64,000 nt of DNA, from positions 62,001 to 126,000 of the forward strand of contig JARWZO010000030.1 of the NCBI GenBank assembly GCA_029866325.1, given 5' to 3'. Under the pieces are notes generated by a model that was given only the letters and a program-made list of their open reading frames with translations, did not search any database and was not told the DNA's origin. The stretch comes from Fluviicola sp. Its GTDB lineage: Bacteria; Bacteroidota; Bacteroidia; Flavobacteriales_D; Crocinitomicaceae. This document shows positions 1 through 64,000 of the stretch, piece after piece; positions within the stretch are counted from its first letter, which is position 1, and every line of letters begins with the position of its first letter. Both the position numbers and the translations under genes were made by a program.

Positions 1-109
1 CACGATCAAGATTTTCTACATTTTCGCGCAAAAGTTCAGGAACGTAAGCTCCGCCGAAATCGCCGTAGAATCCCAATGTGTCGGTTTCAAGATAAGATAC
101 TGTCTTCAT
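1..109 (-). CDS. trpB: Tryptophan synthase beta chain, N-terminal fragment (cut by window edge)
   Basis: The first 36 codons are visible and run off the left edge of the window. The start reads MKTVSYLETDTLGFYGDFGG, the typical opening of Bacteroidota TrpB. The YGDFGGAYVPE stretch is the conserved N-terminal motif of the PLP-dependent beta subunit, which condenses indole with serine to make tryptophan. The ATG lies 23 bp inside the end of trpF, so the two genes are overlapped and probably translationally coupled. No catalytic lysine can be checked because that part is outside the window. Confidence 0.93.
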   Translation of the reverse strand, partial: MKTVSYLETDTLGFYGDFGGAYVPELLRENVENLDR

Positions 110-710
110 GTTGCAGTTGTTGAATGAACGTTTCAATGAGTTGTACATTTTTGATTCCCGGAGCGGTTTCAAATCGGCTATTTAAGTCATACCCGATACA
201 AAACGGGTGATCAAAATGACGAAGTGAGACCAATGTGTCTAATCCGATTCCACCACTCAGGAAAAAGGAACGTGGACCTTTATAGTCAGCCAGAATTTCC
301 CAATCGAATGATATTCCCGAACCACCGCGCTTCGTGCTTTTGGTATCAAACAGAAAATAATCAACCACATGCGAATACGAAGGAGTAAGCTCCAAATCAG
401 TTTTTGTTTGAATGCCGAATGCCTTGATGACTAAAATATTGTTGGGCAATTGCGCGCAAAATTCGGGAGTTTCGTCTCCGTGAAGTTGAACGGCTGTTAA
501 AAGATGTTCTTCTATGGCAAGTTGGATTGTTTCTAGTGAGGCATTCACAAATACACCTACGCGTTGTTTACCGAATGAAGGGGTTGCTTTTTGCGTAAAC
601 CTCGGTGATTGTTCCGCAAAAATGAATCCGATAAAATCGACCTCCGGAATAAGTGTTACGCGTTTACTTTCGAGATTGTTTGTCAACCCGCAAACCTTGA
701 TCTGTTTCAT
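87..710 (-). CDS. trpF: Phosphoribosylanthranilate isomerase
   Basis: A 207-residue single-domain TIM barrel, the normal length for the family. It catalyses the Amadori rearrangement of phosphoribosylanthranilate to CdRP in tryptophan synthesis. The N-terminal KVCGLT motif carries the catalytic cysteine (C7), and the general acid aspartate is D122 in FDTKSTKRGGSG, which also binds phosphate. LSGGIG near residue 150 is the second phosphate loop. It overlaps trpC by 4 bp (ATGA) upstream and trpB by 23 bp downstream, so it is an internal gene of the trp operon. It is a stand-alone gene, not fused to trpC as in enterobacteria. Confidence 0.95.
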   Translation of the reverse strand: MKQIKVCGLTNNLESKRVTLIPEVDFIGFIFAEQSPRFTQKATPSFGKQRVGVFVNASLETIQLAIEEHLLTAVQLHGDETPEFCAQLPNNILVIKAFGIQTKTDLELTPSYSHVVDYFLFDTKSTKRGGSGISFDWEILADYKGPRSFFLSGGIGLDTLVSLRHFDHPFCIGYDLNSRFETAPGIKNVQLIETFIQQLQHEDSILS

Positions 711-1474
711 ACTGCGAGCGTTAATTGTGCCAAATGCTGTTCGCGTAAAATGCTTTCTCCAATCAATGCGCCTTTGTATCCGGCAACTTTTAAGGCATCC
801 AATTCTGCAATCGTTTTGATTCCGGAAGCTGTAATAGCAGGAGCGAAATTCGGGAGGTAAGGAGCGAGCACGAAACTATGTTCCAGCGAAGTTTGCTGTG
901 CTGCCAAATCACGGTTGTTCACAGCGATGATATCTACTTCATCGTTGAGTTTTTCTAATTCATGCAAAGTGTGAATCTCAAATACAACTTCCAATCCGAG
1001 ACTTTTGGCAACAATGGTCAAATGATGCGCTTGCTGTTTTTCCAATACCGCGGCAATGAGTAAAATGGCATCTGCACCGGCAGCTTTCGATTCGAACAAT
1101 TGTAGCTCATCGATGATGAATTCTTTGCGCAGTAGCGGTAAATTGCTGACAGACCTGACTTGTAATAAATCGGCTATGCTTCCGCCAAAATAAGCGTGAT
1201 CGGTCAATACGCTGATGGTAATGGCTCCTTGTTCTTCGTATTCGATGGCCAATTCAGACGGATTGAGGTTGGGGGAAATAACACCTCCACTCGGCGATTT
1301 TCGCTTGATTTCTGCGATAATACCAAATTCGTGTTCCGACAAACGCTGCTTTAACGAACGGGTAGGTTGCGAAAACAACGGTTGTTGAATAAAGGAAGCA
1401 ATGGAATTGTTTTGCCGCAATAGCTTGACTTCTTCTTGCTTATTGGCGATGATGTGATCGAGTATTGTTTTCAT
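707..1474 (-). CDS. trpC: Indole-3-glycerol phosphate synthase
   Basis: 255 residues, a TIM-barrel enzyme that closes the indole ring by converting CdRP to indole-3-glycerol phosphate. The EIKRKSPSGG motif at about residues 55-64 holds the catalytic Glu and Lys. RKEFIIDELQL supplies the second lysine and VNNRDL lies in the active-site rim. The end of the chain has the ASGIKT and GALIGESILR phosphate-binding motifs. It is separated from trpD by 4 bp and overlaps trpF by 4 bp, as expected for coordinated translation in the trp operon. Nothing unusual is seen. Confidence 0.96.
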   Translation of the reverse strand: MKTILDHIIANKQEEVKLLRQNNSIASFIQQPLFSQPTRSLKQRLSEHEFGIIAEIKRKSPSGGVISPNLNPSELAIEYEEQGAITISVLTDHAYFGGSIADLLQVRSVSNLPLLRKEFIIDELQLFESKAAGADAILLIAAVLEKQQAHHLTIVAKSLGLEVVFEIHTLHELEKLNDEVDIIAVNNRDLAAQQTSLEHSFVLAPYLPNFAPAITASGIKTIAELDALKVAGYKGALIGESILREQHLAQLTLAV

Positions 1475-1478
1475 AAAA

Positions 1479-2459
1479 TCAGTTGTTTGGTTGAAGATGT
1501 TTGAATGCCGTTCCTGATTTCAGTTGTTCCAAAGAGGTGAAAAAAGCATCTGAATAAGAAATTGCAGGATCGAATGTTTGGATAGCCAAGGCGACGTTTC
1601 CGGCAACGACCGTGTTTTGTCCTTCGGTTCCTTTTCCTTGAAGAATTTGAACGAGCGTAGCTGCGGAGTCTTTGGCGGTGTTTCCTCCCTGAAGCGATGC
1701 AAGCGAAATGGCTGTTCCGATTGGACTTTTGTGCATCAACTCATCTCGTTCGCCACTCAAAATGCGGGTAGAACCGATAAACGTCAATTCATCAAATCCA
1801 TCCATTCCGTGAATAACTGTATATCCTTTTCTGTTTCTGTGAAGTACGTGTTGGTAATGTTTTGCAAGTTCTAGTGAATATGTTCCGGTCAACTGATGTG
1901 TTGGATTTGCCGGATTTACCAACGGACCGATTCCATTAAAAAAAGTTGGAACACCCAAGGCTTTGCGCAAAGGAGCAACGCGTTTTAACGTGGGGTGAAA
2001 CAAGGGCGCGTGCAGGAAACAAATGTTGTGTTTGTCTAATTGCCGTTGCAATTGTTGTTCATTGTTTGTGAATTGATATCCCAAAGCTTCGAGAACAGTA
2101 GAAGAACCGCAGAGCGAACTCACGCCGTAATTGCCGTGTTTTACCACTTTGTAGCCGAGACTTGCCAGTACAAAGGCGCTGGTAGTGGAAACATTAAAGG
2201 TGTTTTTTCCATCACCACCAGTTCCGCACACATCAATGGTATTGTCGGCTTCGAGTTTTACAGGAAGTGCTAGTTCGAGCAGCGCTTTGCGAAATCCGAT
2301 GAGTTCGCTGAGCTGTAAACCGCGGTATTGAAGGGCAATCATCAGTGCCACAATTTGTTCATCCGTTGTTTCGCGATGGTTGAGTTGAAGCATCGTTTCA
2401 TAAGCTTCTTCTTCCGATAGAAATGCGCCAGAAAGCAGTGTTGTGATTCTTTTTTTCAT
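1479..2459 (-). CDS. trpD: Anthranilate phosphoribosyltransferase
   Basis: 326 residues, normal length. It transfers phosphoribosyl from PRPP to anthranilate, the second dedicated step of Trp synthesis. The PRPP-binding glycine-rich motif CGTGGDG is at residues 78-84, followed by NVST and the KHGN anthranilate-binding motif at 107-110. FFNGIGPLVNP near residue 170 is the conserved hinge region. It is not fused to TrpG. It overlaps trpG by 4 bp upstream and leaves 4 bp before trpC, so it sits in the middle of a compact operon. Confidence 0.96.
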   Translation of the reverse strand: MKKRITTLLSGAFLSEEEAYETMLQLNHRETTDEQIVALMIALQYRGLQLSELIGFRKALLELALPVKLEADNTIDVCGTGGDGKNTFNVSTTSAFVLASLGYKVVKHGNYGVSSLCGSSTVLEALGYQFTNNEQQLQRQLDKHNICFLHAPLFHPTLKRVAPLRKALGVPTFFNGIGPLVNPANPTHQLTGTYSLELAKHYQHVLHRNRKGYTVIHGMDGFDELTFIGSTRILSGERDELMHKSPIGTAISLASLQGGNTAKDSAATLVQILQGKGTEGQNTVVAGNVALAIQTFDPAISYSDAFFTSLEQLKSGTAFKHLQPNN

Positions 2460-3025
2460 CGTAATGTGTTAATCCAGTTTGTAATCATTGTTCTTCCTGT
2501 GGGCGTGAGGATGGATTCAGGGTGAAATTGAATTCCGACCGTGGGGTGTGAAACATGCCGAAGTGCCATGATTGTTTGATCGGCCGCTCTGGCTGTGACA
2601 GTTAATTCGGCATTCCCCTCCAGATCGACTTGCCAACTGTGGTAACGACCCACATCTATCGTTTCGGGTAAACCGGCAAAAAGCGGTTCTTCCCGATCAA
2701 TGAAAATAGCGCTTGCTTTTCCGTGAATGGGAACCGGACATTGTTCCAGTTTCGCACCAAAGACTTCCGCAATGGCTTGATGTCCCAAGCAAACACCCAA
2801 GATTCCTTTCTTTCCGGAATACCGTTGAATGATTGGTTTTAATTCTCCTGCTTCGTCGGGTATTCCCGGTCCGGGAGAAAGGAGAATGGCGTCGCATTGA
2901 TCCAATAGATCATAATCAATGGCATTGTTGCGTTGCACAAATACAGTCATATTTTCGCATTCGCGTACGTAACGCACCAAGTTGTATACAAACGAGTCGA
3001 AATTATCAATCACAGCTATTTTCAT
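2456..3025 (-). CDS. trpG: Anthranilate synthase component II (glutamine amidotransferase)
   Basis: 189 residues, a class I glutamine amidotransferase that supplies ammonia to TrpE. The triad is visible: C79 in GVCLGHQ, H168 and E170 in QFHPES. PGPG at about residues 51-54 is the oxyanion-strand motif. It could also serve PabB for folate synthesis, as trpG/pabA proteins often do. No separate pabA is present in this window. It overlaps trpE and trpD by 4 bp each, which points to stoichiometric production with TrpE. Confidence 0.95.
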   Translation of the reverse strand: MKIAVIDNFDSFVYNLVRYVRECENMTVFVQRNNAIDYDLLDQCDAILLSPGPGIPDEAGELKPIIQRYSGKKGILGVCLGHQAIAEVFGAKLEQCPVPIHGKASAIFIDREEPLFAGLPETIDVGRYHSWQVDLEGNAELTVTARAADQTIMALRHVSHPTVGIQFHPESILTPTGRTMITNWINTLR

Positions 3026-4416
3026 GCGTTCTCCAATATGGGTGAATGTGCGGCTGTAATGGCTCTTCGCACGGCAGCCAGTTTGTTGTTGACTTCCTGT
3101 AGTTCGTTTTCAGGCACCGAATCCAACACAATTCCTGCTCCGGCTCTGAAATGCAATACGTTGTTCCGGCTCAGCATACTTCTGATCACAATGGCCAGAT
3201 TCACCGATCCGTCAATTTCCAAAAAGCCGATTGCTCCACCGTAATAGTCGCGGTTGTCACCTTCCAATTCCTGCAACAATTCCAATGCTTTTGGTTTAGG
3301 TGTTCCGGATAAAGTTCCCGCAGGAAAAGTTCCCGAAAAAAGCTGTAACGGATGGTGATCATCCAATGTGCCGATCACTTTTGAAACCAGGTGAATCACA
3401 TGGCTGAATTGTTGTACTTCTTTGTAAGCTTCAACTTCAACCTTGCTACAGTATTTACTCAGATCATTCCGCGCTAAATCAACGAGCATGGTGTGTTCGG
3501 CATTTTCTTTTTCGTCGTGAACCAATTGGTGAATTGCTGCCAGATCATGCGCTTCGTTTCCTGTTTTTCGTACCGTTCCGGCAATCGGGTGAATGGAAGC
3601 AATACCATGTTTCAATTGAATCTGTGTTTCGGGCGATGAACCCATCAAACGATACGACTCCATATCTGCATAAAACAAATACGGTGACGGATTCAAGCGA
3701 CGCAGCTGACGGTAGACTTCAAAATCATCTCCGAAAAACGGTTGAGAAAACGGACGTGAGACAACCAATTGAAAAACATCTCCGCGTAAAACATGGTATT
3801 TGGCACGATCAACCATCGCTAGAAATACTTGGTCTGAAGTCGTGGAAGTTGCTTCGTCGGTTACCGAAAATGGTAAAACTTCGGGAGCATTTTTTCGCAA
3901 TTGTAACTCCAATTGAATCAACGAAGGTTGTTCATCGGAAAACGAATTGGTGATGATATGACCCGCATCGTGAAAATGATCCAATACAATGAGGGTTTCG
4001 TAAAGTGTCAGATGCGCCAGCGGTAAATCATTTTCTCTGGCTAAACGCTCAATTCCACGTTCCTCAAAATGAGCAAATTCAAACCCGAAATACGAAAAGA
4101 ACCCGTTATGAGGAATCTCCGGTGATACAAAGCTGATAGACGCAATCAATTCTACCAATTGTTCGGTAACGGTTTGTGTGGTTGAAAACGGAATTGACCG
4201 TGTTTCTTTTGCGGTTTGAAACGTGATTTCAGCGTTTCCGACAATAATTTCTATCAGCGGATTTAAACCGATAAACGAATGACTATCAACCCTCGAATGG
4301 TAGTCATTACTTTCCAGTAATACCGGTTTCCGGTAGTGATTTCGAAGGTTTAAGTACATACCAACCGGTGTGTGCAGATCGGCATTGAAGGGATGAATGT
4401 GTGTGAAAACTTGCAT
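3022..4416 (-). CDS. trpE: Anthranilate synthase component I
   Basis: 464 residues. It converts chorismate to anthranilate using ammonia from TrpG, the committed step of Trp synthesis. The LLES motif at residues 33-36 is the tryptophan feedback site, so the enzyme should be inhibited by Trp. The C-terminal chorismate-binding domain shows DLARNDLSKYCS and GTLSGTPKPKA. This is the first structural gene of the operon. Its ATG is 20 bp past the T-run of the attenuator hairpin, and no clear Shine-Dalgarno is seen. Regulation is therefore expected at two levels, enzyme feedback and transcription attenuation. Confidence 0.96.
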   Translation of the reverse strand: MQVFTHIHPFNADLHTPVGMYLNLRNHYRKPVLLESNDYHSRVDSHSFIGLNPLIEIIVGNAEITFQTAKETRSIPFSTTQTVTEQLVELIASISFVSPEIPHNGFFSYFGFEFAHFEERGIERLARENDLPLAHLTLYETLIVLDHFHDAGHIITNSFSDEQPSLIQLELQLRKNAPEVLPFSVTDEATSTTSDQVFLAMVDRAKYHVLRGDVFQLVVSRPFSQPFFGDDFEVYRQLRRLNPSPYLFYADMESYRLMGSSPETQIQLKHGIASIHPIAGTVRKTGNEAHDLAAIHQLVHDEKENAEHTMLVDLARNDLSKYCSKVEVEAYKEVQQFSHVIHLVSKVIGTLDDHHPLQLFSGTFPAGTLSGTPKPKALELLQELEGDNRDYYGGAIGFLEIDGSVNLAIVIRSMLSRNNVLHFRAGAGIVLDSVPENELQEVNNKLAAVRRAITAAHSPILENA

Positions 4417-4436
4417 GTTGTAAAAAAGTTGAGAAC

Positions 4437-4467
4437 AAAAAAACGGCCTGTCAGTGATGACAAGCCG
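4437..4467 (-). terminator. trp operon attenuator terminator (3:4 hairpin)
   Basis: Read on the minus strand, CGGCTTGTCA (4467-4458) pairs with TGACAGGCCG (4453-4444) around a 4-nt loop. This gives 10 bp with one G-U pair, followed directly by seven T (4443-4437). It lies between the leader peptide stop and the trpE ATG, so it terminates the leader transcript before the operon. Confidence 0.9.
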
Positions 4468-4525
4468 CGCTTAATTATGGAGAAATACCAATGCGTCAAC
4501 GCCAGTCATCTGAAATAGAAGACTG
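4456..4525 (-). promoter_or_regulatory. trp attenuator: protector and antiterminator pairing
   Basis: Segment 1 CAGTCTTC (4525-4518) can pair with segment 2 GATGACTG (4510-4503), 7 of 8 positions. Segment 2 GATGACTGGC (4510-4501) can instead pair with segment 3 GCTTGTCATC (4465-4456), 9 of 10 positions counting one G-U. Segment 3 is also the left arm of the terminator. The tandem Trp codons end at 4526, one base before segment 1, so a ribosome stalled there masks segment 1 and frees 2:3. A ribosome at the leader stop (4498-4496) masks segment 2 and lets the terminator form. This is classical ribosome-mediated attenuation and resembles the published Bacteroid-trp RNA motif. The foldings were made by eye. 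Confidence 0.85.
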
Positions 4526-4558
4526 CCACCAGCATTGTGTATTGTTCATGCGAATCAT
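4496..4558 (-). CDS. trpL: trp operon leader peptide (Trp-rich, 20 codons)
   Basis: A 20-codon reading frame starting ATG ATT CGC and ending CGT TGA. It contains two adjacent TGG codons (residues 10-11) and a third TGG at residue 19, so 3 of 20 residues are tryptophan. A second in-frame ATG lies at 4549 and could be an alternative start. The frame is followed by a transcription terminator 29 bp downstream and then by trpE. The role is to sense charged tRNA-Trp by ribosome stalling; the peptide itself probably has no other function. The first ATG is only 4 nt past the promoter -7 box, so the leader mRNA is probably leaderless. Confidence 0.88.
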   Translation of the reverse strand: MIRMNNTQCWWQSSISDDWR

Positions 4559-4562
4559 GGTG

Positions 4563-4594
4563 CAAATGTAGAATGCAACTTTTGAATTCACAAA
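4563..4594 (-). promoter_or_regulatory. trp operon promoter
   Basis: On the minus strand, TTTG (4594-4591), a 20-nt spacer, then TACATTTG (4570-4563). This matches the Bacteroidota sigma-A consensus TTTG-N19-21-TAnnTTTG exactly. The expected transcription start is at or next to the leader-peptide ATG (4558). Confidence 0.85.
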
Positions 4595-4646
4595 CAAAAA
4601 GTGAAATAAATTTGCTTTAATCTGTATTTTGTTGATTTTATCACAT

Positions 4647-4654
4647 TATATTTG
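4647..4654 (+). promoter_or_regulatory. Promoter -7 box of the aromatic pathway operon
   Basis: TATATTTG matches TAnnTTTG and is 5 nt before the ATG of the second leader peptide, the same geometry as the divergent trp promoter. The -33 element is less clear: TTTG at 4628-4631 gives only a 15-nt spacer. Confidence 0.7.
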
Positions 4655-4659
4655 TCGTC

Positions 4660-4722
4660 ATGAACCTGTTTTTATCCATACAACACGTTGGTTTTTCGTG
4701 GTGGATCGCTTTCTTACGATAG
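4660..4722 (+). CDS. Leader peptide of the DAHP synthase operon (Trp-Trp, 20 codons)
   Basis: A 20-codon frame from ATG AAC CTG to CGA TAG with tandem TGG TGG codons at residues 15-16 (FSWW) and three Phe codons. It is followed by a hairpin plus seven T and then by the DAHP synthase/chorismate mutase gene. The placement of the Trp pair immediately before the protector segment indicates that the ribosome senses tRNA-Trp charging; the Phe codons are scattered and less well placed. It has the same length as the divergent trp leader, and both end in an arginine codon. No homologue was recognised; the call rests on architecture. Confidence 0.8.
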   Translation: MNLFLSIQHVGFSWWIAFLR

Positions 4723-4758
4723 CGAAACAGCAGGCATTTTGTAGTATTCCCGTTTCGT
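4706..4758 (+). promoter_or_regulatory. Aromatic operon attenuator: protector and antiterminator pairing
   Basis: Segment 1 TCGCT (4706-4710) pairs with segment 2 AGCGA (4721-4725). Segment 2 extended, GCGAAAC (4722-4728), pairs with GTTTCGT (4752-4758), 7 bp with one G-U pair, and that sequence is the left half of the terminator. The Trp-Trp codons (4699-4704) sit just before segment 1, and the stop codon (4720-4722) sits on segment 2. The logic is the same as at the trp operon. Confidence 0.78.
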
Positions 4759-4778
4759 TGACCGAGCGGGATTTTTTT
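4748..4778 (+). terminator. Attenuator terminator before DAHP synthase
   Basis: TCCCG (4748-4752) and TTCG (4754-4757) pair with CGAG (4763-4766) and CGGGA (4767-4771). This gives nine pairs with one bulged T and a 5-nt loop, followed by seven T (4772-4778). It lies 62 bp before the DAHP synthase ATG. Confidence 0.85.
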
Positions 4779-4840
4779 GTTTTTATTTGTTAACAGTTTG
4801 AGCACCCTGTTTTGGGTGAAAAAAGAGTAATCTTGTATTT

Positions 4841-5926
4841 ATGAGCAGCTTGATTCAGAGAAGTGGAAAACGACCGTATTTAATAGCCGGGCCATGTAGC
4901 GCCGAAACCGAAGAGCAAGTGATGGAAACAGTGATGCAATTGCAGCAATTTTGTTCCATCGATCTGTTGCGCGCCGGTATTTGGAAACCGCGAACACGCC
5001 CTGATTCGTTTGAAGGCGTAGGAGAAATAGGCTTGGAATGGCTGGTAAATGCCGGAAAACAAATCGGTGTGCCTACCACAACAGAAGTTGCCAATGCGCG
5101 TCATGCCGAATTGGCCCTGAAAGCTGGTGTCGACACGCTGTGGATTGGTGCTCGTACTACCGTGAATCCGTTTGCTGTGCAAGAAATCGCTGATGTGCTG
5201 GAAGGTACAAACATTCCTGTGCTGGTGAAGAATCCTGTAAATCCTGATCTGGAATTGTGGATTGGTGCTTTTGAACGCCTTGAGAAAGCAGGAATTACTG
5301 ATCTCACGGCCATTCATCGTGGTTTTTCGGTATACAAACACCCTAAATACCGCAATGTGCCTAGCTGGGAATTGCCCTTGGCATTGCGCGATCGATTGCC
5401 GCATATTCCACTGATTTGCGATCCGAGTCATATTTCAGGTAAACGTTCGTTGTTGCTTGAAGTTTCACAAAAAGCGATGGATTTGAATTTCGATGGTTTG
5501 ATGATCGAATCGCACCGAAACCCCGATGAAGCTTGGTCAGATGCAGCACAACAATTGACTCCGGCCAACCTGAGTATTCTGATCAATGAACTTGTTCTCC
5601 GTTCGCGGGAAGTGAGTGATAATGCATTGGAAGGCTTAGAAGAGCTCCGCGAAAAAATCGGTGTGCTGGATGATCGTTTGTTCGAGATTCTGACCGCACG
5701 TATGCGTTTGAGTGAAGATGTCGGCGCCTTTAAACAAGAACACAATATTACCATTCTTCAGGAAGAACACTGGCGAAAAATGATTGCCGGACGATTAGAA
5801 AAGGCGGCAGAATACGGATTGGCTGAGCGTTTTGTGAGTTTGGTGATGAATGCACTTCATCAGGAGTCGATTCGTCACCAAACGCGTATTATGAATCCGA
5901 ACGTACACCGCAATGAGCATGATTAA
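4841..5926 (+). CDS. Bifunctional DAHP synthase / chorismate mutase (type II)
   Basis: 361 residues with two domains. Residues 1-260 are a KDO8P-type (short) DAHP synthase: AGPCSAE at 16-22, GIWKPRTRPDSFEG at 46-59, KNPVNPD at 130-136, HRGFS at 159-163 and CDPSHISG at 193-200. Residues 265-350 are an AroQ-type chorismate mutase with the R-x-K-I-x-x-L-D-x-x-L spacing. It catalyses PEP plus erythrose-4-phosphate to DAHP, and chorismate to prephenate. The fusion is typical of Bacteroidota and often gives allosteric control by prephenate. It is the first gene after the Trp attenuator and overlaps aroA by 14 bp. Confidence 0.94.
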   Translation: MSSLIQRSGKRPYLIAGPCSAETEEQVMETVMQLQQFCSIDLLRAGIWKPRTRPDSFEGVGEIGLEWLVNAGKQIGVPTTTEVANARHAELALKAGVDTLWIGARTTVNPFAVQEIADVLEGTNIPVLVKNPVNPDLELWIGAFERLEKAGITDLTAIHRGFSVYKHPKYRNVPSWELPLALRDRLPHIPLICDPSHISGKRSLLLEVSQKAMDLNFDGLMIESHRNPDEAWSDAAQQLTPANLSILINELVLRSREVSDNALEGLEELREKIGVLDDRLFEILTARMRLSEDVGAFKQEHNITILQEEHWRKMIAGRLEKAAEYGLAERFVSLVMNALHQESIRHQTRIMNPNVHRNEHD

Positions 5927-7184
5927 ACAAGTAAAACCAGGACTTCGGGGTGGAGTAGTGGCTATTCCGGCCTCGAAAAGTGACGCACAGCGCGCCTATT
6001 TGGCGGCAGCATTGGCTCCAGGGAAATCTACCATTACAGGTTGGGGAAGCAGTAATGATGAACACGCAATGCTAACGGCAATTATTCAGCTGGGAGCTAC
6101 TGTTTCAATCGAAGAGGATGAATTGATCATTGAAGGAATTCCTCATTTTCCGGAGATGGCGGTGATTTCTGCAGGAGAATCCGGTTTGGGAATTCGTTTG
6201 CTTTCAATGGTTTGTGCGGCCCATAAAGGTGTCTTTTCCGTAACAGGTAAAGGTTCACTTGCCGACCGACCGATGGCTTTTGTGGAAACACATTTACCGC
6301 TTTTTGGAGCCAAATGCCAAACGACAAATGGAAAAGTGCCACTTGAAATTCACGGTCCAATGTATGGAGCAACTGCCAGAGTGGATGGTTCGTTGAGCTC
6401 GCAATTTATTTCCGGATTACTGATGGCCTTGCCTTTGGTAGATGGAAACAGTGAGTTGCAAGTGAAACAACTGATCAGCAAACCTTACATCGACATGACT
6501 TTGCAAACCTTGGAAGCTTTTGGTATTGTGGTACGCACGAAACCACCGTCAACGTACATCATTCCGGGTGAACAAATGTATCATGCAACGCATTATCAAA
6601 TTGATGCTGATTGGAGTTCGGCTAGTTATTGGTTGGTTGCCGCTGCAATTGGTCATCCTGTCGCGTTGCGCGGCTTGCGTCTGGATAGTTTTCAAGCAGA
6701 TAAGGCATTGATGAGTTTCTTGCAAGCTGCCAACTGCCAGGTTATCTTTAAGGAAGACACTATTAGCGTCGACGGATCTTCTCGCAAAGCATTCCAAGTA
6801 GATGCTACCGATTGTCCGGATCTCTTTCCTGCTTTGGTGACATTGGCGGCCTCTTGCGAGGGGACATCGGTTATTTCCGGAGCATCACGTTTAACTTACA
6901 AAGAAAGCCATCGCGGACTCACATTACAATCTGAGTTTGGTAAATTGGGCGTAAAGATCGATTTGATCGAAGACGACATGCACATTCACGGAACGGGAAT
7001 CATCAACGGAGCTTTGGTCGATTCGCACAACGATCACCGCATTGCGATGTGTTTGGCTATCGCTGCAACACTTGCTAATGAAGTAGTTGAAATTCAGGGA
7101 GCCGAATCGGTTGCTAAAAGTTATCCTGATTTTTGGCGCGATTTGGAAGCGTTGGAATTTGTTTCGGAGAATCTGCAAAACTAG
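5913..7184 (+). CDS. aroA: 3-phosphoshikimate 1-carboxyvinyltransferase (EPSP synthase)
   Basis: 423 residues, two inverse beta/alpha domains. It joins shikimate-3-phosphate with PEP, the sixth shikimate-pathway step. Visible motifs are ASKSDAQR (20-27), DGSLSSQFISG (158-168), DCPDLFPALV (300-309) and NDHRIAM (373-379). Two usual signatures are altered: the PEP loop reads ESGLGIRLL (89-97) instead of a GNAGTxxR-like sequence, and the KESDR motif reads KESHR (330-334). A second ATG two codons in (5919) is an alternative start. It overlaps the DAHP synthase gene by 14 bp, so both share the attenuated transcript. Downstream, two short inverted repeats (7205-7228 and 7233-7250) lack a T-run. Confidence 0.9.
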   Translation: MSMIKQVKPGLRGGVVAIPASKSDAQRAYLAAALAPGKSTITGWGSSNDEHAMLTAIIQLGATVSIEEDELIIEGIPHFPEMAVISAGESGLGIRLLSMVCAAHKGVFSVTGKGSLADRPMAFVETHLPLFGAKCQTTNGKVPLEIHGPMYGATARVDGSLSSQFISGLLMALPLVDGNSELQVKQLISKPYIDMTLQTLEAFGIVVRTKPPSTYIIPGEQMYHATHYQIDADWSSASYWLVAAAIGHPVALRGLRLDSFQADKALMSFLQAANCQVIFKEDTISVDGSSRKAFQVDATDCPDLFPALVTLAASCEGTSVISGASRLTYKESHRGLTLQSEFGKLGVKIDLIEDDMHIHGTGIINGALVDSHNDHRIAMCLAIAATLANEVVEIQGAESVAKSYPDFWRDLEALEFVSENLQN

Positions 7185-7373
7185 AATTGAATTTTACGAT
7201 AGGTGTTGCCCCCTTTGTTAGCGGCAACTTCCGTAATATTGCGGGATTACTGAAATACCTCATTTGCGTGATTTTTTAGTTAAAATACATGTAACTAACG
7301 CATTTTTTTTCATTTTTAGCATGAGTTCTGTTAATGGAGCCTTGTTTGGCAGAATAGTTGGATAGTTGGTGAA

Positions 7374-8525
7374 ATGAGAAAGTGGTTAATGATCGTGTTT
7401 GTGGTGTGTTGTCAGTTGACAGCCTTGGTTGTGCGCGCTCAGGAACCAATCCTGCAATTACCCGATTCGCTTAAAACCGATTCCATTCCACCGCCGCTTT
7501 ACCCTTTTCTTTCAAACGATTCGTTGATTTCCTATTATGTAGTGGAAGATACTGCAGAGTATACGTATGGAATGATCTGCGCCGATTTGGATTATTTCCT
7601 CACAACCTATCCCGATTTGGTACACGACCAACCGATGGGTCAGTCTGAATTCGGGCTCGAATTGAGGACCATTCGAATAGGAAGACCGGCACTGAATAAA
7701 CGCTCTGTGTTTTTAGTCGGGAACATTCACGCACGAGAAGACTTCAGTTCCAAATTGCTCATGAAATTTCTGAATGTGTACCTGCTGGCAATTGACGGTA
7801 AAAGTACGCTGTATCCCAATGCTAAATTATTACTTGATTCCATTGATATTTATATCACTCCGGTTGCCAACCCCGACGGATTAAAAATTGCGCACGATGA
7901 TTTAGCCGGAATTGAACAAGCTTTTGCGTTGGTGAAAGATTCGATTTTTGTGGAAGACAGCTATACCGAGTGGAAAGCCAATGGTCTCGGAATTGATCTG
8001 AATGATACGTTTGATGATGGCAATTTTGAATTGAAAAAAGGTGGAGTAGTGCATACCAAGCCTGCGTCGGAAGGCTACAAAGGATTGATTCCTGCCGAAG
8101 CAAACGAAACCCAAGCGCTGCAAAATTTCGTATTGGCAAAACGTCCATTGATCACCGCTTCCTTTCACACCAAAGGAAATATTTTCTTTTGGGCCGATGC
8201 CAAAACACACCCTATTTTCAAGAATGTAGACACCGAAATTGTGCAAAAAGCAGCTGCCGTTTCCGGATTTCGGGTATCATCGATTTCGAAAAATCCTGCC
8301 GATTATGGCTGTGGTTTGGAAAATTATGTCCGCTCTAAATTAGGCCTGATCGGTGTTTGTGTAGAACTTTCCCGCGGCGATAAAACCAGGTTTCAACATC
8401 CGGATAATATGTTCAACCTAGAAGTATGGGAACGCGCTTGGCAATTGCCGTATCTCTACATCGAAAATGCGGTTATATACGGTTCGCGGATTGAAGAAAA
8501 CGCGCGATTGTATATGGGGAATTAA
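7374..8525 (+). CDS. Secreted M14-family zinc carboxypeptidase
   Basis: 383 residues with a signal peptide (cleavage probably after VVRAQ, about residue 23). The M14 zinc ligands are visible: H119 and E122 in NIHARED, and H265 in SFHTKG. The catalytic glutamate is E331 in GVCVELSRG, and NPDG at about 166-169 and the IDLND stretch belong to the same fold. It should remove C-terminal residues from peptides, possibly cell-wall peptides, in the periplasm or outside the cell. The substrate cannot be told from sequence. It is convergent with the MuiA-like gene and separated from it by a strong inverted repeat. Confidence 0.85.
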   Translation: MRKWLMIVFVVCCQLTALVVRAQEPILQLPDSLKTDSIPPPLYPFLSNDSLISYYVVEDTAEYTYGMICADLDYFLTTYPDLVHDQPMGQSEFGLELRTIRIGRPALNKRSVFLVGNIHAREDFSSKLLMKFLNVYLLAIDGKSTLYPNAKLLLDSIDIYITPVANPDGLKIAHDDLAGIEQAFALVKDSIFVEDSYTEWKANGLGIDLNDTFDDGNFELKKGGVVHTKPASEGYKGLIPAEANETQALQNFVLAKRPLITASFHTKGNIFFWADAKTHPIFKNVDTEIVQKAAAVSGFRVSSISKNPADYGCGLENYVRSKLGLIGVCVELSRGDKTRFQHPDNMFNLEVWERAWQLPYLYIENAVIYGSRIEENARLYMGN

Positions 8526-8542
8526 CTGTGTTGTTATGCAAA

Positions 8543-8595
8543 CGCGGGACGCATCCCGCGCCTACATAAACAACTATGATGCGTCCCGTGCCTAC
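8543..8595. repeat. GC-rich palindromic repeat between convergent genes
   Basis: The sequence CGCGGGACGCATC (8543-8555) is the inverted complement of GATGCGTCCCGTG (8578-8590), 13 positions with one G-T. Inside it, CGCGGGA/TCCCGCG (8543-8549/8554-8560) forms a second 7-bp hairpin. The block GCATCCCGCGCCTAC (8551-8565) is also repeated directly as GCGTCCCGTGCCTAC (8581-8595). It fills the gap between two convergent genes and supplies the TAG stop (8592-8594) of the minus-strand gene. There is no T-run, so a terminator role is only possible. It looks like a REP-type dispersed repeat. Confidence 0.6.
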
Positions 8596-10619
8596 TCCAA
8601 ATACAACACTCCTCCTTTGGAATAATCCACCGAATAATTAAACGAAAACTGTTTGGTTTCGCCCTTATTGATGGTGTTTCTCCAGGTCAAAATCCCCGTT
8701 TTTTCATTCAATACGGCGCCCACATAATTTCCTTGTTTCACTTTAATGTCATCATTGATTGAAATCGGGAAATGATCTTTCATGATGAACGGAATGCTTG
8801 CTGCTCCATTGTTTCGAATGGTAAAATCCCATTGTACTTCGTACTTGGTACGGTTTCCAACTGCGCGTGTTTTGGTGTTTTCTTCACTTTGTTTGCGCTC
8901 AACTACCAGTTTACGGTCCTTGCCTAAGGAGAAACTCAAGGTGTCTTTGGTTGAATTGACATCCACATAACTTTTGCCGATGAAAGTACCGTCGAAGTAC
9001 AAATTCGATTCACCGTTGAGCAGGTTTAATTTTTCCCAACCCGAAATTTGAGCTACCAAATACACCGACGGATCCAATTTCGGAACAGCGTGATATTCAT
9101 ACACAGCAGGCATTTCGTAGGTTGAAATCGCTACACGGTGATCCGCATTGTCTGAAGGAATACTAAATGGCGTGTTGATCTGAAATTCCATGCGCAGGTC
9201 TTTTTCAACAGCTGTTGCGATGGATTGTTCGTAGTCTAAATCGGCTTTTGTATCGCCATTGGCATAGTAGTATTTTGCTTTTTCTTGATCTCGTCGTGAG
9301 CCTCTGGTTTGTATAGTGACCTCATCAATACTTTCTACTTCACGGTTTGCGCTCAAAACGATTTCTTGCTGCGTATTACCGACATAATCATATTCCAAGC
9401 CACTTCCGTTTCCTCTTCCGCCTCTTTCTCCACCTGAACCGCTAAATGGTGAGCTGATTCCTTCCATCGCAATGGTCTGCGGATACAGCATAATTTTCCG
9501 GAACGGACGATCGATGTAAACCGTTTCGCCGTTGTAACCCAGATAATTCACATTGTATGCGGTTTCTCCGCGTGGTACAACAAACGAGAATCGTCCGCTG
9601 GCATCGGTCGAAACACTGGTGTTTGGGTCGCTGTTCATCTGAATTTTAGCAAACGCCAACGGTTCGCCCGAAACGGCATCAATCACTTCGCCATAAACTG
9701 TTTCGCCCGAATAATTGTAGGTCATGGTAGGACGTGGAATAATCGGTCGGCGAGGAGCCGCAGTGTAATAATTCAGGTACCACGGATCGATGGTTGCTTC
9801 TTGTGTATTGTCATACGGATCGTTGGTGGAAAGAATCAATTGCACCTGATCCCAGTTTTCGCCGGTATTTTGCGTGACCAATCCTTTGGCTTCTAACAAA
9901 ACCGGAGCACCAACACCATTGCTGCGCATATCGTAATACGGTTTCCAGGAAGCATTCGGGGTGATGTACGAAAATTCGAAATCGATTTTTCCTGCGGAAG
10001 ATACATCTAGTTCTACTTGAATCTCGGTGTAGTTTTTTACCGGTAAACTTCTGCGGGTATTGATCTCTTGTTCCAATTGATTGATCGCGCGAATGACTAC
10101 CTCAATCTCATCTTCCAGTTGCGATTTACGCAGTTGAATCTCGGTGAGTTTGGTATGAAAAAACGTCGATGCTTCTTTCAGTTCGGCAATTTTTACCGCA
10201 ACTTGCTGACTGCCCAAATCATTGTTTTTCAACAACAATTGTTCGTCGTAGAGTAAAACCGAATACTCATCACGTAGTTTTCTTTCTTCGGTTTCATAGG
10301 TTTTTCGTTTGGCATTCATCGCGTCAACATCTTGCTTGGCGATAGCCACTTCATCAAAATCTTTTCGGGTGCGCACACTCAAGATAGTCGCGTTAGAAGA
10401 CGATTTGAGTTGAATTGAATTCGGATCGACAAAATCGGTGAGTTTTTCAAACACCACTACTTGTTTACCGCCCGTTAAATCAACCGACTTGGTGTGTTTG
10501 ATTTGTGCACCGGAAGTAAATACCGTGACCTGACTGATAGGAGCACTGATTTTTTTATCGTCCTGAGCCATAGCTAGTAATGGCAAAAACGCAATTGTTA
10601 TAAGAAGGAACTTGAACAT
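8592..10619 (-). CDS. MuiA-like protein (DUF4140/DUF4139) with carboxypeptidase-regulatory-like insert, copy 1
   Basis: 675 residues with a signal peptide (after AMAQ). Residues 23-90 match the DUF4140 N-terminal domain, and residues 90-190 are a charged coiled-coil segment. The rest is the DUF4139 region with WKPYYDMRS and TQNTGENW. A CarboxypepD_reg-like beta domain is inserted at about 305-385 (GEVIDAVSGEPLAFAKI). A Gly/Arg-rich variable linker follows at about 390-460. The family is named after mucoidy inhibitor A, but its molecular function is unknown. It is a tandem paralogue of the next gene upstream, 23 bp away, and the two are probably co-transcribed. Confidence 0.85.
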   Translation of the reverse strand: MFKFLLITIAFLPLLAMAQDDKKISAPISQVTVFTSGAQIKHTKSVDLTGGKQVVVFEKLTDFVDPNSIQLKSSSNATILSVRTRKDFDEVAIAKQDVDAMNAKRKTYETEERKLRDEYSVLLYDEQLLLKNNDLGSQQVAVKIAELKEASTFFHTKLTEIQLRKSQLEDEIEVVIRAINQLEQEINTRRSLPVKNYTEIQVELDVSSAGKIDFEFSYITPNASWKPYYDMRSNGVGAPVLLEAKGLVTQNTGENWDQVQLILSTNDPYDNTQEATIDPWYLNYYTAAPRRPIIPRPTMTYNYSGETVYGEVIDAVSGEPLAFAKIQMNSDPNTSVSTDASGRFSFVVPRGETAYNVNYLGYNGETVYIDRPFRKIMLYPQTIAMEGISSPFSGSGGERGGRGNGSGLEYDYVGNTQQEIVLSANREVESIDEVTIQTRGSRRDQEKAKYYYANGDTKADLDYEQSIATAVEKDLRMEFQINTPFSIPSDNADHRVAISTYEMPAVYEYHAVPKLDPSVYLVAQISGWEKLNLLNGESNLYFDGTFIGKSYVDVNSTKDTLSFSLGKDRKLVVERKQSEENTKTRAVGNRTKYEVQWDFTIRNNGAASIPFIMKDHFPISINDDIKVKQGNYVGAVLNEKTGILTWRNTINKGETKQFSFNYSVDYSKGGVLYLE

Positions 10620-10642
10620 AATTTTGTGTTTTTAGCGAACGA

Positions 10643-12646
10643 TTATTCTAAATAAATGGGTTGTCCGTTGGAATAATCCACCGAATAATTGAAGAAGAAG
10701 AGTTTAACCTCGCCTTTGTTGATGTTCATTTTCCAGGTTAGAATTCCTGTTTTCTCATCCAACAGCGCATTTGAAAACTCGCCTTGTTTCACTTTGATAT
10801 CGTCATTCACCGAAATCGGGAAGTGATCTTTTAAGATAAACGGAATGCTTGCTCCGCCATTGTTCCGTACCGTGAAATCCCATTGCACTTCGTATTTGTT
10901 TCTGCTTCCGATGGCGCGCGTTTTGCTTTTTTCTTCGCTGCGTTTGCGTTCTACCACCAGTTTTTTGTCTTTTCCTAACGAGAAACTCAAGGTGTCTTTC
11001 GCCGAATTGACATTCACATAACTTTTACCGATAAAGGTTCCATCGAAATACAAATTCGATTCACCGTTGAGTAGGTTCAATTTTTCCCAACCCGAAATCT
11101 GAGCCACCAAATACACCGAAGGATCGAGTTTCGGAACCGTATGATACTCGTAATTGGCTTTCATTTCGTAAGTTGAAATAGCCACACGGTGGTCTGCATT
11201 ATCCGATGGAATACTAAATGGTGTGTTGATTTGGAATTCCATGCGCAAATCTTTTTCTACAGTGGTTGCTACAGGTGTTGAATAGAATGTTTGACTGATT
11301 TCTTCTCCGGAAACTTCATATCCCGGACTATAGCCTCTATTACTCCGTTTTTTACGACCACCGAAGATTCCTTGTGATCTGCTATTATCCATGTCCATCA
11401 TCTTCATTGGTGAATTTCGGATCTCTTCAACGGAATAATTGCTCATGTAACTACCGCTTTCTGATACGCTATTACTGATATAAATATCTTCCATTGCAAT
11501 GGCTTGCGGGTAAAGCATGATTTTGGTAAACGGCGATTTGATCGGTATGTATTGATTATCGTAGCCTAAGTATGAAACCGTAAAGGCTGTCTCATCGCGC
11601 GGAACGACAAACGAGAATCGTCCGTTGATATCGGTTGAAACTACGGTATTGGCATTGTTGGCCATTTGTAGTTTGGCGAAGGAAAGCGGTTCACCGGTTG
11701 TCGCATCCATCACTTCTCCGAAAACCGTTTCTCCTGAAAAATTATAGACTGGTGCGCTGCGCGCGGCGATTGGTTTGCGAGGTGCGGGAGTGTAGTAGTT
11801 GAGGTACCACGGATCGATGGTGGTTTCAATCGTGTTGTCGTAAGGATCGTTGGTGGAAAGTACCAAGTTGACGTTTTTCCAGTCTTCGCCAGTATTTTGG
11901 GTGACCAATCCTTTGGCTTCCAATAAAACCGGAGCTCCAACGCCATTACTTCGCATGTCGTAATACGGTTTCCAAGAGGCATTCGGCGTGATGTATGAAA
12001 ACACAAATTGTATAGAACCGGCTTTCTCAACATCCAATTCCACTTCGATTTCGGTGTAGTTTTTCACCGGAAGTCCGCGTCTGGTATTGATTTCTTGTTC
12101 AATCTGATTGATCTTGCGAATCACCACTTCAATCTCATCTTCCAATTGCGATTTACGGAATTGAATCTCCGTCATTTTTGAATGATAAAACGTCGATGCT
12201 TCTTTTAACTCAGCCATTTTTACCGGTTGCTGCTGACTTCCCAAATCATTGTTTTTGAGGAGTAATTGTTCGTCGTATAATAAAACGGTGTATTCGTCGC
12301 GCAGCTTGCGTTCTTCACTATCCAGTTTTTTGCGTTTACCATTCAATTCGTCTACGTCTTTTTTGGCAATAGCAACTTCGTCGAAATTCTTACGTGTACG
12401 AACACTCAAAATAGTGGCGCTTTCAGACGATTTGAGTTGAATGGAGTTGGGGTCGACAAAATCGGTCAATTTTTCAAACACCACCACTTGTTTTCCGCTA
12501 GAAAGTGTGACTTGTTTGGTGTGTTCTACCTGTGCGCCCGATGTGAAAACCGTTACTTTTTGAATGGGAGCATTGATTTTTTCTTCTTTTTGGCTCCATC
12601 CGCCAAACGGGATGACCAGTAGCAGCAAATACTTCAATCGTTTCAT
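10643..12646 (-). CDS. MuiA-like protein (DUF4140/DUF4139) with carboxypeptidase-regulatory-like insert, copy 2
   Basis: 667 residues with the same architecture as its downstream paralogue: signal peptide, DUF4140, coiled coil, inserted beta domain, variable linker and DUF4139 C-terminal half. The first 300 and last 190 residues of the two proteins are nearly the same. The linker (about 395-455) is unrelated, here Ser/Met-rich with a basic GGRKKRSNRGY patch. No promoter of its own is seen: the 79 bp upstream hold the terminator of the PD40 gene, so expression may depend on read-through or on a weak promoter I cannot see. Function unknown; probably an outer-surface or periplasmic structural protein. 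Confidence 0.85.
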   Translation of the reverse strand: MKRLKYLLLLVIPFGGWSQKEEKINAPIQKVTVFTSGAQVEHTKQVTLSSGKQVVVFEKLTDFVDPNSIQLKSSESATILSVRTRKNFDEVAIAKKDVDELNGKRKKLDSEERKLRDEYTVLLYDEQLLLKNNDLGSQQQPVKMAELKEASTFYHSKMTEIQFRKSQLEDEIEVVIRKINQIEQEINTRRGLPVKNYTEIEVELDVEKAGSIQFVFSYITPNASWKPYYDMRSNGVGAPVLLEAKGLVTQNTGEDWKNVNLVLSTNDPYDNTIETTIDPWYLNYYTPAPRKPIAARSAPVYNFSGETVFGEVMDATTGEPLSFAKLQMANNANTVVSTDINGRFSFVVPRDETAFTVSYLGYDNQYIPIKSPFTKIMLYPQAIAMEDIYISNSVSESGSYMSNYSVEEIRNSPMKMMDMDNSRSQGIFGGRKKRSNRGYSPGYEVSGEEISQTFYSTPVATTVEKDLRMEFQINTPFSIPSDNADHRVAISTYEMKANYEYHTVPKLDPSVYLVAQISGWEKLNLLNGESNLYFDGTFIGKSYVNVNSAKDTLSFSLGKDKKLVVERKRSEEKSKTRAIGSRNKYEVQWDFTVRNNGGASIPFILKDHFPISVNDDIKVKQGEFSNALLDEKTGILTWKMNINKGEVKLFFFNYSVDYSNGQPIYLE

Positions 12647-12661
12647 AAATTGTGCTTAAAT

Positions 12662-12686
12662 AAAAAAACGTACCCAATAGGGTACG
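12662..12686 (-). terminator. Rho-independent terminator of the TPR/PD40 gene
   Basis: CGTACCC and GGGTACG arms (7 bp, 12669-12675 and 12680-12686) with a 4-nt loop, followed on the minus strand by seven T (12668-12662). It is 40 bp past the stop of the gene ending at 12726. Confidence 0.9.
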
Positions 12687-12725
12687 CTTTAAGATGAAGA
12701 ACGTTCATTCGTTCCATAAATTTCA

Positions 12726-14099
12726 TTACAATTTTATTGGAAGAGTCAATTGATCAAGGCTTATTTCGTACATGTCCATACTACTTTTTTGACCTTGAAT
12801 GGTAAATCCTGCCATAATTACTTTATTCAAATCACGGTAGATTTTAAAGTGTGTATCGTCGTTTACAGAATTGATAGAAATGCCGAGGTTTTTCGGCGAA
12901 GTCCAACCACTGCCGGTGTTTTCACACACATAAACATCCAAGCCACCCATTCCGGTGCGGCCGTCAGAGCTAAAGAACAAGTAGCGTCCGTCTGGTGTAA
13001 TGTAAGGTGTTGTTTCGCGTCCAGTTGTATTCACGCTATCTGAAAGCTGAACTGCTGTTCCCCATTTTTTACCCTGACGTTTTACCATGTAAATATCCGT
13101 TGAGCGTTTGTCGCCTTTTCGGTCGGATACAAAATACATCGTGTTTCCATCGGCAGTGAGTGTTGCCGAACCTTCCATAAAGGTTGTATTAATGGTTTTA
13201 TTGGCAATAATTTTCGGTGGAGCCCATTTTCCTTTGTTCGTGAAAACCGCCTCACAGATATCGGAACTTCCGGTAAGTCGTTTGGCATCGGTGGCCGTGT
13301 TGTTGAAAATAACGATAGCCGATAATCCGTCAATAGAAAGGTGAGACATAGCGTCAAAACCGTCGGTATTCAAACGTTCGATGTTGTTGGTAACACTGTC
13401 CCATTGTTGTGTTCCTGCGTTCCAAACAGCTGTATAGATGTCCTCGAAATATTCCTGATCATCTGGGTTTACACGCCCGCCGGTAGTGTTTCCTCTCCGC
13501 GAAGTAAAGTACAAACGCTGACCGTCTTCACTTAAAATCGGTCCGTATTCGTTGAATCCTGAATTCACTTCGCCACGCATGGCAACACGCTGATTGGAGC
13601 CTACTTTTTGTTGTTCTTTTGCGTATTCGCAATCAGCAATTTTCTTTTCGATACGCAATTCTTTCGCACGTGGTTTTGATAATTCTTTCAACGCTGTTTC
13701 GTAGTACATCAACGCAGTGTCAATGCTTCCGATGCGGTGATAGCTGCTTCCTAAAATATCATAAACGTCTTTATCAACCTCTGAATTACCTTTTAAAATG
13801 GCTTCTTCACCATATTGGCGTGCATAACCGAAGTTGTTGAGTCTGTAGTGACAGTAAGCCGTCCAATAAGCTGGTTTCCACGAATTGGGATCTTTTACAG
13901 CAGCTTCCTTAAATACGATAAGGGCATCACGCACTTTTGCCTGACTAATCAGTTGTTTTCCTTGATCGATTAATATAAGTGCCGCCGATTTGTCAACGAT
14001 ACCTGTAACAGTGTCAGGTGGCGTTGTAGAATTGGATAATGCCAATAGTTTTGAACCGAATCCCGCCAAAACAAAGCATAAACTTAGGATAATTTTCAT
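12726..14099 (-). CDS. Secreted TPR and PD40 beta-propeller protein
   Basis: 457 residues with a signal peptide (about 1-21). Residues 40-165 look like TPR helices (ALIVFKEAAVKDPNSWKPAYWTAYCHYRL, given here only to show the register). Residues 180-455 hold PD40/WD40-like propeller blades with recurring SEDGQRLYFTSRRG, TADGNTMYFVSDRKG and TPDGRYLFFSSDGR units. This TPR-PD40 layout is common in Bacteroidota envelope proteins, often with a C-terminal OmpA domain as in PorE; here the OmpA part is absent. It is likely periplasmic or exposed and binds an unknown partner. A strong terminator follows it. Confidence 0.8.
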   Translation of the reverse strand: MKIILSLCFVLAGFGSKLLALSNSTTPPDTVTGIVDKSAALILIDQGKQLISQAKVRDALIVFKEAAVKDPNSWKPAYWTAYCHYRLNNFGYARQYGEEAILKGNSEVDKDVYDILGSSYHRIGSIDTALMYYETALKELSKPRAKELRIEKKIADCEYAKEQQKVGSNQRVAMRGEVNSGFNEYGPILSEDGQRLYFTSRRGNTTGGRVNPDDQEYFEDIYTAVWNAGTQQWDSVTNNIERLNTDGFDAMSHLSIDGLSAIVIFNNTATDAKRLTGSSDICEAVFTNKGKWAPPKIIANKTINTTFMEGSATLTADGNTMYFVSDRKGDKRSTDIYMVKRQGKKWGTAVQLSDSVNTTGRETTPYITPDGRYLFFSSDGRTGMGGLDVYVCENTGSGWTSPKNLGISINSVNDDTHFKIYRDLNKVIMAGFTIQGQKSSMDMYEISLDQLTLPIKL

Positions 14100-14656
14100 A
14101 CGTTAATAAGTTATCGTTCCTCAATTGGAATCAACAAAATAACACAAAATATTCTATCAATTACGTGTAAATGAAGAAAATCAGGGCAAATGCAATCAGA
14201 ATCATGGAATAATCTACCACTTAAATGGTAAAAACTGTCATCTTACTTTTTGCCAAGGCTGAAAAAGTAAGCAAAACATCCTTTTCGCGCCATTCTAAGC
14301 CGCTTGTAAAAAATGGCTCTTTCTGTGTTTTAAGGTCAAAAGTGTCAGATCGGGATCTGAAACGCAACACACAGCAGATTTGGCAATCGCTGTGCGTTTT
14401 AGCGCTTTTGACAAAACACAACGAAATAGCCATTTTTCTTACTTCGCTTCCTTGAATTGGCGCAGTCCGCAACCAATGCTTTAGGTAAAAAGAAAGTTCT
14501 TATTTACGAACTTTTGGTTTCTGCTAAACTTAGTTTTTGGTATAATCAAGGCGAATGATTAATGGCCACCGCATTTTGAATTCGCTTCTAGTTATTTAAG
14601 AAGTGCCGTTAATTTAATTCAGGTAAAAATCAAATGTGTTTTCCCCGCGAAGAAAA
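14100..14656. other. 557-bp gene-free stretch with a hairpin-rich element
   Basis: No gene is credible here. The first 120 bp are A/T-rich upstream sequence of the PD40 gene. From about 14225 to 14480 there is a structured repeat described separately. The remaining bases to the EI24 gene stop show nothing recognisable. Two open frames of about 80 codons on opposite strands coincide with the palindromic block and are by-products of its symmetry. Confidence 0.6.
14242..14441. repeat. Hairpin-rich palindromic element (possible non-autonomous mobile repeat)
   Basis: Nested inverted repeats: CTTACTTTTT/AAAAAGTAAG (14242-14251/14262-14271); an outer imperfect pair with AAAATGGCTCTTTCTGTGTT near 14310-14330 and AACGAAATAGCCATTTT near 14420-14436; TCAGAT/ATCTGA (14345-14350/14355-14360); and CACAGC/GCTGTG near 14370-14395. 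I recall similar AGTAACTTTTTG-like palindromic repeats as common in Bacteroidota intergenic regions. Copy number in this genome cannot be judged here, so the mobile nature is inference. Confidence 0.5.
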
Positions 14657-15532
14657 TCAGGTAGTTGTTGATAATTCATTCTTTTCGGCCACGATCAACT
14701 TCGCTTCTTTCAAATTTACTACATCATCCATCGCTATGGTAGCAGCTACAATTGACCAAATAGGGGCAAACGCAGCGCACATCCACAAAAACAGGTTGAT
14801 GATAAAGTGATAAATGAAAACAAACGGCCCACCATTGGCAGTAGTTTGACCAAACGAACTCCAGTCAAATAGTGCGCGTAAATCAACCGGAACCCAGATC
14901 ATAATGCTGTAAATAGAGCCAATGGCAATTGCCAACCCACGATTTTTGCGTGCAAATTGCACACTTTGATCCACGTTCAGCCGCAAACGTTCGTTCACGT
15001 AATCCATGAAAGAAAAGCCGTAATAAAAGAAACCAATCACAAAAATGAGGTAAAATAACGGGCTTTCTTCCGCATCACTCCAGCCAAGTTTGGCAATGAG
15101 GTAAACAATGATAAAGAAAAAATATTCCCACATGATATTGCGAATAGCGATGCGAAATCCGCGCTTCACATCATGGATCAATAATCCAAGATCAAATTTG
15201 TATTCGTTGCCGGTGAGTGTGAATTCTACCTTTTGTGAAAGATGGGAAAGCAAGGGCGATAATATAATCACAACGAGGTATTTGGCAAAACGCATGAGAA
15301 GAATGGCAATTGAAATCTCGATCAGTAACTGAATCATATACCATACAATATCATTCATGTTGTTTGCTCTTGTGGTAGGAATGTGCAACTGAATCAAATG
15401 TCCCATTTGGTAGATTCCCAGCATTAAAATTGCCGGAATGCCCACATACCAGTAAAGTTTATGTTCGATGATAAATCGAAACGCTTTGTAAAAAGCACGA
15501 TAACCGATAAATAGATTCCGAAAAAATCGCAT
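14657..15532 (-). CDS. EI24/CysZ-like integral membrane protein
   Basis: About 291 residues from the ATG at 15532 (MRFFRNLFIGYRAFYKAF). The frame is open further upstream to 15625, but those codons come from an ATCAAAAATC-type low-complexity repeat, so I chose the inner start. It shows several hydrophobic segments: about 30-50, 75-105, 140-165, 170-190, 215-235 and 245-275. The N-terminal GYRAFYKAFRFIIEHKLYWY pattern is typical of EI24-domain (CysZ-like) proteins. In proteobacteria CysZ helps sulfate uptake; in Bacteroidota the substrate is not known. No sulfate-assimilation genes are nearby. Confidence 0.75.
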   Translation of the reverse strand: MRFFRNLFIGYRAFYKAFRFIIEHKLYWYVGIPAILMLGIYQMGHLIQLHIPTTRANNMNDIVWYMIQLLIEISIAILLMRFAKYLVVIILSPLLSHLSQKVEFTLTGNEYKFDLGLLIHDVKRGFRIAIRNIMWEYFFFIIVYLIAKLGWSDAEESPLFYLIFVIGFFYYGFSFMDYVNERLRLNVDQSVQFARKNRGLAIAIGSIYSIMIWVPVDLRALFDWSSFGQTTANGGPFVFIYHFIINLFLWMCAAFAPIWSIVAATIAMDDVVNLKEAKLIVAEKNELSTTT

Positions 15533-15842
15533 GCTCAAAAATAGGAATTTTTGATGCTTGATTTTTGATGATTGATGTTGGATTAGAATTTTATTTAGAA
15601 ATAGGAGTATACTGTCTAAAATCAAGTTATTGCGTGGATAATGTCATTTTGTATTTCCCCTAACAGAATTGATAGTCGTTAGGCAAATTGATGACTTTAG
15701 TAGATAATTAATCAAAAATCAAGCATCCAACATCAAACATCGATTGCAATCCCTTTATAATTTTCCAATTCATAATTGATAATTCATAATAGTTTATCTT
15801 TGCCCTTTTCAAAATTACCGCACTGCGGAAAAAACACCAATT
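15533..15842. other. 310-bp intergenic region with ATCAAAAATC-type repeats and the purB promoter
   Basis: Two copies of ATCAAAAATCAAGCATC face each other: its complement at 15553-15569 and the direct copy at 15711-15727. The word ATCCAACATCAA also occurs on both sides (complement 15572-15583, direct 15725-15736). Between them, CCTAAC/GTTAGG near 15657-15682 forms a short hairpin. The right end carries the purB promoter. No gene is seen. Confidence 0.65.
15795..15802 (+). promoter_or_regulatory. purB promoter -7 box
   Basis: TATCTTTG matches TAnnTTTG, 40 bp before the purB ATG. A TTG at 15776-15778 gives a 16-nt spacer. The 5' leader contains a small CCGCAcTGCGG hairpin of unknown role. No purine riboswitch was recognised. 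Confidence 0.6.
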
Positions 15843-17195
15843 ATGCAATTAACAGCACTTTCTGCAATTAGTCCCATTGATGGACGTTACCGTTCCAAAG
15901 TGGCCGAATTGGCTCCTTTTTTCTCAGAATTCGGACTGATTAAGTACCGCGTTTTAGTGGAAGTGGAATACTTTATTGCATTGTGCGAATTGGGATTGGA
16001 ACCGTTGAAATCGGTAGATGCTGCTGTGTTTCCGAAAATCAGAGCAATCTTAACCGATTTTTCGGAAGAAGATGCCTTGGCAATCAAAACCATCGAACGA
16101 ACAACCAATCACGACGTGAAAGCGGTGGAATATTTCCTGAAAGAAAAAATGCAAGGCTTAGGTCTTGGAGATCAACTGGAGTTTATCCATTTCGGGCTCA
16201 CGTCTCAGGACATCAACAATACCGCCATTCCGATTAGTCTGAAAGAAGCAATTGCCGAAGTAATTGTTCCGGAAATTCAATCGTTGATCGCGCAATTGCG
16301 TGCTTTCGCAAATGATTGGTCAGCTATCCCGATGTTGGCGCGTACACATGGTCAACCCGCTTCTCCAACCGTTTTAGGAAAAGAAATTGCGGTTTTCGCC
16401 GAGCGTTTGCAGTTGCAGTTAGACGATTTATTGACCATTCCTTATGCGGCTAAATTCGGTGGTGCAACGGGGAATTTTAATGCCCATCACGTTGCTTTTC
16501 CAGCGGTTGATTGGGTGAAATTTGCTAACAATTTTGTGAACGAACGTTTGCAGTTGAAACGCAGTCAATTGACCACACAAATAGAAAATTACGACGAGTT
16601 AGCACGCTTGTTCGACGCGTTAAAGCGCATCAATACCATCGTTTTGGATTTGGACCGCGATATGTGGACCTACATTTCGATGGATTATTTCAAACAAAAA
16701 CTAAAAGAAGGCGAGGTTGGTTCTTCGGCTATGCCACATAAAGTAAACCCTATTGATTTCGAAAATTCGGAAGGAAACATCGGAATCGCCAACGCTTTGT
16801 ATGAACATTTATCGGCCAAATTGCCGGTTTCGCGTTTACAGCGAGATTTAACGGATTCTACTGTTTTGCGAACTATCGGAATGCCGCTTTCGCACTCGTT
16901 GATTGCCTTGAAGGCTACCTCAAACGGTTTGGGTAAATTGTTGCTTAACCGCGATGCCATCGATGCCGATTTGGAAAACAACTGGGCGGTAGTTGCTGAG
17001 GCTATTCAAACCATTTTGCGCAGTATCGGTTTCCCGAAACCTTATGAAGCGTTGAAAGGCTTGACACGTAAAAATGAGAAGGTAACCCGTGAAACCGTTC
17101 ACGCTTTTCTGGAAACATTAGATGTCAGCGAGGAAATCCGTGAGCGATTAAAGCAAATAACACCGCAAAACTATACAGGAATTAATTTATTGTAA
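15843..17195 (+). CDS. purB: Adenylosuccinate lyase
   Basis: 450 residues, fumarase/aspartase superfamily, normal length. It cleaves SAICAR to AICAR in purine synthesis and adenylosuccinate to AMP. The superfamily signature SSAMPHKVNPIDFEN is at about residues 293-307 and contains the catalytic serine loop. RTHGQPASPT near 170 and TSQDINNT near 120 are the other two conserved substrate regions. It stands alone here with its own promoter. The only other purine gene in the window is purS at the far right end. Confidence 0.97.
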   Translation: MQLTALSAISPIDGRYRSKVAELAPFFSEFGLIKYRVLVEVEYFIALCELGLEPLKSVDAAVFPKIRAILTDFSEEDALAIKTIERTTNHDVKAVEYFLKEKMQGLGLGDQLEFIHFGLTSQDINNTAIPISLKEAIAEVIVPEIQSLIAQLRAFANDWSAIPMLARTHGQPASPTVLGKEIAVFAERLQLQLDDLLTIPYAAKFGGATGNFNAHHVAFPAVDWVKFANNFVNERLQLKRSQLTTQIENYDELARLFDALKRINTIVLDLDRDMWTYISMDYFKQKLKEGEVGSSAMPHKVNPIDFENSEGNIGIANALYEHLSAKLPVSRLQRDLTDSTVLRTIGMPLSHSLIALKATSNGLGKLLLNRDAIDADLENNWAVVAEAIQTILRSIGFPKPYEALKGLTRKNEKVTRETVHAFLETLDVSEEIRERLKQITPQNYTGINLL

Positions 17196-17242
17196 TTTTT
17201 GTCTTTGAGCCGATATTCTGGTTATATTGACTCAAAATTACA

Positions 17243-18805
17243 ATGCACTTGCCACGATTAGTTAGTATATCCATGATCTTGTTTTGTTTGCAACTGCAAG
17301 CGCAGGACTATGTTATTGACTGGGTGCAAGACACGAAACGAAGCATCAGTCAAATTGTAGATATATTTCCGCAAAACGGCACCAATTTTTTTACCTATCA
17401 GCTTTCCAATTCCCAGTTGCTGCAATCACCTAAGGTGACGCGCTATGAAAACGGTGAACCCATCATCACCAAACGCATTGAACAGCACATTGAAAACAAC
17501 ATGGTGATGCTGGAAGAATTGGTGGTGTTCAACGGTACACTTCTTGGGTTTCTTTCCGATAAAAAGGACGGAGTCAACAGCCTGTACATGGTAAAATACG
17601 ATACCGAAATCGACCCGTTTGGCGACCCTGAGGTAATCACGTCTTATCCCCGAAACAAAGGCTTATCAGGACAAGGTGTATTCAATGTGCTCACTTCCAG
17701 AAATAAACGGTATTTGTGCGTGGAATATGTGATTCCCGGAAAGCGCGATCATTTTGACCGTTATGGTTACAAAGTAATGGACAGTGCGTTTCAGGTTGTA
17801 ACGGAAGGTGAATATGAAATCCCTTACAATTCTCGGAATGCCAGTGTAGATTTGCGTTATCTCACGGATAATGGCGATTACATCCTCGGGATTTCCGTTT
17901 ATTCCAATGCCACGGTAGTTGCTTGGAAAGATTACAATGCGTTGGAAAAGACGGTGGTGGTGCATGTAAAAGGTGATGTTTTTTCGGAGTATGAATTAAG
18001 TATCGAAGACAAGCGTGTGTTTGATATCGGAGTAAATGCCCTTGATTCTATTTTGGTGGTTACTGGAACGTATGGAGAAGAAATGTCTTCCGGTTCTCAG
18101 GGTGTTTTTATGCTACGGATCAACCTCGAAGAAAAGAAGATCAGGCAACAGTATTTTGAGTTGTTTCCGCGCGAATTCATGACACAGGATATGACTCCAA
18201 GCGAAATAGATCGACTGGAACGCCGCGAAGACCGCGGGAGATTGGGGCCGCAACTCTACAATTATGCCATCAGAAGTATTTACCCGCTCGAGGACGGTTC
18301 CACAATTGTAGTGGCCGAGCAATTTTACATTTACCAGCAAACAACCACTGATGCCCGAGGAATCAGTCAAAGCGTGAGTCACTATTATTTCAATGATATT
18401 ATATCCTATAAAATTGATGTTGACGGTAAATTCAATTGGATGATCCGGATTTCGAAAGAACAGCATTCTGTAAATGATTATGGCTATTACAGTTCTATCA
18501 AAAGCTTTGTAGACAAAGGTAAACTGGTCTGCTTTTTCAACGATAACATCAATAATTATGACGAGTATGGAGTGTACGAAGGCTTCAACCGCAGTATCAG
18601 TTTTCCGGTACGCAAAAAATCATACACCTTGTCTAAATGCGAAGTAGATATTGCCACCGGCGAAGTGAATCGTACTTCCTTCAACGATTACAACGAAACC
18701 CAAGGATATGTCATCCCACGCTTATCTACGATTGACTATCCCAACAGACAAGTGCTATTTTATGCGCAAGGTCGCTTAGATCGATTTGGAATTTTGCAGT
18801 ATTGA
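17243..18805 (+). CDS. Secreted protein of unknown function
   Basis: 520 residues with a signal peptide (MHLPRLVSISMILFCLQLQAQ). The rest is beta-rich with recurring patterns such as DGSTIVVAEQFYIYQ and YKIDVDGKFNWMIRISKEQ, which suggests a WD40-like or other beta-propeller fold. No catalytic motif, no lipobox and no T9SS C-terminal sorting domain is visible. I do not recognise a named family. It is followed after 28 bp by a secreted TPR protein, so the two may form an operon. Its position after purB is not informative. Confidence 0.75.
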   Translation: MHLPRLVSISMILFCLQLQAQDYVIDWVQDTKRSISQIVDIFPQNGTNFFTYQLSNSQLLQSPKVTRYENGEPIITKRIEQHIENNMVMLEELVVFNGTLLGFLSDKKDGVNSLYMVKYDTEIDPFGDPEVITSYPRNKGLSGQGVFNVLTSRNKRYLCVEYVIPGKRDHFDRYGYKVMDSAFQVVTEGEYEIPYNSRNASVDLRYLTDNGDYILGISVYSNATVVAWKDYNALEKTVVVHVKGDVFSEYELSIEDKRVFDIGVNALDSILVVTGTYGEEMSSGSQGVFMLRINLEEKKIRQQYFELFPREFMTQDMTPSEIDRLERREDRGRLGPQLYNYAIRSIYPLEDGSTIVVAEQFYIYQQTTTDARGISQSVSHYYFNDIISYKIDVDGKFNWMIRISKEQHSVNDYGYYSSIKSFVDKGKLVCFFNDNINNYDEYGVYEGFNRSISFPVRKKSYTLSKCEVDIATGEVNRTSFNDYNETQGYVIPRLSTIDYPNRQVLFYAQGRLDRFGILQY

Positions 18806-18833
18806 ATATAAAAGTTTTTTAATTAATTGCTAG

Positions 18834-19910
18834 ATGAAAAAAGTTGTAGTGTTTTTAGTTTTTGTTGCTTTCACAGGAATAGCTACTGCGCAAGACAAAA
18901 AGGAACAAGCTTATCAAAAAGGATTGGAAGCCATAAAGTTGGAAGACCAAGGTAACTATGAAGAAGCGATTAAGTTATTGAAGGAAGCTCAAAAACTTGA
19001 TCCGGACTACGTCGATTATCCGTATGAGTTGGCCTATTCGTACGCTGCTATGAAAGACTACGCGAAAGCTATAAAGACACTCGAAAAATTGAAAGATCAT
19101 CAAAAAGTATATGACCAGGTTTATCAACTTTTGGGGAATTGTTACGACATGATGGGGAATTCTGAAAAAGCAATTGAAGTCTACGATGAAGGCTTAGAAA
19201 GATTCCCTAAATCGGGAAAATTATTTCTTGAAAAAGGAAATGTTTTTTGGGGTAAAAAAGAATACAGTAAAGCACTTCCGTTTTATGAAAAAGGAATAGC
19301 AGTCGAACCGACTTTTCCATCCAATTATTATCGAGCGACCATTCTTTATTGCAGTTCTACGGAAGAAGTGTGGGGAATGATTTACGGTGAGATTTTCATG
19401 AATCTTGAACGAAATACTGGCAGAACGGTTGAAATTAGTAAGTTGTTGTATGATACCTATACTAGTCAAATTACCAAAGTTTCCGATTCTTCTTATTCGA
19501 TTAGTTTTAGTAAATCGGCAACTATATCGTTGGATGATTTGAACAATCCTGAGGGTTTTAAACTTCCGTTTGGAATTGGTGTGTATGAACCAACCATGCT
19601 GTTTTCACTCGTAATGGAAAAAGAAATAAACTTGGCATCACTTGATCGCATCCGAACAAATTTCGTTAACCATTATTTTGAGAACAAACAAAACGAGAAG
19701 TATCCGAATGTGTTGTTTGATTATCAAAAACGATTGGTTGAACTTGGGTATATGGAAGCTTACAATCATTGGATTTTAATGAAGGGTGATGAAGGTGCTT
19801 TTGATGAATGGTATACTTCTAATCAAGAAAAGTTTGACTCGTTTGCAGAATGGTTCAATGCTAATCCGATAGAAATTAACACTGAAAATTATTTTCATTC
19901 GGGGCAATAA
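18834..19910 (+). CDS. Secreted TPR-repeat protein
   Basis: 358 residues with a signal peptide (about 1-20, ending IATAQ). Residues 25-180 contain four to five TPR units with the usual spacing, for example GNYEEAIKLLKEAQKLDPDY, MGNSEKAIEVYDEGLERFPK and KKEYSKALPFYEKGIAVEPT. The C-terminal half (about 185-358) has no recognised domain. It is likely a periplasmic or surface scaffold. The gene is 28 bp after the preceding secreted protein and converges on the lnt gene with a 38-bp gap; no terminator hairpin is seen between them. Confidence 0.8.
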   Translation: MKKVVVFLVFVAFTGIATAQDKKEQAYQKGLEAIKLEDQGNYEEAIKLLKEAQKLDPDYVDYPYELAYSYAAMKDYAKAIKTLEKLKDHQKVYDQVYQLLGNCYDMMGNSEKAIEVYDEGLERFPKSGKLFLEKGNVFWGKKEYSKALPFYEKGIAVEPTFPSNYYRATILYCSSTEEVWGMIYGEIFMNLERNTGRTVEISKLLYDTYTSQITKVSDSSYSISFSKSATISLDDLNNPEGFKLPFGIGVYEPTMLFSLVMEKEINLASLDRIRTNFVNHYFENKQNEKYPNVLFDYQKRLVELGYMEAYNHWILMKGDEGAFDEWYTSNQEKFDSFAEWFNANPIEINTENYFHSGQ

Positions 19911-19948
19911 TGGCAAGTATTCTATTGGATTGGTAAATTCAGGTTTTA

Positions 19949-21565
19949 TTAAACGCGTTTCTTTCGCAAAATTTGAATCCACGACAAGCCCAAAAACACC
20001 ATGAACCCGATTACAGCAAAATAAGCAATGTAATCACCGAGGTATTGGTAAATTGTTTTGCGATCACTGAGTTGAACGGTTTCTCTGAAAGCAGTTTCTT
20101 TCCACCAGCCTGTTTCGCGCAAGACATCACCACGTTGGTTGATTACTCCTGATTTGCCGGTGTTGGCAGAACGCACCACGTATTTGCGGTTCTCAATCGC
20201 ACGCAATCGGGCGAAGGCGAAATGTTGTTTGTAACCCGGTGTGTCTTTCCACCAGCCGTCGTTGGTAATAATGGCAATAAAGCCGGCGTCTTGCTTGCAT
20301 TGGCGTCGCAAAAAATCACCGTAAATCGATTCGTAGCAAACCACCGGAGCAAACTTGGTTCCGTTGGAACTCATTACGGATGGACCGTTATCCTGAATTC
20401 CTAATGAACCGCTGGAACCACCTAATTCTATGCTCATTTGTTCCAATTGCGGGAAGATATTGGAGAATGGGATTTTTTCCACACCCAATACCAATTTTGA
20501 TTTATGGATGATTTCGGGTGTTCTAAATTCTTTGAACAACACCGATGAGTTATAATATTCCACGTATTCGTCACCGCCTTCTTCTATGCGTGAAGCTCGT
20601 GAATTGGGGTACTCAAAATGCTTGCGGGTTGAAGCCCCAATCAGGAACGATGCATTGTGCCATTTTGCTCGGCGCTCCATCAATGAATGGTAAAATGTCA
20701 ACTGATGCAATTCGCTTTCATCAAACGCATAGTTGGGTGACAAAGCCGTTTCGGGAGCAATCACCAATTGGGTATGATTACTTACTGTTTTATCAGCTGC
20801 TGCCAGAATAGCCAATAGTTGTTGCTCATCCGATCCACCATCGAATTTTTCATTGTACGGATCGATGTTCGGTTGAATCACCACCACTTCATAAGGCTTT
20901 TTTGCTTCGGAATAGGTGCTGTAAAGTACCAGTGAAACCAACATTGGAACAAACAAAAATGCCGCGATTTGAAACAATGCCGGACGTAAACTCTTCGATT
21001 TTTCCCGGTCGATGTAGACTTTCCGAATCAAACGGAAAAGCATCAGATTGATGATTAGTACCCAAAGTGTTCCACCGAAAACGCCAGTCCAGGCATACCA
21101 CTGTACAAGTACGGGAACATCTGCAAAAACATTTCCCAATGTGAGCCATGGCCAGGATAATTCCCAGTTAAAATGCAGAAATTCAAATGAAATCCAAACG
21201 CTGATCAAAATGGGAGCGGTCCAGTGATTGCCCAAGCGTTTTTTGATGCGATGAAAGATGTAAAACACCACTGCCATCAGTAAACTGTTACAGATGAAAG
21301 CCATGTAAGCACCACTCGGATCAGCATTGTAAATCCACCACGTAGTTCCAAGATTGTAAATCAAAAAGGTCAAGTAAGCCTGAGGCATCAATGCAAAAGA
21401 TCTGCGGTTGGCGTAAGTCGATTCGAGTAACAAGAGTGGAATCCATGCCACGAAAGCCATTGGAAAAGCACTTCCGGTATACGGAAAGGAAATCACCATC
21501 AGGACTCCCGAAAGTATCGCTAAGCACCAGCGAAAATAGCGTTGTTGCAATAAGTGGACTAACAT
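19949..21565 (-). CDS. lnt: Apolipoprotein N-acyltransferase
   Basis: 538 residues from the ATG at 21565. The frame is open to 21685, but that extension is not hydrophobic and lacks similarity to the family, and a TATTTTTG box (21578-21571) sits 5 nt before the inner ATG. The N-terminal half has six to seven membrane segments, followed by a nitrilase-fold domain. The catalytic triad is visible as E in IAPETALSPN, K in KLVLGVEKIPF and C in PVVCYESIYGDF. The TNDGWWKDTPGYKQHF motif is conserved. It adds the third acyl chain to lipoproteins at the inner membrane. The window contains at least one lipoprotein substrate candidate (39974-41365). Confidence 0.93.
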   Translation of the reverse strand: MLVHLLQQRYFRWCLAILSGVLMVISFPYTGSAFPMAFVAWIPLLLLESTYANRRSFALMPQAYLTFLIYNLGTTWWIYNADPSGAYMAFICNSLLMAVVFYIFHRIKKRLGNHWTAPILISVWISFEFLHFNWELSWPWLTLGNVFADVPVLVQWYAWTGVFGGTLWVLIINLMLFRLIRKVYIDREKSKSLRPALFQIAAFLFVPMLVSLVLYSTYSEAKKPYEVVVIQPNIDPYNEKFDGGSDEQQLLAILAAADKTVSNHTQLVIAPETALSPNYAFDESELHQLTFYHSLMERRAKWHNASFLIGASTRKHFEYPNSRASRIEEGGDEYVEYYNSSVLFKEFRTPEIIHKSKLVLGVEKIPFSNIFPQLEQMSIELGGSSGSLGIQDNGPSVMSSNGTKFAPVVCYESIYGDFLRRQCKQDAGFIAIITNDGWWKDTPGYKQHFAFARLRAIENRKYVVRSANTGKSGVINQRGDVLRETGWWKETAFRETVQLSDRKTIYQYLGDYIAYFAVIGFMVFLGLSWIQILRKKRV

Positions 21566-21570
21566 GGAAT

Positions 21571-21578
21571 CAAAAATA
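21571..21578 (-). promoter_or_regulatory. Candidate lnt promoter -7 box
   Basis: TATTTTTG on the minus strand fits TAnnTTTG and ends 5 nt before the chosen ATG. No -33 TTTG was found at the usual distance, so this is a weak call. Confidence 0.4.
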
Positions 21579-21791
21579 CGATAAACAATTTGGAAATGTT
21601 GCGATGCGTTTGAGTGCAAAGCCGATTGTGAGATTCCAAAGGGGTATTTCACCATTTTTAACTGTTCGTAATATTGCGAATTCACGAACGATTATTTGAT
21701 ATGCCAATTTGCAATATTACGAACGGTTTTTTATCCTGAAAAGGGATGACATTCCTGAAATTTCAATTGACAATTACCGGCTATTGACCAC

Positions 21792-21825
21792 AAAAAAAAG
21801 CGCCTCGTCAATAACGAGGCGCTTT
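21792..21825 (-). terminator. Strong terminator after the OmpA-family gene
   Basis: A 12-bp perfect stem AAAGCGCCTCGT/ACGAGGCGCTTT (21797-21808/21814-21825) with a 5-nt loop, followed on the minus strand by an eight-base T-run that overlaps the stem. It lies 21 bp past the stop at 21846. Confidence 0.93.
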
Positions 21826-21845
21826 ACTATTTCCGTTGTAATCTC

Positions 21846-24365
21846 TTATTTAAAGATCACAGTCATTTCTACACGACGGTTACGCTGACGACCTTCTGCA
21901 GTATCGTTGGTAGCAATCGGTTGTGTTTCTCCGAAGAAAATAGCATTGAGGCGTTTCGCATCAACTCCTTTTTTCACGAGGTAAGCTTTTACAGCTTCTG
22001 CACGTTTTTTAGAAAGGGTCATGTTTTTCGCGTCATCACCTACGTTATCCGTGTGACCTGCAATTTGTAGCCTCCAGTCTTTCTTCTTAATAAGCAATTT
22101 CGCCAAGGCATCCAATGAAGCGTAAGAGGTAGTCTGAATGATCGCGTTACCACTACCAAACTCTAAGTTCTCAAACGCAGTATTGATGATTTCTTGCTCA
22201 GCTTCCTCGATTTTAGGACAACCTTTATTTTCGATTACTCCTTTAACTGTAGGACACTGGTCTTCGTTGTCAGTAATACCGTCACCATCAGTATCTTGGT
22301 AAGGACAGCCTTTATTGGCAATCGGACCAGGTACATCAGGACAAGCATCTTCGATGTCTTTCAAGCCATCTTTGTCTTTATCCGCAAACGGACAACCTTG
22401 GTTTTCTTTCGGACCAAATTCAGTCGGACAGTTATCTTCAAAGTCGAAAATTCCGTCACCATCCGTATCAGGACAACCTTTGAATACAATCGGACCTGGA
22501 ACAGTAGGACAATTATCTTCAGAATCTTTCAATCCATCACCATCCGTATCAGGACATCCGTTGAATGCGGCAATACCTGCAACATCCGGACAGTCATCTT
22601 TAGGATCGATGATGCTATCGTTATCCATATCCGGACAACCTTTGAAATATGCTAAACCTGGAAGATCAGGACACTCATCATCTTTATCGATGATTTTGTC
22701 ACCGTCTCTGTCCGGACAACCTTTAAACTCAGCCAATCCCGGAGTTTCAGGACAAATATCTTCCGAGTCAGGAATTCCATCTTTATCCGTATCAGGGCAA
22801 CCTTTGAACGCCCAAACACCAGGGATGTCAACACAATTATCCACTTTGTCGGAAACTTTATCCAAATCGCGGTCATCAGGAGCAGTATACAAAATTGGAA
22901 CACGTAAACCTGCGTAGAATTCCGTACCGCGTACTTTCCCATTTGCGAATAAGGATCGGAAATCCACTACTCCGATGGTGAGCGGCCCAAGCCTCGTGGC
23001 AACACCCGCTTTCCATCCGGAATATTTGTTCACCGAAATCGGAACATGTAACCCGAACCATGCGTGGTCGAAGCTAGGAGTAAAAACAAATTGATTTGGT
23101 ACGTGAACACGTGATGTTCCGTTTTTACTCATAACGCTGATCATACCGGTAGCGTTTACATAGAACCATTTCCAGATATGGTAATCCAATTGCAAACTGA
23201 TTGCAGCAGGCGTTTTCATACGGTAAGTTTCACCGGAATCTTCGTTGGCAGACCAACCTGCGTCATTGGTGATCAAACTATCGATAATCGAGTCGAAACT
23301 CGCAAAATCAGAAGCTTTATCGAAAATACGTAAGTCCAATGTAGTGGTATTCACACTAAAGTTACGGCTCAAACCACCTTTTGTAAATTTCATGGATCCT
23401 AAATCCACCAATGAAGCACCTGCACGCAATGTGTACTTCTCTTTATCCTGACGCCAAAGATCGGTTTCGCCATCCATGTCGTATTTGAAATCTTTGTATT
23501 TCGGACGCCATTCGTAAACAACCCCCAAATCAATACCTATACCGAGTTTTGAAGCCGATTTAAACGGATTGAAATTTTGTCCGTCGTTTACCAAATCATC
23601 TAAACTGCTTGAGTAACCGTATTCAACATTTCCAACTAGCGTAGTGGCTGTATCTTTGTTTAATAACTCGTAATCAAGATTGTCTGTATAAGCATAAATA
23701 GACGCCAAACCTTGCAAAATTTTCAAACGACCACCTACTTTGAAAAAGTGCTCTCCTTGATCGGAAATAACTTGGCTGTAATTAACGCCGTATTCGTTCC
23801 AAGCCATCATGTTGGCATTGAGCAACTTGTCATTTAATTTCAAGTTCCATAACGCTGCAAAATCCAATCCATTTTCAGCCAATTTGCTCAATTTCGGATC
23901 AATATCGTCAATGTTGATGATTGATCTTGATTTTGCAGAGAATCCTACTGCAATAGTCGGTTTGATATGGAATGCAAAATTCAACACGTCTACTTGAGTG
24001 TTGATGTAGATTCCACGAACTTTTGCGTTTGGATCGTTGTAATCGTCGAAATCGAAGATATAACGATCAACGAATGTAGAATCGGGACTGATCCAAGACG
24101 TATCTGTTGTGAACGATTTTTTCCACCATTTCGGCATGTCTTGCGTATCGAAGTATTTGGCATTTTGCCACGCACCGATATTCGCACTCGCGAGGTTAAG
24201 ATCGAATTTGAATCGACCATCTACAAAGCTGGCCGGTTGGTTATCCAATGCCATTACTCCGGCATAGTTGCTACTATGCACGCCCAGGTAGTTCTGGGCA
24301 TTGACGGACAAATGACACAAGGTTAGTAATGCCGCCGAAAGCAGCAAGCGTACTCGTTTCTTCAT
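21846..24365 (-). CDS. Outer-membrane protein: DUF5723-like barrel, TSP3 repeats and OmpA domain
   Basis: 839 residues with a signal peptide (after VNAQ). Residues 25-510 resemble the DUF5723-type N-terminal region of Bacteroidota outer-membrane proteins, probably a beta-barrel. Residues about 510-715 contain eight calcium-binding thrombospondin type 3 repeats with the GCPDTDGDGIxD pattern. The last 110 residues are an OmpA peptidoglycan-binding domain (AGHTDNVGDDAKN and RQRNRRVEM). It should link the outer membrane to peptidoglycan. It is the last gene of an operon with rnhB and an anchored protein, 9 bp after the latter, and ends at a strong terminator. Confidence 0.85.
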   Translation of the reverse strand: MKKRVRLLLSAALLTLCHLSVNAQNYLGVHSSNYAGVMALDNQPASFVDGRFKFDLNLASANIGAWQNAKYFDTQDMPKWWKKSFTTDTSWISPDSTFVDRYIFDFDDYNDPNAKVRGIYINTQVDVLNFAFHIKPTIAVGFSAKSRSIINIDDIDPKLSKLAENGLDFAALWNLKLNDKLLNANMMAWNEYGVNYSQVISDQGEHFFKVGGRLKILQGLASIYAYTDNLDYELLNKDTATTLVGNVEYGYSSSLDDLVNDGQNFNPFKSASKLGIGIDLGVVYEWRPKYKDFKYDMDGETDLWRQDKEKYTLRAGASLVDLGSMKFTKGGLSRNFSVNTTTLDLRIFDKASDFASFDSIIDSLITNDAGWSANEDSGETYRMKTPAAISLQLDYHIWKWFYVNATGMISVMSKNGTSRVHVPNQFVFTPSFDHAWFGLHVPISVNKYSGWKAGVATRLGPLTIGVVDFRSLFANGKVRGTEFYAGLRVPILYTAPDDRDLDKVSDKVDNCVDIPGVWAFKGCPDTDKDGIPDSEDICPETPGLAEFKGCPDRDGDKIIDKDDECPDLPGLAYFKGCPDMDNDSIIDPKDDCPDVAGIAAFNGCPDTDGDGLKDSEDNCPTVPGPIVFKGCPDTDGDGIFDFEDNCPTEFGPKENQGCPFADKDKDGLKDIEDACPDVPGPIANKGCPYQDTDGDGITDNEDQCPTVKGVIENKGCPKIEEAEQEIINTAFENLEFGSGNAIIQTTSYASLDALAKLLIKKKDWRLQIAGHTDNVGDDAKNMTLSKKRAEAVKAYLVKKGVDAKRLNAIFFGETQPIATNDTAEGRQRNRRVEMTVIFK

Positions 24366-24374
24366 AGTGTAGTT

Positions 24375-26582
24375 TTAATTATCAATTGGGTAGCGAACCA
24401 GGTAATTGTTTGATTGGGAAATTAGCATAAGTGACCCGTCAGATTGCCGGTGTAGTGTACTTATGTTGCTTCCGTCAAACGATTCCTCTGAAATCAACTG
24501 ACCGTTTAATGCGTAAATATAATTTTTATTTGCGATTCCGTCTAATAACGTAATAATTGATTTCCCTCCGGCAGCACTTTGAATAGAAGCGCTTGAAATA
24601 TCATTAAAGCTCGGAGTGACGCTTCCCAGCACTTTATTGTCGGTTGTTACAAAGGTTATTTTGGAGGCTGTTTTCACAACGATAATCTGTTGTTTTCCAT
24701 TTGTTATCAGATCCTTAATGGAAATTGCTTTGCCACCGGACAGATTCGACACAATTCCTTTATGATTGATGGAAACCAGTTGACCTTGTTTTATTCCGAT
24801 GAAGATTGCTCCGTTTGCCGTTTTAACACTCCATAAATCACTTTCGGGAAGTTCAAATTCATTGAGCTTTCGCTTGCGGTCGATGGATAGATTCACGCCT
24901 TTATTCTTTCCTGCAATGGTAGCGGTAAGGTCGCCGGCATTCGACCAAACTACAATGGAGCTTTCTCTTGGCGAAAATGGAAGTTTGATCGTTGATTTTT
25001 GAGCTCCTACTTTTGTTAAAACAGTCAATAGTTGTTCACTGGCAATCGCCAGATAATCTGTTCCTTTCCAAGAATACGAAACTGCTTCTGTTAGTGGTGT
25101 TACGGTTAGTTTGATGGCATTGCCGTTTACATCATTTCCTCCTCTGGTTACTTGATGGATTTCCGATGTAGTGGTAATCAGCAACTCATTTCCCGAAGTA
25201 GAAAGACCGACTTTACCAACGATGGTTCCATTAATGGTTCTTTTCCATTTTTCTTCGTCGCCATTTATTCCATAAAGTATATTCTGTTTCGAGAGAACAA
25301 ACATAAAATCCGTACCCTGAATGGGGATCAGTTGTGCGATGCCTCCATCTATGCGAACGCTGGCGGTTGTTTCTTCCTCTTCCTCGGCTTCTTCGGGTTC
25401 GGCTACTTTTCCACCCAATTGCTGAACAACGGTGTGTTTTGAGTGTTCAAGCAAACTGAAACTACGGTGCTCGGCAGCATTAATTTTACGATAACTAACC
25501 CGTTTAGGGGCTTTTTCGAATAAGCGGGTTCTCAATGATTGATCCTGTGAAAGTGTTGCACCGGTTTCATAAGCACCAATAATGTCATCAATGGCTTGTT
25601 CGGTTGTTGCAATAAAAACGCGGTTATTGAAAACTTCGATGTACCAGCTTTTTGCTGAAAGCAATTGATTCGGAAGAGCCACATTGCGAATAAAGGCTTT
25701 GTTCTTATCAGAAGAGACACTGCTTTCGTCTAGGGAATTTCCCAGAATTGCAATGGGATCTTGCCCGGAAATACAATCGGTAACAATGCACGTGCGTTCG
25801 TCGTAACGGATGATCATTGCGCCGGTTTGAACCCACTCAAACAAAGGACTTTTTTTGCTACTGATTGATTGAAGGTATTCCTTTTCGAAAAACTCGAACT
25901 CCGAAAATTTGGCAGGAATAATATCCTGAAATGTTTCCTGATCGTCTGTGATTGCGTGAATGGAAGAAGCGTTTTCAGAAATATAACTGATTTCAGCCAC
26001 GCTGTTTCGATAAGCATTTTCGATCACAGCAACCCCGTTTCGCCATTGAATCAAGGTAGCGGAGCTTTTTCGGTCAACGTATTGCCATTGAACCGTTGAT
26101 TCACCCGGAGAAAAATCACCGGATTTAGAAAGCAGTAAGTATTCTTTGTTGTAAAGCGCATGCCAACCGTTAGAAAGACTAATCGATTTGGCTGATTCCA
26201 CTGTGGTTGAAATGCCCATGGAAGTAAAGTAACGGTCTATCAATTCAATGGTCCATGGTTTACTACGTTCCAACAATACAACTGATCGGGAAGAAGAGAA
26301 ATAGAAATGCTGAACGCGTTCTGTGTGGGTAAGAAGTGCTGCGTAGAATTCGTTTTTTGCCAGAAAAGAAAAAGCAGGTTCGGTATAATCGGGTTCCAAC
26401 GGTTTGTGAACTACAACAACCGATTCGTCGGCCTTCCCGAAAACGGTGTCCGGAGTAAGGCGGTCACCAAGCGATGAAAGGTTGATACAGACGTAACCAA
26501 TCCAAAGTAGAGAGATCACACCGAGTACACTTAAAATCGTTTTTCCCACAACCGTTAATTTACTTCCAAAAGTAAGGTGCAT
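24375..26582 (-). CDS. Membrane-anchored protein of unknown function
   Basis: 735 residues from the ATG at 26582; the frame can be extended three codons to a TTG, which I rejected. It has one N-terminal hydrophobic segment (about residues 10-33, ILSVLGVISLLWIGYVCI), so it is probably an inner-membrane anchor with a large periplasmic domain. The C-terminal half has repeated beta-strand blocks (about 400-735) that could be a propeller; a short acidic linker EPEEAEEEEE lies near residue 395. I do not recognise the family. It lies 48 bp after rnhB and 9 bp before the OmpA-type gene, which suggests co-expression and an envelope role. Confidence 0.7.
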   Translation of the reverse strand: MHLTFGSKLTVVGKTILSVLGVISLLWIGYVCINLSSLGDRLTPDTVFGKADESVVVVHKPLEPDYTEPAFSFLAKNEFYAALLTHTERVQHFYFSSSRSVVLLERSKPWTIELIDRYFTSMGISTTVESAKSISLSNGWHALYNKEYLLLSKSGDFSPGESTVQWQYVDRKSSATLIQWRNGVAVIENAYRNSVAEISYISENASSIHAITDDQETFQDIIPAKFSEFEFFEKEYLQSISSKKSPLFEWVQTGAMIIRYDERTCIVTDCISGQDPIAILGNSLDESSVSSDKNKAFIRNVALPNQLLSAKSWYIEVFNNRVFIATTEQAIDDIIGAYETGATLSQDQSLRTRLFEKAPKRVSYRKINAAEHRSFSLLEHSKHTVVQQLGGKVAEPEEAEEEEETTASVRIDGGIAQLIPIQGTDFMFVLSKQNILYGINGDEEKWKRTINGTIVGKVGLSTSGNELLITTTSEIHQVTRGGNDVNGNAIKLTVTPLTEAVSYSWKGTDYLAIASEQLLTVLTKVGAQKSTIKLPFSPRESSIVVWSNAGDLTATIAGKNKGVNLSIDRKRKLNEFELPESDLWSVKTANGAIFIGIKQGQLVSINHKGIVSNLSGGKAISIKDLITNGKQQIIVVKTASKITFVTTDNKVLGSVTPSFNDISSASIQSAAGGKSIITLLDGIANKNYIYALNGQLISEESFDGSNISTLHRQSDGSLMLISQSNNYLVRYPIDN

Positions 26583-26630
26583 CCGTTGCAATTTGCAGGA
26601 ATTATTGAGAAGTAGTTAACAGTGTGGTGT

Positions 26631-27242
26631 TTAATCAAACTGAAGCGTCAATTGCTCGCTTCCAAGTAAATTGAATGTTTGCCTGTGGTGTTCGCATGCA
26701 CCGAATTGTTGAATGGCTTTTCGGTGTGAAATGGTAGGGTAGCCCTTGTTTTCGATCCATTGATACATAGGAAACTGCTCATGAAGTTGTTCCATGTATT
26801 CATCACGGTAGGTTTTTGCTAGTACTGAAGCTGCGGCAATAGACTGATAAATTCCATCGCCCTTGATGATTGCATGCGCAATAAATTGACCGTTTTTCAA
26901 TATTTTATTACCGTCAATGAGTAATTCATGCGGCAAGGGCTGCAATTCGGCTGCTGCGCGATACATTCCCTTAAGACTGGCTTGAAGGATATTGATGGAT
27001 TCGATTTCCCGTTCCGAAACAAAACAAACATGATAACTGATAGCAGCACCTTCAATAATCGGACGCAATAAATCACGTTGTTTGCTTGTTAGTTTTTTAG
27101 AGTCGTTTAAAAGAGGGTGTGAAAAATCGGCAGGTAAAATCACTGCAGCTGCTACTACCGGACCGGCCAAACAACCTCTTCCTGCCTCGTCGCAGCCTGC
27201 TTCAACGATTCCTTGCGTTCTAAAAGGTAATAATTCTGCCAT
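26631..27242 (-). CDS. rnhB: Ribonuclease HII
   Basis: 203 residues from the ATG at 27242; a TTG two codons earlier is less likely. It removes RNA from RNA-DNA hybrids and misincorporated ribonucleotides. The active-site [11 protein letters not shown] motif is at residues 18-28, with D18 and E19 as metal ligands, the next Asp in LLIDGN, and [13 protein letters not shown] near 145. The candidate promoter ends 3 nt before the ATG, so the mRNA is probably leaderless. It is divergent from the small secreted-protein gene and heads the minus-strand operon toward the OmpA-family gene. Confidence 0.94.
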
Positions 27243-27245
27243 GAA

Positions 27246-27276
27246 CAAATATTGGCAAAATTCTTGTATCTTTCAA
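27246..27276 (-). promoter_or_regulatory. Candidate rnhB promoter, overlapping a divergent -7 box
   Basis: On the minus strand, TTG (27276-27274), 20 nt, then AATATTTG (27253-27246), one mismatch from TAnnTTTG and 3 nt before the rnhB ATG. On the plus strand, TATCTTTC (27267-27274), one mismatch from the same box, could start the mRNA of the small secreted protein. The two would compete for the same DNA. Confidence 0.5.
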
Positions 27277-27332
27277 CCGAGAAACAACTTTCTTAAATAC
27301 TTTTACGTTTAAGATTAAAAGAAACCAAGATT

Positions 27333-27692
27333 ATGAAAAAGATATTACTTGCATTGGTGGTGATGTTGGCAACGTTTGCAGCATCTGCACAGAAAACGGC
27401 ATCACTTTCCGCTAAAGCTCTTGAGTCCGGGAAATCAACCGGCACGTTTGTATTTTTAATGCCGTCAGATATCACTACCGCTCAGGTTGATGAAGTAAAA
27501 GGTTACTACAAACAATATTTCACTGTTAACTACAATCAAGTAAAACACGAAGCTACTTTGGTGTTGATTGAGAATAAAGAAATGAATAAGCGTGTTATTT
27601 TACGTTTCTTATCTTCTCTAGGTACTCGCACAGTTAATGTTGATGGTACAGATAAAACCTTGGAAGATTTTTTCGATAACGATTTGAAATAA
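27333..27692 (+). CDS. Small secreted protein of unknown function
   Basis: 119 residues with a signal peptide (MKKILLALVVMLATFAASAQ). The mature part is about 100 residues with a probable alpha/beta pattern: VDEVKGYYKQYFTVNYNQV, then a strand ATLVLIENKE, then a helix MNKRVILRFLSSLG. It contains no cysteine. This layout resembles small metal-binding-like or heavy-metal-associated folds in outline only; no ligand residues are seen, so no function is proposed. It is a single-gene unit with its own strong terminator 28 bp downstream. Confidence 0.75.
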   Translation: MKKILLALVVMLATFAASAQKTASLSAKALESGKSTGTFVFLMPSDITTAQVDEVKGYYKQYFTVNYNQVKHEATLVLIENKEMNKRVILRFLSSLGTRTVNVDGTDKTLEDFFDNDLK

Positions 27693-27719
27693 TCGAATAG
27701 ATAGAACTTTTATTGAAGG

Positions 27720-27750
27720 CTCCGACAGAAATGTCGGAGTTTTTTTTTTT
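27720..27750 (+). terminator. Strong terminator after the small secreted protein gene
   Basis: CTCCGACA (27720-27727) and TGTCGGAG (27732-27739) form a perfect 8-bp stem with a GAAA tetraloop, followed by eleven T (27740-27750). Confidence 0.95.
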
Positions 27751-28078
27751 GACTTTATTTGAGATCCTATCACTAGTCGATCAAGTGATTATTCGGAGTG
27801 ATAACCCCCAGAGATCATCTTGTTCGAATTGTTTGATAACTCTTTACTGAATCAATAGAAGTTGAGTAATAGAGTTTAATAGATTTCACCCGAATTTACG
27901 TTGTTTTAGAAGGAAGTAACTGTTTTACTTGTTCTAAGCATAAACCTATATTCTTTGCAGATACATTGAGTCCACACGTTTTATGAATCGGATATTGCGA
28001 TGTTTCTATGAACTTGTTTTTCCTATTACAGTACCATTAGAAAATTGCTTGTATTTCTGTTGATGGAATTTCAAGAAC
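27751..28078. other. 328-bp gene-free stretch
   Basis: Lies between the terminators of two convergent transcription units. It is A/T-rich, and no reading frame, repeat, RNA gene or promoter could be supported. Confidence 0.6.
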
Positions 28079-28115
28079 AAAAAAAGACCCGTCTGCTTGA
28101 AGCGGACGGGTCTTT
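28079..28115 (-). terminator. Terminator after the T9SS SprB-repeat gene
   Basis: AAAGACCCGTC and GACGGGTCTTT (28083-28093 and 28105-28115) form an 11-bp stem, with a further GCTT/AAGC pairing in the loop and a seven-base T-run on the minus strand. It lies 19 bp past the stop at 28135. Confidence 0.93.
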
Positions 28116-28134
28116 GATAAATAGGGAAACGCTA

Positions 28135-30528
28135 TTATTGTTTCGCAACCGAAGAAACGATTGTTCTTTCAGTTGTTTGAATCACTACTTTATAGATACC
28201 TTTTGCCAAATGACGCATGTCGGTTGTAAAGACATTGTCAGATTTGGTCAATTCGGTAATGAATCGACCAGAAGCATCCAATAACGAAATTTTCGTAATG
28301 GTACCTTTGGTTGCTTCGATAGCCAAGAAATCAACTACCGGATTCGGGTAAATAACCACTCCGTAGTCAGCCAATTCACTGATTCCGGTAACATCTTCAC
28401 CTACCGTTACACTACTTGAAGAAATAACGCAACCGTTTACATCGGTAATGGTAACCGTGTAATCGCCTGGAGTTAATCCTGTAGCAGGATTTGTTGTGCT
28501 ACCATTACTCCACAAATAAGTATATGGAGCTGTTCCACCGGCAGGTGTAGCTGTTGCCGTACCATCATTACAGTTAGGGCAAGTCTCATCAGTTGCAACA
28601 GCAGAAGTTGAAAGTGCTGCAGGTTCTGTGATTGTTAAATTAACTACAGTAGCCTGGCAAGATGCAGAATCTGTAACTGTTACAGAGTAAGTGCCTGCAG
28701 CGCCTGTTAGTGTTTGGTTTGTAGAGCCGTCAGACCACAAGATGCTATAGCTTGGAGTTCCTCCCTGAATATCGATAGTGATACTTCCCGTTCCGCCGTT
28801 ACACAAAACATCAATAATAGTATCCATGGTTGCAGTTGGTGCGCCAGGGTTAGAAATGATAACGGAGTCGGTGAAGCTACAGAAGCCATTGTCCATTGTG
28901 TAGGTATAAACTCCGGCAAATAAACCTGAGATTGAATCATTGGTAGTATTATCTTCCCAAAGTACAGAATACCCCGGATCTAAGCTTAATGTGGCTGAAC
29001 CATCACTTTGTCCGCAACCCGCTGGTGTTGAACTTGCAAGCGAACCACCTGTTTCACCTACACATAAGTTAAAGTTTGGCCAAATGACAAATGATTTTGC
29101 AAAAGCAGCGCCAAATGATTCAGCAGGAGAAAATACTCCGGCTCCATTCGGGTTTGTTGGCCAGCTTACAAACACTGTGTTTGTTGTAAAGAGATCGTTT
29201 GTATTTCCCAATGCCAATGTAGAGTCAAATTCAATTGCCATGAAAGCATACTTTCCAGCTGGGAAATTGAGAATACCACCGCTGATAGGAAGTGTGTACA
29301 AGCGGGCAGAATCATCTGGATAAACCAGCGTATCTGTCATTGCGAAAACAGTAGTAGGAACTCCTGCACCATTGGTATTGTAGATAGCAACAGCTAGATT
29401 GGTGCCTGGATAACCTATTGTATAATAAGCGGAAACAGATTCTACATCAACAGCAGTCTCAAAGTTGAAGGTTTGTCCAACCAATCCACCATTACCAGCG
29501 CCAATGCCTAAGCTACCAACCACAGTTCCATCATCACGACGCATTAAATACGGATCTACTACCAAGTCTATCGGATCAACAACTGTATCATTACTGATTG
29601 TTTGATCTACAGCAGTCATGATTGGGTAGAATTTAAACGAGTAAACTCCGTCTTGTGTAGGTGTATAATTGATTGTTTTGGCATCCGTAGCACCTGAAGC
29701 TAATGAAGGAGTTGTTGTACTTTGAATAGTTGCTACTACTGTTCCGTTCAATGAAACTTTACAACCTAATGCAACATTGGTTGCAGCAGACATACCTTGG
29801 TTGTTGATACTTCCTTTCAATAAAATGTTTTGAGCAGTAGTCAATTGAGTGGATGGAGCAACAGTATATTCGCCATGTCCAACTGTTCCGTTAACTACAC
29901 GAAGGTCATTTGCCACTTGCACTTCAGCAATGACATCATCAATTAATAAAACGAATTTATCGTTGCTGTTGTTGCGGAAACCGATGTAAACAGTTTGACC
30001 GGCATAAGTGTTCAATGAAACCTGACGAGCTGTCCACGTAGTGTTTTCAGCTACAATGCTAAAAAGCTGGGTTGAGCTGGTAATTTGATTTCCAATCACC
30101 CCAGGTCCACCTGTTGGCGTAGAAGGAGCAACCATAATGCGTACTTCATAGCCATCAGGATAAGTTGCATCATAGGTTACAGCATTCCATTTCAAAACGG
30201 TATTAGGCTGTACAGTAAAAGAAGGTGACCACATCCAGTCGTTTGCCGTTGATGCAGGAGTTGTCCATGACGTACTGAACGCAGCTGAATCGGCAACGTT
30301 GTTGGCGAAGTCCTCGCGACGTTCCCACGCTTCGTTCACGTAATTAACTGCTGCGTTAGGCGTTCCGTTGTCCACATTTCGCAATAACCATCCTGAGGGA
30401 AAGACGTAGGTTCCAGCTCCACCTGCAGTAGGCCCGTTTATTCCGTCGAAGTCTTCGCTGAAGATAGTTTGTGCTTTTACCGACAAAACGGCAGTCAAAG
30501 CAATAGAAAAGAGTATTAGTTTTTTCAT
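28135..30528 (-). CDS. T9SS-secreted surface protein with choice-of-anchor J and SprB repeats
   Basis: 797 residues. Signal peptide 1-19 (VKAQ). Residues about 20-210 fit a choice-of-anchor J/MAM-like beta domain (IFSEDFDGING, VYIGFRNNSND). The middle (about 220-500) includes a CARDB-like segment. Residues about 510-720 contain SprB-type repeats with GTPSYSILWSDGSTNQTLTG and GTAPYTYLWSNGSTT. The last 70 residues are a type A sorting domain (YPNPVVDFLAIEA to GIYKVVIQT) that directs export by T9SS and attachment by a PorU-type sortase. SprB repeats are known from the gliding adhesin SprB; this protein is far shorter, so motility is not implied. Confidence 0.85.
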   Translation of the reverse strand: MKKLILFSIALTAVLSVKAQTIFSEDFDGINGPTAGGAGTYVFPSGWLLRNVDNGTPNAAVNYVNEAWERREDFANNVADSAAFSTSWTTPASTANDWMWSPSFTVQPNTVLKWNAVTYDATYPDGYEVRIMVAPSTPTGGPGVIGNQITSSTQLFSIVAENTTWTARQVSLNTYAGQTVYIGFRNNSNDKFVLLIDDVIAEVQVANDLRVVNGTVGHGEYTVAPSTQLTTAQNILLKGSINNQGMSAATNVALGCKVSLNGTVVATIQSTTTPSLASGATDAKTINYTPTQDGVYSFKFYPIMTAVDQTISNDTVVDPIDLVVDPYLMRRDDGTVVGSLGIGAGNGGLVGQTFNFETAVDVESVSAYYTIGYPGTNLAVAIYNTNGAGVPTTVFAMTDTLVYPDDSARLYTLPISGGILNFPAGKYAFMAIEFDSTLALGNTNDLFTTNTVFVSWPTNPNGAGVFSPAESFGAAFAKSFVIWPNFNLCVGETGGSLASSTPAGCGQSDGSATLSLDPGYSVLWEDNTTNDSISGLFAGVYTYTMDNGFCSFTDSVIISNPGAPTATMDTIIDVLCNGGTGSITIDIQGGTPSYSILWSDGSTNQTLTGAAGTYSVTVTDSASCQATVVNLTITEPAALSTSAVATDETCPNCNDGTATATPAGGTAPYTYLWSNGSTTNPATGLTPGDYTVTITDVNGCVISSSSVTVGEDVTGISELADYGVVIYPNPVVDFLAIEATKGTITKISLLDASGRFITELTKSDNVFTTDMRHLAKGIYKVVIQTTERTIVSSVAKQ

Positions 30529-30633
30529 AAAGTAGTGTAAATTTGAATAAAAGTAAGACTAATAAGATTCTAATCAAAATTCCTTCATCGAACTTTTAAC
30601 AAATCTACCTTCATCTAAGGAATATTTAGGAAC

Positions 30634-30659
30634 AAAAAAAGGCACCCGCTTCGGATGCC
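30634..30659 (-). terminator. Terminator after acyl-CoA dehydrogenase gene
   Basis: GGCATCCG and CGGGTGCC on the minus strand (30659-30652 and 30648-30641) form 8 bp with one T-G pair and a 3-nt loop, followed by seven T (30640-30634). Confidence 0.88.
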
Positions 30660-30681
30660 ATTAAGTATGAAATGAGTTGTT

Positions 30682-32460
30682 TTAAAGCGAATACGTATTT
30701 GCTGTAATTAATTGTTGAGCAATCTCTTGACGCAAATTTTTTGGATTAATCGGATTAGTTTTGGTGAATCGTTTTAATCCGGTAAGCATCATTCGTGCTT
30801 CGTCACCTTCGGCAAAAGACAAAATAGCATCTTTTGCTGCTTTGGCAATGCGGTCGGCTGTATCGTAAAAATAAGTTTGTGCAATCGCTATTTGAATGCT
30901 GGCGGTAGCTTCTCCTTTTTCAGCAATGAGTTTTTCAACCCGCAATAATACTGATTCTGCTTGGTAAGTCCAGCATATCAAGTCGGCCACATTCATCAAT
31001 ACTTCCTGTTCTTTTGAAAGTGTTTGCATCAATTTTTGGACAGCCGATCCTGCCACCATTAAAATGGTTTTTTTGAATCCGGTAAGGGCTTGTCTTTCTT
31101 GCGCCAAAGCGCCTTCAGGAAGTTCGGTCATTTCAGGGATACTCATGAGTTCTCCCGCAATTTTCATAGCCGGTCCCATCAAATCCAATTCACCTTTCAT
31201 CGCTCTGCGTAGCAGCATATCTACTATCAGCATACGATTGATTTCATTGGTACCTTCAAAAATACGGTTGATACGTGAGTCGCGATAAGAGCGTTCCACC
31301 GGCGATTCTGCCGAATAACCCATTCCTCCATAAATTTGAACGGCTTCATCCGAAACGTAATCAAGGCATTCTGAACCGGCAACTTTGATAATAGCGCATT
31401 CGGCTGCGAACTCTTCAATGCCTTTTAAGGTAGCGGCACCTTTTTCCATTCCACCGACAATAAGCGCTGCTATGGCATCATCAATGTTTTGTCCAGCCCG
31501 GTATAAAGCCGATTCAATAACATAAATACGAATAGCCTGCTCGGCCAATTTATAACGAATGGCACCGTATTTTGAAATCGATCTTCCGAATTGCTCGCGT
31601 TCGTTAGCGTAATTGATACTGTCGATGATGGTTTGTTTGGAACCGCCCAAAACACCTGCGCCAAGCTTTATTCGGCCAATATTAAGGATGTTCAAAGCAA
31701 TCTTAAACCCATTCTCACGCTCCGAAAGCATGTTCTCAACCGGAACTTTTACTCCGTTGAAGAAAATCTGACGGGTAGAAGAACCCTTGATTCCCATTTT
31801 TTTCTCTTCCGGATTAAGGCTAATTCCCTCGCTTTTGGCTTCCACTAAGAAAGCAGTCAGGTTTTTGTCGTCGTCGATTTTAGCAAAAACGGTAAGCAAA
31901 TCTGCAAAACCACCATTGGTGATCCACATTTTTTGTCCTTCCAGGGTGTAATAAGTTCCGTCGGCAGAAAGTGTTGCCTTCGTTTTACCTGAATTGGCAT
32001 CCGAACCCGAACTCGGTTCTGTAAGACAGTACGCGGCTTTCCATTCGCCGGAAGCTAACTTTGCTACATATTTTTCTTTTTGAGCCGCATTTCCATAATA
32101 CAATAATGGTAATGTACCAATACCGGTATGCGCACCATACGCCACAGAAAACGAATGTCCTTTTCCAAGGTGCTCTGTAGCAAGCAGCGAGGTTTTAAAG
32201 TCAACGCCCATTCCACCCAATTCTACCGGAACTGACATGCCTAAAACACCCAATTCCCCCGCTTTTTCTAATAACGCAGGCATAAGCCCTTCTTCCATTT
32301 TATCAATACGTTCCAAATTAGGCGTGATTTCCTGAGTAATGAAATCGTCGCACATTTGCGCAATCATTTGCTGTTCTTCCGACCATTCTTCGGGTGTAAA
32401 AATGTCTTGATGCTGAACATCTCTGATAATGAATTCTCCTCCTTTAATTGGCGTTGACAT
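30682..32460 (-). CDS. Acyl-CoA dehydrogenase (long, VLCAD-like)
   Basis: 592 residues, longer than the usual 380 because of a C-terminal helical extension (about 430-592), as in mitochondrial VLCAD and its bacterial relatives. It is a flavoenzyme for the first step of beta-oxidation. AYCLTEPSSGSDANSGKT (about 140-157) is the FAD/substrate signature 1, and QIYGGMGYSAESPVERSYRDSRINRIFEGTNEINR is signature 2; the catalytic base is expected in this class near the EGTNE stretch or in the loop before it. It belongs functionally with the thiolase and FadN genes nearby but has its own promoter and terminator. Confidence 0.93.
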   Translation of the reverse strand: MSTPIKGGEFIIRDVQHQDIFTPEEWSEEQQMIAQMCDDFITQEITPNLERIDKMEEGLMPALLEKAGELGVLGMSVPVELGGMGVDFKTSLLATEHLGKGHSFSVAYGAHTGIGTLPLLYYGNAAQKEKYVAKLASGEWKAAYCLTEPSSGSDANSGKTKATLSADGTYYTLEGQKMWITNGGFADLLTVFAKIDDDKNLTAFLVEAKSEGISLNPEEKKMGIKGSSTRQIFFNGVKVPVENMLSERENGFKIALNILNIGRIKLGAGVLGGSKQTIIDSINYANEREQFGRSISKYGAIRYKLAEQAIRIYVIESALYRAGQNIDDAIAALIVGGMEKGAATLKGIEEFAAECAIIKVAGSECLDYVSDEAVQIYGGMGYSAESPVERSYRDSRINRIFEGTNEINRMLIVDMLLRRAMKGELDLMGPAMKIAGELMSIPEMTELPEGALAQERQALTGFKKTILMVAGSAVQKLMQTLSKEQEVLMNVADLICWTYQAESVLLRVEKLIAEKGEATASIQIAIAQTYFYDTADRIAKAAKDAILSFAEGDEARMMLTGLKRFTKTNPINPKNLRQEIAQQLITANTYSL

Positions 32461-32483
32461 AATCGAATCGTATTAATGTGTTT

Positions 32484-32491
32484 CAAACTTA
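32484..32491 (-). promoter_or_regulatory. Acyl-CoA dehydrogenase promoter -7 box
   Basis: TAAGTTTG on the minus strand matches TAnnTTTG, 23 nt before the ATG at 32460. No clear -33 element. Confidence 0.5.
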
Positions 32492-32687
32492 CAGCTAAAA
32501 TTAATTAAAAAGATATTATTATGCAAGCATAGTAATATTATTTTACTGTTTATTTTTTAGGTTGAAATAGCCATGCCTTTTGATTCGATGTTCATTCGAA
32601 GTTAAAATGAGGTTATTTAACGATAAATGTTGATATTTTATCGAAATGAATGAATAAAATCTCTAATTTCGGTAAAACACTAACAAC

Positions 32688-34184
32688 ATGGCAACTGCGA
32701 ATATCCTATCTACACTGCAGCGACTGGTCTCAGGAATTGAAGAAAGCATCGTTATTTTCAATGAGCAAGGAATTATTCTTCATGCCTCTGATCGTTTGTG
32801 CGAGTTACTGGTGCAAAAAGACTTGGAAGGCCAGTCGATATTTGACTTTATAGAAGGAAAATCCGATTCGGTAAAAATGTGGTTGGGGAATTTAACGCAT
32901 GCTCATTTCAAGGATTTGAGAATCAAAATGATTCGAAACGGAAGTACGTTTCCGGCTCGACTGCGCATGGCGGCTTGGTCGGTGAATGGAGGTGGTTTTG
33001 TGGTGATGTCTTCCATTGTTGATGGAACTTTCATCGAACGGAAAAAGCGCGATTTACTTCGAAAAACTATTACGATTGAGCATCTTTCCAAATCGCGAAA
33101 GATCAGAACAGGGAAGCTGAATGAAGCGATTTATGAGATTTTGGAAATGTCATCAAAAGCGATGCGGGTAGAGCGCGTAAATGCCTGGTTGTTCAACGAC
33201 ACTGCTACAATGATTGATTGTATCGGTAATTACGATGCTTTAGTTCCAGGATTGGTGGCTCAGGAAAGTTTACCAAGAATTGAGATGCCGAATTATTTCA
33301 AGTTATTTGAAACGGAAAAAATTATTTTGTCTTCGCGGTCGCAAGAGTCGGAGATTACCAAGGAGTTGATGGACTCGTACTTGATTCCGAATGAAATCTA
33401 CTCCATGATGGATGTGCCTTTGCGCATCGAAGGGGAAATAATCGGGGTGATTTGTTTTGAGCAAGTTAGGAAACAGCGTGATTGGACCTTGCAGGATCAA
33501 AAATTTGGGCTTATTGCTGCGCAAATGGTGTCGTTGTCGGTAGAAACGCATAAACGGAAAATTGCCCAGCAAGGGTTGGAAAACGCGCTTCGTCAACAAC
33601 AACGTTTAATGGTAGAAACCAACCACCGCATTAAAAATAACCTGGCGATTACTACTAGTTTGATGCGCATGCAGTTGGATAAATGCAAAGACGATTTTCA
33701 CCGAGGATTGATTCAGGATGCGGTGAATCGAGTGAATTCTATTGCGGCATTACATCAATTACTTTCCGAGTCGGAAAATAAACATCGAATTCGATTTGCA
33801 GCCTACGCCGAACAGTTGATGCAAGGCTTACGTGAATCGTTGTCTGATCCTGATAAACCGATTCAATTGGTTGCTACAATAGAAGATTGTGAAATAGCCA
33901 GTTCTCTTGCAATTACGCTAGGACTGGTCATCAACGAAACAGTTACCAATTCATTCAAGCACGCGTTCAACGAGCAACGAGCAGGTCTGATTCGCGTAGA
34001 TATGGAACTCAATGGCCCTATGGCTCGACTCACAATTTCAGACACTGGAAAAGGATTTTCCGTCTCAGAAGCACATGGTCAGGGATTTGAAATTATCGAA
34101 GGATTGGCACAGCATATTGATGCCCAACTAACTACTTCAACCGAAGCTGGATCAACGATCATATTGGATTTTCGACTGCGGTAG
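32688..34184 (+). CDS. PAS-GAF sensor histidine kinase (HisKA_2 family)
   Basis: 498 residues and no membrane segment, so it is cytoplasmic. Residues about 8-120 are a PAS domain (ESIVIFNEQGIILHASDRLCELL). Residues about 135-290 are a GAF domain (YSMMDVPLRIEGEIIGVICFEQ). Residues about 300-390 are a HisKA_2 dimerisation domain with the phospho-accepting H313 in ETNHRIKNNLA. The HATPase_c domain follows, with the N box NETVTNSFKHAF and the G box SDTGKGF. No response regulator is adjacent, so it is an orphan kinase. It is convergent with the thiolase gene, with 3 bp between stops. A small hairpin CGATAAA/TTTATCG at 32621-32643 lies upstream. Confidence 0.88.
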   Translation: MATANILSTLQRLVSGIEESIVIFNEQGIILHASDRLCELLVQKDLEGQSIFDFIEGKSDSVKMWLGNLTHAHFKDLRIKMIRNGSTFPARLRMAAWSVNGGGFVVMSSIVDGTFIERKKRDLLRKTITIEHLSKSRKIRTGKLNEAIYEILEMSSKAMRVERVNAWLFNDTATMIDCIGNYDALVPGLVAQESLPRIEMPNYFKLFETEKIILSSRSQESEITKELMDSYLIPNEIYSMMDVPLRIEGEIIGVICFEQVRKQRDWTLQDQKFGLIAAQMVSLSVETHKRKIAQQGLENALRQQQRLMVETNHRIKNNLAITTSLMRMQLDKCKDDFHRGLIQDAVNRVNSIAALHQLLSESENKHRIRFAAYAEQLMQGLRESLSDPDKPIQLVATIEDCEIASSLAITLGLVINETVTNSFKHAFNEQRAGLIRVDMELNGPMARLTISDTGKGFSVSEAHGQGFEIIEGLAQHIDAQLTTSTEAGSTIILDFRLR

Positions 34185-34187
34185 CGC

Positions 34188-35366
34188 TTATTTCAACAAT
34201 TCTATCACCCCTGCAGCACCTTGACCTGTTCCAACGCACATGGTAACTACGCCGTATTTTTGATTTCTTCTGCGCAATTCATTCATAATCTGAACGGTCA
34301 GTTTCGCGCCAGTGCATCCAAGTGGGTGACCAAGTGCAATTGCTCCACCATTAACATTTACTATATCGGGATTCAATCCTGTTTCGCGAATCACGGCCAA
34401 GGATTGTGAGGCAAATGCTTCGTTCAATTCAAAGACATGAATGTTGTTCAAGGTCAAACCGGCCGCTTTGATGGCTTTTGGAATGGCTACTACCGGACCA
34501 ATTCCCATGATGCGAGGTTCTACTCCAACTACAGAATAGCTCATCAATCGCGCAATCGGTTCAATGTTGAGTTCTTTGATCATCTTTTCCGACATCACCA
34601 TCACGAAAGCGGCGCCATCTGAGGTTTGGGAAGAATTTCCGGCTGTCACAGAACCATCAGCTGCGAAAACAGGTCTCAGTTTTCCGAGTCCTTCAAGCGT
34701 TGAGGCACGCGGACCTTCATCAGTGTCGACGATTACTTTTTTTGTTTGTCGTTTTTCCTGTTCATCGAGAAAAATATTTTCCACTTCGATGGGAACGATA
34801 TCTTCTTTGAAACGACCAGCTGCAATAGCTGCCAAAGCTTTCTCGTTGGAATGAATGGCAAACGTATCTTGTTCTTCGCGGCTGACGCCATATTGTTTTG
34901 CAACGGCTTCGGCTGTCAATCCCATACCCCAATACCAAGTTGGGTTTTCTTTTCCCGTTTTCGGATTCGGCACAATGCGCCATCCTCCCATTGCCATTAC
35001 CGACATCGATTCCACGCCACCTGCAATGATGCAATCAGCCATTCCGGCTTCGATTTTCGCTTGCGCAATAGCGATGGTTTCCAGTCCGGAAGAACAATAC
35101 CGATTCACCGTCATTCCGGGAACTTTGTCGGTTTTTAAACCCATCAACGAGATCATTCGACCTACATTCAAACCTTGTTCCGCTTCAGGGGTGGCGTTTC
35201 CAACAATCACATCATCCACACGATCTTTATCGACCTGCGGAACGGCTTGCATTAAATGTTCGATCACACGTGCGGCCAAATCGTCCGGTCTGTAGAACCG
35301 AAATCCGCCTTTTCCTGCTTTTCCTACTGCCGATCTGAATCCGGCTACGATATATGCTTTGTTCAT
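34188..35366 (-). CDS. fadA: Acetyl-CoA C-acyltransferase (3-ketoacyl-CoA thiolase)
   Basis: 392 residues, normal thiolase length. It performs the last beta-oxidation step, releasing acetyl-CoA. The acyl-enzyme cysteine is C91 in NRYCSSGLETIA, the catalytic histidine is H347 in GHPLGCTGA, and the second cysteine is C377 in MCVGTGQG. It is transcribed with the FadN-type gene upstream, but an S23-type gene and repetitive spacer lie between them. An acetoacetyl-CoA thiolase role cannot be excluded, but the fadN-fadA context favours degradation. Confidence 0.93.
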   Translation of the reverse strand: MNKAYIVAGFRSAVGKAGKGGFRFYRPDDLAARVIEHLMQAVPQVDKDRVDDVIVGNATPEAEQGLNVGRMISLMGLKTDKVPGMTVNRYCSSGLETIAIAQAKIEAGMADCIIAGGVESMSVMAMGGWRIVPNPKTGKENPTWYWGMGLTAEAVAKQYGVSREEQDTFAIHSNEKALAAIAAGRFKEDIVPIEVENIFLDEQEKRQTKKVIVDTDEGPRASTLEGLGKLRPVFAADGSVTAGNSSQTSDGAAFVMVMSEKMIKELNIEPIARLMSYSVVGVEPRIMGIGPVVAIPKAIKAAGLTLNNIHVFELNEAFASQSLAVIRETGLNPDIVNVNGGAIALGHPLGCTGAKLTVQIMNELRRRNQKYGVVTMCVGTGQGAAGVIELLK

Positions 35367-35375
35367 TTTCTTTCT

Positions 35376-35410
35376 TTTTTTAGACTTGGAGACTGAAGAC
35401 TTTAGACATA
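35376..35410. repeat. AGACTT-type simple repeat, downstream flank of the S23 gene
   Basis: A run of degenerate AGACTT/AGACTG words (tagacttggagactgaagac and onward) fills the gap between the fadA ATG and the S23-type gene. The same words occur on the other side of that gene. Confidence 0.65.
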
Positions 35411-35414
35411 AGAC

Positions 35415-35768
35415 TTACATAGAGTATAGTTTCTTCTTGAAGCCAATGATCATTCTTTGCATGTGCTGACATTTTTCTACTATGGGTTCAGTATCCTTGT
35501 TAAACAATTCTTTTACTAATAATAATTGTGTTTCCAACTCGTAAGCAGAGCCTAAAGCGATATCTAAAAAGTGACCGAAATCTTTGGTGGAAGTTCTTCC
35601 GGTGCCTTCGGCAATATTTGATGGAACAGAAACTGCGCACCTCGCTAATTGAGACTTTAGGCCATATCTTTCATCAACAGGCAGGTCTCCAAGGATTATA
35701 TAAACCTCCTTGACGATTTCCATTGCTTTGATCCAGATATCGAGTTTTCTAAAGTTGTGTGTTGCCAT
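35415..35768 (-). CDS. Four-helix-bundle protein, S23 / 23S rRNA intervening-sequence family
   Basis: 117 residues, the normal length. Family features are visible: NFRKLDIWIKAMEIVKEVY at the start, then LKSQLARCAVSVPSNIAEG (35-36 residues in), RTSTKDFGHFLDIALGSAYELETQL, and a basic C-terminal helix. The family is named for proteins encoded in 23S rRNA intervening sequences and is related to the Avd accessory protein of diversity-generating retroelements. No reverse transcriptase or variable repeat is seen here. The gene sits between fadN and fadA, flanked on both sides by AGACTT-type repeats, which suggests insertion as a unit. Function unknown. Confidence 0.9.
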   Translation of the reverse strand: MATHNFRKLDIWIKAMEIVKEVYIILGDLPVDERYGLKSQLARCAVSVPSNIAEGTGRTSTKDFGHFLDIALGSAYELETQLLLVKELFNKDTEPIVEKCQHMQRMIIGFKKKLYSM

Positions 35769-35778
35769 TATTTTGAAT

Positions 35779-35874
35779 TTTAGACTGAAGACTAAAAAGA
35801 CGAAAGACGGTCAGACTTTAGACGAAAGACATTACGACTTGTCTTGAGTCTAATATCTTCTAGTCTTAAGTCTA
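35779..35874. repeat. AGACTT-type simple repeat, upstream flank of the S23 gene
   Basis: Degenerate AGACTGAAGACT, AGACGAAAGACG, AGACTTTAGACG units followed by the complementary GTCTTGAGTCT and AGTCTTAAGTCT. AGACTTTAGAC and GTCTTAAGTCT can pair, 9 of 11. The last unit supplies the TAG stop of the fadN gene (35874-35872). Confidence 0.65.
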
Positions 35875-38277
35875 ATTGCGCAGAATCTTCCCGGATTTCA
35901 CCAAACTTTCCAATCGTTCCAAGGTCTTGCGCTGCATACACAATTCCACAAATGCTTTTCGTTCCAAATCGAGTAAATATTGTTCGGAGACAGTTGTATT
36001 CTGACTTAAATCGCCACCACACATTACCCAGCCGAGTTTTTCCGAAATCACACCATCGTGTTCTGACATGTAATGTCCCGAAAGCATAGAGTTTGCTCCA
36101 ACATAAATAATTCCAAGTCCTTCCTGACCTAAAACCGTTACATTTTTAATGCGTTTCGGTGCTATGTAACCTGCGTCTGCCAATTGCAAACATGCTTCCT
36201 TGGCTCTGGTAAGCTGGTGTTCTCTGCTTATTACGATTTCGTCGATGCCTTTTCGTAAATACCCCAATTCGAATGCTTCCTGAGCAGAAGTAGATACTTT
36301 AGCTTGACCAATGGTGAGGAATCGTTCCCGCAATCGATTAATCTTAATGTCACCGTCTTTCAATTCATCAGACAACCGTTTGGCAAATTCTTTCGAACCT
36401 CCACCGCCCGGAATAAGTCCAACGCCAAATTCAACCAAGCCCATGTACAATTCTGCATGAGCCACTACTTTATCGGCATGCATCGATAATTCGCATCCGC
36501 CGCCAAGCGCCATGTTGTGCGGAGCCACGACCACCGGAACATTGCAATAACGTACGCGCATCATGGTATCCTGAAAAGCTTTTACAGCGAAATTCAGTTC
36601 ATCGAATTCCTGTTCAACGGCCATCATAAAAATCATTCCCACATTGGCGCCTGCCGAGAAATTACCTCCGGTGTTGGAAATCACCAACCCTTTGTAGTCT
36701 TTTTCAGCCAATTCGATGGATTTATTGATTCCTTCAATCACACCACCACCAATCGTATTCATTTTGGTATGGAATTCAAGATTCAGGATACCGTCACCCA
36801 AATCAACCAATGTTGTATCAGCGTTGCCCCAAACTTTTCCGGATGCACGCACTGCTTCCAATTGGATTAGATCTTCGGTTCCGGGAATGATACGGTAGCC
36901 TTTCTCGGTTTGGCTGTAATAGTATTTTTTACCGTTCTCGACTTTGTAAAACGAGGTGCATCCTGCTGCTTCCATTTCCGAAACCCATGCAGGAAGTGTT
37001 TTCCCTTTTTTAACGGTCAATTGTTTCCCTGCGTCAAAACCAAGGATATCCCATGTTTCAAACGGACCTAATTCCCAACCGAAACCGGCTTTGATGGCGT
37101 CGTCTATTTTGTATAAATCATCGGCTATTTCAGGAATGCGATTGCAGACGTAGGCAAACAATCCGCCGAAAACGGAGCGGTAAAATTCACCCGCTTTGTC
37201 CATTCCGGCAAACAGCATTTTGGTGCGTTGCTTGAGATCGTCCACCGACTTGGTCATTTCAAGTGTTGGGAAAGACGCTTTTTTGGCTGGACCATATTCC
37301 ATTGTTTTCAGGTCAAGTGAAAGGATTTCCTTTTTGCCTTCTGCCGAAACGGTTTTTTTGTAAAATCCTTGTTTGGTTTTCGATCCCAACCATTTGTTGT
37401 TGAGCATGGTTTGTATAAAACCGGGAAGTTCAAAAACAGTGTGTTCTTCATCGTCGGGACAATTGGCTTTTAAACCTGCCGCAACCATAGCAAGGGTGTC
37501 CAATCCAACAACATCACAAGTGCGGAATGTAGCCGATTTCGGTCTTCCCAATACCGGTCCGGTGAGTTTGTCTACGTCATCGATTGTCAGCCCCATTTCT
37601 TCAACGGCATGGAAGAGCGATAAGATGCTGTAAACTCCAACGCGATTGGCAATAAATGCTGGAGTATCTTTACAAAGTACGGTTTTCTTTCCCAGAAATT
37701 TGCTACCGAATTGCATGTAGAAATCAACCACCTCCGGCGATGTTTGAGTTGTTGGAATGATTTCCAAAAGCGGAAGATAACGCGGCGGATTAAAGAAATG
37801 CGTTCCGGCAAAATGAGTTTTAAAATCATCGCTTCTTCCTTCCAGCATTAAATGAATAGGAATGCCCGAAGTGTTGCTGGAAATCAATGTTCCCGGTTTA
37901 CGGAATTGTTCTACCTGTGCAAAAACCTGTTGTTTGATATCCAATCGTTCGATGACAACTTCGATTACCCAATCTACATCGGCGATTTTAGACATATCGT
38001 CAGAGAAATTTCCCGTTTTAATGCGCTGCACAAACGATTTTGAATAAATCGGTGACGGATTACTGTTGAGTGCCGCTTGTAATGCTTCGTTCACAATTCG
38101 ATTGCGTACCTGAGGAGATTCAATCGTGAGATTGCTCTTTTCTTCGGCTGTTGTCAATTCCTTGGGAACAATATCAAGCAACAAAACTTCAACACCAATA
38201 TTGGCGAAGTGGCAAGCGATGCGTGAGCCCATTACTCCTGAGCCCAGAATGGCAACTTTTCGAATATACCTGGTCAT
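35872..38277 (-). CDS. fadN: 3-hydroxyacyl-CoA dehydrogenase / enoyl-CoA hydratase (FadN type)
   Basis: 801 residues with the dehydrogenase first and the hydratase last, the order found in Bacillus FadN and not in E. coli FadB. Residues 8-37 are the NAD-binding site (VAILGSGVMGSRIA). Residues 185-400 are the 3HCDH C-terminal domain. Residues about 500-700 are a crotonase fold (NTGGNFSAGANVG and NMALGGGCELSMHAD). It performs hydration and oxidation in the beta-oxidation spiral. It follows the MarR gene by 12 bp and belongs with fadA downstream. The stop codon lies inside a simple repeat, so the very C-terminus may have been altered. Confidence 0.93.
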   Translation of the reverse strand: MTRYIRKVAILGSGVMGSRIACHFANIGVEVLLLDIVPKELTTAEEKSNLTIESPQVRNRIVNEALQAALNSNPSPIYSKSFVQRIKTGNFSDDMSKIADVDWVIEVVIERLDIKQQVFAQVEQFRKPGTLISSNTSGIPIHLMLEGRSDDFKTHFAGTHFFNPPRYLPLLEIIPTTQTSPEVVDFYMQFGSKFLGKKTVLCKDTPAFIANRVGVYSILSLFHAVEEMGLTIDDVDKLTGPVLGRPKSATFRTCDVVGLDTLAMVAAGLKANCPDDEEHTVFELPGFIQTMLNNKWLGSKTKQGFYKKTVSAEGKKEILSLDLKTMEYGPAKKASFPTLEMTKSVDDLKQRTKMLFAGMDKAGEFYRSVFGGLFAYVCNRIPEIADDLYKIDDAIKAGFGWELGPFETWDILGFDAGKQLTVKKGKTLPAWVSEMEAAGCTSFYKVENGKKYYYSQTEKGYRIIPGTEDLIQLEAVRASGKVWGNADTTLVDLGDGILNLEFHTKMNTIGGGVIEGINKSIELAEKDYKGLVISNTGGNFSAGANVGMIFMMAVEQEFDELNFAVKAFQDTMMRVRYCNVPVVVAPHNMALGGGCELSMHADKVVAHAELYMGLVEFGVGLIPGGGGSKEFAKRLSDELKDGDIKINRLRERFLTIGQAKVSTSAQEAFELGYLRKGIDEIVISREHQLTRAKEACLQLADAGYIAPKRIKNVTVLGQEGLGIIYVGANSMLSGHYMSEHDGVISEKLGWVMCGGDLSQNTTVSEQYLLDLERKAFVELCMQRKTLERLESLVKSGKILRN

Positions 38278-38289
38278 ATTGTTGTGTTT

Positions 38290-38742
38290 TTAATTCTCTG
38301 TGTTGGGTTCTGATAATTCTTCATCAACTATTTTCTGTACTTCCTCAATCACGGATTGAAAAATAGCGAAGTGATCTTTTGGAATGCGGCTTTCGACCTT
38401 TTTATTGAAATCAAAAATCACATCACGCGCAACATAGCGGGCATTAAGTCCTTCATCGGTTAGGAAAATACGCACAACGCGTTTGTCAGTTTTATCTTCT
38501 TCACGACGAATAAACCCCTTTTCTTCCATTGTTTTTAATGTTCTGGAAAGACTGGTTGGCTCCATTCCCATACGCGGGCCAAGCTGCGTACTTGGCGTGC
38601 CTTCCTTGTCAATGTGCAGCAGGATAAATCCTACCGACATACTAAGTCCGTATGTGGTTGCTTTTTGATTGTACATGCGCGACAAACGATGCCATGTCTG
38701 GCGAACATCTAAATCTATTTGGTAATTGGGTCTTTCTTGCAT
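38290..38742 (-). CDS. MarR-family transcriptional regulator
   Basis: 150 residues with the winged-helix fold: recognition region TQLGPRMGMEPTSLSRTLKTME at about 55-76, and wing RREEDKTDKRVVRIFLTDEG at about 82-101. It is the first gene before fadN and fadA, separated by 12 bp, so it very probably controls the beta-oxidation genes and itself, with an acyl-CoA or fatty acid as the likely ligand (inference). A near-palindrome lies in its promoter. Confidence 0.9.
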   Translation of the reverse strand: MQERPNYQIDLDVRQTWHRLSRMYNQKATTYGLSMSVGFILLHIDKEGTPSTQLGPRMGMEPTSLSRTLKTMEEKGFIRREEDKTDKRVVRIFLTDEGLNARYVARDVIFDFNKKVESRIPKDHFAIFQSVIEEVQKIVDEELSEPNTEN

Positions 38743-38759
38743 ACATTTTATTAGAGCAA

Positions 38760-38790
38760 CGAATATAATTAAAATTTATATGCGCACATA
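38760..38790 (-). promoter_or_regulatory. Promoter and candidate operator of the marR-fadN unit
   Basis: TATATTCG (38767-38760 on the minus strand) is one base from TAnnTTTG. Eleven bases further upstream lies TATGTGCGCATA (38790-38779), which equals its own complement at 10 of 12 positions. This is where a MarR dimer could block the promoter. The evidence is position and symmetry only. Confidence 0.4.
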
Positions 38791-38859
38791 GTATTTTAAA
38801 GAATGTTTCAAGAAAAATTAATGTGGAAAGATTGCGTGCTAAAACTAGCAAAAATTTGA

Positions 38860-39264
38860 TTACCAGGTTTTTTCACTGCGAAATACCGTTCCGTTGAAAC
38901 GGGCGATCAGTTCATTGTGTTGATTCGTGACATTGACAACGTAGCGCCCAATGGTCTTTCCTTTTTGGATTTCGGTGCAATTGGCGGTGATGGTGTCGTT
39001 GAGTTGGGTTGGTTTGATATGGGCAATACTTGTTTCGATGCTTACGCATTGTTGTCCGTGGCTGTTGGAAGCAAATGCAAGAGCTGAATCTGCCAATGCG
39101 TAAGAAATCCCCCCGTGAGCAATACCAAATCCGTTGAGCATTTCTTTAGAAACCAGGCATGAAAGTGTGCAGGCTCCGGCTTCAATATGAAGAACATTGA
39201 TGCCCATCCATTGAGAATAGGCATCAAGTTGCATCATTTTATCGACGATGGATTTCGGATCCAC
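38860..39264 (-). CDS. PaaI-family hotdog thioesterase
   Basis: 134 residues starting at a GTG (39264); an ATG nine codons in is the alternative. It is a hotdog-fold acyl-CoA thioesterase with the family motif NGFGIAHGGISYALADSALAFASN at about 45-68, in which the HGG and the Asp after the helix are conserved. PaaI proteins release CoA from aryl- or acyl-CoA dead-end products. Its position behind the MarR-controlled beta-oxidation genes fits such a housekeeping role. Five bases separate it from the hypothetical gene upstream, so they are co-transcribed. Confidence 0.88.
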   Translation of the reverse strand: MDPKSIVDKMMQLDAYSQWMGINVLHIEAGACTLSCLVSKEMLNGFGIAHGGISYALADSALAFASNSHGQQCVSIETSIAHIKPTQLNDTITANCTEIQKGKTIGRYVVNVTNQHNELIARFNGTVFRSEKTW

Positions 39265-39269
39265 GAATT

Positions 39270-39749
39270 TTATTGATTAATTGAGCGACTCAACAAAGAA
39301 ATCATTGCTAAAGAAACGATGAAAAGCTGCGTAGCGGTTTCGTCGTCTAACGTAGCACCATCTTCATCTTCCATACTTACTTCCAATGCCATGAAACGCA
39401 CCAAATCAGGTTGATCGCTGAAATCTTCCAACAATTGATCATCTTCGGTTTCGAAATAATTGTCAAGCAATGCAAAATACGGCTCTTCGAAATCGTCAAT
39501 CTGACTTTCGGTAACGGTTGCCGGGTGCAATTCTGCTTGCGAAAAAGCTTCAAGAATGACAGTGAAGTAATACACCAACAGACTTTCAAGATCTTCATTT
39601 TCGTATTCTTCGGATGCCGACATCACATACCCAAGCAAAACGGGCTGAGCAGTGGTGTGTGTTTCAGTTAAACGATCGATTGCTGCATCATCTAACGTAT
39701 CTACCTTTTTGATGGCCGCTTCTATGTGACCCAATGTAACTTGTGACAT
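39270..39749 (-). CDS. Acidic hypothetical protein
   Basis: 159 residues, strongly acidic (EEYENEDLESLL, FETEDDQLLEDFSD, MEDEDGATLDDETATQ). It appears all-helical with no signal peptide or membrane segment, so it is probably cytoplasmic. I do not recognise a family. It is 5 bp upstream of the thioesterase gene and likely forms a two-gene unit with it. It is divergent from the lipoprotein gene, with 224 bp between them. Confidence 0.75.
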   Translation of the reverse strand: MSQVTLGHIEAAIKKVDTLDDAAIDRLTETHTTAQPVLLGYVMSASEEYENEDLESLLVYYFTVILEAFSQAELHPATVTESQIDDFEEPYFALLDNYFETEDDQLLEDFSDQPDLVRFMALEVSMEDEDGATLDDETATQLFIVSLAMISLLSRSINQ

Positions 39750-39946
39750 GTGTTAAAAATTTCGGATAAAGGTAGGTTGAATATTTTGACCCGACTCTAT
39801 TCTAATGCAGGTATCTTTATTTCAATCTGAGAATTTCACTGAAGAATGAATTGATTTGAATTCGGTTATTTGCTGGGAAATGAACACATCTAACACATTT
39901 TAACAGTATTGATGCTTCCGGAGCAGCGTTACCTTTTCAGAAATCG

Positions 39947-39954
39947 TACATTTG
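39947..39954 (+). promoter_or_regulatory. -7 box of the lipoprotein/WG-repeat operon
   Basis: TACATTTG matches TAnnTTTG, 19 nt before the chosen ATG at 39974. No good -33 element seen. Confidence 0.5.
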
Positions 39955-39973
39955 ATTGTATAAACGAACAACT

Positions 39974-41365
39974 ATGCGATTCCTTCCCTTCCTAATTCTA
40001 TTGGTACTTGTTGCATGTAGCAATGATCCTTCAAAAAATAAATCGACCGATTCTGTATCCTCTGATCCGCAAACGACTTCTGAAAAAGCACAGCAATTGG
40101 CGGCCAACTTGCTCACCAATCCGGCAGATGAATTTGTGCTTACCTTAACGAATGCACAGGAGTTAATTACAGCCAAAGGATCTCATATCCACATTCCGGC
40201 AAATGCATTTGTGCGAAAAGACGGTTCTCAACCTAGCGGAAAAGCCCGCTTGGTTTTTAACGAATTTCAAACGGCAGGCGAAATTATAGCAAGCGGTTTC
40301 CCGATGAGGTACAAAACACCGAAAGGTGATACGATTCAATTTGAAAGTGCGGGCATGTTTGAAATTCGCGCTTTTGAAGGTGATGAAGAATTGGAATTGA
40401 AAAAAGGTAAAACGATTGAAGTGGAATTGGCAACCCCAAAAAGCGGAATGTACAATTTTTATCAGTTGGATGATAACACCCGTGCTTGGACTGAAAAAGC
40501 AAACAACCTGTCACCGGTTCCAAATCGCTATCTGGAAGAGCAAAAAGCGCAACTGAAAGAATTGGAAGCAATTACAGCTTCTAAACCGAAAAAACCGGTT
40601 GAATACAGTCCTTCTGATCGGTTGTTCGATATTAAAGTCGATCCGAAAAAATACACCGAATTTCAGGAAATGGGCGGCGTAATGTGGAAATATGTGGGTA
40701 AAAAGAAAGAAGCAGATCCGTCTGTCAACCCAAAATTGTTTCATGAAAAATATGAATTCATGCGTCTGAATCCGAAAGAAGGTGAAGACATGATTTATGA
40801 AGTGGCATTTTCTTCAAAAGACGATACGGTAGTCCTAGATCTGGCACCTGTTTTCCCGGGCAAATTAAAAGCGAAGAACGAGAAACGGCTCAAAGAAAAA
40901 ATTGCCCGTTTCAACGCTGCCATGAAAGAACAGGAAAAAGTGCGGCAACAACAACGCAATGAGTCTGCATTATTGCGCTTGTTTAATGTTGACAAACTGG
41001 GTGTTTACAACTGGGATCGCCAATACAAAGAAGGTAACGTTGTTCCTGTTTTGGCGCAGTTTACCTTTGACGGAAAACCGCATACTGATTTTCCATTAGC
41101 TTCTGTGTACCTCATTCCGGAAGGAAAATTGGCCATAATTCAATACGATGCTGCATCGGCTATAGCATTTGCTTTTGATTCGTTTGAGCGTAATCGACTG
41201 ATCGCTGTGGTGGGTGAAAACGAAGTGTATTCGCTTTCCAATAAAGAATTTCAAGCACTTCATTTGGATCGCTTTAAGAACAAATCGGCAATAATAGATC
41301 TACATCGTTTCAACAAGGAAGTGAAAACCGGTGTCGATTTGGACGCAATTCTGGCAAGTAAATGA
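39974..41365 (+). CDS. Lipoprotein of unknown function
   Basis: 463 residues from the ATG at 39974; a TTG six codons earlier was rejected. The start MRFLPFLILLVLVACSND has a clear lipobox (LVAC), so it is a lipoprotein, and the residues after Cys (SNDPSKN) do not exclude outer-membrane export. Residues about 55-165 form a beta domain with IPANAFVRKDGSQPSGKARL and a MFEIRAFEGDEELELKKG stretch, seen in other Bacteroidota envelope proteins. The middle is rich in Lys/Glu. No enzymatic motif is visible. Its stop overlaps the ATG of the 1197-residue gene (ATGA), so the two products are made together and may form a complex. Confidence 0.78.
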   Translation: MRFLPFLILLVLVACSNDPSKNKSTDSVSSDPQTTSEKAQQLAANLLTNPADEFVLTLTNAQELITAKGSHIHIPANAFVRKDGSQPSGKARLVFNEFQTAGEIIASGFPMRYKTPKGDTIQFESAGMFEIRAFEGDEELELKKGKTIEVELATPKSGMYNFYQLDDNTRAWTEKANNLSPVPNRYLEEQKAQLKELEAITASKPKKPVEYSPSDRLFDIKVDPKKYTEFQEMGGVMWKYVGKKKEADPSVNPKLFHEKYEFMRLNPKEGEDMIYEVAFSSKDDTVVLDLAPVFPGKLKAKNEKRLKEKIARFNAAMKEQEKVRQQQRNESALLRLFNVDKLGVYNWDRQYKEGNVVPVLAQFTFDGKPHTDFPLASVYLIPEGKLAIIQYDAASAIAFAFDSFERNRLIAVVGENEVYSLSNKEFQALHLDRFKNKSAIIDLHRFNKEVKTGVDLDAILASK

Positions 41366-44300
41366 TCAAAAAGTATTGTTTATTATTTGCAGTAATTAGT
41401 TGCGTGCGGATGATTGCTGCGCAGGCAAATAGTGAAGGTTATGAAGTCGAGCCACCTAAGGTTGTATTGCCTTTTCCTGTCTCCGAAGGTTGGACATTTG
41501 TAGGAGATTCTTCCAATACCTTGATTTATCCTGTCTACGACTCCATTGTGTTTTACGAATGGGAAGTTTTTGTTGACCGGCCTTACATCGCAATCAATAA
41601 AGAAGGGTTATATGGACTTTTATCAGTTACAGAACAAGTAGATACGTTAAAGGCATTTGAATACGATTCGTTGTTTTATTACGGTGCCAATTATTTCGGT
41701 CGTAAAAACGGGAAATGGATCAATTTGCAGTTGCAATGGAGTTTTCCGACCTATAAACTAACCGAAAAACCCTTTGGCGAAGTAGAGCGATGGTTTCGCG
41801 ACGAAAAGGGCTTGTATTTTTGGAAGAATGGAAAAACGGGCGTTTTTGATGAGTTTTGGGGTGATCCGATTCCGGCAAACTATAACTATTGCCGTTATTT
41901 TGGGGTGTTTTATGAGCCGACAATTAAGGGTGAAGATCCCTACTTAAGTTGTTATCTGGTTTCGGATGGCAAGCTGTTCGGTTTATTGATAGATCGTGAA
42001 CTGGTCATTCCCATTGTAGCATCAAATATTCAGTTTTGGGACCATGGATTTATCCGTTATTGGCAAAATGGCTGGAACTATTTGCGCATTTCTGATCGTA
42101 AGTTAATCGATCCGAACGGAGCTGATGTGTTGATTTACAATGCTTCATCCTGGAAAATTTTTAATCAGGACAGAACGCGCTCAACGCTCTATCTGAATAA
42201 TGGTTCAACTGTGCTTTCGGGTAACTACGAAGATTACTTTATACTAAACAACACACATATTGCTGCCCGTAAAGATTCTTCCACAGTAGTTTTGTTGAAT
42301 GCTTCAGGTCAGCGGGTATTTGATTGCGGCTGCGAACAGATCGATTATTTGAGAGATGATCGGTTTTCCTGCTTAAAAAAAGGAAAATGGGTGTTGTTAG
42401 ATGGTCTTGGCGAACAACTTTCGAAACAAGGTTTTGATCACATCAACTGGCTGAAAGGTAGTTCGGATCGGCTTCGTGTACACGAGGACAATCTGATCGG
42501 TGTGATGGATTTAAATGGAAAGTTGATTTATCCGACAAAGTATTCGGCTGTTTTTACAAACGGAACCATTTATTTGTTGGAAAATGACAACGGGTTTGCT
42601 GTTGGCACGGCCAATGGTGACTTTTTGAGTTCGCATTTGTACCGGGATCATTACTATTCTCTTCAAAATCCGAATCTGGTTCTGATGTACAATTCATGGG
42701 GACAATTTGATATTTATTCTCCGAAAACCAAACTCAATTCCCGCATGTTCAGCTTGTTTTTCTATGCAGATGAAGTGGTGAAATGTTATGAAAAAGAAGG
42801 ATTGGAACTAATTGCACTTGAGCCTGATTTGAGTGTTTCCGAACGCATTTTTTATCCGGGAATGTCCTCAATGGAGGTGGGTGAAATGCCAGACGAGATT
42901 AATTATGTATATGATACAAAAGGGTATGATCGCTCACATTTGGAAGAACACCAACTGAGTGGTTATTTTGGTTATCGCTTCAACTGGAATACCAATCACA
43001 TTAACCCGCCGCATTTCAAAGAGGTAGAGCAAAACGTGACTTTCGGATTGGATTTTTGTGTTGAAACCTACGAAAATGTTCCTTTTTCAATCAATGATAA
43101 CCTCGCGTTGACGAGCCAAAACCGTTATCAAATTGTCAATGAATCCGGTGGGATTTATCAATGGGATCCTATGATCAGTTCCACGTTGCCGATGGAATCT
43201 GCCGGTGGTTCTATATCGAATAATCGATTGAATTATTTTGGAAACAATGATCAGGAATGGGTCTCGCCATTCGGACAGCACAGCCATGATGCCAGTGAAG
43301 TTGTTTATATCCATTACGATGCTGACGATCTGTATACGTATAACATTAATGGTAAGATTGTTCCTTCAACCAATTTGATAAATTCGTTTTCGGTATTCGA
43401 TTACATGCAGCGGTTTAACCTTCGCGGTAATTTGATAATGACCGATGAGATGATCGATTATGTCATGAATCCGATGAATCGATTGAAAGTAGAAGGTGGA
43501 AGTTGGTTTGTAGATATTGATTATACCATCCGTGATGAAAAAATTTCGGAAAATTTGAAAGGAAAGCTCTACGAATCGATCTCGTATTACAATTCATGGG
43601 AGCCCAATTTGTCGACTTATCTGGCTAAAACGGCTAATCCTTCAAAATACATTTGGTCTTTTCAAGGAAATGATTCGATTGTGTTGGATCGTTTCAAATC
43701 AATAGAAGCTCCGGTTTCGGAAAACGAATATTACATCGTAACAAGCGCTGATGCTGAGCAAGCAAAAGTACATCCTTACAATCCGGAGTATGTTTTCATC
43801 GAAAGCGATTCCAGTTTGTATTATCAAAACGGTCGTCTTTTAAGACATTCCGTTACCGGTTGGGGGTTGAATTCAATTGCGGGTGAAGAATTGGTGCAGC
43901 CTATTCAGGATGAAATTCGGTACCTGAACAACGATTTATTTGCATTGAGAAATGAAACGGAATGGAAAATTGTATCGCGAGATGGTGTTTTATCAAGCGA
44001 TTTGATTTTTACCAATGTTCAGGTTTTTGAAAATGGCTATGCGTTGGCGCAAATGAAAGGTTCTTCTTTATTGATCGACCGCGATGCAAAGGTGGTTTTT
44101 CAATCGAATGAAGGAACAATAAAAGTAGCCGGTTCCGGATTTTATACCGTTGAAAGTAAAGGGAAAACCATTGTTTTTAGACCTGATAACCAATTGCGCG
44201 ATACCATTCTTTCTGCTGAGAAAAACCTTCAAAACGGCTGGGTTTACGGAAAAATAAAAGAACAACGTTATTTAAGAAAGCTCGGAAGCAAAGAGCGTAT

Positions 44301-44955
44301 TTTCGTTAAATCAACTGCTGTTCCGGAAGTGATTGGTGATTTGATTATCATCGACAAAAACGGATTGTATACCGTCATGAAAACAGACGGAACCTTGGTT
44401 TTTCCGAAAAACAAAAAATGGAAAGCTGTTGAAAAAGGTGAAGGAATGATTGCGCTAAAGGCAGATAAAGAGTGGTGTTTCACGAATCTTCAAGGAGGCG
44501 TGATTCATACCTGTAAAAAAGGTAAATCGCTCAATTACTTTGACCAACGATTTGTGATTGAACAACAGGATACGACCTATGGATTGGATCAGTTTGGAAA
44601 CTTTTATACCGTCACGCGTGAAGGAATGAAACGAATGGAGGGAGAAACTCAGCCTGTTTTAACGACTTCTTCAGACTATAAAGTCATCCAATCGACCGAT
44701 GGTTATGGAGTGGAGGATGATAACGGTCGTATACCTGTAACTCCGGTTCATCTGGCAATTGTTGGGAAACAGGGTGAGGACTTTTTGGTGGAAATTCCTT
44801 CCAAAAAAGGAGTTTACAACAGATCGCTCCAACCACTAATTCCTGTACAGTTTGATCAGATTGTCGGTTATGATGCCCGTTTCTTTCTGGTGCGTCAGGG
44901 ATCAAGATATGGCATTTGTGAAGCTTCCGGCGATTGGTTTTACCCGATTCGCTAA
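41362..44955 (+). CDS. Large secreted WG-repeat-like protein
   Basis: 1197 residues with a signal peptide (ending MIAAQ). It contains many degenerate WG-type repeats: INKEGLYGLLS near 75, KNGKTGVFDEFWGDP near 150, DGLGEQLSKQGFDHINWL near 350, DLNGKLIYPTKYSAVF near 380, and ending RQGSRYGICEASGDWFYPIR. A middle part (about 440-740) is Tyr/Asn/Asp-rich without clear repeats. No sorting domain is seen. WG repeats are common in Bacteroidota and have no settled function. It is translationally coupled to the lipoprotein in front of it, which may anchor it at the surface. Confidence 0.78.
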   Translation: MIKKYCLLFAVISCVRMIAAQANSEGYEVEPPKVVLPFPVSEGWTFVGDSSNTLIYPVYDSIVFYEWEVFVDRPYIAINKEGLYGLLSVTEQVDTLKAFEYDSLFYYGANYFGRKNGKWINLQLQWSFPTYKLTEKPFGEVERWFRDEKGLYFWKNGKTGVFDEFWGDPIPANYNYCRYFGVFYEPTIKGEDPYLSCYLVSDGKLFGLLIDRELVIPIVASNIQFWDHGFIRYWQNGWNYLRISDRKLIDPNGADVLIYNASSWKIFNQDRTRSTLYLNNGSTVLSGNYEDYFILNNTHIAARKDSSTVVLLNASGQRVFDCGCEQIDYLRDDRFSCLKKGKWVLLDGLGEQLSKQGFDHINWLKGSSDRLRVHEDNLIGVMDLNGKLIYPTKYSAVFTNGTIYLLENDNGFAVGTANGDFLSSHLYRDHYYSLQNPNLVLMYNSWGQFDIYSPKTKLNSRMFSLFFYADEVVKCYEKEGLELIALEPDLSVSERIFYPGMSSMEVGEMPDEINYVYDTKGYDRSHLEEHQLSGYFGYRFNWNTNHINPPHFKEVEQNVTFGLDFCVETYENVPFSINDNLALTSQNRYQIVNESGGIYQWDPMISSTLPMESAGGSISNNRLNYFGNNDQEWVSPFGQHSHDASEVVYIHYDADDLYTYNINGKIVPSTNLINSFSVFDYMQRFNLRGNLIMTDEMIDYVMNPMNRLKVEGGSWFVDIDYTIRDEKISENLKGKLYESISYYNSWEPNLSTYLAKTANPSKYIWSFQGNDSIVLDRFKSIEAPVSENEYYIVTSADAEQAKVHPYNPEYVFIESDSSLYYQNGRLLRHSVTGWGLNSIAGEELVQPIQDEIRYLNNDLFALRNETEWKIVSRDGVLSSDLIFTNVQVFENGYALAQMKGSSLLIDRDAKVVFQSNEGTIKVAGSGFYTVESKGKTIVFRPDNQLRDTILSAEKNLQNGWVYGKIKEQRYLRKLGSKERIFVKSTAVPEVIGDLIIIDKNGLYTVMKTDGTLVFPKNKKWKAVEKGEGMIALKADKEWCFTNLQGGVIHTCKKGKSLNYFDQRFVIEQQDTTYGLDQFGNFYTVTREGMKRMEGETQPVLTTSSDYKVIQSTDGYGVEDDNGRIPVTPVHLAIVGKQGEDFLVEIPSKKGVYNRSLQPLIPVQFDQIVGYDARFFLVRQGSRYGICEASGDWFYPIR

Positions 44956-44982
44956 CGAATCACCCGGATAAAAAACAACAAG

Positions 44983-45010
44983 TTTGCGTTTCAGATAAAT
45001 GTTATATTTG
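44983..45010 (+). promoter_or_regulatory. Promoter of the DUF2461 gene
   Basis: TTTG (44983-44986), 16 nt, then TATATTTG (45003-45010), only 3 nt before the ATG at 45014. This predicts a leaderless mRNA and supports the inner start over the ATG at 44999, which lies within the promoter. Confidence 0.6.
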
Positions 45011-45013
45011 ACC

Positions 45014-45688
45014 ATGGCATTTTTTACAAAAGATTATCTTGATTTTTTCATTGAATTGGCTCCGAACAATGCCAAGGAATGGTTCGATAATAATAGAAAA
45101 CGCTTTGAAAATTCGGTCAAAAAACCATTTTCCGATTTTGTACAACATTTGATTCATTCGTTTGAAAAACACGATTCCAGGTTAAAAGATTTGGAACCAA
45201 ACGCCTGCATTTTCAGAATCAACAGAGACATTCGGTTTTCAAAAGACAAAGCACCGTATAAGTTATTCTGCTCGGCAGTTGTAGCTCCAAACGGTAAAAA
45301 AAGCGAAGCTGTAAACGGAATTTATTTTGAATTGAGTCCGGAAGCATTGCGCGTTTACGGAGGTGTTTACGAAATCGATAAAGACAATTTATACTTGCTT
45401 CGCGAAGGAATTTCAGCTCATTTGAACGATTTTCAATCATTGATCAACGATCCTGAATTCAAAGCTGTTTTTGGCGAAATCAAAGGTGAAAAAAATAAAA
45501 TTATTCCTGCAGAATTTAAACAAGCAGCCGAAAAGCAAGACTTGATTTTCAATAAACAATGGTATTACATGGCTGAATTTCCAGCAGAACAACTCCTGTC
45601 AGATGATTTGGATCGGTTGTTGGAACGTTGCTATTTAGCAGGAAAACCACTAGAGGAATTTTTTAATCAGTTTATTCAACGCTCATAA
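45014..45688 (+). CDS. DUF2461 domain-containing protein
   Basis: 224 residues from the ATG at 45014 (MAFFTKDYLDFFIELAPNN), the usual start in this family; an ATG five codons earlier overlaps the promoter. Conserved features are NAKEWFDNNRKRFE (about 20-33), FRINRDIRFSKDKAPYK (about 70-86) and FELSPEALRVYGGVYE. The family is widespread in Bacteroidota and other phyla, and its biochemical role is unknown. No signal peptide is present. It is 6 bp before the dipeptidyl peptidase gene. Confidence 0.88.
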   Translation: MAFFTKDYLDFFIELAPNNAKEWFDNNRKRFENSVKKPFSDFVQHLIHSFEKHDSRLKDLEPNACIFRINRDIRFSKDKAPYKLFCSAVVAPNGKKSEAVNGIYFELSPEALRVYGGVYEIDKDNLYLLREGISAHLNDFQSLINDPEFKAVFGEIKGEKNKIIPAEFKQAAEKQDLIFNKQWYYMAEFPAEQLLSDDLDRLLERCYLAGKPLEEFFNQFIQRS

Positions 45689-45694
45689 TTAAGG

Positions 45695-47824
45695 ATGAAA
45701 AATAGATTCACAATTGCGTTATTGTTCGTTTGTGCAACAATGACCTATGCACAGAAAAAGGAATTGACCTTGTCGGAATCTGTGTTGCAGCAGTATCGCG
45801 CTTTTAGGCCTGATCAAATGACAGGTTTTTCTTGGGTGCCGAAAACGGATACTTACGTGTATGCAGAAGCGTATACTACAATGAAAAAGGCCAATGTCAA
45901 GAAGAATGTATTGGAAAACTGGTTCACCGTTCAGGATGTAAATTCGGCTGCAGGAGTTGAATTCTATAATCTGTTTGGTTATTCTTGGAAAAATGGTGAA
46001 GAATTGTATTTCAATAACGGTCGACAATTTTGTGTCTATAATCCAACAACTAAAAAAGGTAAAAAAATAGCCGATTTGGCTGAGGATGCGGAAAATGCTA
46101 CGCTGGAACCAACAACCGGACATGTGGCTTTTACACGATCAAACAATCTGTATATTCAGGGTGCCAATGGTGAGAAAATCATCGTCGCTTCCAATGAAGA
46201 TAAAGGAATTGTTTCGGGTCAAACCATTGCGCGTAGCGAATTTGGAATTACCCAGGGAATTTTCTGGTCGCCGAAAGGAAATCATTTGGCTTTTTACCAA
46301 AAAGATGAATCTGGAGTTTATGAATATCCTTTGTTGAATATCAATGAAACACCGGCTTTATTGATGCCAACCCGTTACCCAATGGCCGGACAAACTTCTG
46401 AAAAACCGAAAGTAGGGATTTTTCATTTGGCTACAAAAAAGACCGTATTCATTCAGCCGAGAGGCGCTGCAGATGATTATTTGACCAATCTTTGCTGGAC
46501 TCCTGATGAGCAGTTTGTCATTATAGCCGAGGTAAACCGTGATCAAAATCACATGTGGTTGAATTTGTATGATGCTAAATCAGGTGCTTTTGTTCGAACA
46601 CTTTTAGAAGAAGCAAATGATAAATGGGTTGAGCCTGAGCATCCGGCGTTTTTCCCAACTAGTACAAGCAACAATTTTGTGTGGATCTCTGAAAAAGACG
46701 GATTCAACAACTTGTATTACTACGATATCAACGGTAAGTTAATCAAGCAACTAACTGCGAATAAGTTTGTTGTGAAAGATATTTTGAAAAGCACCAAAAA
46801 TGGTCAAGAAATTGTGTTTTCTGCCACAGGAACAAGTCCGTTGAACACTTTGTACTATGCAGTTGATTTAACCGGAAAACAACGTTGTCTGACACTTGAA
46901 GAAGGTACGCATGCAATCTATTTGAATGATGCCGGAACTTATTTTATGGATGAGTATTCCAGTCATACCGTTACGTCAAAAAGCATTCTGAAAACCATCA
47001 GCGGTAAAACGGTGAAGCAATTATTGGCCTCGCCAGACAAACTTGCCGGTTATACTATTGGTACTGCTGATATCGGTCAGATAAAAGATGCGGATGGAAC
47101 AGTGTTATATACGCGTTTGATCAAGCCAAGCAATTTTGATCCTGAAAAAAAATATCCTGTATTGGTATATGTTTATGGTGGCCCTCATGCGCAAATGATT
47201 ACCAATTCATGGTTAGATGGCGCCAATTTGTGGATGTACTGGATGGCGGAACAAGGTTATTTGGTATTTACGTTAGATAACAGAGGTTCCGGAGAACGTG
47301 GTTTTGCCTTTGAAAGCCCGATTCATAGACAATTGGGAACAGTTGAAATGGCTGATCAGATGAAGGGCGTAGAATTTTTGAAATCACTTCCGTATGTTGA
47401 TGCTAATCGTTTGGCTGTTCACGGCTGGAGTTTTGGTGGTTTCATGACAAACACATTGATGCTTCGCCAAGCTGGAACATTTAACGTGGGAGTTGCTGGC
47501 GGACCTGTTACCGATTGGAAATATTACGAAGTGATGTATGGTGAACGTTATATGGACAGACCCGACCAGAATGCAAAAGGTTACGAAGAATCGTCCTTGA
47601 TGACTCATGCAGGTAACCTGAAAGGTGATTTACTATTGATTCACGGAACGGTTGATGATGTAGTTGTGATGCAACATAACCTGGCTTTGGTAAAGAAATT
47701 TGTTGATTTGGGCATTCAAATGGATTTTTTCCCTTACCCGATGCACAAACACAATGTGAGTGGAAAAGACAGGGTACACCTTATTGAAAAAGTACTTACT
47801 TATGTAATTGATCATAATCAGTGA
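45695..47824 (+). CDS. Dipeptidyl peptidase IV (S9 family)
   Basis: 709 residues with a signal peptide (MKNRFTIALLFVCATMTYAQ). Residues about 30-470 are the DPP IV N-terminal beta-propeller; residues about 480-709 are the alpha/beta-hydrolase domain. The catalytic triad is S579 (HGWSFGG), D654 (HGTVDD) and H686 (KHNVSG). It removes X-Pro or X-Ala dipeptides from peptide N-termini, probably in the periplasm. It is 6 bp after the DUF2461 gene, so probably co-transcribed, and followed by a good terminator. Confidence 0.93.
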   Translation: MKNRFTIALLFVCATMTYAQKKELTLSESVLQQYRAFRPDQMTGFSWVPKTDTYVYAEAYTTMKKANVKKNVLENWFTVQDVNSAAGVEFYNLFGYSWKNGEELYFNNGRQFCVYNPTTKKGKKIADLAEDAENATLEPTTGHVAFTRSNNLYIQGANGEKIIVASNEDKGIVSGQTIARSEFGITQGIFWSPKGNHLAFYQKDESGVYEYPLLNINETPALLMPTRYPMAGQTSEKPKVGIFHLATKKTVFIQPRGAADDYLTNLCWTPDEQFVIIAEVNRDQNHMWLNLYDAKSGAFVRTLLEEANDKWVEPEHPAFFPTSTSNNFVWISEKDGFNNLYYYDINGKLIKQLTANKFVVKDILKSTKNGQEIVFSATGTSPLNTLYYAVDLTGKQRCLTLEEGTHAIYLNDAGTYFMDEYSSHTVTSKSILKTISGKTVKQLLASPDKLAGYTIGTADIGQIKDADGTVLYTRLIKPSNFDPEKKYPVLVYVYGGPHAQMITNSWLDGANLWMYWMAEQGYLVFTLDNRGSGERGFAFESPIHRQLGTVEMADQMKGVEFLKSLPYVDANRLAVHGWSFGGFMTNTLMLRQAGTFNVGVAGGPVTDWKYYEVMYGERYMDRPDQNAKGYEESSLMTHAGNLKGDLLLIHGTVDDVVVMQHNLALVKKFVDLGIQMDFFPYPMHKHNVSGKDRVHLIEKVLTYVIDHNQ

Positions 47825-47833
47825 TTTTTTTTG

Positions 47834-47858
47834 AGGGGAATTTAGATTCCCCTTTTTT
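47834..47858 (+). terminator. Terminator after the DPP IV gene
   Basis: AGGGGAA (47834-47840) and TTCCCCT (47847-47853) form a 7-bp stem with a 6-nt loop, followed by a T-run to 47858. The T-run also contributes to the TTTG -33 element of the next gene. Confidence 0.9.
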
Positions 47859-47883
47859 GGTCAATAAAAAATGACTAAATTTG
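47856..47883 (+). promoter_or_regulatory. Promoter of the HTH-Fic gene
   Basis: TTTG (47856-47859), 16 nt, TAAATTTG (47876-47883). The nearest in-frame ATG is at 47886, 2 nt after the box. The -33 element overlaps the T-run of the preceding terminator. Confidence 0.55.
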
Positions 47884-47900
47884 TCATGATATTAATGGTC

Positions 47901-48968
47901 ATGGTAAAAGAATTGTTAAAAGAAGCCAGAATAAAACAAGGTTTTAAGCTTCGTGAAGTTGCTCAACTGTTAGGTGTTGATCAAGCATTGGTGAGTAAAT
48001 TTGAAAGCGGTGATCGTCTTCCCACAGAAGAACAGTTGCAGAAATTGGCAACCGTACTATCCATTCCATTTGATCAATTGGCGGTGCATTGGTTGCGTCA
48101 AAAGATTATGAAAGAAATTGGTTATAACCAATCTGTCTATGCGCTTCAAGCAGTTAATATGGTGATGGAAGATTTGATGATCTACAATTCCAAAAACACC
48201 ACAGACTATTCTCAATCATTGGTGTCTTTACTTGCCGAAATTGATCAATTAAAAATGCGTCTTGATCAAATCCGACACTTAGACAATTACCGCATTGCGC
48301 AGGCGCTCGAATTGGAATACACGTTTGAAAGTAATCGAATAGAAGGAAACACACTTACTCTGCGAGAAACGGATTTGGTTATCAACGAAGGGCTCACCGT
48401 ATCCGGAAAATCCTTAAAAGAGCACTTGGAAGCAATCAATCACCAAGATGCAATTGTGCTTATGAAAGATCTGGTTTCACTTAGTTCGCCCTTCAACGAA
48501 CGGGAATTGTTGTCAATACATAATCTTATCTTGCGAGGTATTTACCCAGAAGAAGCAGGTAGATTCAGAAGAGTTCCAGTAATGATCAAAGGAAGTGCGC
48601 ATACGCCTCCTGAGCCATTTTTACTTAGAACACAAATGGATGATTACTTTAGTTGGTACCAGCAAAATCATCAACGGTTGCATCCGGTAGTGCTCGCTGC
48701 AGAAATGCATGAAAAACTGGTTACCATTCACCCATTCATAGATGGAAATGGCAGAACGGCTCGTTTGGTAATGAATCTTATTCTACTTAGACATGGCTAC
48801 GTAATTGCAAATATCAAAGGAGATTTTGATACGCGAATGAGTTACTATAATTCACTTGAAGCGGTTCAAACACATACTTCTAAAGAATCATTTGTGTTGT
48901 TCGCTGCGCAAGTTGAAAAGAAAAGTTTGGAGCGTTATTTAAGTGTAATTGATACCAAACATCCCTAA
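47901..48968 (+). CDS. HTH (XRE)-Fic domain protein, class II
   Basis: About 355 residues from the ATG at 47901. In-frame ATGs at 47871, 47886 and 47895 also exist; the first is inside the promoter box. Residues 1-65 are an XRE helix-turn-helix (RIKQGFKLREVAQLLGVDQALVSKFE, shown for register). The rest is a Fic domain: the inhibitory motif SNRIEGN precedes the core and matches the [S/T]xxxE[G/N] class II signature, and the active loop HPFIDGNGRTAR starts at H277. Fic proteins AMPylate target proteins. The fused HTH suggests autoregulation or DNA-bound control. No partner antitoxin gene is next to it. Confidence 0.9.
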   Translation: MVKELLKEARIKQGFKLREVAQLLGVDQALVSKFESGDRLPTEEQLQKLATVLSIPFDQLAVHWLRQKIMKEIGYNQSVYALQAVNMVMEDLMIYNSKNTTDYSQSLVSLLAEIDQLKMRLDQIRHLDNYRIAQALELEYTFESNRIEGNTLTLRETDLVINEGLTVSGKSLKEHLEAINHQDAIVLMKDLVSLSSPFNERELLSIHNLILRGIYPEEAGRFRRVPVMIKGSAHTPPEPFLLRTQMDDYFSWYQQNHQRLHPVVLAAEMHEKLVTIHPFIDGNGRTARLVMNLILLRHGYVIANIKGDFDTRMSYYNSLEAVQTHTSKESFVLFAAQVEKKSLERYLSVIDTKHP

Positions 48969-49012
48969 ACCATTCGTGTTTATCCAAAATTCACATTGAT
49001 TATTTGGGATGT

Positions 49013-49047
49013 TTGGCTTTTTAATCTGAGGCATCCTTGTATCTTTG
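49013..49047 (+). promoter_or_regulatory. Promoter of the branched-chain E1 gene
   Basis: TTTG (49013-49016), 23 nt, TATCTTTG (49040-49047), then 21 nt to the ATG at 49069. Confidence 0.6.
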
Positions 49048-49068
49048 TTTACTTAAATAGGCATCTTC

Positions 49069-51159
49069 ATGGGGGAACCAGTTTTGAACGGATCAAATCT
49101 TCAGATTAAAACCGATAAAGCAACAATCTTAAAAGCATTTAGATTGATGTCGACGGCTAAAACATTGGCTGAAAAATACGAGGCGAACAAAGAAGTGACA
49201 GCTAAATATGTCCATGCTACTTCACGCGGACATGAAGCAATACAACTTGCTGTTGGGCTTCAATTAAAACCGCAGGATTGGGTTGCTCCCTATTACAGAG
49301 ACGATAGTATTCTTTTAGGAATAGGGATGACGCCTTATGAGTTGATGCTTCAGGTGTTTGCCAAAAAAGACGATCCGTTTTCCGGTGGAAGAACCTATTA
49401 TTCTCATCCTTCGCTCAATCGTGAGGATATGCCCAAAATACCACACCAATCTTCGGCAACAGGTATGCAGGCAATACCTACAACCGGTGTTGCGATGGGA
49501 ATTCAATACAAAGAAAAAACAGGTATTGCTCCTGATTATAACGGAGAAAATCCGGTAGTTGTTTGTTCGTTAGGTGATGCTTCATGCACAGAAGGTGAGG
49601 TTTCGGAAGCGTTTCAAATGGCCGCCCTGAAACAATTTCCGATTGTGTATCTGGTACAGGATAACGGTTGGGATATCTCGGCAAACGCAGCTGAAACAAG
49701 AGCGCAAGATATAACACATTATGCCCGTGGATTTAACGGTATCGAAGTCCGCACAATTGATGGAAGCGATTTTGATCTTTCGTTCCAAACAATAAAGGAA
49801 GTATTTGAAATTGTGCGTAAAGAACGCCGACCGTTCATTGTTCACGCCAAAGTTCCGTTATTGGGACACCATACTTCCGGCGTTCGAAAAGAATGGTACA
49901 GAGACGATTTGGAAGAAGCGGCCTCACGCGATCCGTATCCGAAACTAAAGGAATTGGTACGTGAAATGGCCGATGAGGCAGATATTATCAATATCGAAGC
50001 TGACGTTCGCAAACTGGTTGATACCGATTATGACCGCGCCCTGAATGCCGAAGATCCTTCTCCTGAAATGGTGCGCGATTTTATCTTTGCTCCAACCCCG
50101 ATTACCGAAGAAAAAGGTGAGCGAGAACCGAAAGGAAAGAAAAAAACGGTGATGGTTGACAGCGCACTATTTGCTGTCAGAGAATTGATGCAAGCACATC
50201 CGGAAGCGCTTTTGTACGGACAAGATGTTGGTGGTCGACTCGGTGGTGTTTTCCGTGAAGCCGCAACTTTGGCTCAGACATTCGGTGACGATCGTGTATT
50301 CAATACTCCGATCCAAGAAGCATTCATTATCGGTTCCACGGTGGGGATGTCGGCTGTGGGTTTGAAACCTTTTGTTGAAGTGCAATTTGCCGATTATATA
50401 TGGCCGGGACTTAATCAATTGTTCACAGAAGTGAGTCGTTCCTATTACCTTTCCAACGGAAAATGGCCGGTAAGCTGCGTGATTCGTGTTCCTATCGGAG
50501 CTTATGGATCGGGTGGACCTTATCATTCATCAAGTGTAGAATCGGTTTTGACCAATATTCGCGGAATCAAAGTGGTTTATCCTTCTACAGGGGCAGATTT
50601 GAAAGGACTCATGAAGGCCTCTTTTTATGACCCAAATCCGGTGGTGATTTTAGAACATAAAGGTTTGTATTGGTCCAAGATTCCGGGTACAGAGGGTGCT
50701 ATGTCCATCGAGCCGGATGAAGAATACATTATTCCATTGGGAAAAGCCAGATTGGTGCAAGAAGCTGACGCTAACACAATTTCCAAAGGTGAATCGTGTG
50801 TAGTGATTACCTACGGAAGAGGTGTTTACTGGGCTTTAGAAGCCTCAAAAGCATTTGAAGGACAGGTAGAAATTCTTGATTTACGTACACTGAATCCATT
50901 GGATATGGATGCCATTGCTATCTCGGTTCGCAAACATGGAAAAGTGATGCTCGTAACCGAAGAGTCGGTTGAGGCTTCGTTTACTTTGGGGCTTGCCGGT
51001 CGCATTCAACGAGATCATTTCGAAGCTTTAGACGCACCGTTATCAATTGTCGGTTCGCAAGATACACCTGCTATTCCGCTCAATTCCATTTTGGAAGCAG
51101 AGTTGTTACCGAATGCTGATAAGGTGCAACATGCAATTGAATTGTTGTTGAATTACTAA
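49069..51159 (+). CDS. Fused alpha/beta E1 component of branched-chain 2-oxoacid dehydrogenase
   Basis: 696 residues. Residues about 20-345 are the E1 alpha subunit, binding thiamine diphosphate (LGDASCTEGEVSEAFQMAALKQFPIVYLVQDNGW region). Residues about 365-696 are E1 beta (ALLYGQDVGG, TPIQEAFIIG, VQFADYIWPG, HSSSVE). It decarboxylates branched 2-oxoacids and transfers the acyl group to E2, feeding branched-chain fatty-acid and acyl-CoA metabolism. This single-chain form is common in Bacteroidota. No E2 or E3 gene is adjacent. Confidence 0.93.
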   Translation: MGEPVLNGSNLQIKTDKATILKAFRLMSTAKTLAEKYEANKEVTAKYVHATSRGHEAIQLAVGLQLKPQDWVAPYYRDDSILLGIGMTPYELMLQVFAKKDDPFSGGRTYYSHPSLNREDMPKIPHQSSATGMQAIPTTGVAMGIQYKEKTGIAPDYNGENPVVVCSLGDASCTEGEVSEAFQMAALKQFPIVYLVQDNGWDISANAAETRAQDITHYARGFNGIEVRTIDGSDFDLSFQTIKEVFEIVRKERRPFIVHAKVPLLGHHTSGVRKEWYRDDLEEAASRDPYPKLKELVREMADEADIINIEADVRKLVDTDYDRALNAEDPSPEMVRDFIFAPTPITEEKGEREPKGKKKTVMVDSALFAVRELMQAHPEALLYGQDVGGRLGGVFREAATLAQTFGDDRVFNTPIQEAFIIGSTVGMSAVGLKPFVEVQFADYIWPGLNQLFTEVSRSYYLSNGKWPVSCVIRVPIGAYGSGGPYHSSSVESVLTNIRGIKVVYPSTGADLKGLMKASFYDPNPVVILEHKGLYWSKIPGTEGAMSIEPDEEYIIPLGKARLVQEADANTISKGESCVVITYGRGVYWALEASKAFEGQVEILDLRTLNPLDMDAIAISVRKHGKVMLVTEESVEASFTLGLAGRIQRDHFEALDAPLSIVGSQDTPAIPLNSILEAELLPNADKVQHAIELLLNY

Positions 51160-51174
51160 AGAACCGATTCGGTA

Positions 51175-51942
51175 TTATCGCTTCACCATTTTCATTTGCG
51201 TCATCAGCTCGGCAACTTTGTCGGGTGAAATAGGGATGGAAACATTGTTTTTTAGCAACATGTGTCCGTCGGATTTGTTGTAGCCGGTGATGTATTTCGA
51301 ATTGACTAAAAACGATTTGTGGCACCTGAAAAAAGAGGTGGAGTCATCGAGTATTTCTTCGAAGTTCTTCAAGGTTCTGCTTGCGATTAACCGTGTTTCA
51401 TCCGTGAAAACAAGTTGTGTATAGGATCCTTCAGCTTTTAAATAATGGATATCATCCAACTCAATAAACCGATAGGTATTGCCCGATGGAACGGCCAGCT
51501 TTTGCGAATCGCGCATTTTTAGGTTTTCTTTCAGCAACGAATAGTTGTTTTTATCTCGTTCTTTGGTCCGTTTGAAACGCTCAAATGAAGCCACCAATTC
51601 ATCTTGCTCAATAGGCTTCAACAGGTAATCAATGGCTGATAATTTGAACGCTTTGATAGCATAATGACTATAGGCCGTGGTGAAAATAATTGAAAATCGA
51701 ATCTCTTCTTCGTTCAAAAAATCGAGTAATTCCAAACCGCTATTTCCGGGCATTTCTATGTCAAGGTATACCAAGTCGGGTTGAAATTTTTGAATAGCCT
51801 TAATGCCGGCAGCTAGATCTTCACAGAGTGCCACAATTTCTATTTCCGGTACAGACGACTCAAGCATTCCTTGTAGAAGAACGCGAGCCCTCGATTCATC
51901 GTCGATAATAATGGCTTTGTAACTGATGGGTGTTTCGCTCAT
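51175..51942 (-). CDS. LytTR-family response regulator
   Basis: 255 residues. Residues 8-125 are a receiver domain with acidic D14/D15 (IIIDDE), phospho-acceptor D61 (LVYLDIEMPG) and K112 near YLLKPIE. Residues about 150-250 are a LytTR DNA-binding domain (FIELDDIHYLKAEGSYTQLVF, CHKSFLVNSKYI). It is overlapped by 4 bp with the large propeller sensor kinase upstream, so the two form one two-component system. The DNA target is not visible in the window. Confidence 0.95.
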   Translation of the reverse strand: MSETPISYKAIIIDDESRARVLLQGMLESSVPEIEIVALCEDLAAGIKAIQKFQPDLVYLDIEMPGNSGLELLDFLNEEEIRFSIIFTTAYSHYAIKAFKLSAIDYLLKPIEQDELVASFERFKRTKERDKNNYSLLKENLKMRDSQKLAVPSGNTYRFIELDDIHYLKAEGSYTQLVFTDETRLIASRTLKNFEEILDDSTSFFRCHKSFLVNSKYITGYNKSDGHMLLKNNVSIPISPDKVAELMTQMKMVKR

Positions 51943-54836
51943 GGATGATGTGTCTTTTTAAGAGATTCGTTGGTAATGGGAATGTTGATAATGACGGTAG
52001 TTCCACCTCCTGCAGGTTTATCAATGAATTGAATGCCAACAGAAGCATTGCGTCCGCTGTTTAGCAACTCCAGGCGCTTTTGATTGGCAGCGGTGGCAAA
52101 AGATTGATGCCCATCGGTTTTGCGCTGGTTTAATTCATTTGCCCGTTCTCGACCGATGCCATTATCGTCGATACTGATAACCAAATGAGTTGCGGTTCTG
52201 GAAAGGTGTATGGTCAATTGCTTGGCTCCTTTTTTGTGTAAAAGTCCATGTTTGACGGCATTTTCAACATACGGCTGAATGATCATTGACGGTATGTTGA
52301 TTAATTCAAGCTCAATCTCCCTGTCTACTTCAATGGTGAAGTCAAAGTCAGTATCAAAACGTACTTTTTCAATGTCAAGGTATAAGGTAAGTGCCTCAAT
52401 TTCTTCTGTCAAACGAACTGTTTCTTTGTCCGACATTTCTAAAATCATGCGGGTTAGTTTTGAGAATTTCGTGAGGTAAGTGCTGGCGTTTTTTTTGTCG
52501 TCATTGAAAATAAAAGACAGTATAGTGTTGAGTGCGTTGTAGAAAAAATGCGGATTCATTTGCGATTTAATGGAGGTGAGCATAGAGCGAGTCAAGTTTT
52601 CTTCCAACTCAATTTTCTCAGAAAGTAGTACGTTTCTTTTTTGCAATGAACGAATTCTACTTCTGAAATAAAAGAAGAAAACACAAAATCCAAGGGCGAT
52701 TGTCAATGTTATAAACCAGGTTGTAGCATACCAAGCCGGTTGAATGACAAATCGAACGTTATAGAGTTGGTCACTCTCACCTAACCTGAATGAAATGGTG
52801 TAGTCACCGGGACTCAATGAAGCTAATTTTAAGATTCGTGTTTTGTCGGAAGTTTGTTCCCAGCCTTTGTGGTTGATGTTGTAATAAAGAGGCACATTCC
52901 CACCCGTCGAAAACGAAAGAATGGAGTAGCTTATTTCGATATTGTTTTGATCATTAGATAACACATGATTACTGTTTCCTGAAAGTGTTTGTTGATTGGA
53001 CTTGAATGCGTTGATGACAAATTTCGGACGCGATTTCTGATTCGATACCTGAGAAATCGGTTGCAGCATAATCCCTTTTTGTGTGACAACTACCAACTGG
53101 TTTTTCCACCAGGAAAGCGCTGTGATTTCTTGTGAGTGGGTAGAGAATTTTCCCAGCAAAGTGTATCGATTATTTAAATCATAAACGTAAATCCAGGATT
53201 GACTGCACAGCAATAATTTACTGTTTATGATTTCCATGCGCTGAATCAGTTCGGTAGTAAGGTGTAGCTTATCTGAAAGCAATTTCACCTCATTTCGCCG
53301 ATCAAAACAGACGATTTTCCCACTCGAAGTAAGCGCATAAACACGATTCTTGTAGAGCGATAATTTAGCACAATAAAGGGGTTTACCATTCAATAACACC
53401 GGGTTTTCCGTTTTTCCAGAGGTTTCAAACAAACCAATATTGGTGGCATAATACAACAAGTGTTCGGCAGGAAGGTAAACAACCGACTTTGCTCTGACAC
53501 CCTCGATTAAATTCCAATAATAGTTGCCGTTTATTGGGCGTTCATTAGCAAGGTATGGTTTATTCCAATAGCTATTCGGATCATTCAACAATTGATAAAC
53601 GCTACACGATCCGGAAGCTGCAATGGCCAAGTAACCTTGATCTAAAACAGCATAATCTTTCGCGGCCATTATGAGCCTAAATAGCTCTTTCCCACTCGTC
53701 TGAATGCCGTAAAATTGATCACTGGTAAAAAACAGACGTTGTCTAGCAGCATCATATTGAATCTGGTCAATTGCATGATTTGATTCTCCCGAATGAATTA
53801 ATGTCGAAGTTTGTCGGCTGAAATTCAGTTTATAAACACGATCATCACTACTTCCCAAAAAAACCTCGTTGCCCACGATGCTTATTTTTGAAGGTTTTAA
53901 ATCGTGGAAAAGCAATTTGTGATCAATATCCGGGGTAAAGATAATTCCGGCGTTTTGCGTACAGAACCAATAATTTCCTTCGCGATCCTGCATCACGCGC
54001 GAAATGTTTTTGTCTGCAAAATAATGGTTGTGCTTTTCAGGATGGTCTTCGGAATAGCGATAAACGCCTTTCGGTGTGCAAAGCCAAAGTGATGATGCGG
54101 TATAGGAAAGGCTCTGAATAAATGCGTCTAACTTGAGCGGAAAAGCTGGCGCAATTCCCTTTTCGGTGAGTTGATAACACGTTTTTCTATTGTTGGTTCT
54201 TGAGATTAACCATTTGTGGTGTTTACCTTTGAGTAGAAGCCCTGGAATTTCATGAACCGGCATGTTGGCTGGCACTTTCAGTTTACTCAGCTTGCCGTTA
54301 TAGTCAACTTTATAATAAGGTATGCCTAGTGCATAATAATGTGTTTCGGTTTGCTCGGTGTTGATAATGTACTTAGTCGGAATACTGGTTAATCGACGGA
54401 ATGTTTTAAGATCGTAAAGTACAATACCTTGTTGTTCAATCGCAAAGAGTTTGTCTTTGATTATTCCTATCGGATAATATCCTGCAGGATGATGGTTGGG
54501 CATGCTTTTCAACGTTCCGTTTTCTACATAAAACAAAAAACCATCGAAGTTTTGATACCAGATTCTACCGTATTTGTCTTCGCGGATATTACTGCCCGAA
54601 CGCGATGATTGTTCGTCATTCGTATAGGTAATAAATTCAAAACCATCGTAGCGACTCAGCCCTGCATCAGATGCAATCCAAATAAAACCCTGTTTGTCTT
54701 GGAAAATGTCATAAACGGTATTGGAGGGAAGTCCATTTTCAGTGGTGATCGAAATGGAATACGGATCCTGAGAAAATCCGGTATTCGCACAAAACAAAAT
54801 GATCAGTATAAATAAGAGCCTGTTTAAATTTCCCAT
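51939..54836 (-). CDS. Sensor histidine kinase with reg_prop propeller and Y_Y_Y domain (LytS type)
   Basis: 965 residues from the ATG at 54836 (MGNLNRLLFILIILF), which gives a clean signal peptide; the frame extends 40 codons further but without a signal sequence. Residues about 25-610 are two-component-regulator propeller repeats (GLPSNTVYDIFQDKQGFIWIA). Residues about 640-700 are a Y_Y_Y domain, and about 715-740 a membrane segment. The kinase core follows, with the phospho-accepting His in SQMNPHFFYNALN and an N box QPYVENAVKHG. The sensor half is periplasmic; the ligand is unknown. A 14-bp inverted repeat has one arm at codons 3-7. Confidence 0.92.
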   Translation of the reverse strand: MGNLNRLLFILIILFCANTGFSQDPYSISITTENGLPSNTVYDIFQDKQGFIWIASDAGLSRYDGFEFITYTNDEQSSRSGSNIREDKYGRIWYQNFDGFLFYVENGTLKSMPNHHPAGYYPIGIIKDKLFAIEQQGIVLYDLKTFRRLTSIPTKYIINTEQTETHYYALGIPYYKVDYNGKLSKLKVPANMPVHEIPGLLLKGKHHKWLISRTNNRKTCYQLTEKGIAPAFPLKLDAFIQSLSYTASSLWLCTPKGVYRYSEDHPEKHNHYFADKNISRVMQDREGNYWFCTQNAGIIFTPDIDHKLLFHDLKPSKISIVGNEVFLGSSDDRVYKLNFSRQTSTLIHSGESNHAIDQIQYDAARQRLFFTSDQFYGIQTSGKELFRLIMAAKDYAVLDQGYLAIAASGSCSVYQLLNDPNSYWNKPYLANERPINGNYYWNLIEGVRAKSVVYLPAEHLLYYATNIGLFETSGKTENPVLLNGKPLYCAKLSLYKNRVYALTSSGKIVCFDRRNEVKLLSDKLHLTTELIQRMEIINSKLLLCSQSWIYVYDLNNRYTLLGKFSTHSQEITALSWWKNQLVVVTQKGIMLQPISQVSNQKSRPKFVINAFKSNQQTLSGNSNHVLSNDQNNIEISYSILSFSTGGNVPLYYNINHKGWEQTSDKTRILKLASLSPGDYTISFRLGESDQLYNVRFVIQPAWYATTWFITLTIALGFCVFFFYFRSRIRSLQKRNVLLSEKIELEENLTRSMLTSIKSQMNPHFFYNALNTILSFIFNDDKKNASTYLTKFSKLTRMILEMSDKETVRLTEEIEALTLYLDIEKVRFDTDFDFTIEVDREIELELINIPSMIIQPYVENAVKHGLLHKKGAKQLTIHLSRTATHLVISIDDNGIGRERANELNQRKTDGHQSFATAANQKRLELLNSGRNASVGIQFIDKPAGGGTTVIINIPITNESLKKTHHP

Positions 54837-54978
54837 TTTAATCCGATTCTGCGTCTTTTCGGCTACAAATTCGTTGCATTTTTTCGCCGTAATCACTCCA
54901 TTATGTCTGTAAAATGCGCCTCTTTTCGCTCGAAAATACACAATAATCATTCTCAAAGAAGAATTTTAAACAGGCTCT
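54815..54978. repeat. 14-bp perfect inverted repeat spanning the kinase start
   Basis: AGAGCCTGTTTAAA (54815-54828) and TTTAAACAGGCTCT (54965-54978) are exact complements, 136 bp apart, and the next few bases are also A/T-matched. The left arm lies in codons 3-7 of the sensor kinase; the right arm lies upstream of its probable promoter. The arms could be terminal repeats of a small insertion (about 164 bp, MITE-like) or an RNA switch. Confidence 0.6.
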
Positions 54979-55173
54979 AAAAACTGCGGCAATAACTGTT
55001 GTTTTTCCAAAGATAAACAATGTGGTTTGAATGATCGGTTTTGGCAGAAATTCTTTAGGAAACACTATTAACACAGCGAAGCGGATAACTATCCGAAACT
55101 GTTTCCTCTCACCCTTCATTTAGCTGTAATTTTAAGGAGTGGAAGTTCGATTACTTCTGCGAATGGCAAGATC
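54837..55173. other. 337-bp divergent intergenic region
   Basis: Holds the promoters of the sensor kinase (minus) and the SpoIIE phosphatase (plus). On the minus strand TATTTTCG near 54938-54931 is one base from the -7 box. The right arm of the inverted repeat (54965-54978) is here. No gene is seen in it. Confidence 0.5.
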
Positions 55174-56406
55174 ATGACAGATCGCGTAATAGCATCATTG
55201 GAAAGTAAACTGGAAGTAGGAGAGTTTCGACTACACTCGCTGCTCGAAATCACGCGTGCTATTACAACCAATCAATCCGTAGAACAATTGACCCGTTTGT
55301 TTTCATTCATCATGCAGGAACAATTGGGTTTTGATCGTTTTGTGTTATTCAACAAAGAGGTAGAATGGAGTTGTTTGCTCAAGGTCGGTTTACGAAGTAA
55401 AATCAAGGAAATTGATGTGAAACAGGAACTTTCCCGTTTTCGTGAGATTACGGTGATTGAATCAAGTTATTCGCAGGTACTCAACGAGTTTGATGTGATT
55501 GTACCCGTTTTACACAAGAATGAACCGCTCGCTTATTTACTCATTGCCGGTTTGGGAAATCGGGGTGTGAAACTCACGGAAACACTGAATCAAGTGAGCT
55601 TTATTCAAACACTCGCCAATATTGTGGTCATGGCGATTGAAAACAAACGAATGGCCAAAGAACAGGTAAAACAGGCGCGTTTGAAAAAAGAACTCGAGGT
55701 GGCTTCCGAAATGCAAAAGCTGTTGTTTCCGGCCGATTTACCAACCAATAAACGAATGGATATCTCTGCCAGGTACATTCCGCGGCACGAGGTAGGCGGT
55801 GATTATTACGATTTTATTCCCTTGGGTGATGATCAGTACATCATTTGTATTGCCGATGTTTCAGGTAAAGGAATCAGTGCAGCCATGCTGATGGCTAATT
55901 TTCAGGCAACCATCCGCACCTTGTTTAATTATCAGCGTTTTGAATTGGAATTTCTGATCAGTGAACTCAACAAAAAAGTAATGACCAGTGCCAAAGGAGA
56001 AAAGTTTATCACCTTTTTTGTGGCACAATACAACGCAACTACACGTGAACTCACTTACGTAAACGCCGGACATAATCAACCGTTTATCACCAACGGAAAA
56101 GAAGTGAAATTGCTGGACATCGGTTGTGTAGGCTTGGGAATGTTTGATGAAATGCCTTTCATTCAGGTTGGGAAAGAAATCTTGGCGCCCAATACCACAT
56201 TGGTATTATACACCGATGGAGTCGTAGAATTAGAAAACGAACGCAACCAACAATTCGAATTAGAAAGTCTCATCAAATTGGTACACAACTTTTACCGTCT
56301 CAGCATGGAAGACATGAACAACCTCGTTTTTTCCAAACTCGATGAATGGCGTGGTACACGAAAATTAGTCGATGATACGGCTGTTTTTTCCTGCCGCTTT
56401 TTTTGA
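55174..56406 (+). CDS. GAF-SpoIIE serine/threonine phosphatase
   Basis: 410 residues, soluble. Residues about 20-165 are a GAF domain (LTRLFSFIMQEQLGFDRFVLF). A short helix linker (about 165-190) carries the ASEMQKLLFP motif common before PP2C-type SpoIIE domains. Residues about 195-405 are the phosphatase: metal-binding D in GGDYYDFI, ADVSGKGISAAMLMA, YTDGVVELEN and DDTAVF. Such proteins usually dephosphorylate an anti-sigma-factor antagonist or act in a partner switch; no STAS or anti-sigma gene is close by. It is divergent from the LytS-type kinase and convergent with the sortase gene, 6 bp between stops. Confidence 0.88.
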   Translation: MTDRVIASLESKLEVGEFRLHSLLEITRAITTNQSVEQLTRLFSFIMQEQLGFDRFVLFNKEVEWSCLLKVGLRSKIKEIDVKQELSRFREITVIESSYSQVLNEFDVIVPVLHKNEPLAYLLIAGLGNRGVKLTETLNQVSFIQTLANIVVMAIENKRMAKEQVKQARLKKELEVASEMQKLLFPADLPTNKRMDISARYIPRHEVGGDYYDFIPLGDDQYIICIADVSGKGISAAMLMANFQATIRTLFNYQRFELEFLISELNKKVMTSAKGEKFITFFVAQYNATTRELTYVNAGHNQPFITNGKEVKLLDIGCVGLGMFDEMPFIQVGKEILAPNTTLVLYTDGVVELENERNQQFELESLIKLVHNFYRLSMEDMNNLVFSKLDEWRGTRKLVDDTAVFSCRFF

Positions 56407-56412
56407 GGTTGA

Positions 56413-59400
56413 TTACCTCATCAAGTACATTTTTCCGAATTCCTTCTTAAAGTGACTATCAGCATCGGTTTCGCGGTGCTTAATATCTTCTCCGTTGATC
56501 TTCGCTTTCACACGGTATAAATACACACCGTTTGCCAACGGATCACCGAATTCATCTGTTCCGTCCCAAGCGTATTCGGAAATATTTCGTCCAATCGAAA
56601 TCGGTCCGATTTCATCTTCGGTAATTTCTCGTACCACTCGCCCAGTCACTGTCATGATTTGAATAATCATTTCTTCAGGTGCTTCCGTTCCGGTAAGAGT
56701 AAATACAAAGCGTGTACTGGTCGAGAACGGATTCGGGTAATTCATCAGGTAAGTAATCGAAGATTCACGCACGATTTCAAACGAAACCCTGTATTCGATA
56801 TCACCTGAGATATTACCGCTGCGGTCGGTTCCTTGCACAATCAGTGAGTATTTTCCATCTATTTCGAACATAGTCGGGTACAGAATCTTAAACTTCTTGT
56901 TTTGTGCATCAGCTGCAATCCATTGCATCACTGTATTACCGCTTCCGTCCATGAAAGGAATGCGTTTCTGCACGCCGTTCGGATCGGTAACGTATATACC
57001 AAACAATGTGGTGTCACTGATGTCATTCATGATTAGGTAAGGATTATCGTCTTTCAGCGTAATCAAAATTTCGCTTTCCGGATCAATAATATCACCATTC
57101 AGAATGTGTTTACCATTGAATGTGACATCCAGAATTGGGTGAACATCATCTGTGGCAACTTGAAACGGAATTTGTAAAATGTTATTGAAATGGTACTGTT
57201 CCGGCTGATCTGTTACAACAAGAGAGCCGTTCACATAAGGATTTACCTCCATCCAAAGTGAGTTTTGACCTGGGAGATTTACTGTTGAGAACTGTATTGT
57301 GTCACGAATAAGTCCATTAACAAGAAGCGGTTCTTGCCGTGGATAAGCAATAGGGTGTTTTACACGATTGGCATCTTCTACCCAGTAATTCACCAAGAGT
57401 GAATCCATGTCAAAATCACTAATGTTTCTTACGTCTATTGCAAACGAAATTTGCTCCCCTTCCTGCAATGTGTCTTGCAACGGATTAAAGTAATAGGCTG
57501 TTGTTCCATCGATTGCCGCTTCAGGAACAGGTTGGTACAACACATGTAAACGATCTACCTGAGCAGGTGTCAAGAAAAGTTGATCTTCATAATACATACC
57601 CAAACGCAGGTAAGGGTAAAGATCCGCATCAACAAGGTTGTTCAATTGCAGAATAGAATCATTCGGCGTGAATAAGGTGTCGATTGTCATTTGAAGTGTT
57701 CCTGAAATGTCGTGGGCTTCAATCAGTAAACGAACACTGTCTGTAGCAAACAATTCCAATGAATCACGTTTCCAATACATGGTTCCCCAACTCACTGCGG
57801 GACCAATGAGCGGTGTACGTTCAACACCAATGTCTTCAATCGAATAAACGGGTGCAACAAGTTCTAGGTGTGGACCTGTAAAATCAGTAACCGTATCACT
57901 TGAATAATGTTGCTCAATCATGGTAGAAGGATCTCCCTTTTGAAAGAATACTGCAAATGGTTCTTCCGGTTGTGAGTTATTGATAAGTGATGCACCCAAA
58001 CTAGTAAACATGGGATACAAACTTGGCTGATAGGTATCCCAATTTGAATAGTCAGTTAAGTTTACGGTATAGATTCCAACGTAATAACCATTAGGTATGA
58101 CGTTTTCAATCATGTTTTCAAAAGCATTCAACTGTGACGGATCACTTTGAACAAACGAAAAGAAATTTTCATAACGTGTTCGGCAGTCAGGACAAATTGT
58201 TGGGTCGTCTCCGTCGGGGTTGTCATTCCCGTTTCCAAAACCGTTATTCGGATTGGTATTTCCGTAACGTGTTCCCCAAGGTAATAAAGTTACCGGATCA
58301 AGAACACATACAAAAATGGCGGGCACCGAATTGTAGATGGTGCCGTAATCCAGAAATTCATTATCAAGCGACCAAGAGTTATACAGGCTTGGATTGTCAA
58401 ACGCTTTGACTGTTACATAATGCGTATCTGGTGGATTAAATTCGCGCAAACGATCTTGCCGGTTGTAAGTGAGATTGTAAAAATCGTTTTTCTTGAATTG
58501 GAAGAAATGATCTTGCCCCCATCCGATTTTATCCTTGATGTATTGAAACGAATATTCCGTCCAGTTCAGCACAGAGCTATCTACCGCTACACGCCAGAAG
58601 TAAACTGTACTATCGCTGCAAACAAGCGGAAATCCGTTTCCGTTAATGTCGGTCCAATCCGTTGGATTCACTTCTTTCACGCCGCCTAATTCTGTTACCG
58701 AATAGCGTCTAAGCTGCGGGCTGTCATAGGTGTCAACTGTGTCCAACTGAAAATGATACGTTTTTAGCGGAGCAATAGGATTGATTGTGGAGGCTCGAAC
58801 CGTTACGCTATCATACGGAACAACGGCAAAATCATACGGATAAACCGGCAAGATGCCATCTACATTGATGAAAAAATCGTAGTTCAATTGATTGTTGGTG
58901 ACTTCTTCGGCTTGTTCGCCAATCACCGACGGTAAATCTACTTTGATTTTAAACTTGTTGATACCAACACCAATATTGGGTTGCATTGGCATCTTGAAAC
59001 GGAGTGTGTCTTTGTAATGAAGTAGTGGACGTGTAATGTTATAAACCGAATCAACGGTTGTCCCCGGAAAATCACGTGTAATTTCCACATTGAATGTGTC
59101 CATTACAGATTGTCCTAAGTTGGTGATGATAAGGTTCAATTCGATGCTGTCAACCGTAAGGTTCAATACGCTCGGTTCGAAGTATAAATTTTGTGCAGTA
59201 ATTTCTATTTCAGGTCGCTCGTGCCAGTTTAAGCGCAGCATCGGATCACCGTTTAGAGTCATCTGCTGGCATGTGGTTTCTTCAAGTATGTTGTAATTTG
59301 TGTCAAGGTTTTGGTAATATTGGATGGTTTGACGCATCTGTTCACCAATTGTGCCTCCATAGTTTAAATAAGAGAACTGTCGATATAGATGATTTGAATA

Positions 59401-61581
59401 CAGATTGAGTGGTTGGGCATATCCAACAGACACACTTGAAATAAAGGCAATTGCTCCCGCATCTGCAATGTTTACGAACCGTTCGGAAGTAGAGTTTCCT
59501 TCAGAGAAAATATTACCGTTATAACAAGAGTTACCAATTACTACAGGGTACTTTCCGTAATTATCCCAGTTGCTTGGTTCGTCTATGTTTACTTCAAAAC
59601 CATTGTTAGAGGCTGCTGCATGACCAAAGAAATTCATTAACGAAACACCGTTTGATATAAGGGTGTTGTAATAGGCGAGCACCGCAGGATCAAGTGGGTC
59701 ACTGCTTGTCTTGTAATAAGAGGTCACATTTCCGGCATAAACAGAGTCTTCAATGATGTCTTTCATCCCATCCATGTAACCTCTGAATTCATTTTGCTGC
59801 CCTTGATTGGAACCACCTACAAAATGCAGGATTTGTTTTTGCCAATCTTTGGTAGGAGTGCTGTAGTTGGTTGGGTCGTTTTGAACCTGCTGACTTTCGT
59901 ATAAAATGACTTTGTCTAGATAATCCTGCAATTCCGAATTGGTTCTTGCTGCAATTCGTCCTGTAGGAATTAACGGGTCCCAAAATGTTCCATTTAAGCC
60001 TGCTGTAATGGCTATATCACTTGATGGATAACCGAAACTTGGAATCAATGATTGTGCTGAGATAGCCGGATCTTTTCGTGCGCCGTCATGTTCGGAAATA
60101 CCTTTTCCTACAAGAAATAATGCCACCGGTTTATTCGTAACAGCAAGATCATAGGCATGTAACGCAAAACGTCTGATAGCCAATACATGCCGGTCAATTC
60201 CACCGCCATATTGCTGATAGAGTTCTTTAATGTTACCCATGATTACATTGTTACCTCCACCAGATAAGGAAGCACGGTAATTGGCATAATCTGCACTTGC
60301 TCCCTGCAATGATGGATGATAAACCATCAATACTGCTTCTTCGGTTGAAAGCGCGCTGAAGTCAGTAAATTGTCCTGAACCGTTTACCGCAGTAAATTGA
60401 GTAGCCGGAATTGTTGCAGCTAAATTACCTAGAACTACATAGTTTGGATTCCCGGAAGGATCGTTTGGAACAAGGAGTTGCAATGTGATGAAATTCTGCA
60501 CTACGGGAATCATTCTATTCGTAGATCCGAAACTGAATGCAACGGTATTGATTGTACTGAAACTGGTTAAATTGAGCAGTGTTTTAGTAGCGTTCAAATT
60601 ATTTACTACATGAAAATTGTCAAAATTCGAGAACTGTACATTGCTAACTCGTGGGTAGCGAATGCGCCAGTGGTTGAGGTTTAATAAATCTGCAGCAGCT
60701 CCAAGATCATTTATGCTTTGCATTTGGAGATTGGTAAATGGAGTACCAAGTATTCCTGCTGGAATAACCAAATCGTATTTGTGATTTTGGAAGGCTTCGA
60801 AATTCGAATCAACAAGTGTGTAATTACTTGATCCTATTTGCACTCTTAAATGGTGATCAGGAATTGCACTAGCGTCTGAATTGGAAGCAATGCTTAAGTG
60901 AATGGTTGGAAGCGGAGCACCAACACCACTGTATAAATCAAAAGTTCCGGTAGAAGTGCTGTATGTGCCTCCCAAACTTACGCTGCCACAGCCCCATCCT
61001 TCTCCGGGCGCATAAATAGAGCCGGAGGCATCGGCGTAACGATAACCTTCGCTGTAACCGATTGTGGAAGTAGCACATTCGGAACGAATGTCTTTTAAAA
61101 CGTAATCTGCCGGAGCACCATAATTTGCGAAATCAATATCGGTTTCTACAATGAAGCGAGCGTTATTCGTACTGTTATTCCAAGTAAAAAAATATTGGAT
61201 GGTGTCGTTGTATAAGCTAAACCCCGGGTTGGCAATGTCTGTAGGATTTTCATAAATCAATGAATCGAGCCACCCATCGTTTTTTTCGGCATAAAAGAGA
61301 ATGTAGTCTCCCGGATCGAAGGAATTGTCACTACCATCAACGATATAAAGTGACACTTCTTTTTCGCGTCCGAAAACCTGAATGTTCTCTGATGAAAAGG
61401 TTCCAACCGGAACATTACTAGCTGCAAGCGCTGCATAATCGATTCGTTGTATGCCCGTTGAGTGAATGTCGAATGAAAAATATTTCTGCGAAAAATTAAT
61501 CCATTCATTCCCGTAATTCTGTGCGAAAGACGAGCAACTTATGCTTAGAATCAGTAGTAGTTGTAAGTAGCGTTTTATCAT
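56413..61581 (-). CDS. Large PorU-like gingipain-family (C25) type IX sortase
   Basis: 1722 residues with a signal peptide (ending SSFAQ). The peptidase C25 domain spans about residues 400-790 with catalytic H654 (FFGHAAASN) and C686 (GNSCYNG). This dyad matches PorU, the T9SS sortase that cleaves C-terminal sorting domains and attaches cargo to lipopolysaccharide. Typical PorU is about 1100-1300 residues, so this longer form fits a PorU2-type variant. The C-terminal 900 residues are beta-rich, with repeated Ig-like segments. The end (YPNPFSTSTRFVFTL to GVYLYRVKAKING) resembles a type A sorting or FlgD-like domain. It overlaps the PorV/PorQ-type gene by 4 bp. Confidence 0.85.
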   Translation of the reverse strand: MIKRYLQLLLILSISCSSFAQNYGNEWINFSQKYFSFDIHSTGIQRIDYAALAASNVPVGTFSSENIQVFGREKEVSLYIVDGSDNSFDPGDYILFYAEKNDGWLDSLIYENPTDIANPGFSLYNDTIQYFFTWNNSTNNARFIVETDIDFANYGAPADYVLKDIRSECATSTIGYSEGYRYADASGSIYAPGEGWGCGSVSLGGTYSTSTGTFDLYSGVGAPLPTIHLSIASNSDASAIPDHHLRVQIGSSNYTLVDSNFEAFQNHKYDLVIPAGILGTPFTNLQMQSINDLGAAADLLNLNHWRIRYPRVSNVQFSNFDNFHVVNNLNATKTLLNLTSFSTINTVAFSFGSTNRMIPVVQNFITLQLLVPNDPSGNPNYVVLGNLAATIPATQFTAVNGSGQFTDFSALSTEEAVLMVYHPSLQGASADYANYRASLSGGGNNVIMGNIKELYQQYGGGIDRHVLAIRRFALHAYDLAVTNKPVALFLVGKGISEHDGARKDPAISAQSLIPSFGYPSSDIAITAGLNGTFWDPLIPTGRIAARTNSELQDYLDKVILYESQQVQNDPTNYSTPTKDWQKQILHFVGGSNQGQQNEFRGYMDGMKDIIEDSVYAGNVTSYYKTSSDPLDPAVLAYYNTLISNGVSLMNFFGHAAASNNGFEVNIDEPSNWDNYGKYPVVIGNSCYNGNIFSEGNSTSERFVNIADAGAIAFISSVSVGYAQPLNLYSNHLYRQFSYLNYGGTIGEQMRQTIQYYQNLDTNYNILEETTCQQMTLNGDPMLRLNWHERPEIEITAQNLYFEPSVLNLTVDSIELNLIITNLGQSVMDTFNVEITRDFPGTTVDSVYNITRPLLHYKDTLRFKMPMQPNIGVGINKFKIKVDLPSVIGEQAEEVTNNQLNYDFFINVDGILPVYPYDFAVVPYDSVTVRASTINPIAPLKTYHFQLDTVDTYDSPQLRRYSVTELGGVKEVNPTDWTDINGNGFPLVCSDSTVYFWRVAVDSSVLNWTEYSFQYIKDKIGWGQDHFFQFKKNDFYNLTYNRQDRLREFNPPDTHYVTVKAFDNPSLYNSWSLDNEFLDYGTIYNSVPAIFVCVLDPVTLLPWGTRYGNTNPNNGFGNGNDNPDGDDPTICPDCRTRYENFFSFVQSDPSQLNAFENMIENVIPNGYYVGIYTVNLTDYSNWDTYQPSLYPMFTSLGASLINNSQPEEPFAVFFQKGDPSTMIEQHYSSDTVTDFTGPHLELVAPVYSIEDIGVERTPLIGPAVSWGTMYWKRDSLELFATDSVRLLIEAHDISGTLQMTIDTLFTPNDSILQLNNLVDADLYPYLRLGMYYEDQLFLTPAQVDRLHVLYQPVPEAAIDGTTAYYFNPLQDTLQEGEQISFAIDVRNISDFDMDSLLVNYWVEDANRVKHPIAYPRQEPLLVNGLIRDTIQFSTVNLPGQNSLWMEVNPYVNGSLVVTDQPEQYHFNNILQIPFQVATDDVHPILDVTFNGKHILNGDIIDPESEILITLKDDNPYLIMNDISDTTLFGIYVTDPNGVQKRIPFMDGSGNTVMQWIAADAQNKKFKILYPTMFEIDGKYSLIVQGTDRSGNISGDIEYRVSFEIVRESSITYLMNYPNPFSTSTRFVFTLTGTEAPEEMIIQIMTVTGRVVREITEDEIGPISIGRNISEYAWDGTDEFGDPLANGVYLYRVKAKINGEDIKHRETDADSHFKKEFGKMYLMR

Positions 61582-62696
61582 TCTTTGGCTAATGCGTTTG
61601 ACGGTTTATTCAGTAATAACCGCAGTGAAATTACGTGCGAGTAGAGTGCCGTTGATTGATCGCCAATGTCTGTAAAGGCATAATCAAGAAACACGTTTTT
61701 AATATGTAAGCCAATCCCGATGTTGGGTTGGATGGTTAGCTTTTGCGAATCGTCGAAATTTTTGATGTATTGCATGTTTGAAATTCCACCACGAACAGCT
61801 ACAATATCTTTAAACCCGAATGAAATTCCCATGTGTGGATCTCCACTTATCAAACCCGTTTTTAATAAGGTATTTCTGCGACCATCTGTGGTGAGATCCA
61901 AATCGATTTCACCCGAAAAGTTCAATCCTTTTTTTCCTAGATCGGTTTTGTAGTGTGTAGCGAGAATAATACGCGGCAAGGTTAGTTCCAATCCGTTTTG
62001 TGGAATTTCATTTCCGGTAAGCGTAAACACTTCCTTCGTTGTTTCATCCAATGTAAACACCCATGCGTTGAAGGTAGAAGTCACATCGCGTACCACAGCG
62101 CCAAATTTCCAGTGTTCATTGCGTTGGTAAGTTGCGCCAGCATCCAACCCAAATCCCCACGATTTGGCAAAGTCGCCCACTTTTCGGTGGATGAGTTTGA
62201 AATTCCCACCTACGCTCAAACCTTCTATCTTGAGTTTGCGAGCATACGAAAACAAAAATGCGTAATCGGCTGCTGTAAAAGTGGTAATTCTGTCGTAATC
62301 AATACGCCCTTCGTTGTCAATTAGTTGTGTTGTGTTTGGGATGTCATCAACTGCAAAGCGAATGATGGAGAATCCTGCTGCGCTTTTATCGTCGATGGCA
62401 TGCGCCAATCCTAAATAATCGTATTTGGCAATTCCGGCAAAATATTCTGAGTGCATCAAACTTACATCCAGCCATTTGGTGGTTCCGGTAAGTCCCGCCG
62501 GATTCCAGTAACCACTAGTAACGCCACTTGTTTGAGCAACTACGGCATTGGATAATCCAAGCGCGTCGGCACCAACGCCGATGGCCAAAAATTCATTGGA
62601 ATACTTGGGAGCAACAGAACTTTCTGATTCACCTGATTGAGCAAAAGTAGTATTACCGATAAGGAGCGTAAGAGCTGTTAAGAAGCTAATTCTCAT
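61578..62696 (-). CDS. PorV/PorQ-family outer-membrane protein
   Basis: About 372 residues from the ATG at 62696, which gives a short signal peptide (LIGNTTFAQ). In-frame starts further up (ATG 62732, TTG 62741) are possible. The family pattern EFLAIGVGADALGLSNAVVAQTSGVTSGYWNPAGL is typical of PorV/PorQ proteins, 14-strand barrels that shuttle T9SS cargo to the sortase. In other Bacteroidota porV lies next to porU; here it overlaps the PorU-like gene by 4 bp, which supports a matched shuttle and sortase pair. It could be PorV or a dedicated paralogue. Confidence 0.87.
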   Translation of the reverse strand: MRISFLTALTLLIGNTTFAQSGESESSVAPKYSNEFLAIGVGADALGLSNAVVAQTSGVTSGYWNPAGLTGTTKWLDVSLMHSEYFAGIAKYDYLGLAHAIDDKSAAGFSIIRFAVDDIPNTTQLIDNEGRIDYDRITTFTAADYAFLFSYARKLKIEGLSVGGNFKLIHRKVGDFAKSWGFGLDAGATYQRNEHWKFGAVVRDVTSTFNAWVFTLDETTKEVFTLTGNEIPQNGLELTLPRIILATHYKTDLGKKGLNFSGEIDLDLTTDGRRNTLLKTGLISGDPHMGISFGFKDIVAVRGGISNMQYIKNFDDSQKLTIQPNIGIGLHIKNVFLDYAFTDIGDQSTALYSHVISLRLLLNKPSNALAKE

Positions 62697-62775
62697 GGAA
62701 AAATGTTTGTTTATGCTTATCGTTAACTGCATCTTTTGCAAAAAATTGTGTTTTGATCGATTTTAACCCGAATTA

Positions 62776-62783
62776 CAAATGTA
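62776..62783 (-). promoter_or_regulatory. Promoter -7 box of the porV/porU-like operon
   Basis: TACATTTG on the minus strand matches TAnnTTTG, 79 nt before the ATG at 62696. No clear -33 element at the usual distance. Confidence 0.5.
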
Positions 62784-62799
62784 AATTTACAGCATTCAG

Positions 62800-62829
62800 T
62801 TTGATTGTTTAACCGTTAATTTATATTTC
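62800..62829 (+). promoter_or_regulatory. pssA promoter
   Basis: TTTG (62800-62803), 18 nt, then TATATTTC (62822-62829), one base off TAnnTTTG and 4 nt before the GTG at 62834. This geometry supports GTG as the start and a leaderless mRNA. Confidence 0.55.
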
Positions 62830-62833
62830 CCGC

Positions 62834-63700
62834 GTGAAAATGTTCAATATACCCAATCTGTTTACCGCAGGTAACATGTTATGTGGCATCATGGCCATTT
62901 TTTTCTCGTTTTCAGGGAGGATAGAATGGGCCGCTTTCTTCATTTTCGGGGGTGCTGTTCTTGATTTTTTCGACGGTTTTCTGGCACGCATTTTAAAGCA
63001 GCAAGGCGAAATGGGAAAACAACTCGACTCGCTTGCCGATATGATTACCTTCGGTCTTGCTCCCGGAATCATGATGATGGTGGTATTGGCCTATGCGACT
63101 ACTTCACCAAGTTTATGGCACGGCATTCTTCCAGATAAAGGAATTATGTTGATGGCAGACACGCTGATTCACCCGGTTCACGAAGATGTAACGGCTGCTT
63201 TTTACAATTGGAAAAGCGAATTACTTGATTTTGAAGAAGTCAACTGGATTCCGTTTGCTGCCTTGTTAATTCCGTTTTTCTCCATGTTCCGACTGGCGAA
63301 ATTCAACATTGATACACGGCAGTCTGAATCGTTTATCGGGTTACCAACTCCGGCTAATACAATCTTCTTTACCGCTTTTCCATTGCTCATCATGCAATTC
63401 GGAAATATTCCCGGTTGGCAACACGATTTGATCATGCAGTGCATTCAGCCAGTGGTTTTGATACCCATTATTGTGGTGATGTCCTTGCTTTTGGTGGCAG
63501 AATTACCGCTTTTTGCGCTGAAATTCAAGTCGTTTACTTGGAAGGGGAATGAAATCCGTTACATTTTCTTGATAAGTTGTGGATTACTTATTCCGCTTCT
63601 GTTGATTTGGAGCGTTCCAATTATTGTACTTTTGTACCTGTTATTGTCATTCATTCAGAATACCATTCGCAAAAAACAAACACATGAAATTCAAAGCTGA
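62834..63700 (+). CDS. pssA: CDP-diacylglycerol-serine O-phosphatidyltransferase
   Basis: 288 residues from a GTG start (62834); the ATG two codons later (62840) is the alternative. It makes phosphatidylserine at the inner membrane, the precursor of phosphatidylethanolamine. The CDP-alcohol phosphotransferase motif D-G-x2-A-R-x8-G-x3-D-x3-D is complete in the DFFDGFLAR to DSLADM stretch (about 36-68). Six or more hydrophobic segments follow (for example about 165-190, 205-225, 240-275). It overlaps purS by 17 bp. No psd gene is in the window. Confidence 0.93.
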   Translation: MKMFNIPNLFTAGNMLCGIMAIFFSFSGRIEWAAFFIFGGAVLDFFDGFLARILKQQGEMGKQLDSLADMITFGLAPGIMMMVVLAYATTSPSLWHGILPDKGIMLMADTLIHPVHEDVTAAFYNWKSELLDFEEVNWIPFAALLIPFFSMFRLAKFNIDTRQSESFIGLPTPANTIFFTAFPLLIMQFGNIPGWQHDLIMQCIQPVVLIPIIVVMSLLLVAELPLFALKFKSFTWKGNEIRYIFLISCGLLIPLLLIWSVPIIVLLYLLLSFIQNTIRKKQTHEIQS

Positions 63701-63935
63701 AATCGATGTAATGCCTTTAGATGCATTGTTGGATCCACAAGGAAAAGCAGTTAGTAATAGTATGAGCACCATTGGTTTGCCTGAGATTTCAGGTGTGCGT
63801 ATCGGTCGTCACGTTCGCTTGTTTGTAGAAGCCGGTTCACAAGCTGAAGCTACTGAAAAAGTGGAATCTGCCTGCAAGAAATTGTTATCTAACCAAATCA
63901 TGGAAAGCTACGCCTACCAAATCGAGGAAGCGTAA
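63684..63935 (+). CDS. purS: Phosphoribosylformylglycinamidine synthase subunit PurS
   Basis: 83 residues from the ATG at 63684; a longer frame upstream lies within pssA and is not supported. It is the small subunit of the three-part FGAM synthase (PurS-PurQ-PurL), helping ammonia transfer. The start KFKAEIDVMPLDALLDPQGKA is the family pattern. It overlaps pssA by 17 bp and is the last gene in the window; the purL and purQ genes are not seen here. Confidence 0.93.
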   Translation: MKFKAEIDVMPLDALLDPQGKAVSNSMSTIGLPEISGVRIGRHVRLFVEAGSQAEATEKVESACKKLLSNQIMESYAYQIEEA

Positions 63936-64000
63936 AAATCTCTTTTTGTGTTAACGATTAGCGGTAAAAACTGCATAGGTTATGCAGATAGTGCCATGGG

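Follow-up and report, generated by a model that had tools for sequence, protein, structure and literature searches.

Two separate ribosome-mediated transcription attenuators very probably lie back to back in the Fluviicola sp. DNA analysed here, a stretch of 64 kb that is called the window below, and would open the Trp branch together with one set of DAHP synthase isozymes. In the proposed mechanism, each of two divergent promoters would give a transcript that starts almost at the ATG of a 20-residue leader peptide with adjacent Trp codons. With ample charged tRNA-Trp, the translating ribosome would reach the leader stop codon and cover segment 2, and the 3:4 terminator would form before both operons. 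When charged tRNA-Trp is scarce, the ribosome would stall on the Trp codons and cover segment 1, segments 2 and 3 would pair, and RNA polymerase would read on. In this way, one signal would open the Trp branch jointly with a single isozyme set of the common pathway.

A reading made from the sequence alone (the sequence-only reading) had described two divergent 20-codon frames that lie 101 bp apart and each have adjacent Trp codons, one leading to trpE and the other to a gene for DAHP synthase/chorismate mutase and aroA, and all of this is found as described, the gene assignment included; the 101 bp are the spacing of the two leader ATGs. The frame on the minus strand (MIRMNNTQCWWQSSISDDWR, 4558-4496, with a possible inner ATG at 4549) has its control codons, an adjacent Trp pair, at 4526..4531, and precedes trpE (3022..4416), the first gene of a trp operon that continues on the same strand with trpG (2456-3025), trpD (1479-2459, NCBIfam model above its cut-off), trpC (707-1474), and trpF (87-710). 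The frame on the plus strand (MNLFLSIQHVGFSWWIAFLR, 4660..4722) has its Trp pair at 4699..4704. It is followed on that strand by the gene for a bifunctional DAHP synthase/chorismate mutase (DAHP-CM; 4841..5926, PF00793 and PF01817), the DAHP part of which stays below the cut-offs of the NCBIfam models, and by an overlapping aroA gene for EPSP synthase (5913..7184, TIGR01356 above cut-off). When both strands of the 64-kb window were scanned for a short frame with W.?W that ends 60 nt or less before a terminator, exactly these two sites were matched, among 73 terminator-like sites. Applied to other Bacteroidota loci, 900,610 bases in all, the same rule gave 86 matches, and 8 of the 86, from the list read by eye, lie away from a trp leader, which corresponds to about 0.6 stray match per 64 kb. 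A plain DNA search of the window's own genome with the leader region returned the self-match only.

Promoter-like elements are seen close to both frames. TACATTTG (4563..4570, minus strand) lies 4 nt before the ATG of the trpE leader and TATATTTG (4647..4654, plus strand) 5 nt before that of the DAHP-side leader, and both are putative -7 elements of the Bacteroidota type, the consensus of which we take to be TAnnTTTG. Of 35 DAHP-side leaders, 15 have an exact TAnnTTTG within 45 nt upstream, at a median distance of 5 nt; of 25 trpE leaders, 8 do, at a median of 4 nt. This position suggests that both leader mRNAs would be nearly leaderless, with the ATG close to the 5′ end of the transcript. Leaderless mRNAs make up 5.5% of the mapped mRNAs in Flavobacterium psychrophilum, according to the available part of the report (PMC9723704).

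Each leader is followed by a hairpin and then by seven T, as had been claimed for both strands. The 3:4 terminator hairpin of the trpE side occupies 4468-4443 on the minus strand (11 pairs, with the seven T at 4443-4437), and that of the DAHP side 4748..4771 on the plus strand (8 pairs, with the seven T at 4772-4778); a simple scanner finds 2 terminators in 4300-4900, against a mean of 0.3 in shuffled sequences. Upstream of them, segments 1 and 2 can form a pause hairpin on the trpE side (4498..4530, minus strand; 4530-4517 with 4511-4498) and a hairpin on the DAHP side (4706..4725, plus strand; 4706-4713 with 4718-4725). The predicted 2:3 antiterminators span 4456..4510 on the trpE side (minus strand; 4510-4498 with 4471-4456, 12 pairs in two runs of 6) and 4720..4760 on the DAHP side (plus strand; 4720-4730 with 4750-4760, 10 pairs). 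Both sides have the control-codon frame and the terminator of a candidate leader-peptide attenuator, and the trpE side has, in addition, a predicted mutually exclusive antiterminator that is placed to fit the ribosome positions.

Folding shows how these segments could compete. If no ribosome is present, the fold on both sides is the 1:2 hairpin. When a stall was imitated, by blocking the bases as far as a ribosome placed at the Trp codons and ending the transcript before segment 4, the antiterminator was the best structure on both strands, and with the ribosome at the leader stop codon its pairing was impossible on both strands, which bears out the earlier claim that the competing antiterminators fit the ribosome positions. 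Once the complete hairpin is transcribed, the terminator is preferred at equilibrium in every case, that of a stalled ribosome included, and therefore the decision of the switch would have to be kinetic. RNA folding, which the sequence-only reading had proposed for both leaders, spoke clearly for the minus leader, which is much more stable than its shuffles (z -3.57), whereas the stability of the plus leader is modest (z -1.23, with 24 of 200 shuffles equally good). The antiterminator duplex of the trpE side has a z of -2.70 in the window genome (locus L032), and that of the DAHP side a z of -0.79, which is not exceptional.

The trpE side is widely kept among relatives. TrpE matches (E<=1e-80) were obtained in 54 of 240 genomes of Crocinitomicaceae, the family to which Fluviicola belongs, and a W.?W leader with a terminator precedes trpE at 49 of the 51 Crocinitomicaceae loci with upstream sequence, a count from which the loci L049, L173, and L197, where trpE starts at the contig edge, were excluded. 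The same rule is passed at 67 of 80 Bacteroidota loci (the best 80 among the matches listed) and by 0 of 655 shuffles. Against shuffles, the trpE-side antiterminator duplexes have a mean z of -1.58 over 49 loci, the rows of which are related, and in most rows of both the trpE and the DAHP side, segment 2 is close to the stop codon of the leader.

The nearest described RNA is the Bacteroid-trp leader, RF01692 (Weinberg et al., 2010; PMC2864571). In the available part of its description, it resembles the trpE side in that a UGG UGG (UGG) leader stands before Bacteroidota trp genes and that its GGCUUGUC end stem is like the trpE-side terminator, and differs in that DAHP synthase is absent from that part (PMC2864571). 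The covariance-model search that had been suggested to connect the two failed for the window, which is matched by RF01692 on neither side, at the gathering score (49 bits) or at E<=10. Trp_leader (RF00513, gathering score 41 bits) gave 15.6 bits for the plus leader and no match for the minus leader, and Rfam was rejected as direct proof for the window, as no match stood above threshold. RF01692 matches 5 of the 15 relatives tried, and its threshold is exceeded by just 0.9 bit in the Crocinitomicaceae relative L038. A model built from 27 Crocinitomicaceae trpE leaders (R1, alignment A4), the window and L038 included, finds the RF01692 site at the same place in all four independent RF01692-positive loci (L083, L127, L129, and L159), which are absent from the R1 alignment. 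R1 is not fully specific, as some DAHP-side leaders were also matched (L021, E 5.5e-5; L208, E 0.008). This indirect evidence points to the trpE side as a diverged relative of Bacteroid-trp, linked to it via intermediates although the window itself fails the Rfam model; the part of the earlier claim that concerned Bacteroid-trp is thus kept for the trpE side through R1, whereas the window has no RF01692 match and the DAHP side is unlinked.

Some trpE loci of other genomes differ in arrangement. Two successive Trp-rich leaders, possibly tandem attenuators, are found upstream of trpE in L198 and L199 (genomes G062 and G059). An extra short frame with a terminator lies upstream of the usual WWW leader at L093:5612-5704, L125:5680-5751, and L115:5586-5681; the peptides of these frames are alike (INTIWLPWWGLL, and KSIWLWWG in L115), and such a conserved peptide may hint at another mode of sensing. 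In a Bacteroidetes record (L084:1-1602), DAHP-CM and trpE share a strand, DAHP-CM being the upstream gene, and a WWW leader lies in between; a record of an uncultured Flavobacteriia bacterium (L082) carries the same leader pair as the Crocinitomicaceae genome G115.

For the DAHP side, up to 420 nt upstream of DAHP-CM were surveyed in 95 Crocinitomicaceae genomes under a fixed rule, that is, a Trp or Trp-plus-aromatic leader with a terminator. Such a leader is present in 34 of the 41 genomes with a divergent trpE adjoining, in 4 of 11 with trpE elsewhere (leaving 7 trpE-positive, unlinked genomes in which no DAHP-side leader is found by the rule), and in 2 of 43 where trpE was not detected; among shuffles, 6 of 950 satisfy the rule. 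An initial, stricter form of it yielded 26/41, 4/11, and 2/43, respectively, with 5 of 3800 shuffles. The partial loci L217 (G136) and L246 (G097) and the duplicate loci L204 and L210-L214 were excluded, and the survey does not contain the Crocinitomicaceae genomes G033 and G034. Among the 11 unlinked genomes, G133 is represented by a gene of the second-copy type (L216), and G071 was placed there solely because its DAHP-CM lies 551 bases from the contig end. The two trpE-less positives are doubtful: G075 has the start of trpE beside DAHP-CM on the locus, and G101 is a genome of 84% completeness. As for the seven linked misses, a leader is visible in three (G151, G165, and G170) and is matched by R2, a model of the DAHP-side leaders that is unspecific, and none was seen on inspection in the other four (G004, G020, G143, and G135). 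R2 was in fact rejected as a specific probe; it also matches trpE leaders and the hisG leader of the window's own genome (E 3.7e-4), and cross-matches of R1 and R2 are therefore uninformative on a common origin of the two attenuators. Extra DNA lies before DAHP-CM in L184 (G146) and L187 (G172), yet both retain the leader and the terminator of the DAHP side.

A tree of DAHP-CM proteins, made by a quick method with a single-matrix model, gives 17 independent pairs with a difference in trpE; the leader follows trpE in 10 of them on average (9-11) and never goes the opposite way (sign test, median p 0.002). In G024, G063, and G064, a Trp leader stands before DAHP-CM although trpE is on another contig and both genes lie well inside their contigs; the leader therefore does not merely come with the shared intergenic region. 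Within the trpE-positive genomes, just 4 independent pairs on the tree bear on whether the leader is due to linkage. Taken as a comparison of sequences, the survey and the tree support the view that the candidate DAHP-side attenuator tracks the presence of trpE.

The structures of the DAHP side were followed in an alignment (A3) of 22 leaders out of the 40 called on this side, those of the CCCG/TCC-stem types. Its terminator stem is paired in 98.6% of cells, against 72.6% in shuffles and 54.1% at most in slid stems, and it shows both-side changes at 9 of 10 pairs and a covariation of 0.757 against 0.250 in shuffles; the stem thus appears to be under selection. The antiterminator is paired in 75.6% of cells against 71.0% in shuffles, with 4 double-changed pairs against 3.9 expected, so that its covariation is weak. 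It beats its slid versions (50.3% at most), and its register varies among genera. Over 40 genomes, the DAHP-side antiterminator duplexes have a mean z of -0.93 against shuffles (p 4e-7), the rows being related. Comparison with relatives, to which the sequence-only reading had looked for support, accordingly confirms the Trp codons and the terminator stems, and only faintly the antiterminator pairing. An aromatic leader was found before none of 12 second-copy-type DAHP-CM genes in Crocinitomicaceae loci, and before DAHP-CM at none of 12 loci, a small sample, from 11 order-level genomes outside the family.

A skeptic might hold that only the trpE attenuator works and that the frame of the plus leader arose by chance or has decayed, with an ordinary terminator behind it, and is retained through its proximity. 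The unexceptional folding of the plus leader and the four linked genomes without it agree with this; however, the leader is called in 34 of 41 linked genomes against 6 of 950 shuffles, the DAHP-side terminator stem covaries, and the leader persists where trpE is elsewhere and vanishes along with trpE, and we consider such a reading quite improbable. It is also highly improbable that Trp is sensed otherwise, by a repressor or by a riboswitch or protein on the leader RNA, with the peptides being incidental or causing arrest by binding free Trp. Against arrest peptides, the leader sequences vary freely except for the control codons; the geometry of the segments suits ribosome stalling.

The leaders were compared in composition over 38 genomes with both of them in view; this table leaves out G070, G072, G073, G075, and G101, despite their DAHP-side leader. 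Trp codons number, on average, 1.9 per leader on the DAHP side and 4.1 on the trpE side. For Phe or Tyr within three residues of Trp the order is the reverse, with 50 of 240 DAHP-side sites against 20 of 407 in the trpE leaders (Fisher test over sites, p 8e-10; paired Wilcoxon test, 2e-5; seen in 8 of 10 genera), as in FFYWYG, TFYWFWFDF, and NFYWC of DAHP-side leaders. As Phe and Tyr codons beside Trp are commoner in the DAHP-side leaders, Trp may not be the sole signal there, and Phe and Tyr may also be heard; the earlier claim of control by tRNA-Trp charging thus stands as to the Trp codons on both sides and is qualified by the adjacent Phe and Tyr codons of the DAHP side. In the fuller form of this alternative, the DAHP-side attenuator would read Phe, Tyr, and Trp, that is, a general aromatic shortage, and the trpE leader Trp alone, and the chorismate mutase domain of the enzyme, which serves Phe and Tyr, would fit with it, as would the place of the enzyme ahead of all three branches. 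On the other hand, the rows are related, Phe and Tyr codons are A+T-rich, and 2 of 10 genera lack the excess. The Phe-Tyr-Phe leader AroR of Corynebacterium glutamicum answers Phe and not Tyr, as far as the available part of PMC11802643 tells, and caution is therefore needed in reading codons as signals. The number of DAHP-CM copies, tried as an explanation of the leader composition, was dropped, as no clear tie or pattern appeared when compared by hand. We regard a reading of all three amino acids as a serious candidate that is somewhat less likely than not. With the same reserve, a two-tier node can tentatively be imagined, in which the trpE leader would respond to Trp alone and the DAHP-CM leader would integrate Trp, Phe, and Tyr, the second tier having arisen in Crocinitomicaceae and been lost whenever the Trp branch was lost.

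How much of the common pathway would be governed depends on the other copies in the genome. A second DAHP-CM gene, 47-48% identical, is flanked by genes for prephenate dehydratase and for another EPSP synthase (the set of three is at G000:C15:131539-134799, or L252:1040-4300), and no aromatic leader with a terminator was found upstream of it; a third DAHP synthase is on contig C11 (the matched stretch only). With a second DAHP-CM/aroA set that has no attenuator and a third DAHP synthase, Trp would therefore govern one isozyme set. The proposal that Trp controls both tiers keeps its footing in the two conserved leaders, and its phrase "common aromatic entry" is too wide.

The original work on aroR is reportedly that of Neshat et al. 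in 2014. C. glutamicum resembles the present case in having leader-peptide attenuators with trpL (WWW, before trpE) and with aroR (Phe-Tyr-Phe, before the DAHP synthase gene aroF) in one genome; its DAHP leader has no Trp and answers Phe, whereas that of Fluviicola has Trp codons and is divergent to trpE, and the available parts of the reports describe no back-to-back arrangement (PMC11802643; PMC4046766). In E. coli, the trp leader (RF00513) belongs to the same class of mechanism for trp, the Fluviicola leaders not being RF00513 members, and one DAHP synthase isozyme, aroH, is likewise under Trp control but through the TrpR repressor and not a Trp leader, according to the accessible part of PMC11802643. 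An attenuator is also predicted in Bacteroides thetaiotaomicron before pheA>hisHb>aroAIb-aroQ>tyrA, which contains a DAHP synthase-chorismate mutase gene (PMC1173090, Table 7); this is a different operon, its Phe/Tyr context is judged from its genes, and the leader sequence is not given in the part of the source at hand (PMC1173090). Attenuation of DAHP synthase itself, as by AroR of C. glutamicum, and a trpE attenuator in kind are already known. The literature searched, the coverage of which is partial so that absence is unproven, showed neither a Trp leader ahead of a DAHP synthase gene nor a back-to-back pair of attenuators at trpE; within that coverage, this agrees with the earlier remark that no description of such a circuit had been met for this gene pair. 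The candidate attenuator before DAHP-CM and the back-to-back arrangement would thus be new, and both are well supported by comparison.

If the proposed mechanism is true, a family of Bacteroidota coordinates a branch with its supply line via tRNA-Trp charging, without a repressor. The genomes that lost trpE and the DAHP-side leader would form a natural series for a comparative test, and the mixed Phe/Tyr/Trp leaders an easy test case for one leader that reads several amino acids.

Another candidate attenuator of the same genome, which speaks in favor of the main reading, concerns histidine, where a His-rich leader (MKMTQLFHHHHHLHC) and a terminator precede hisG-hisD (G000:C11:120420-120538, L254; also L257 near 6093, minus strand). 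Elsewhere in the window, positions 8592-12646 hold two adjacent similar genes, which encode DUF4139/DUF4140 with an inserted carboxypeptidase regulatory-like domain.
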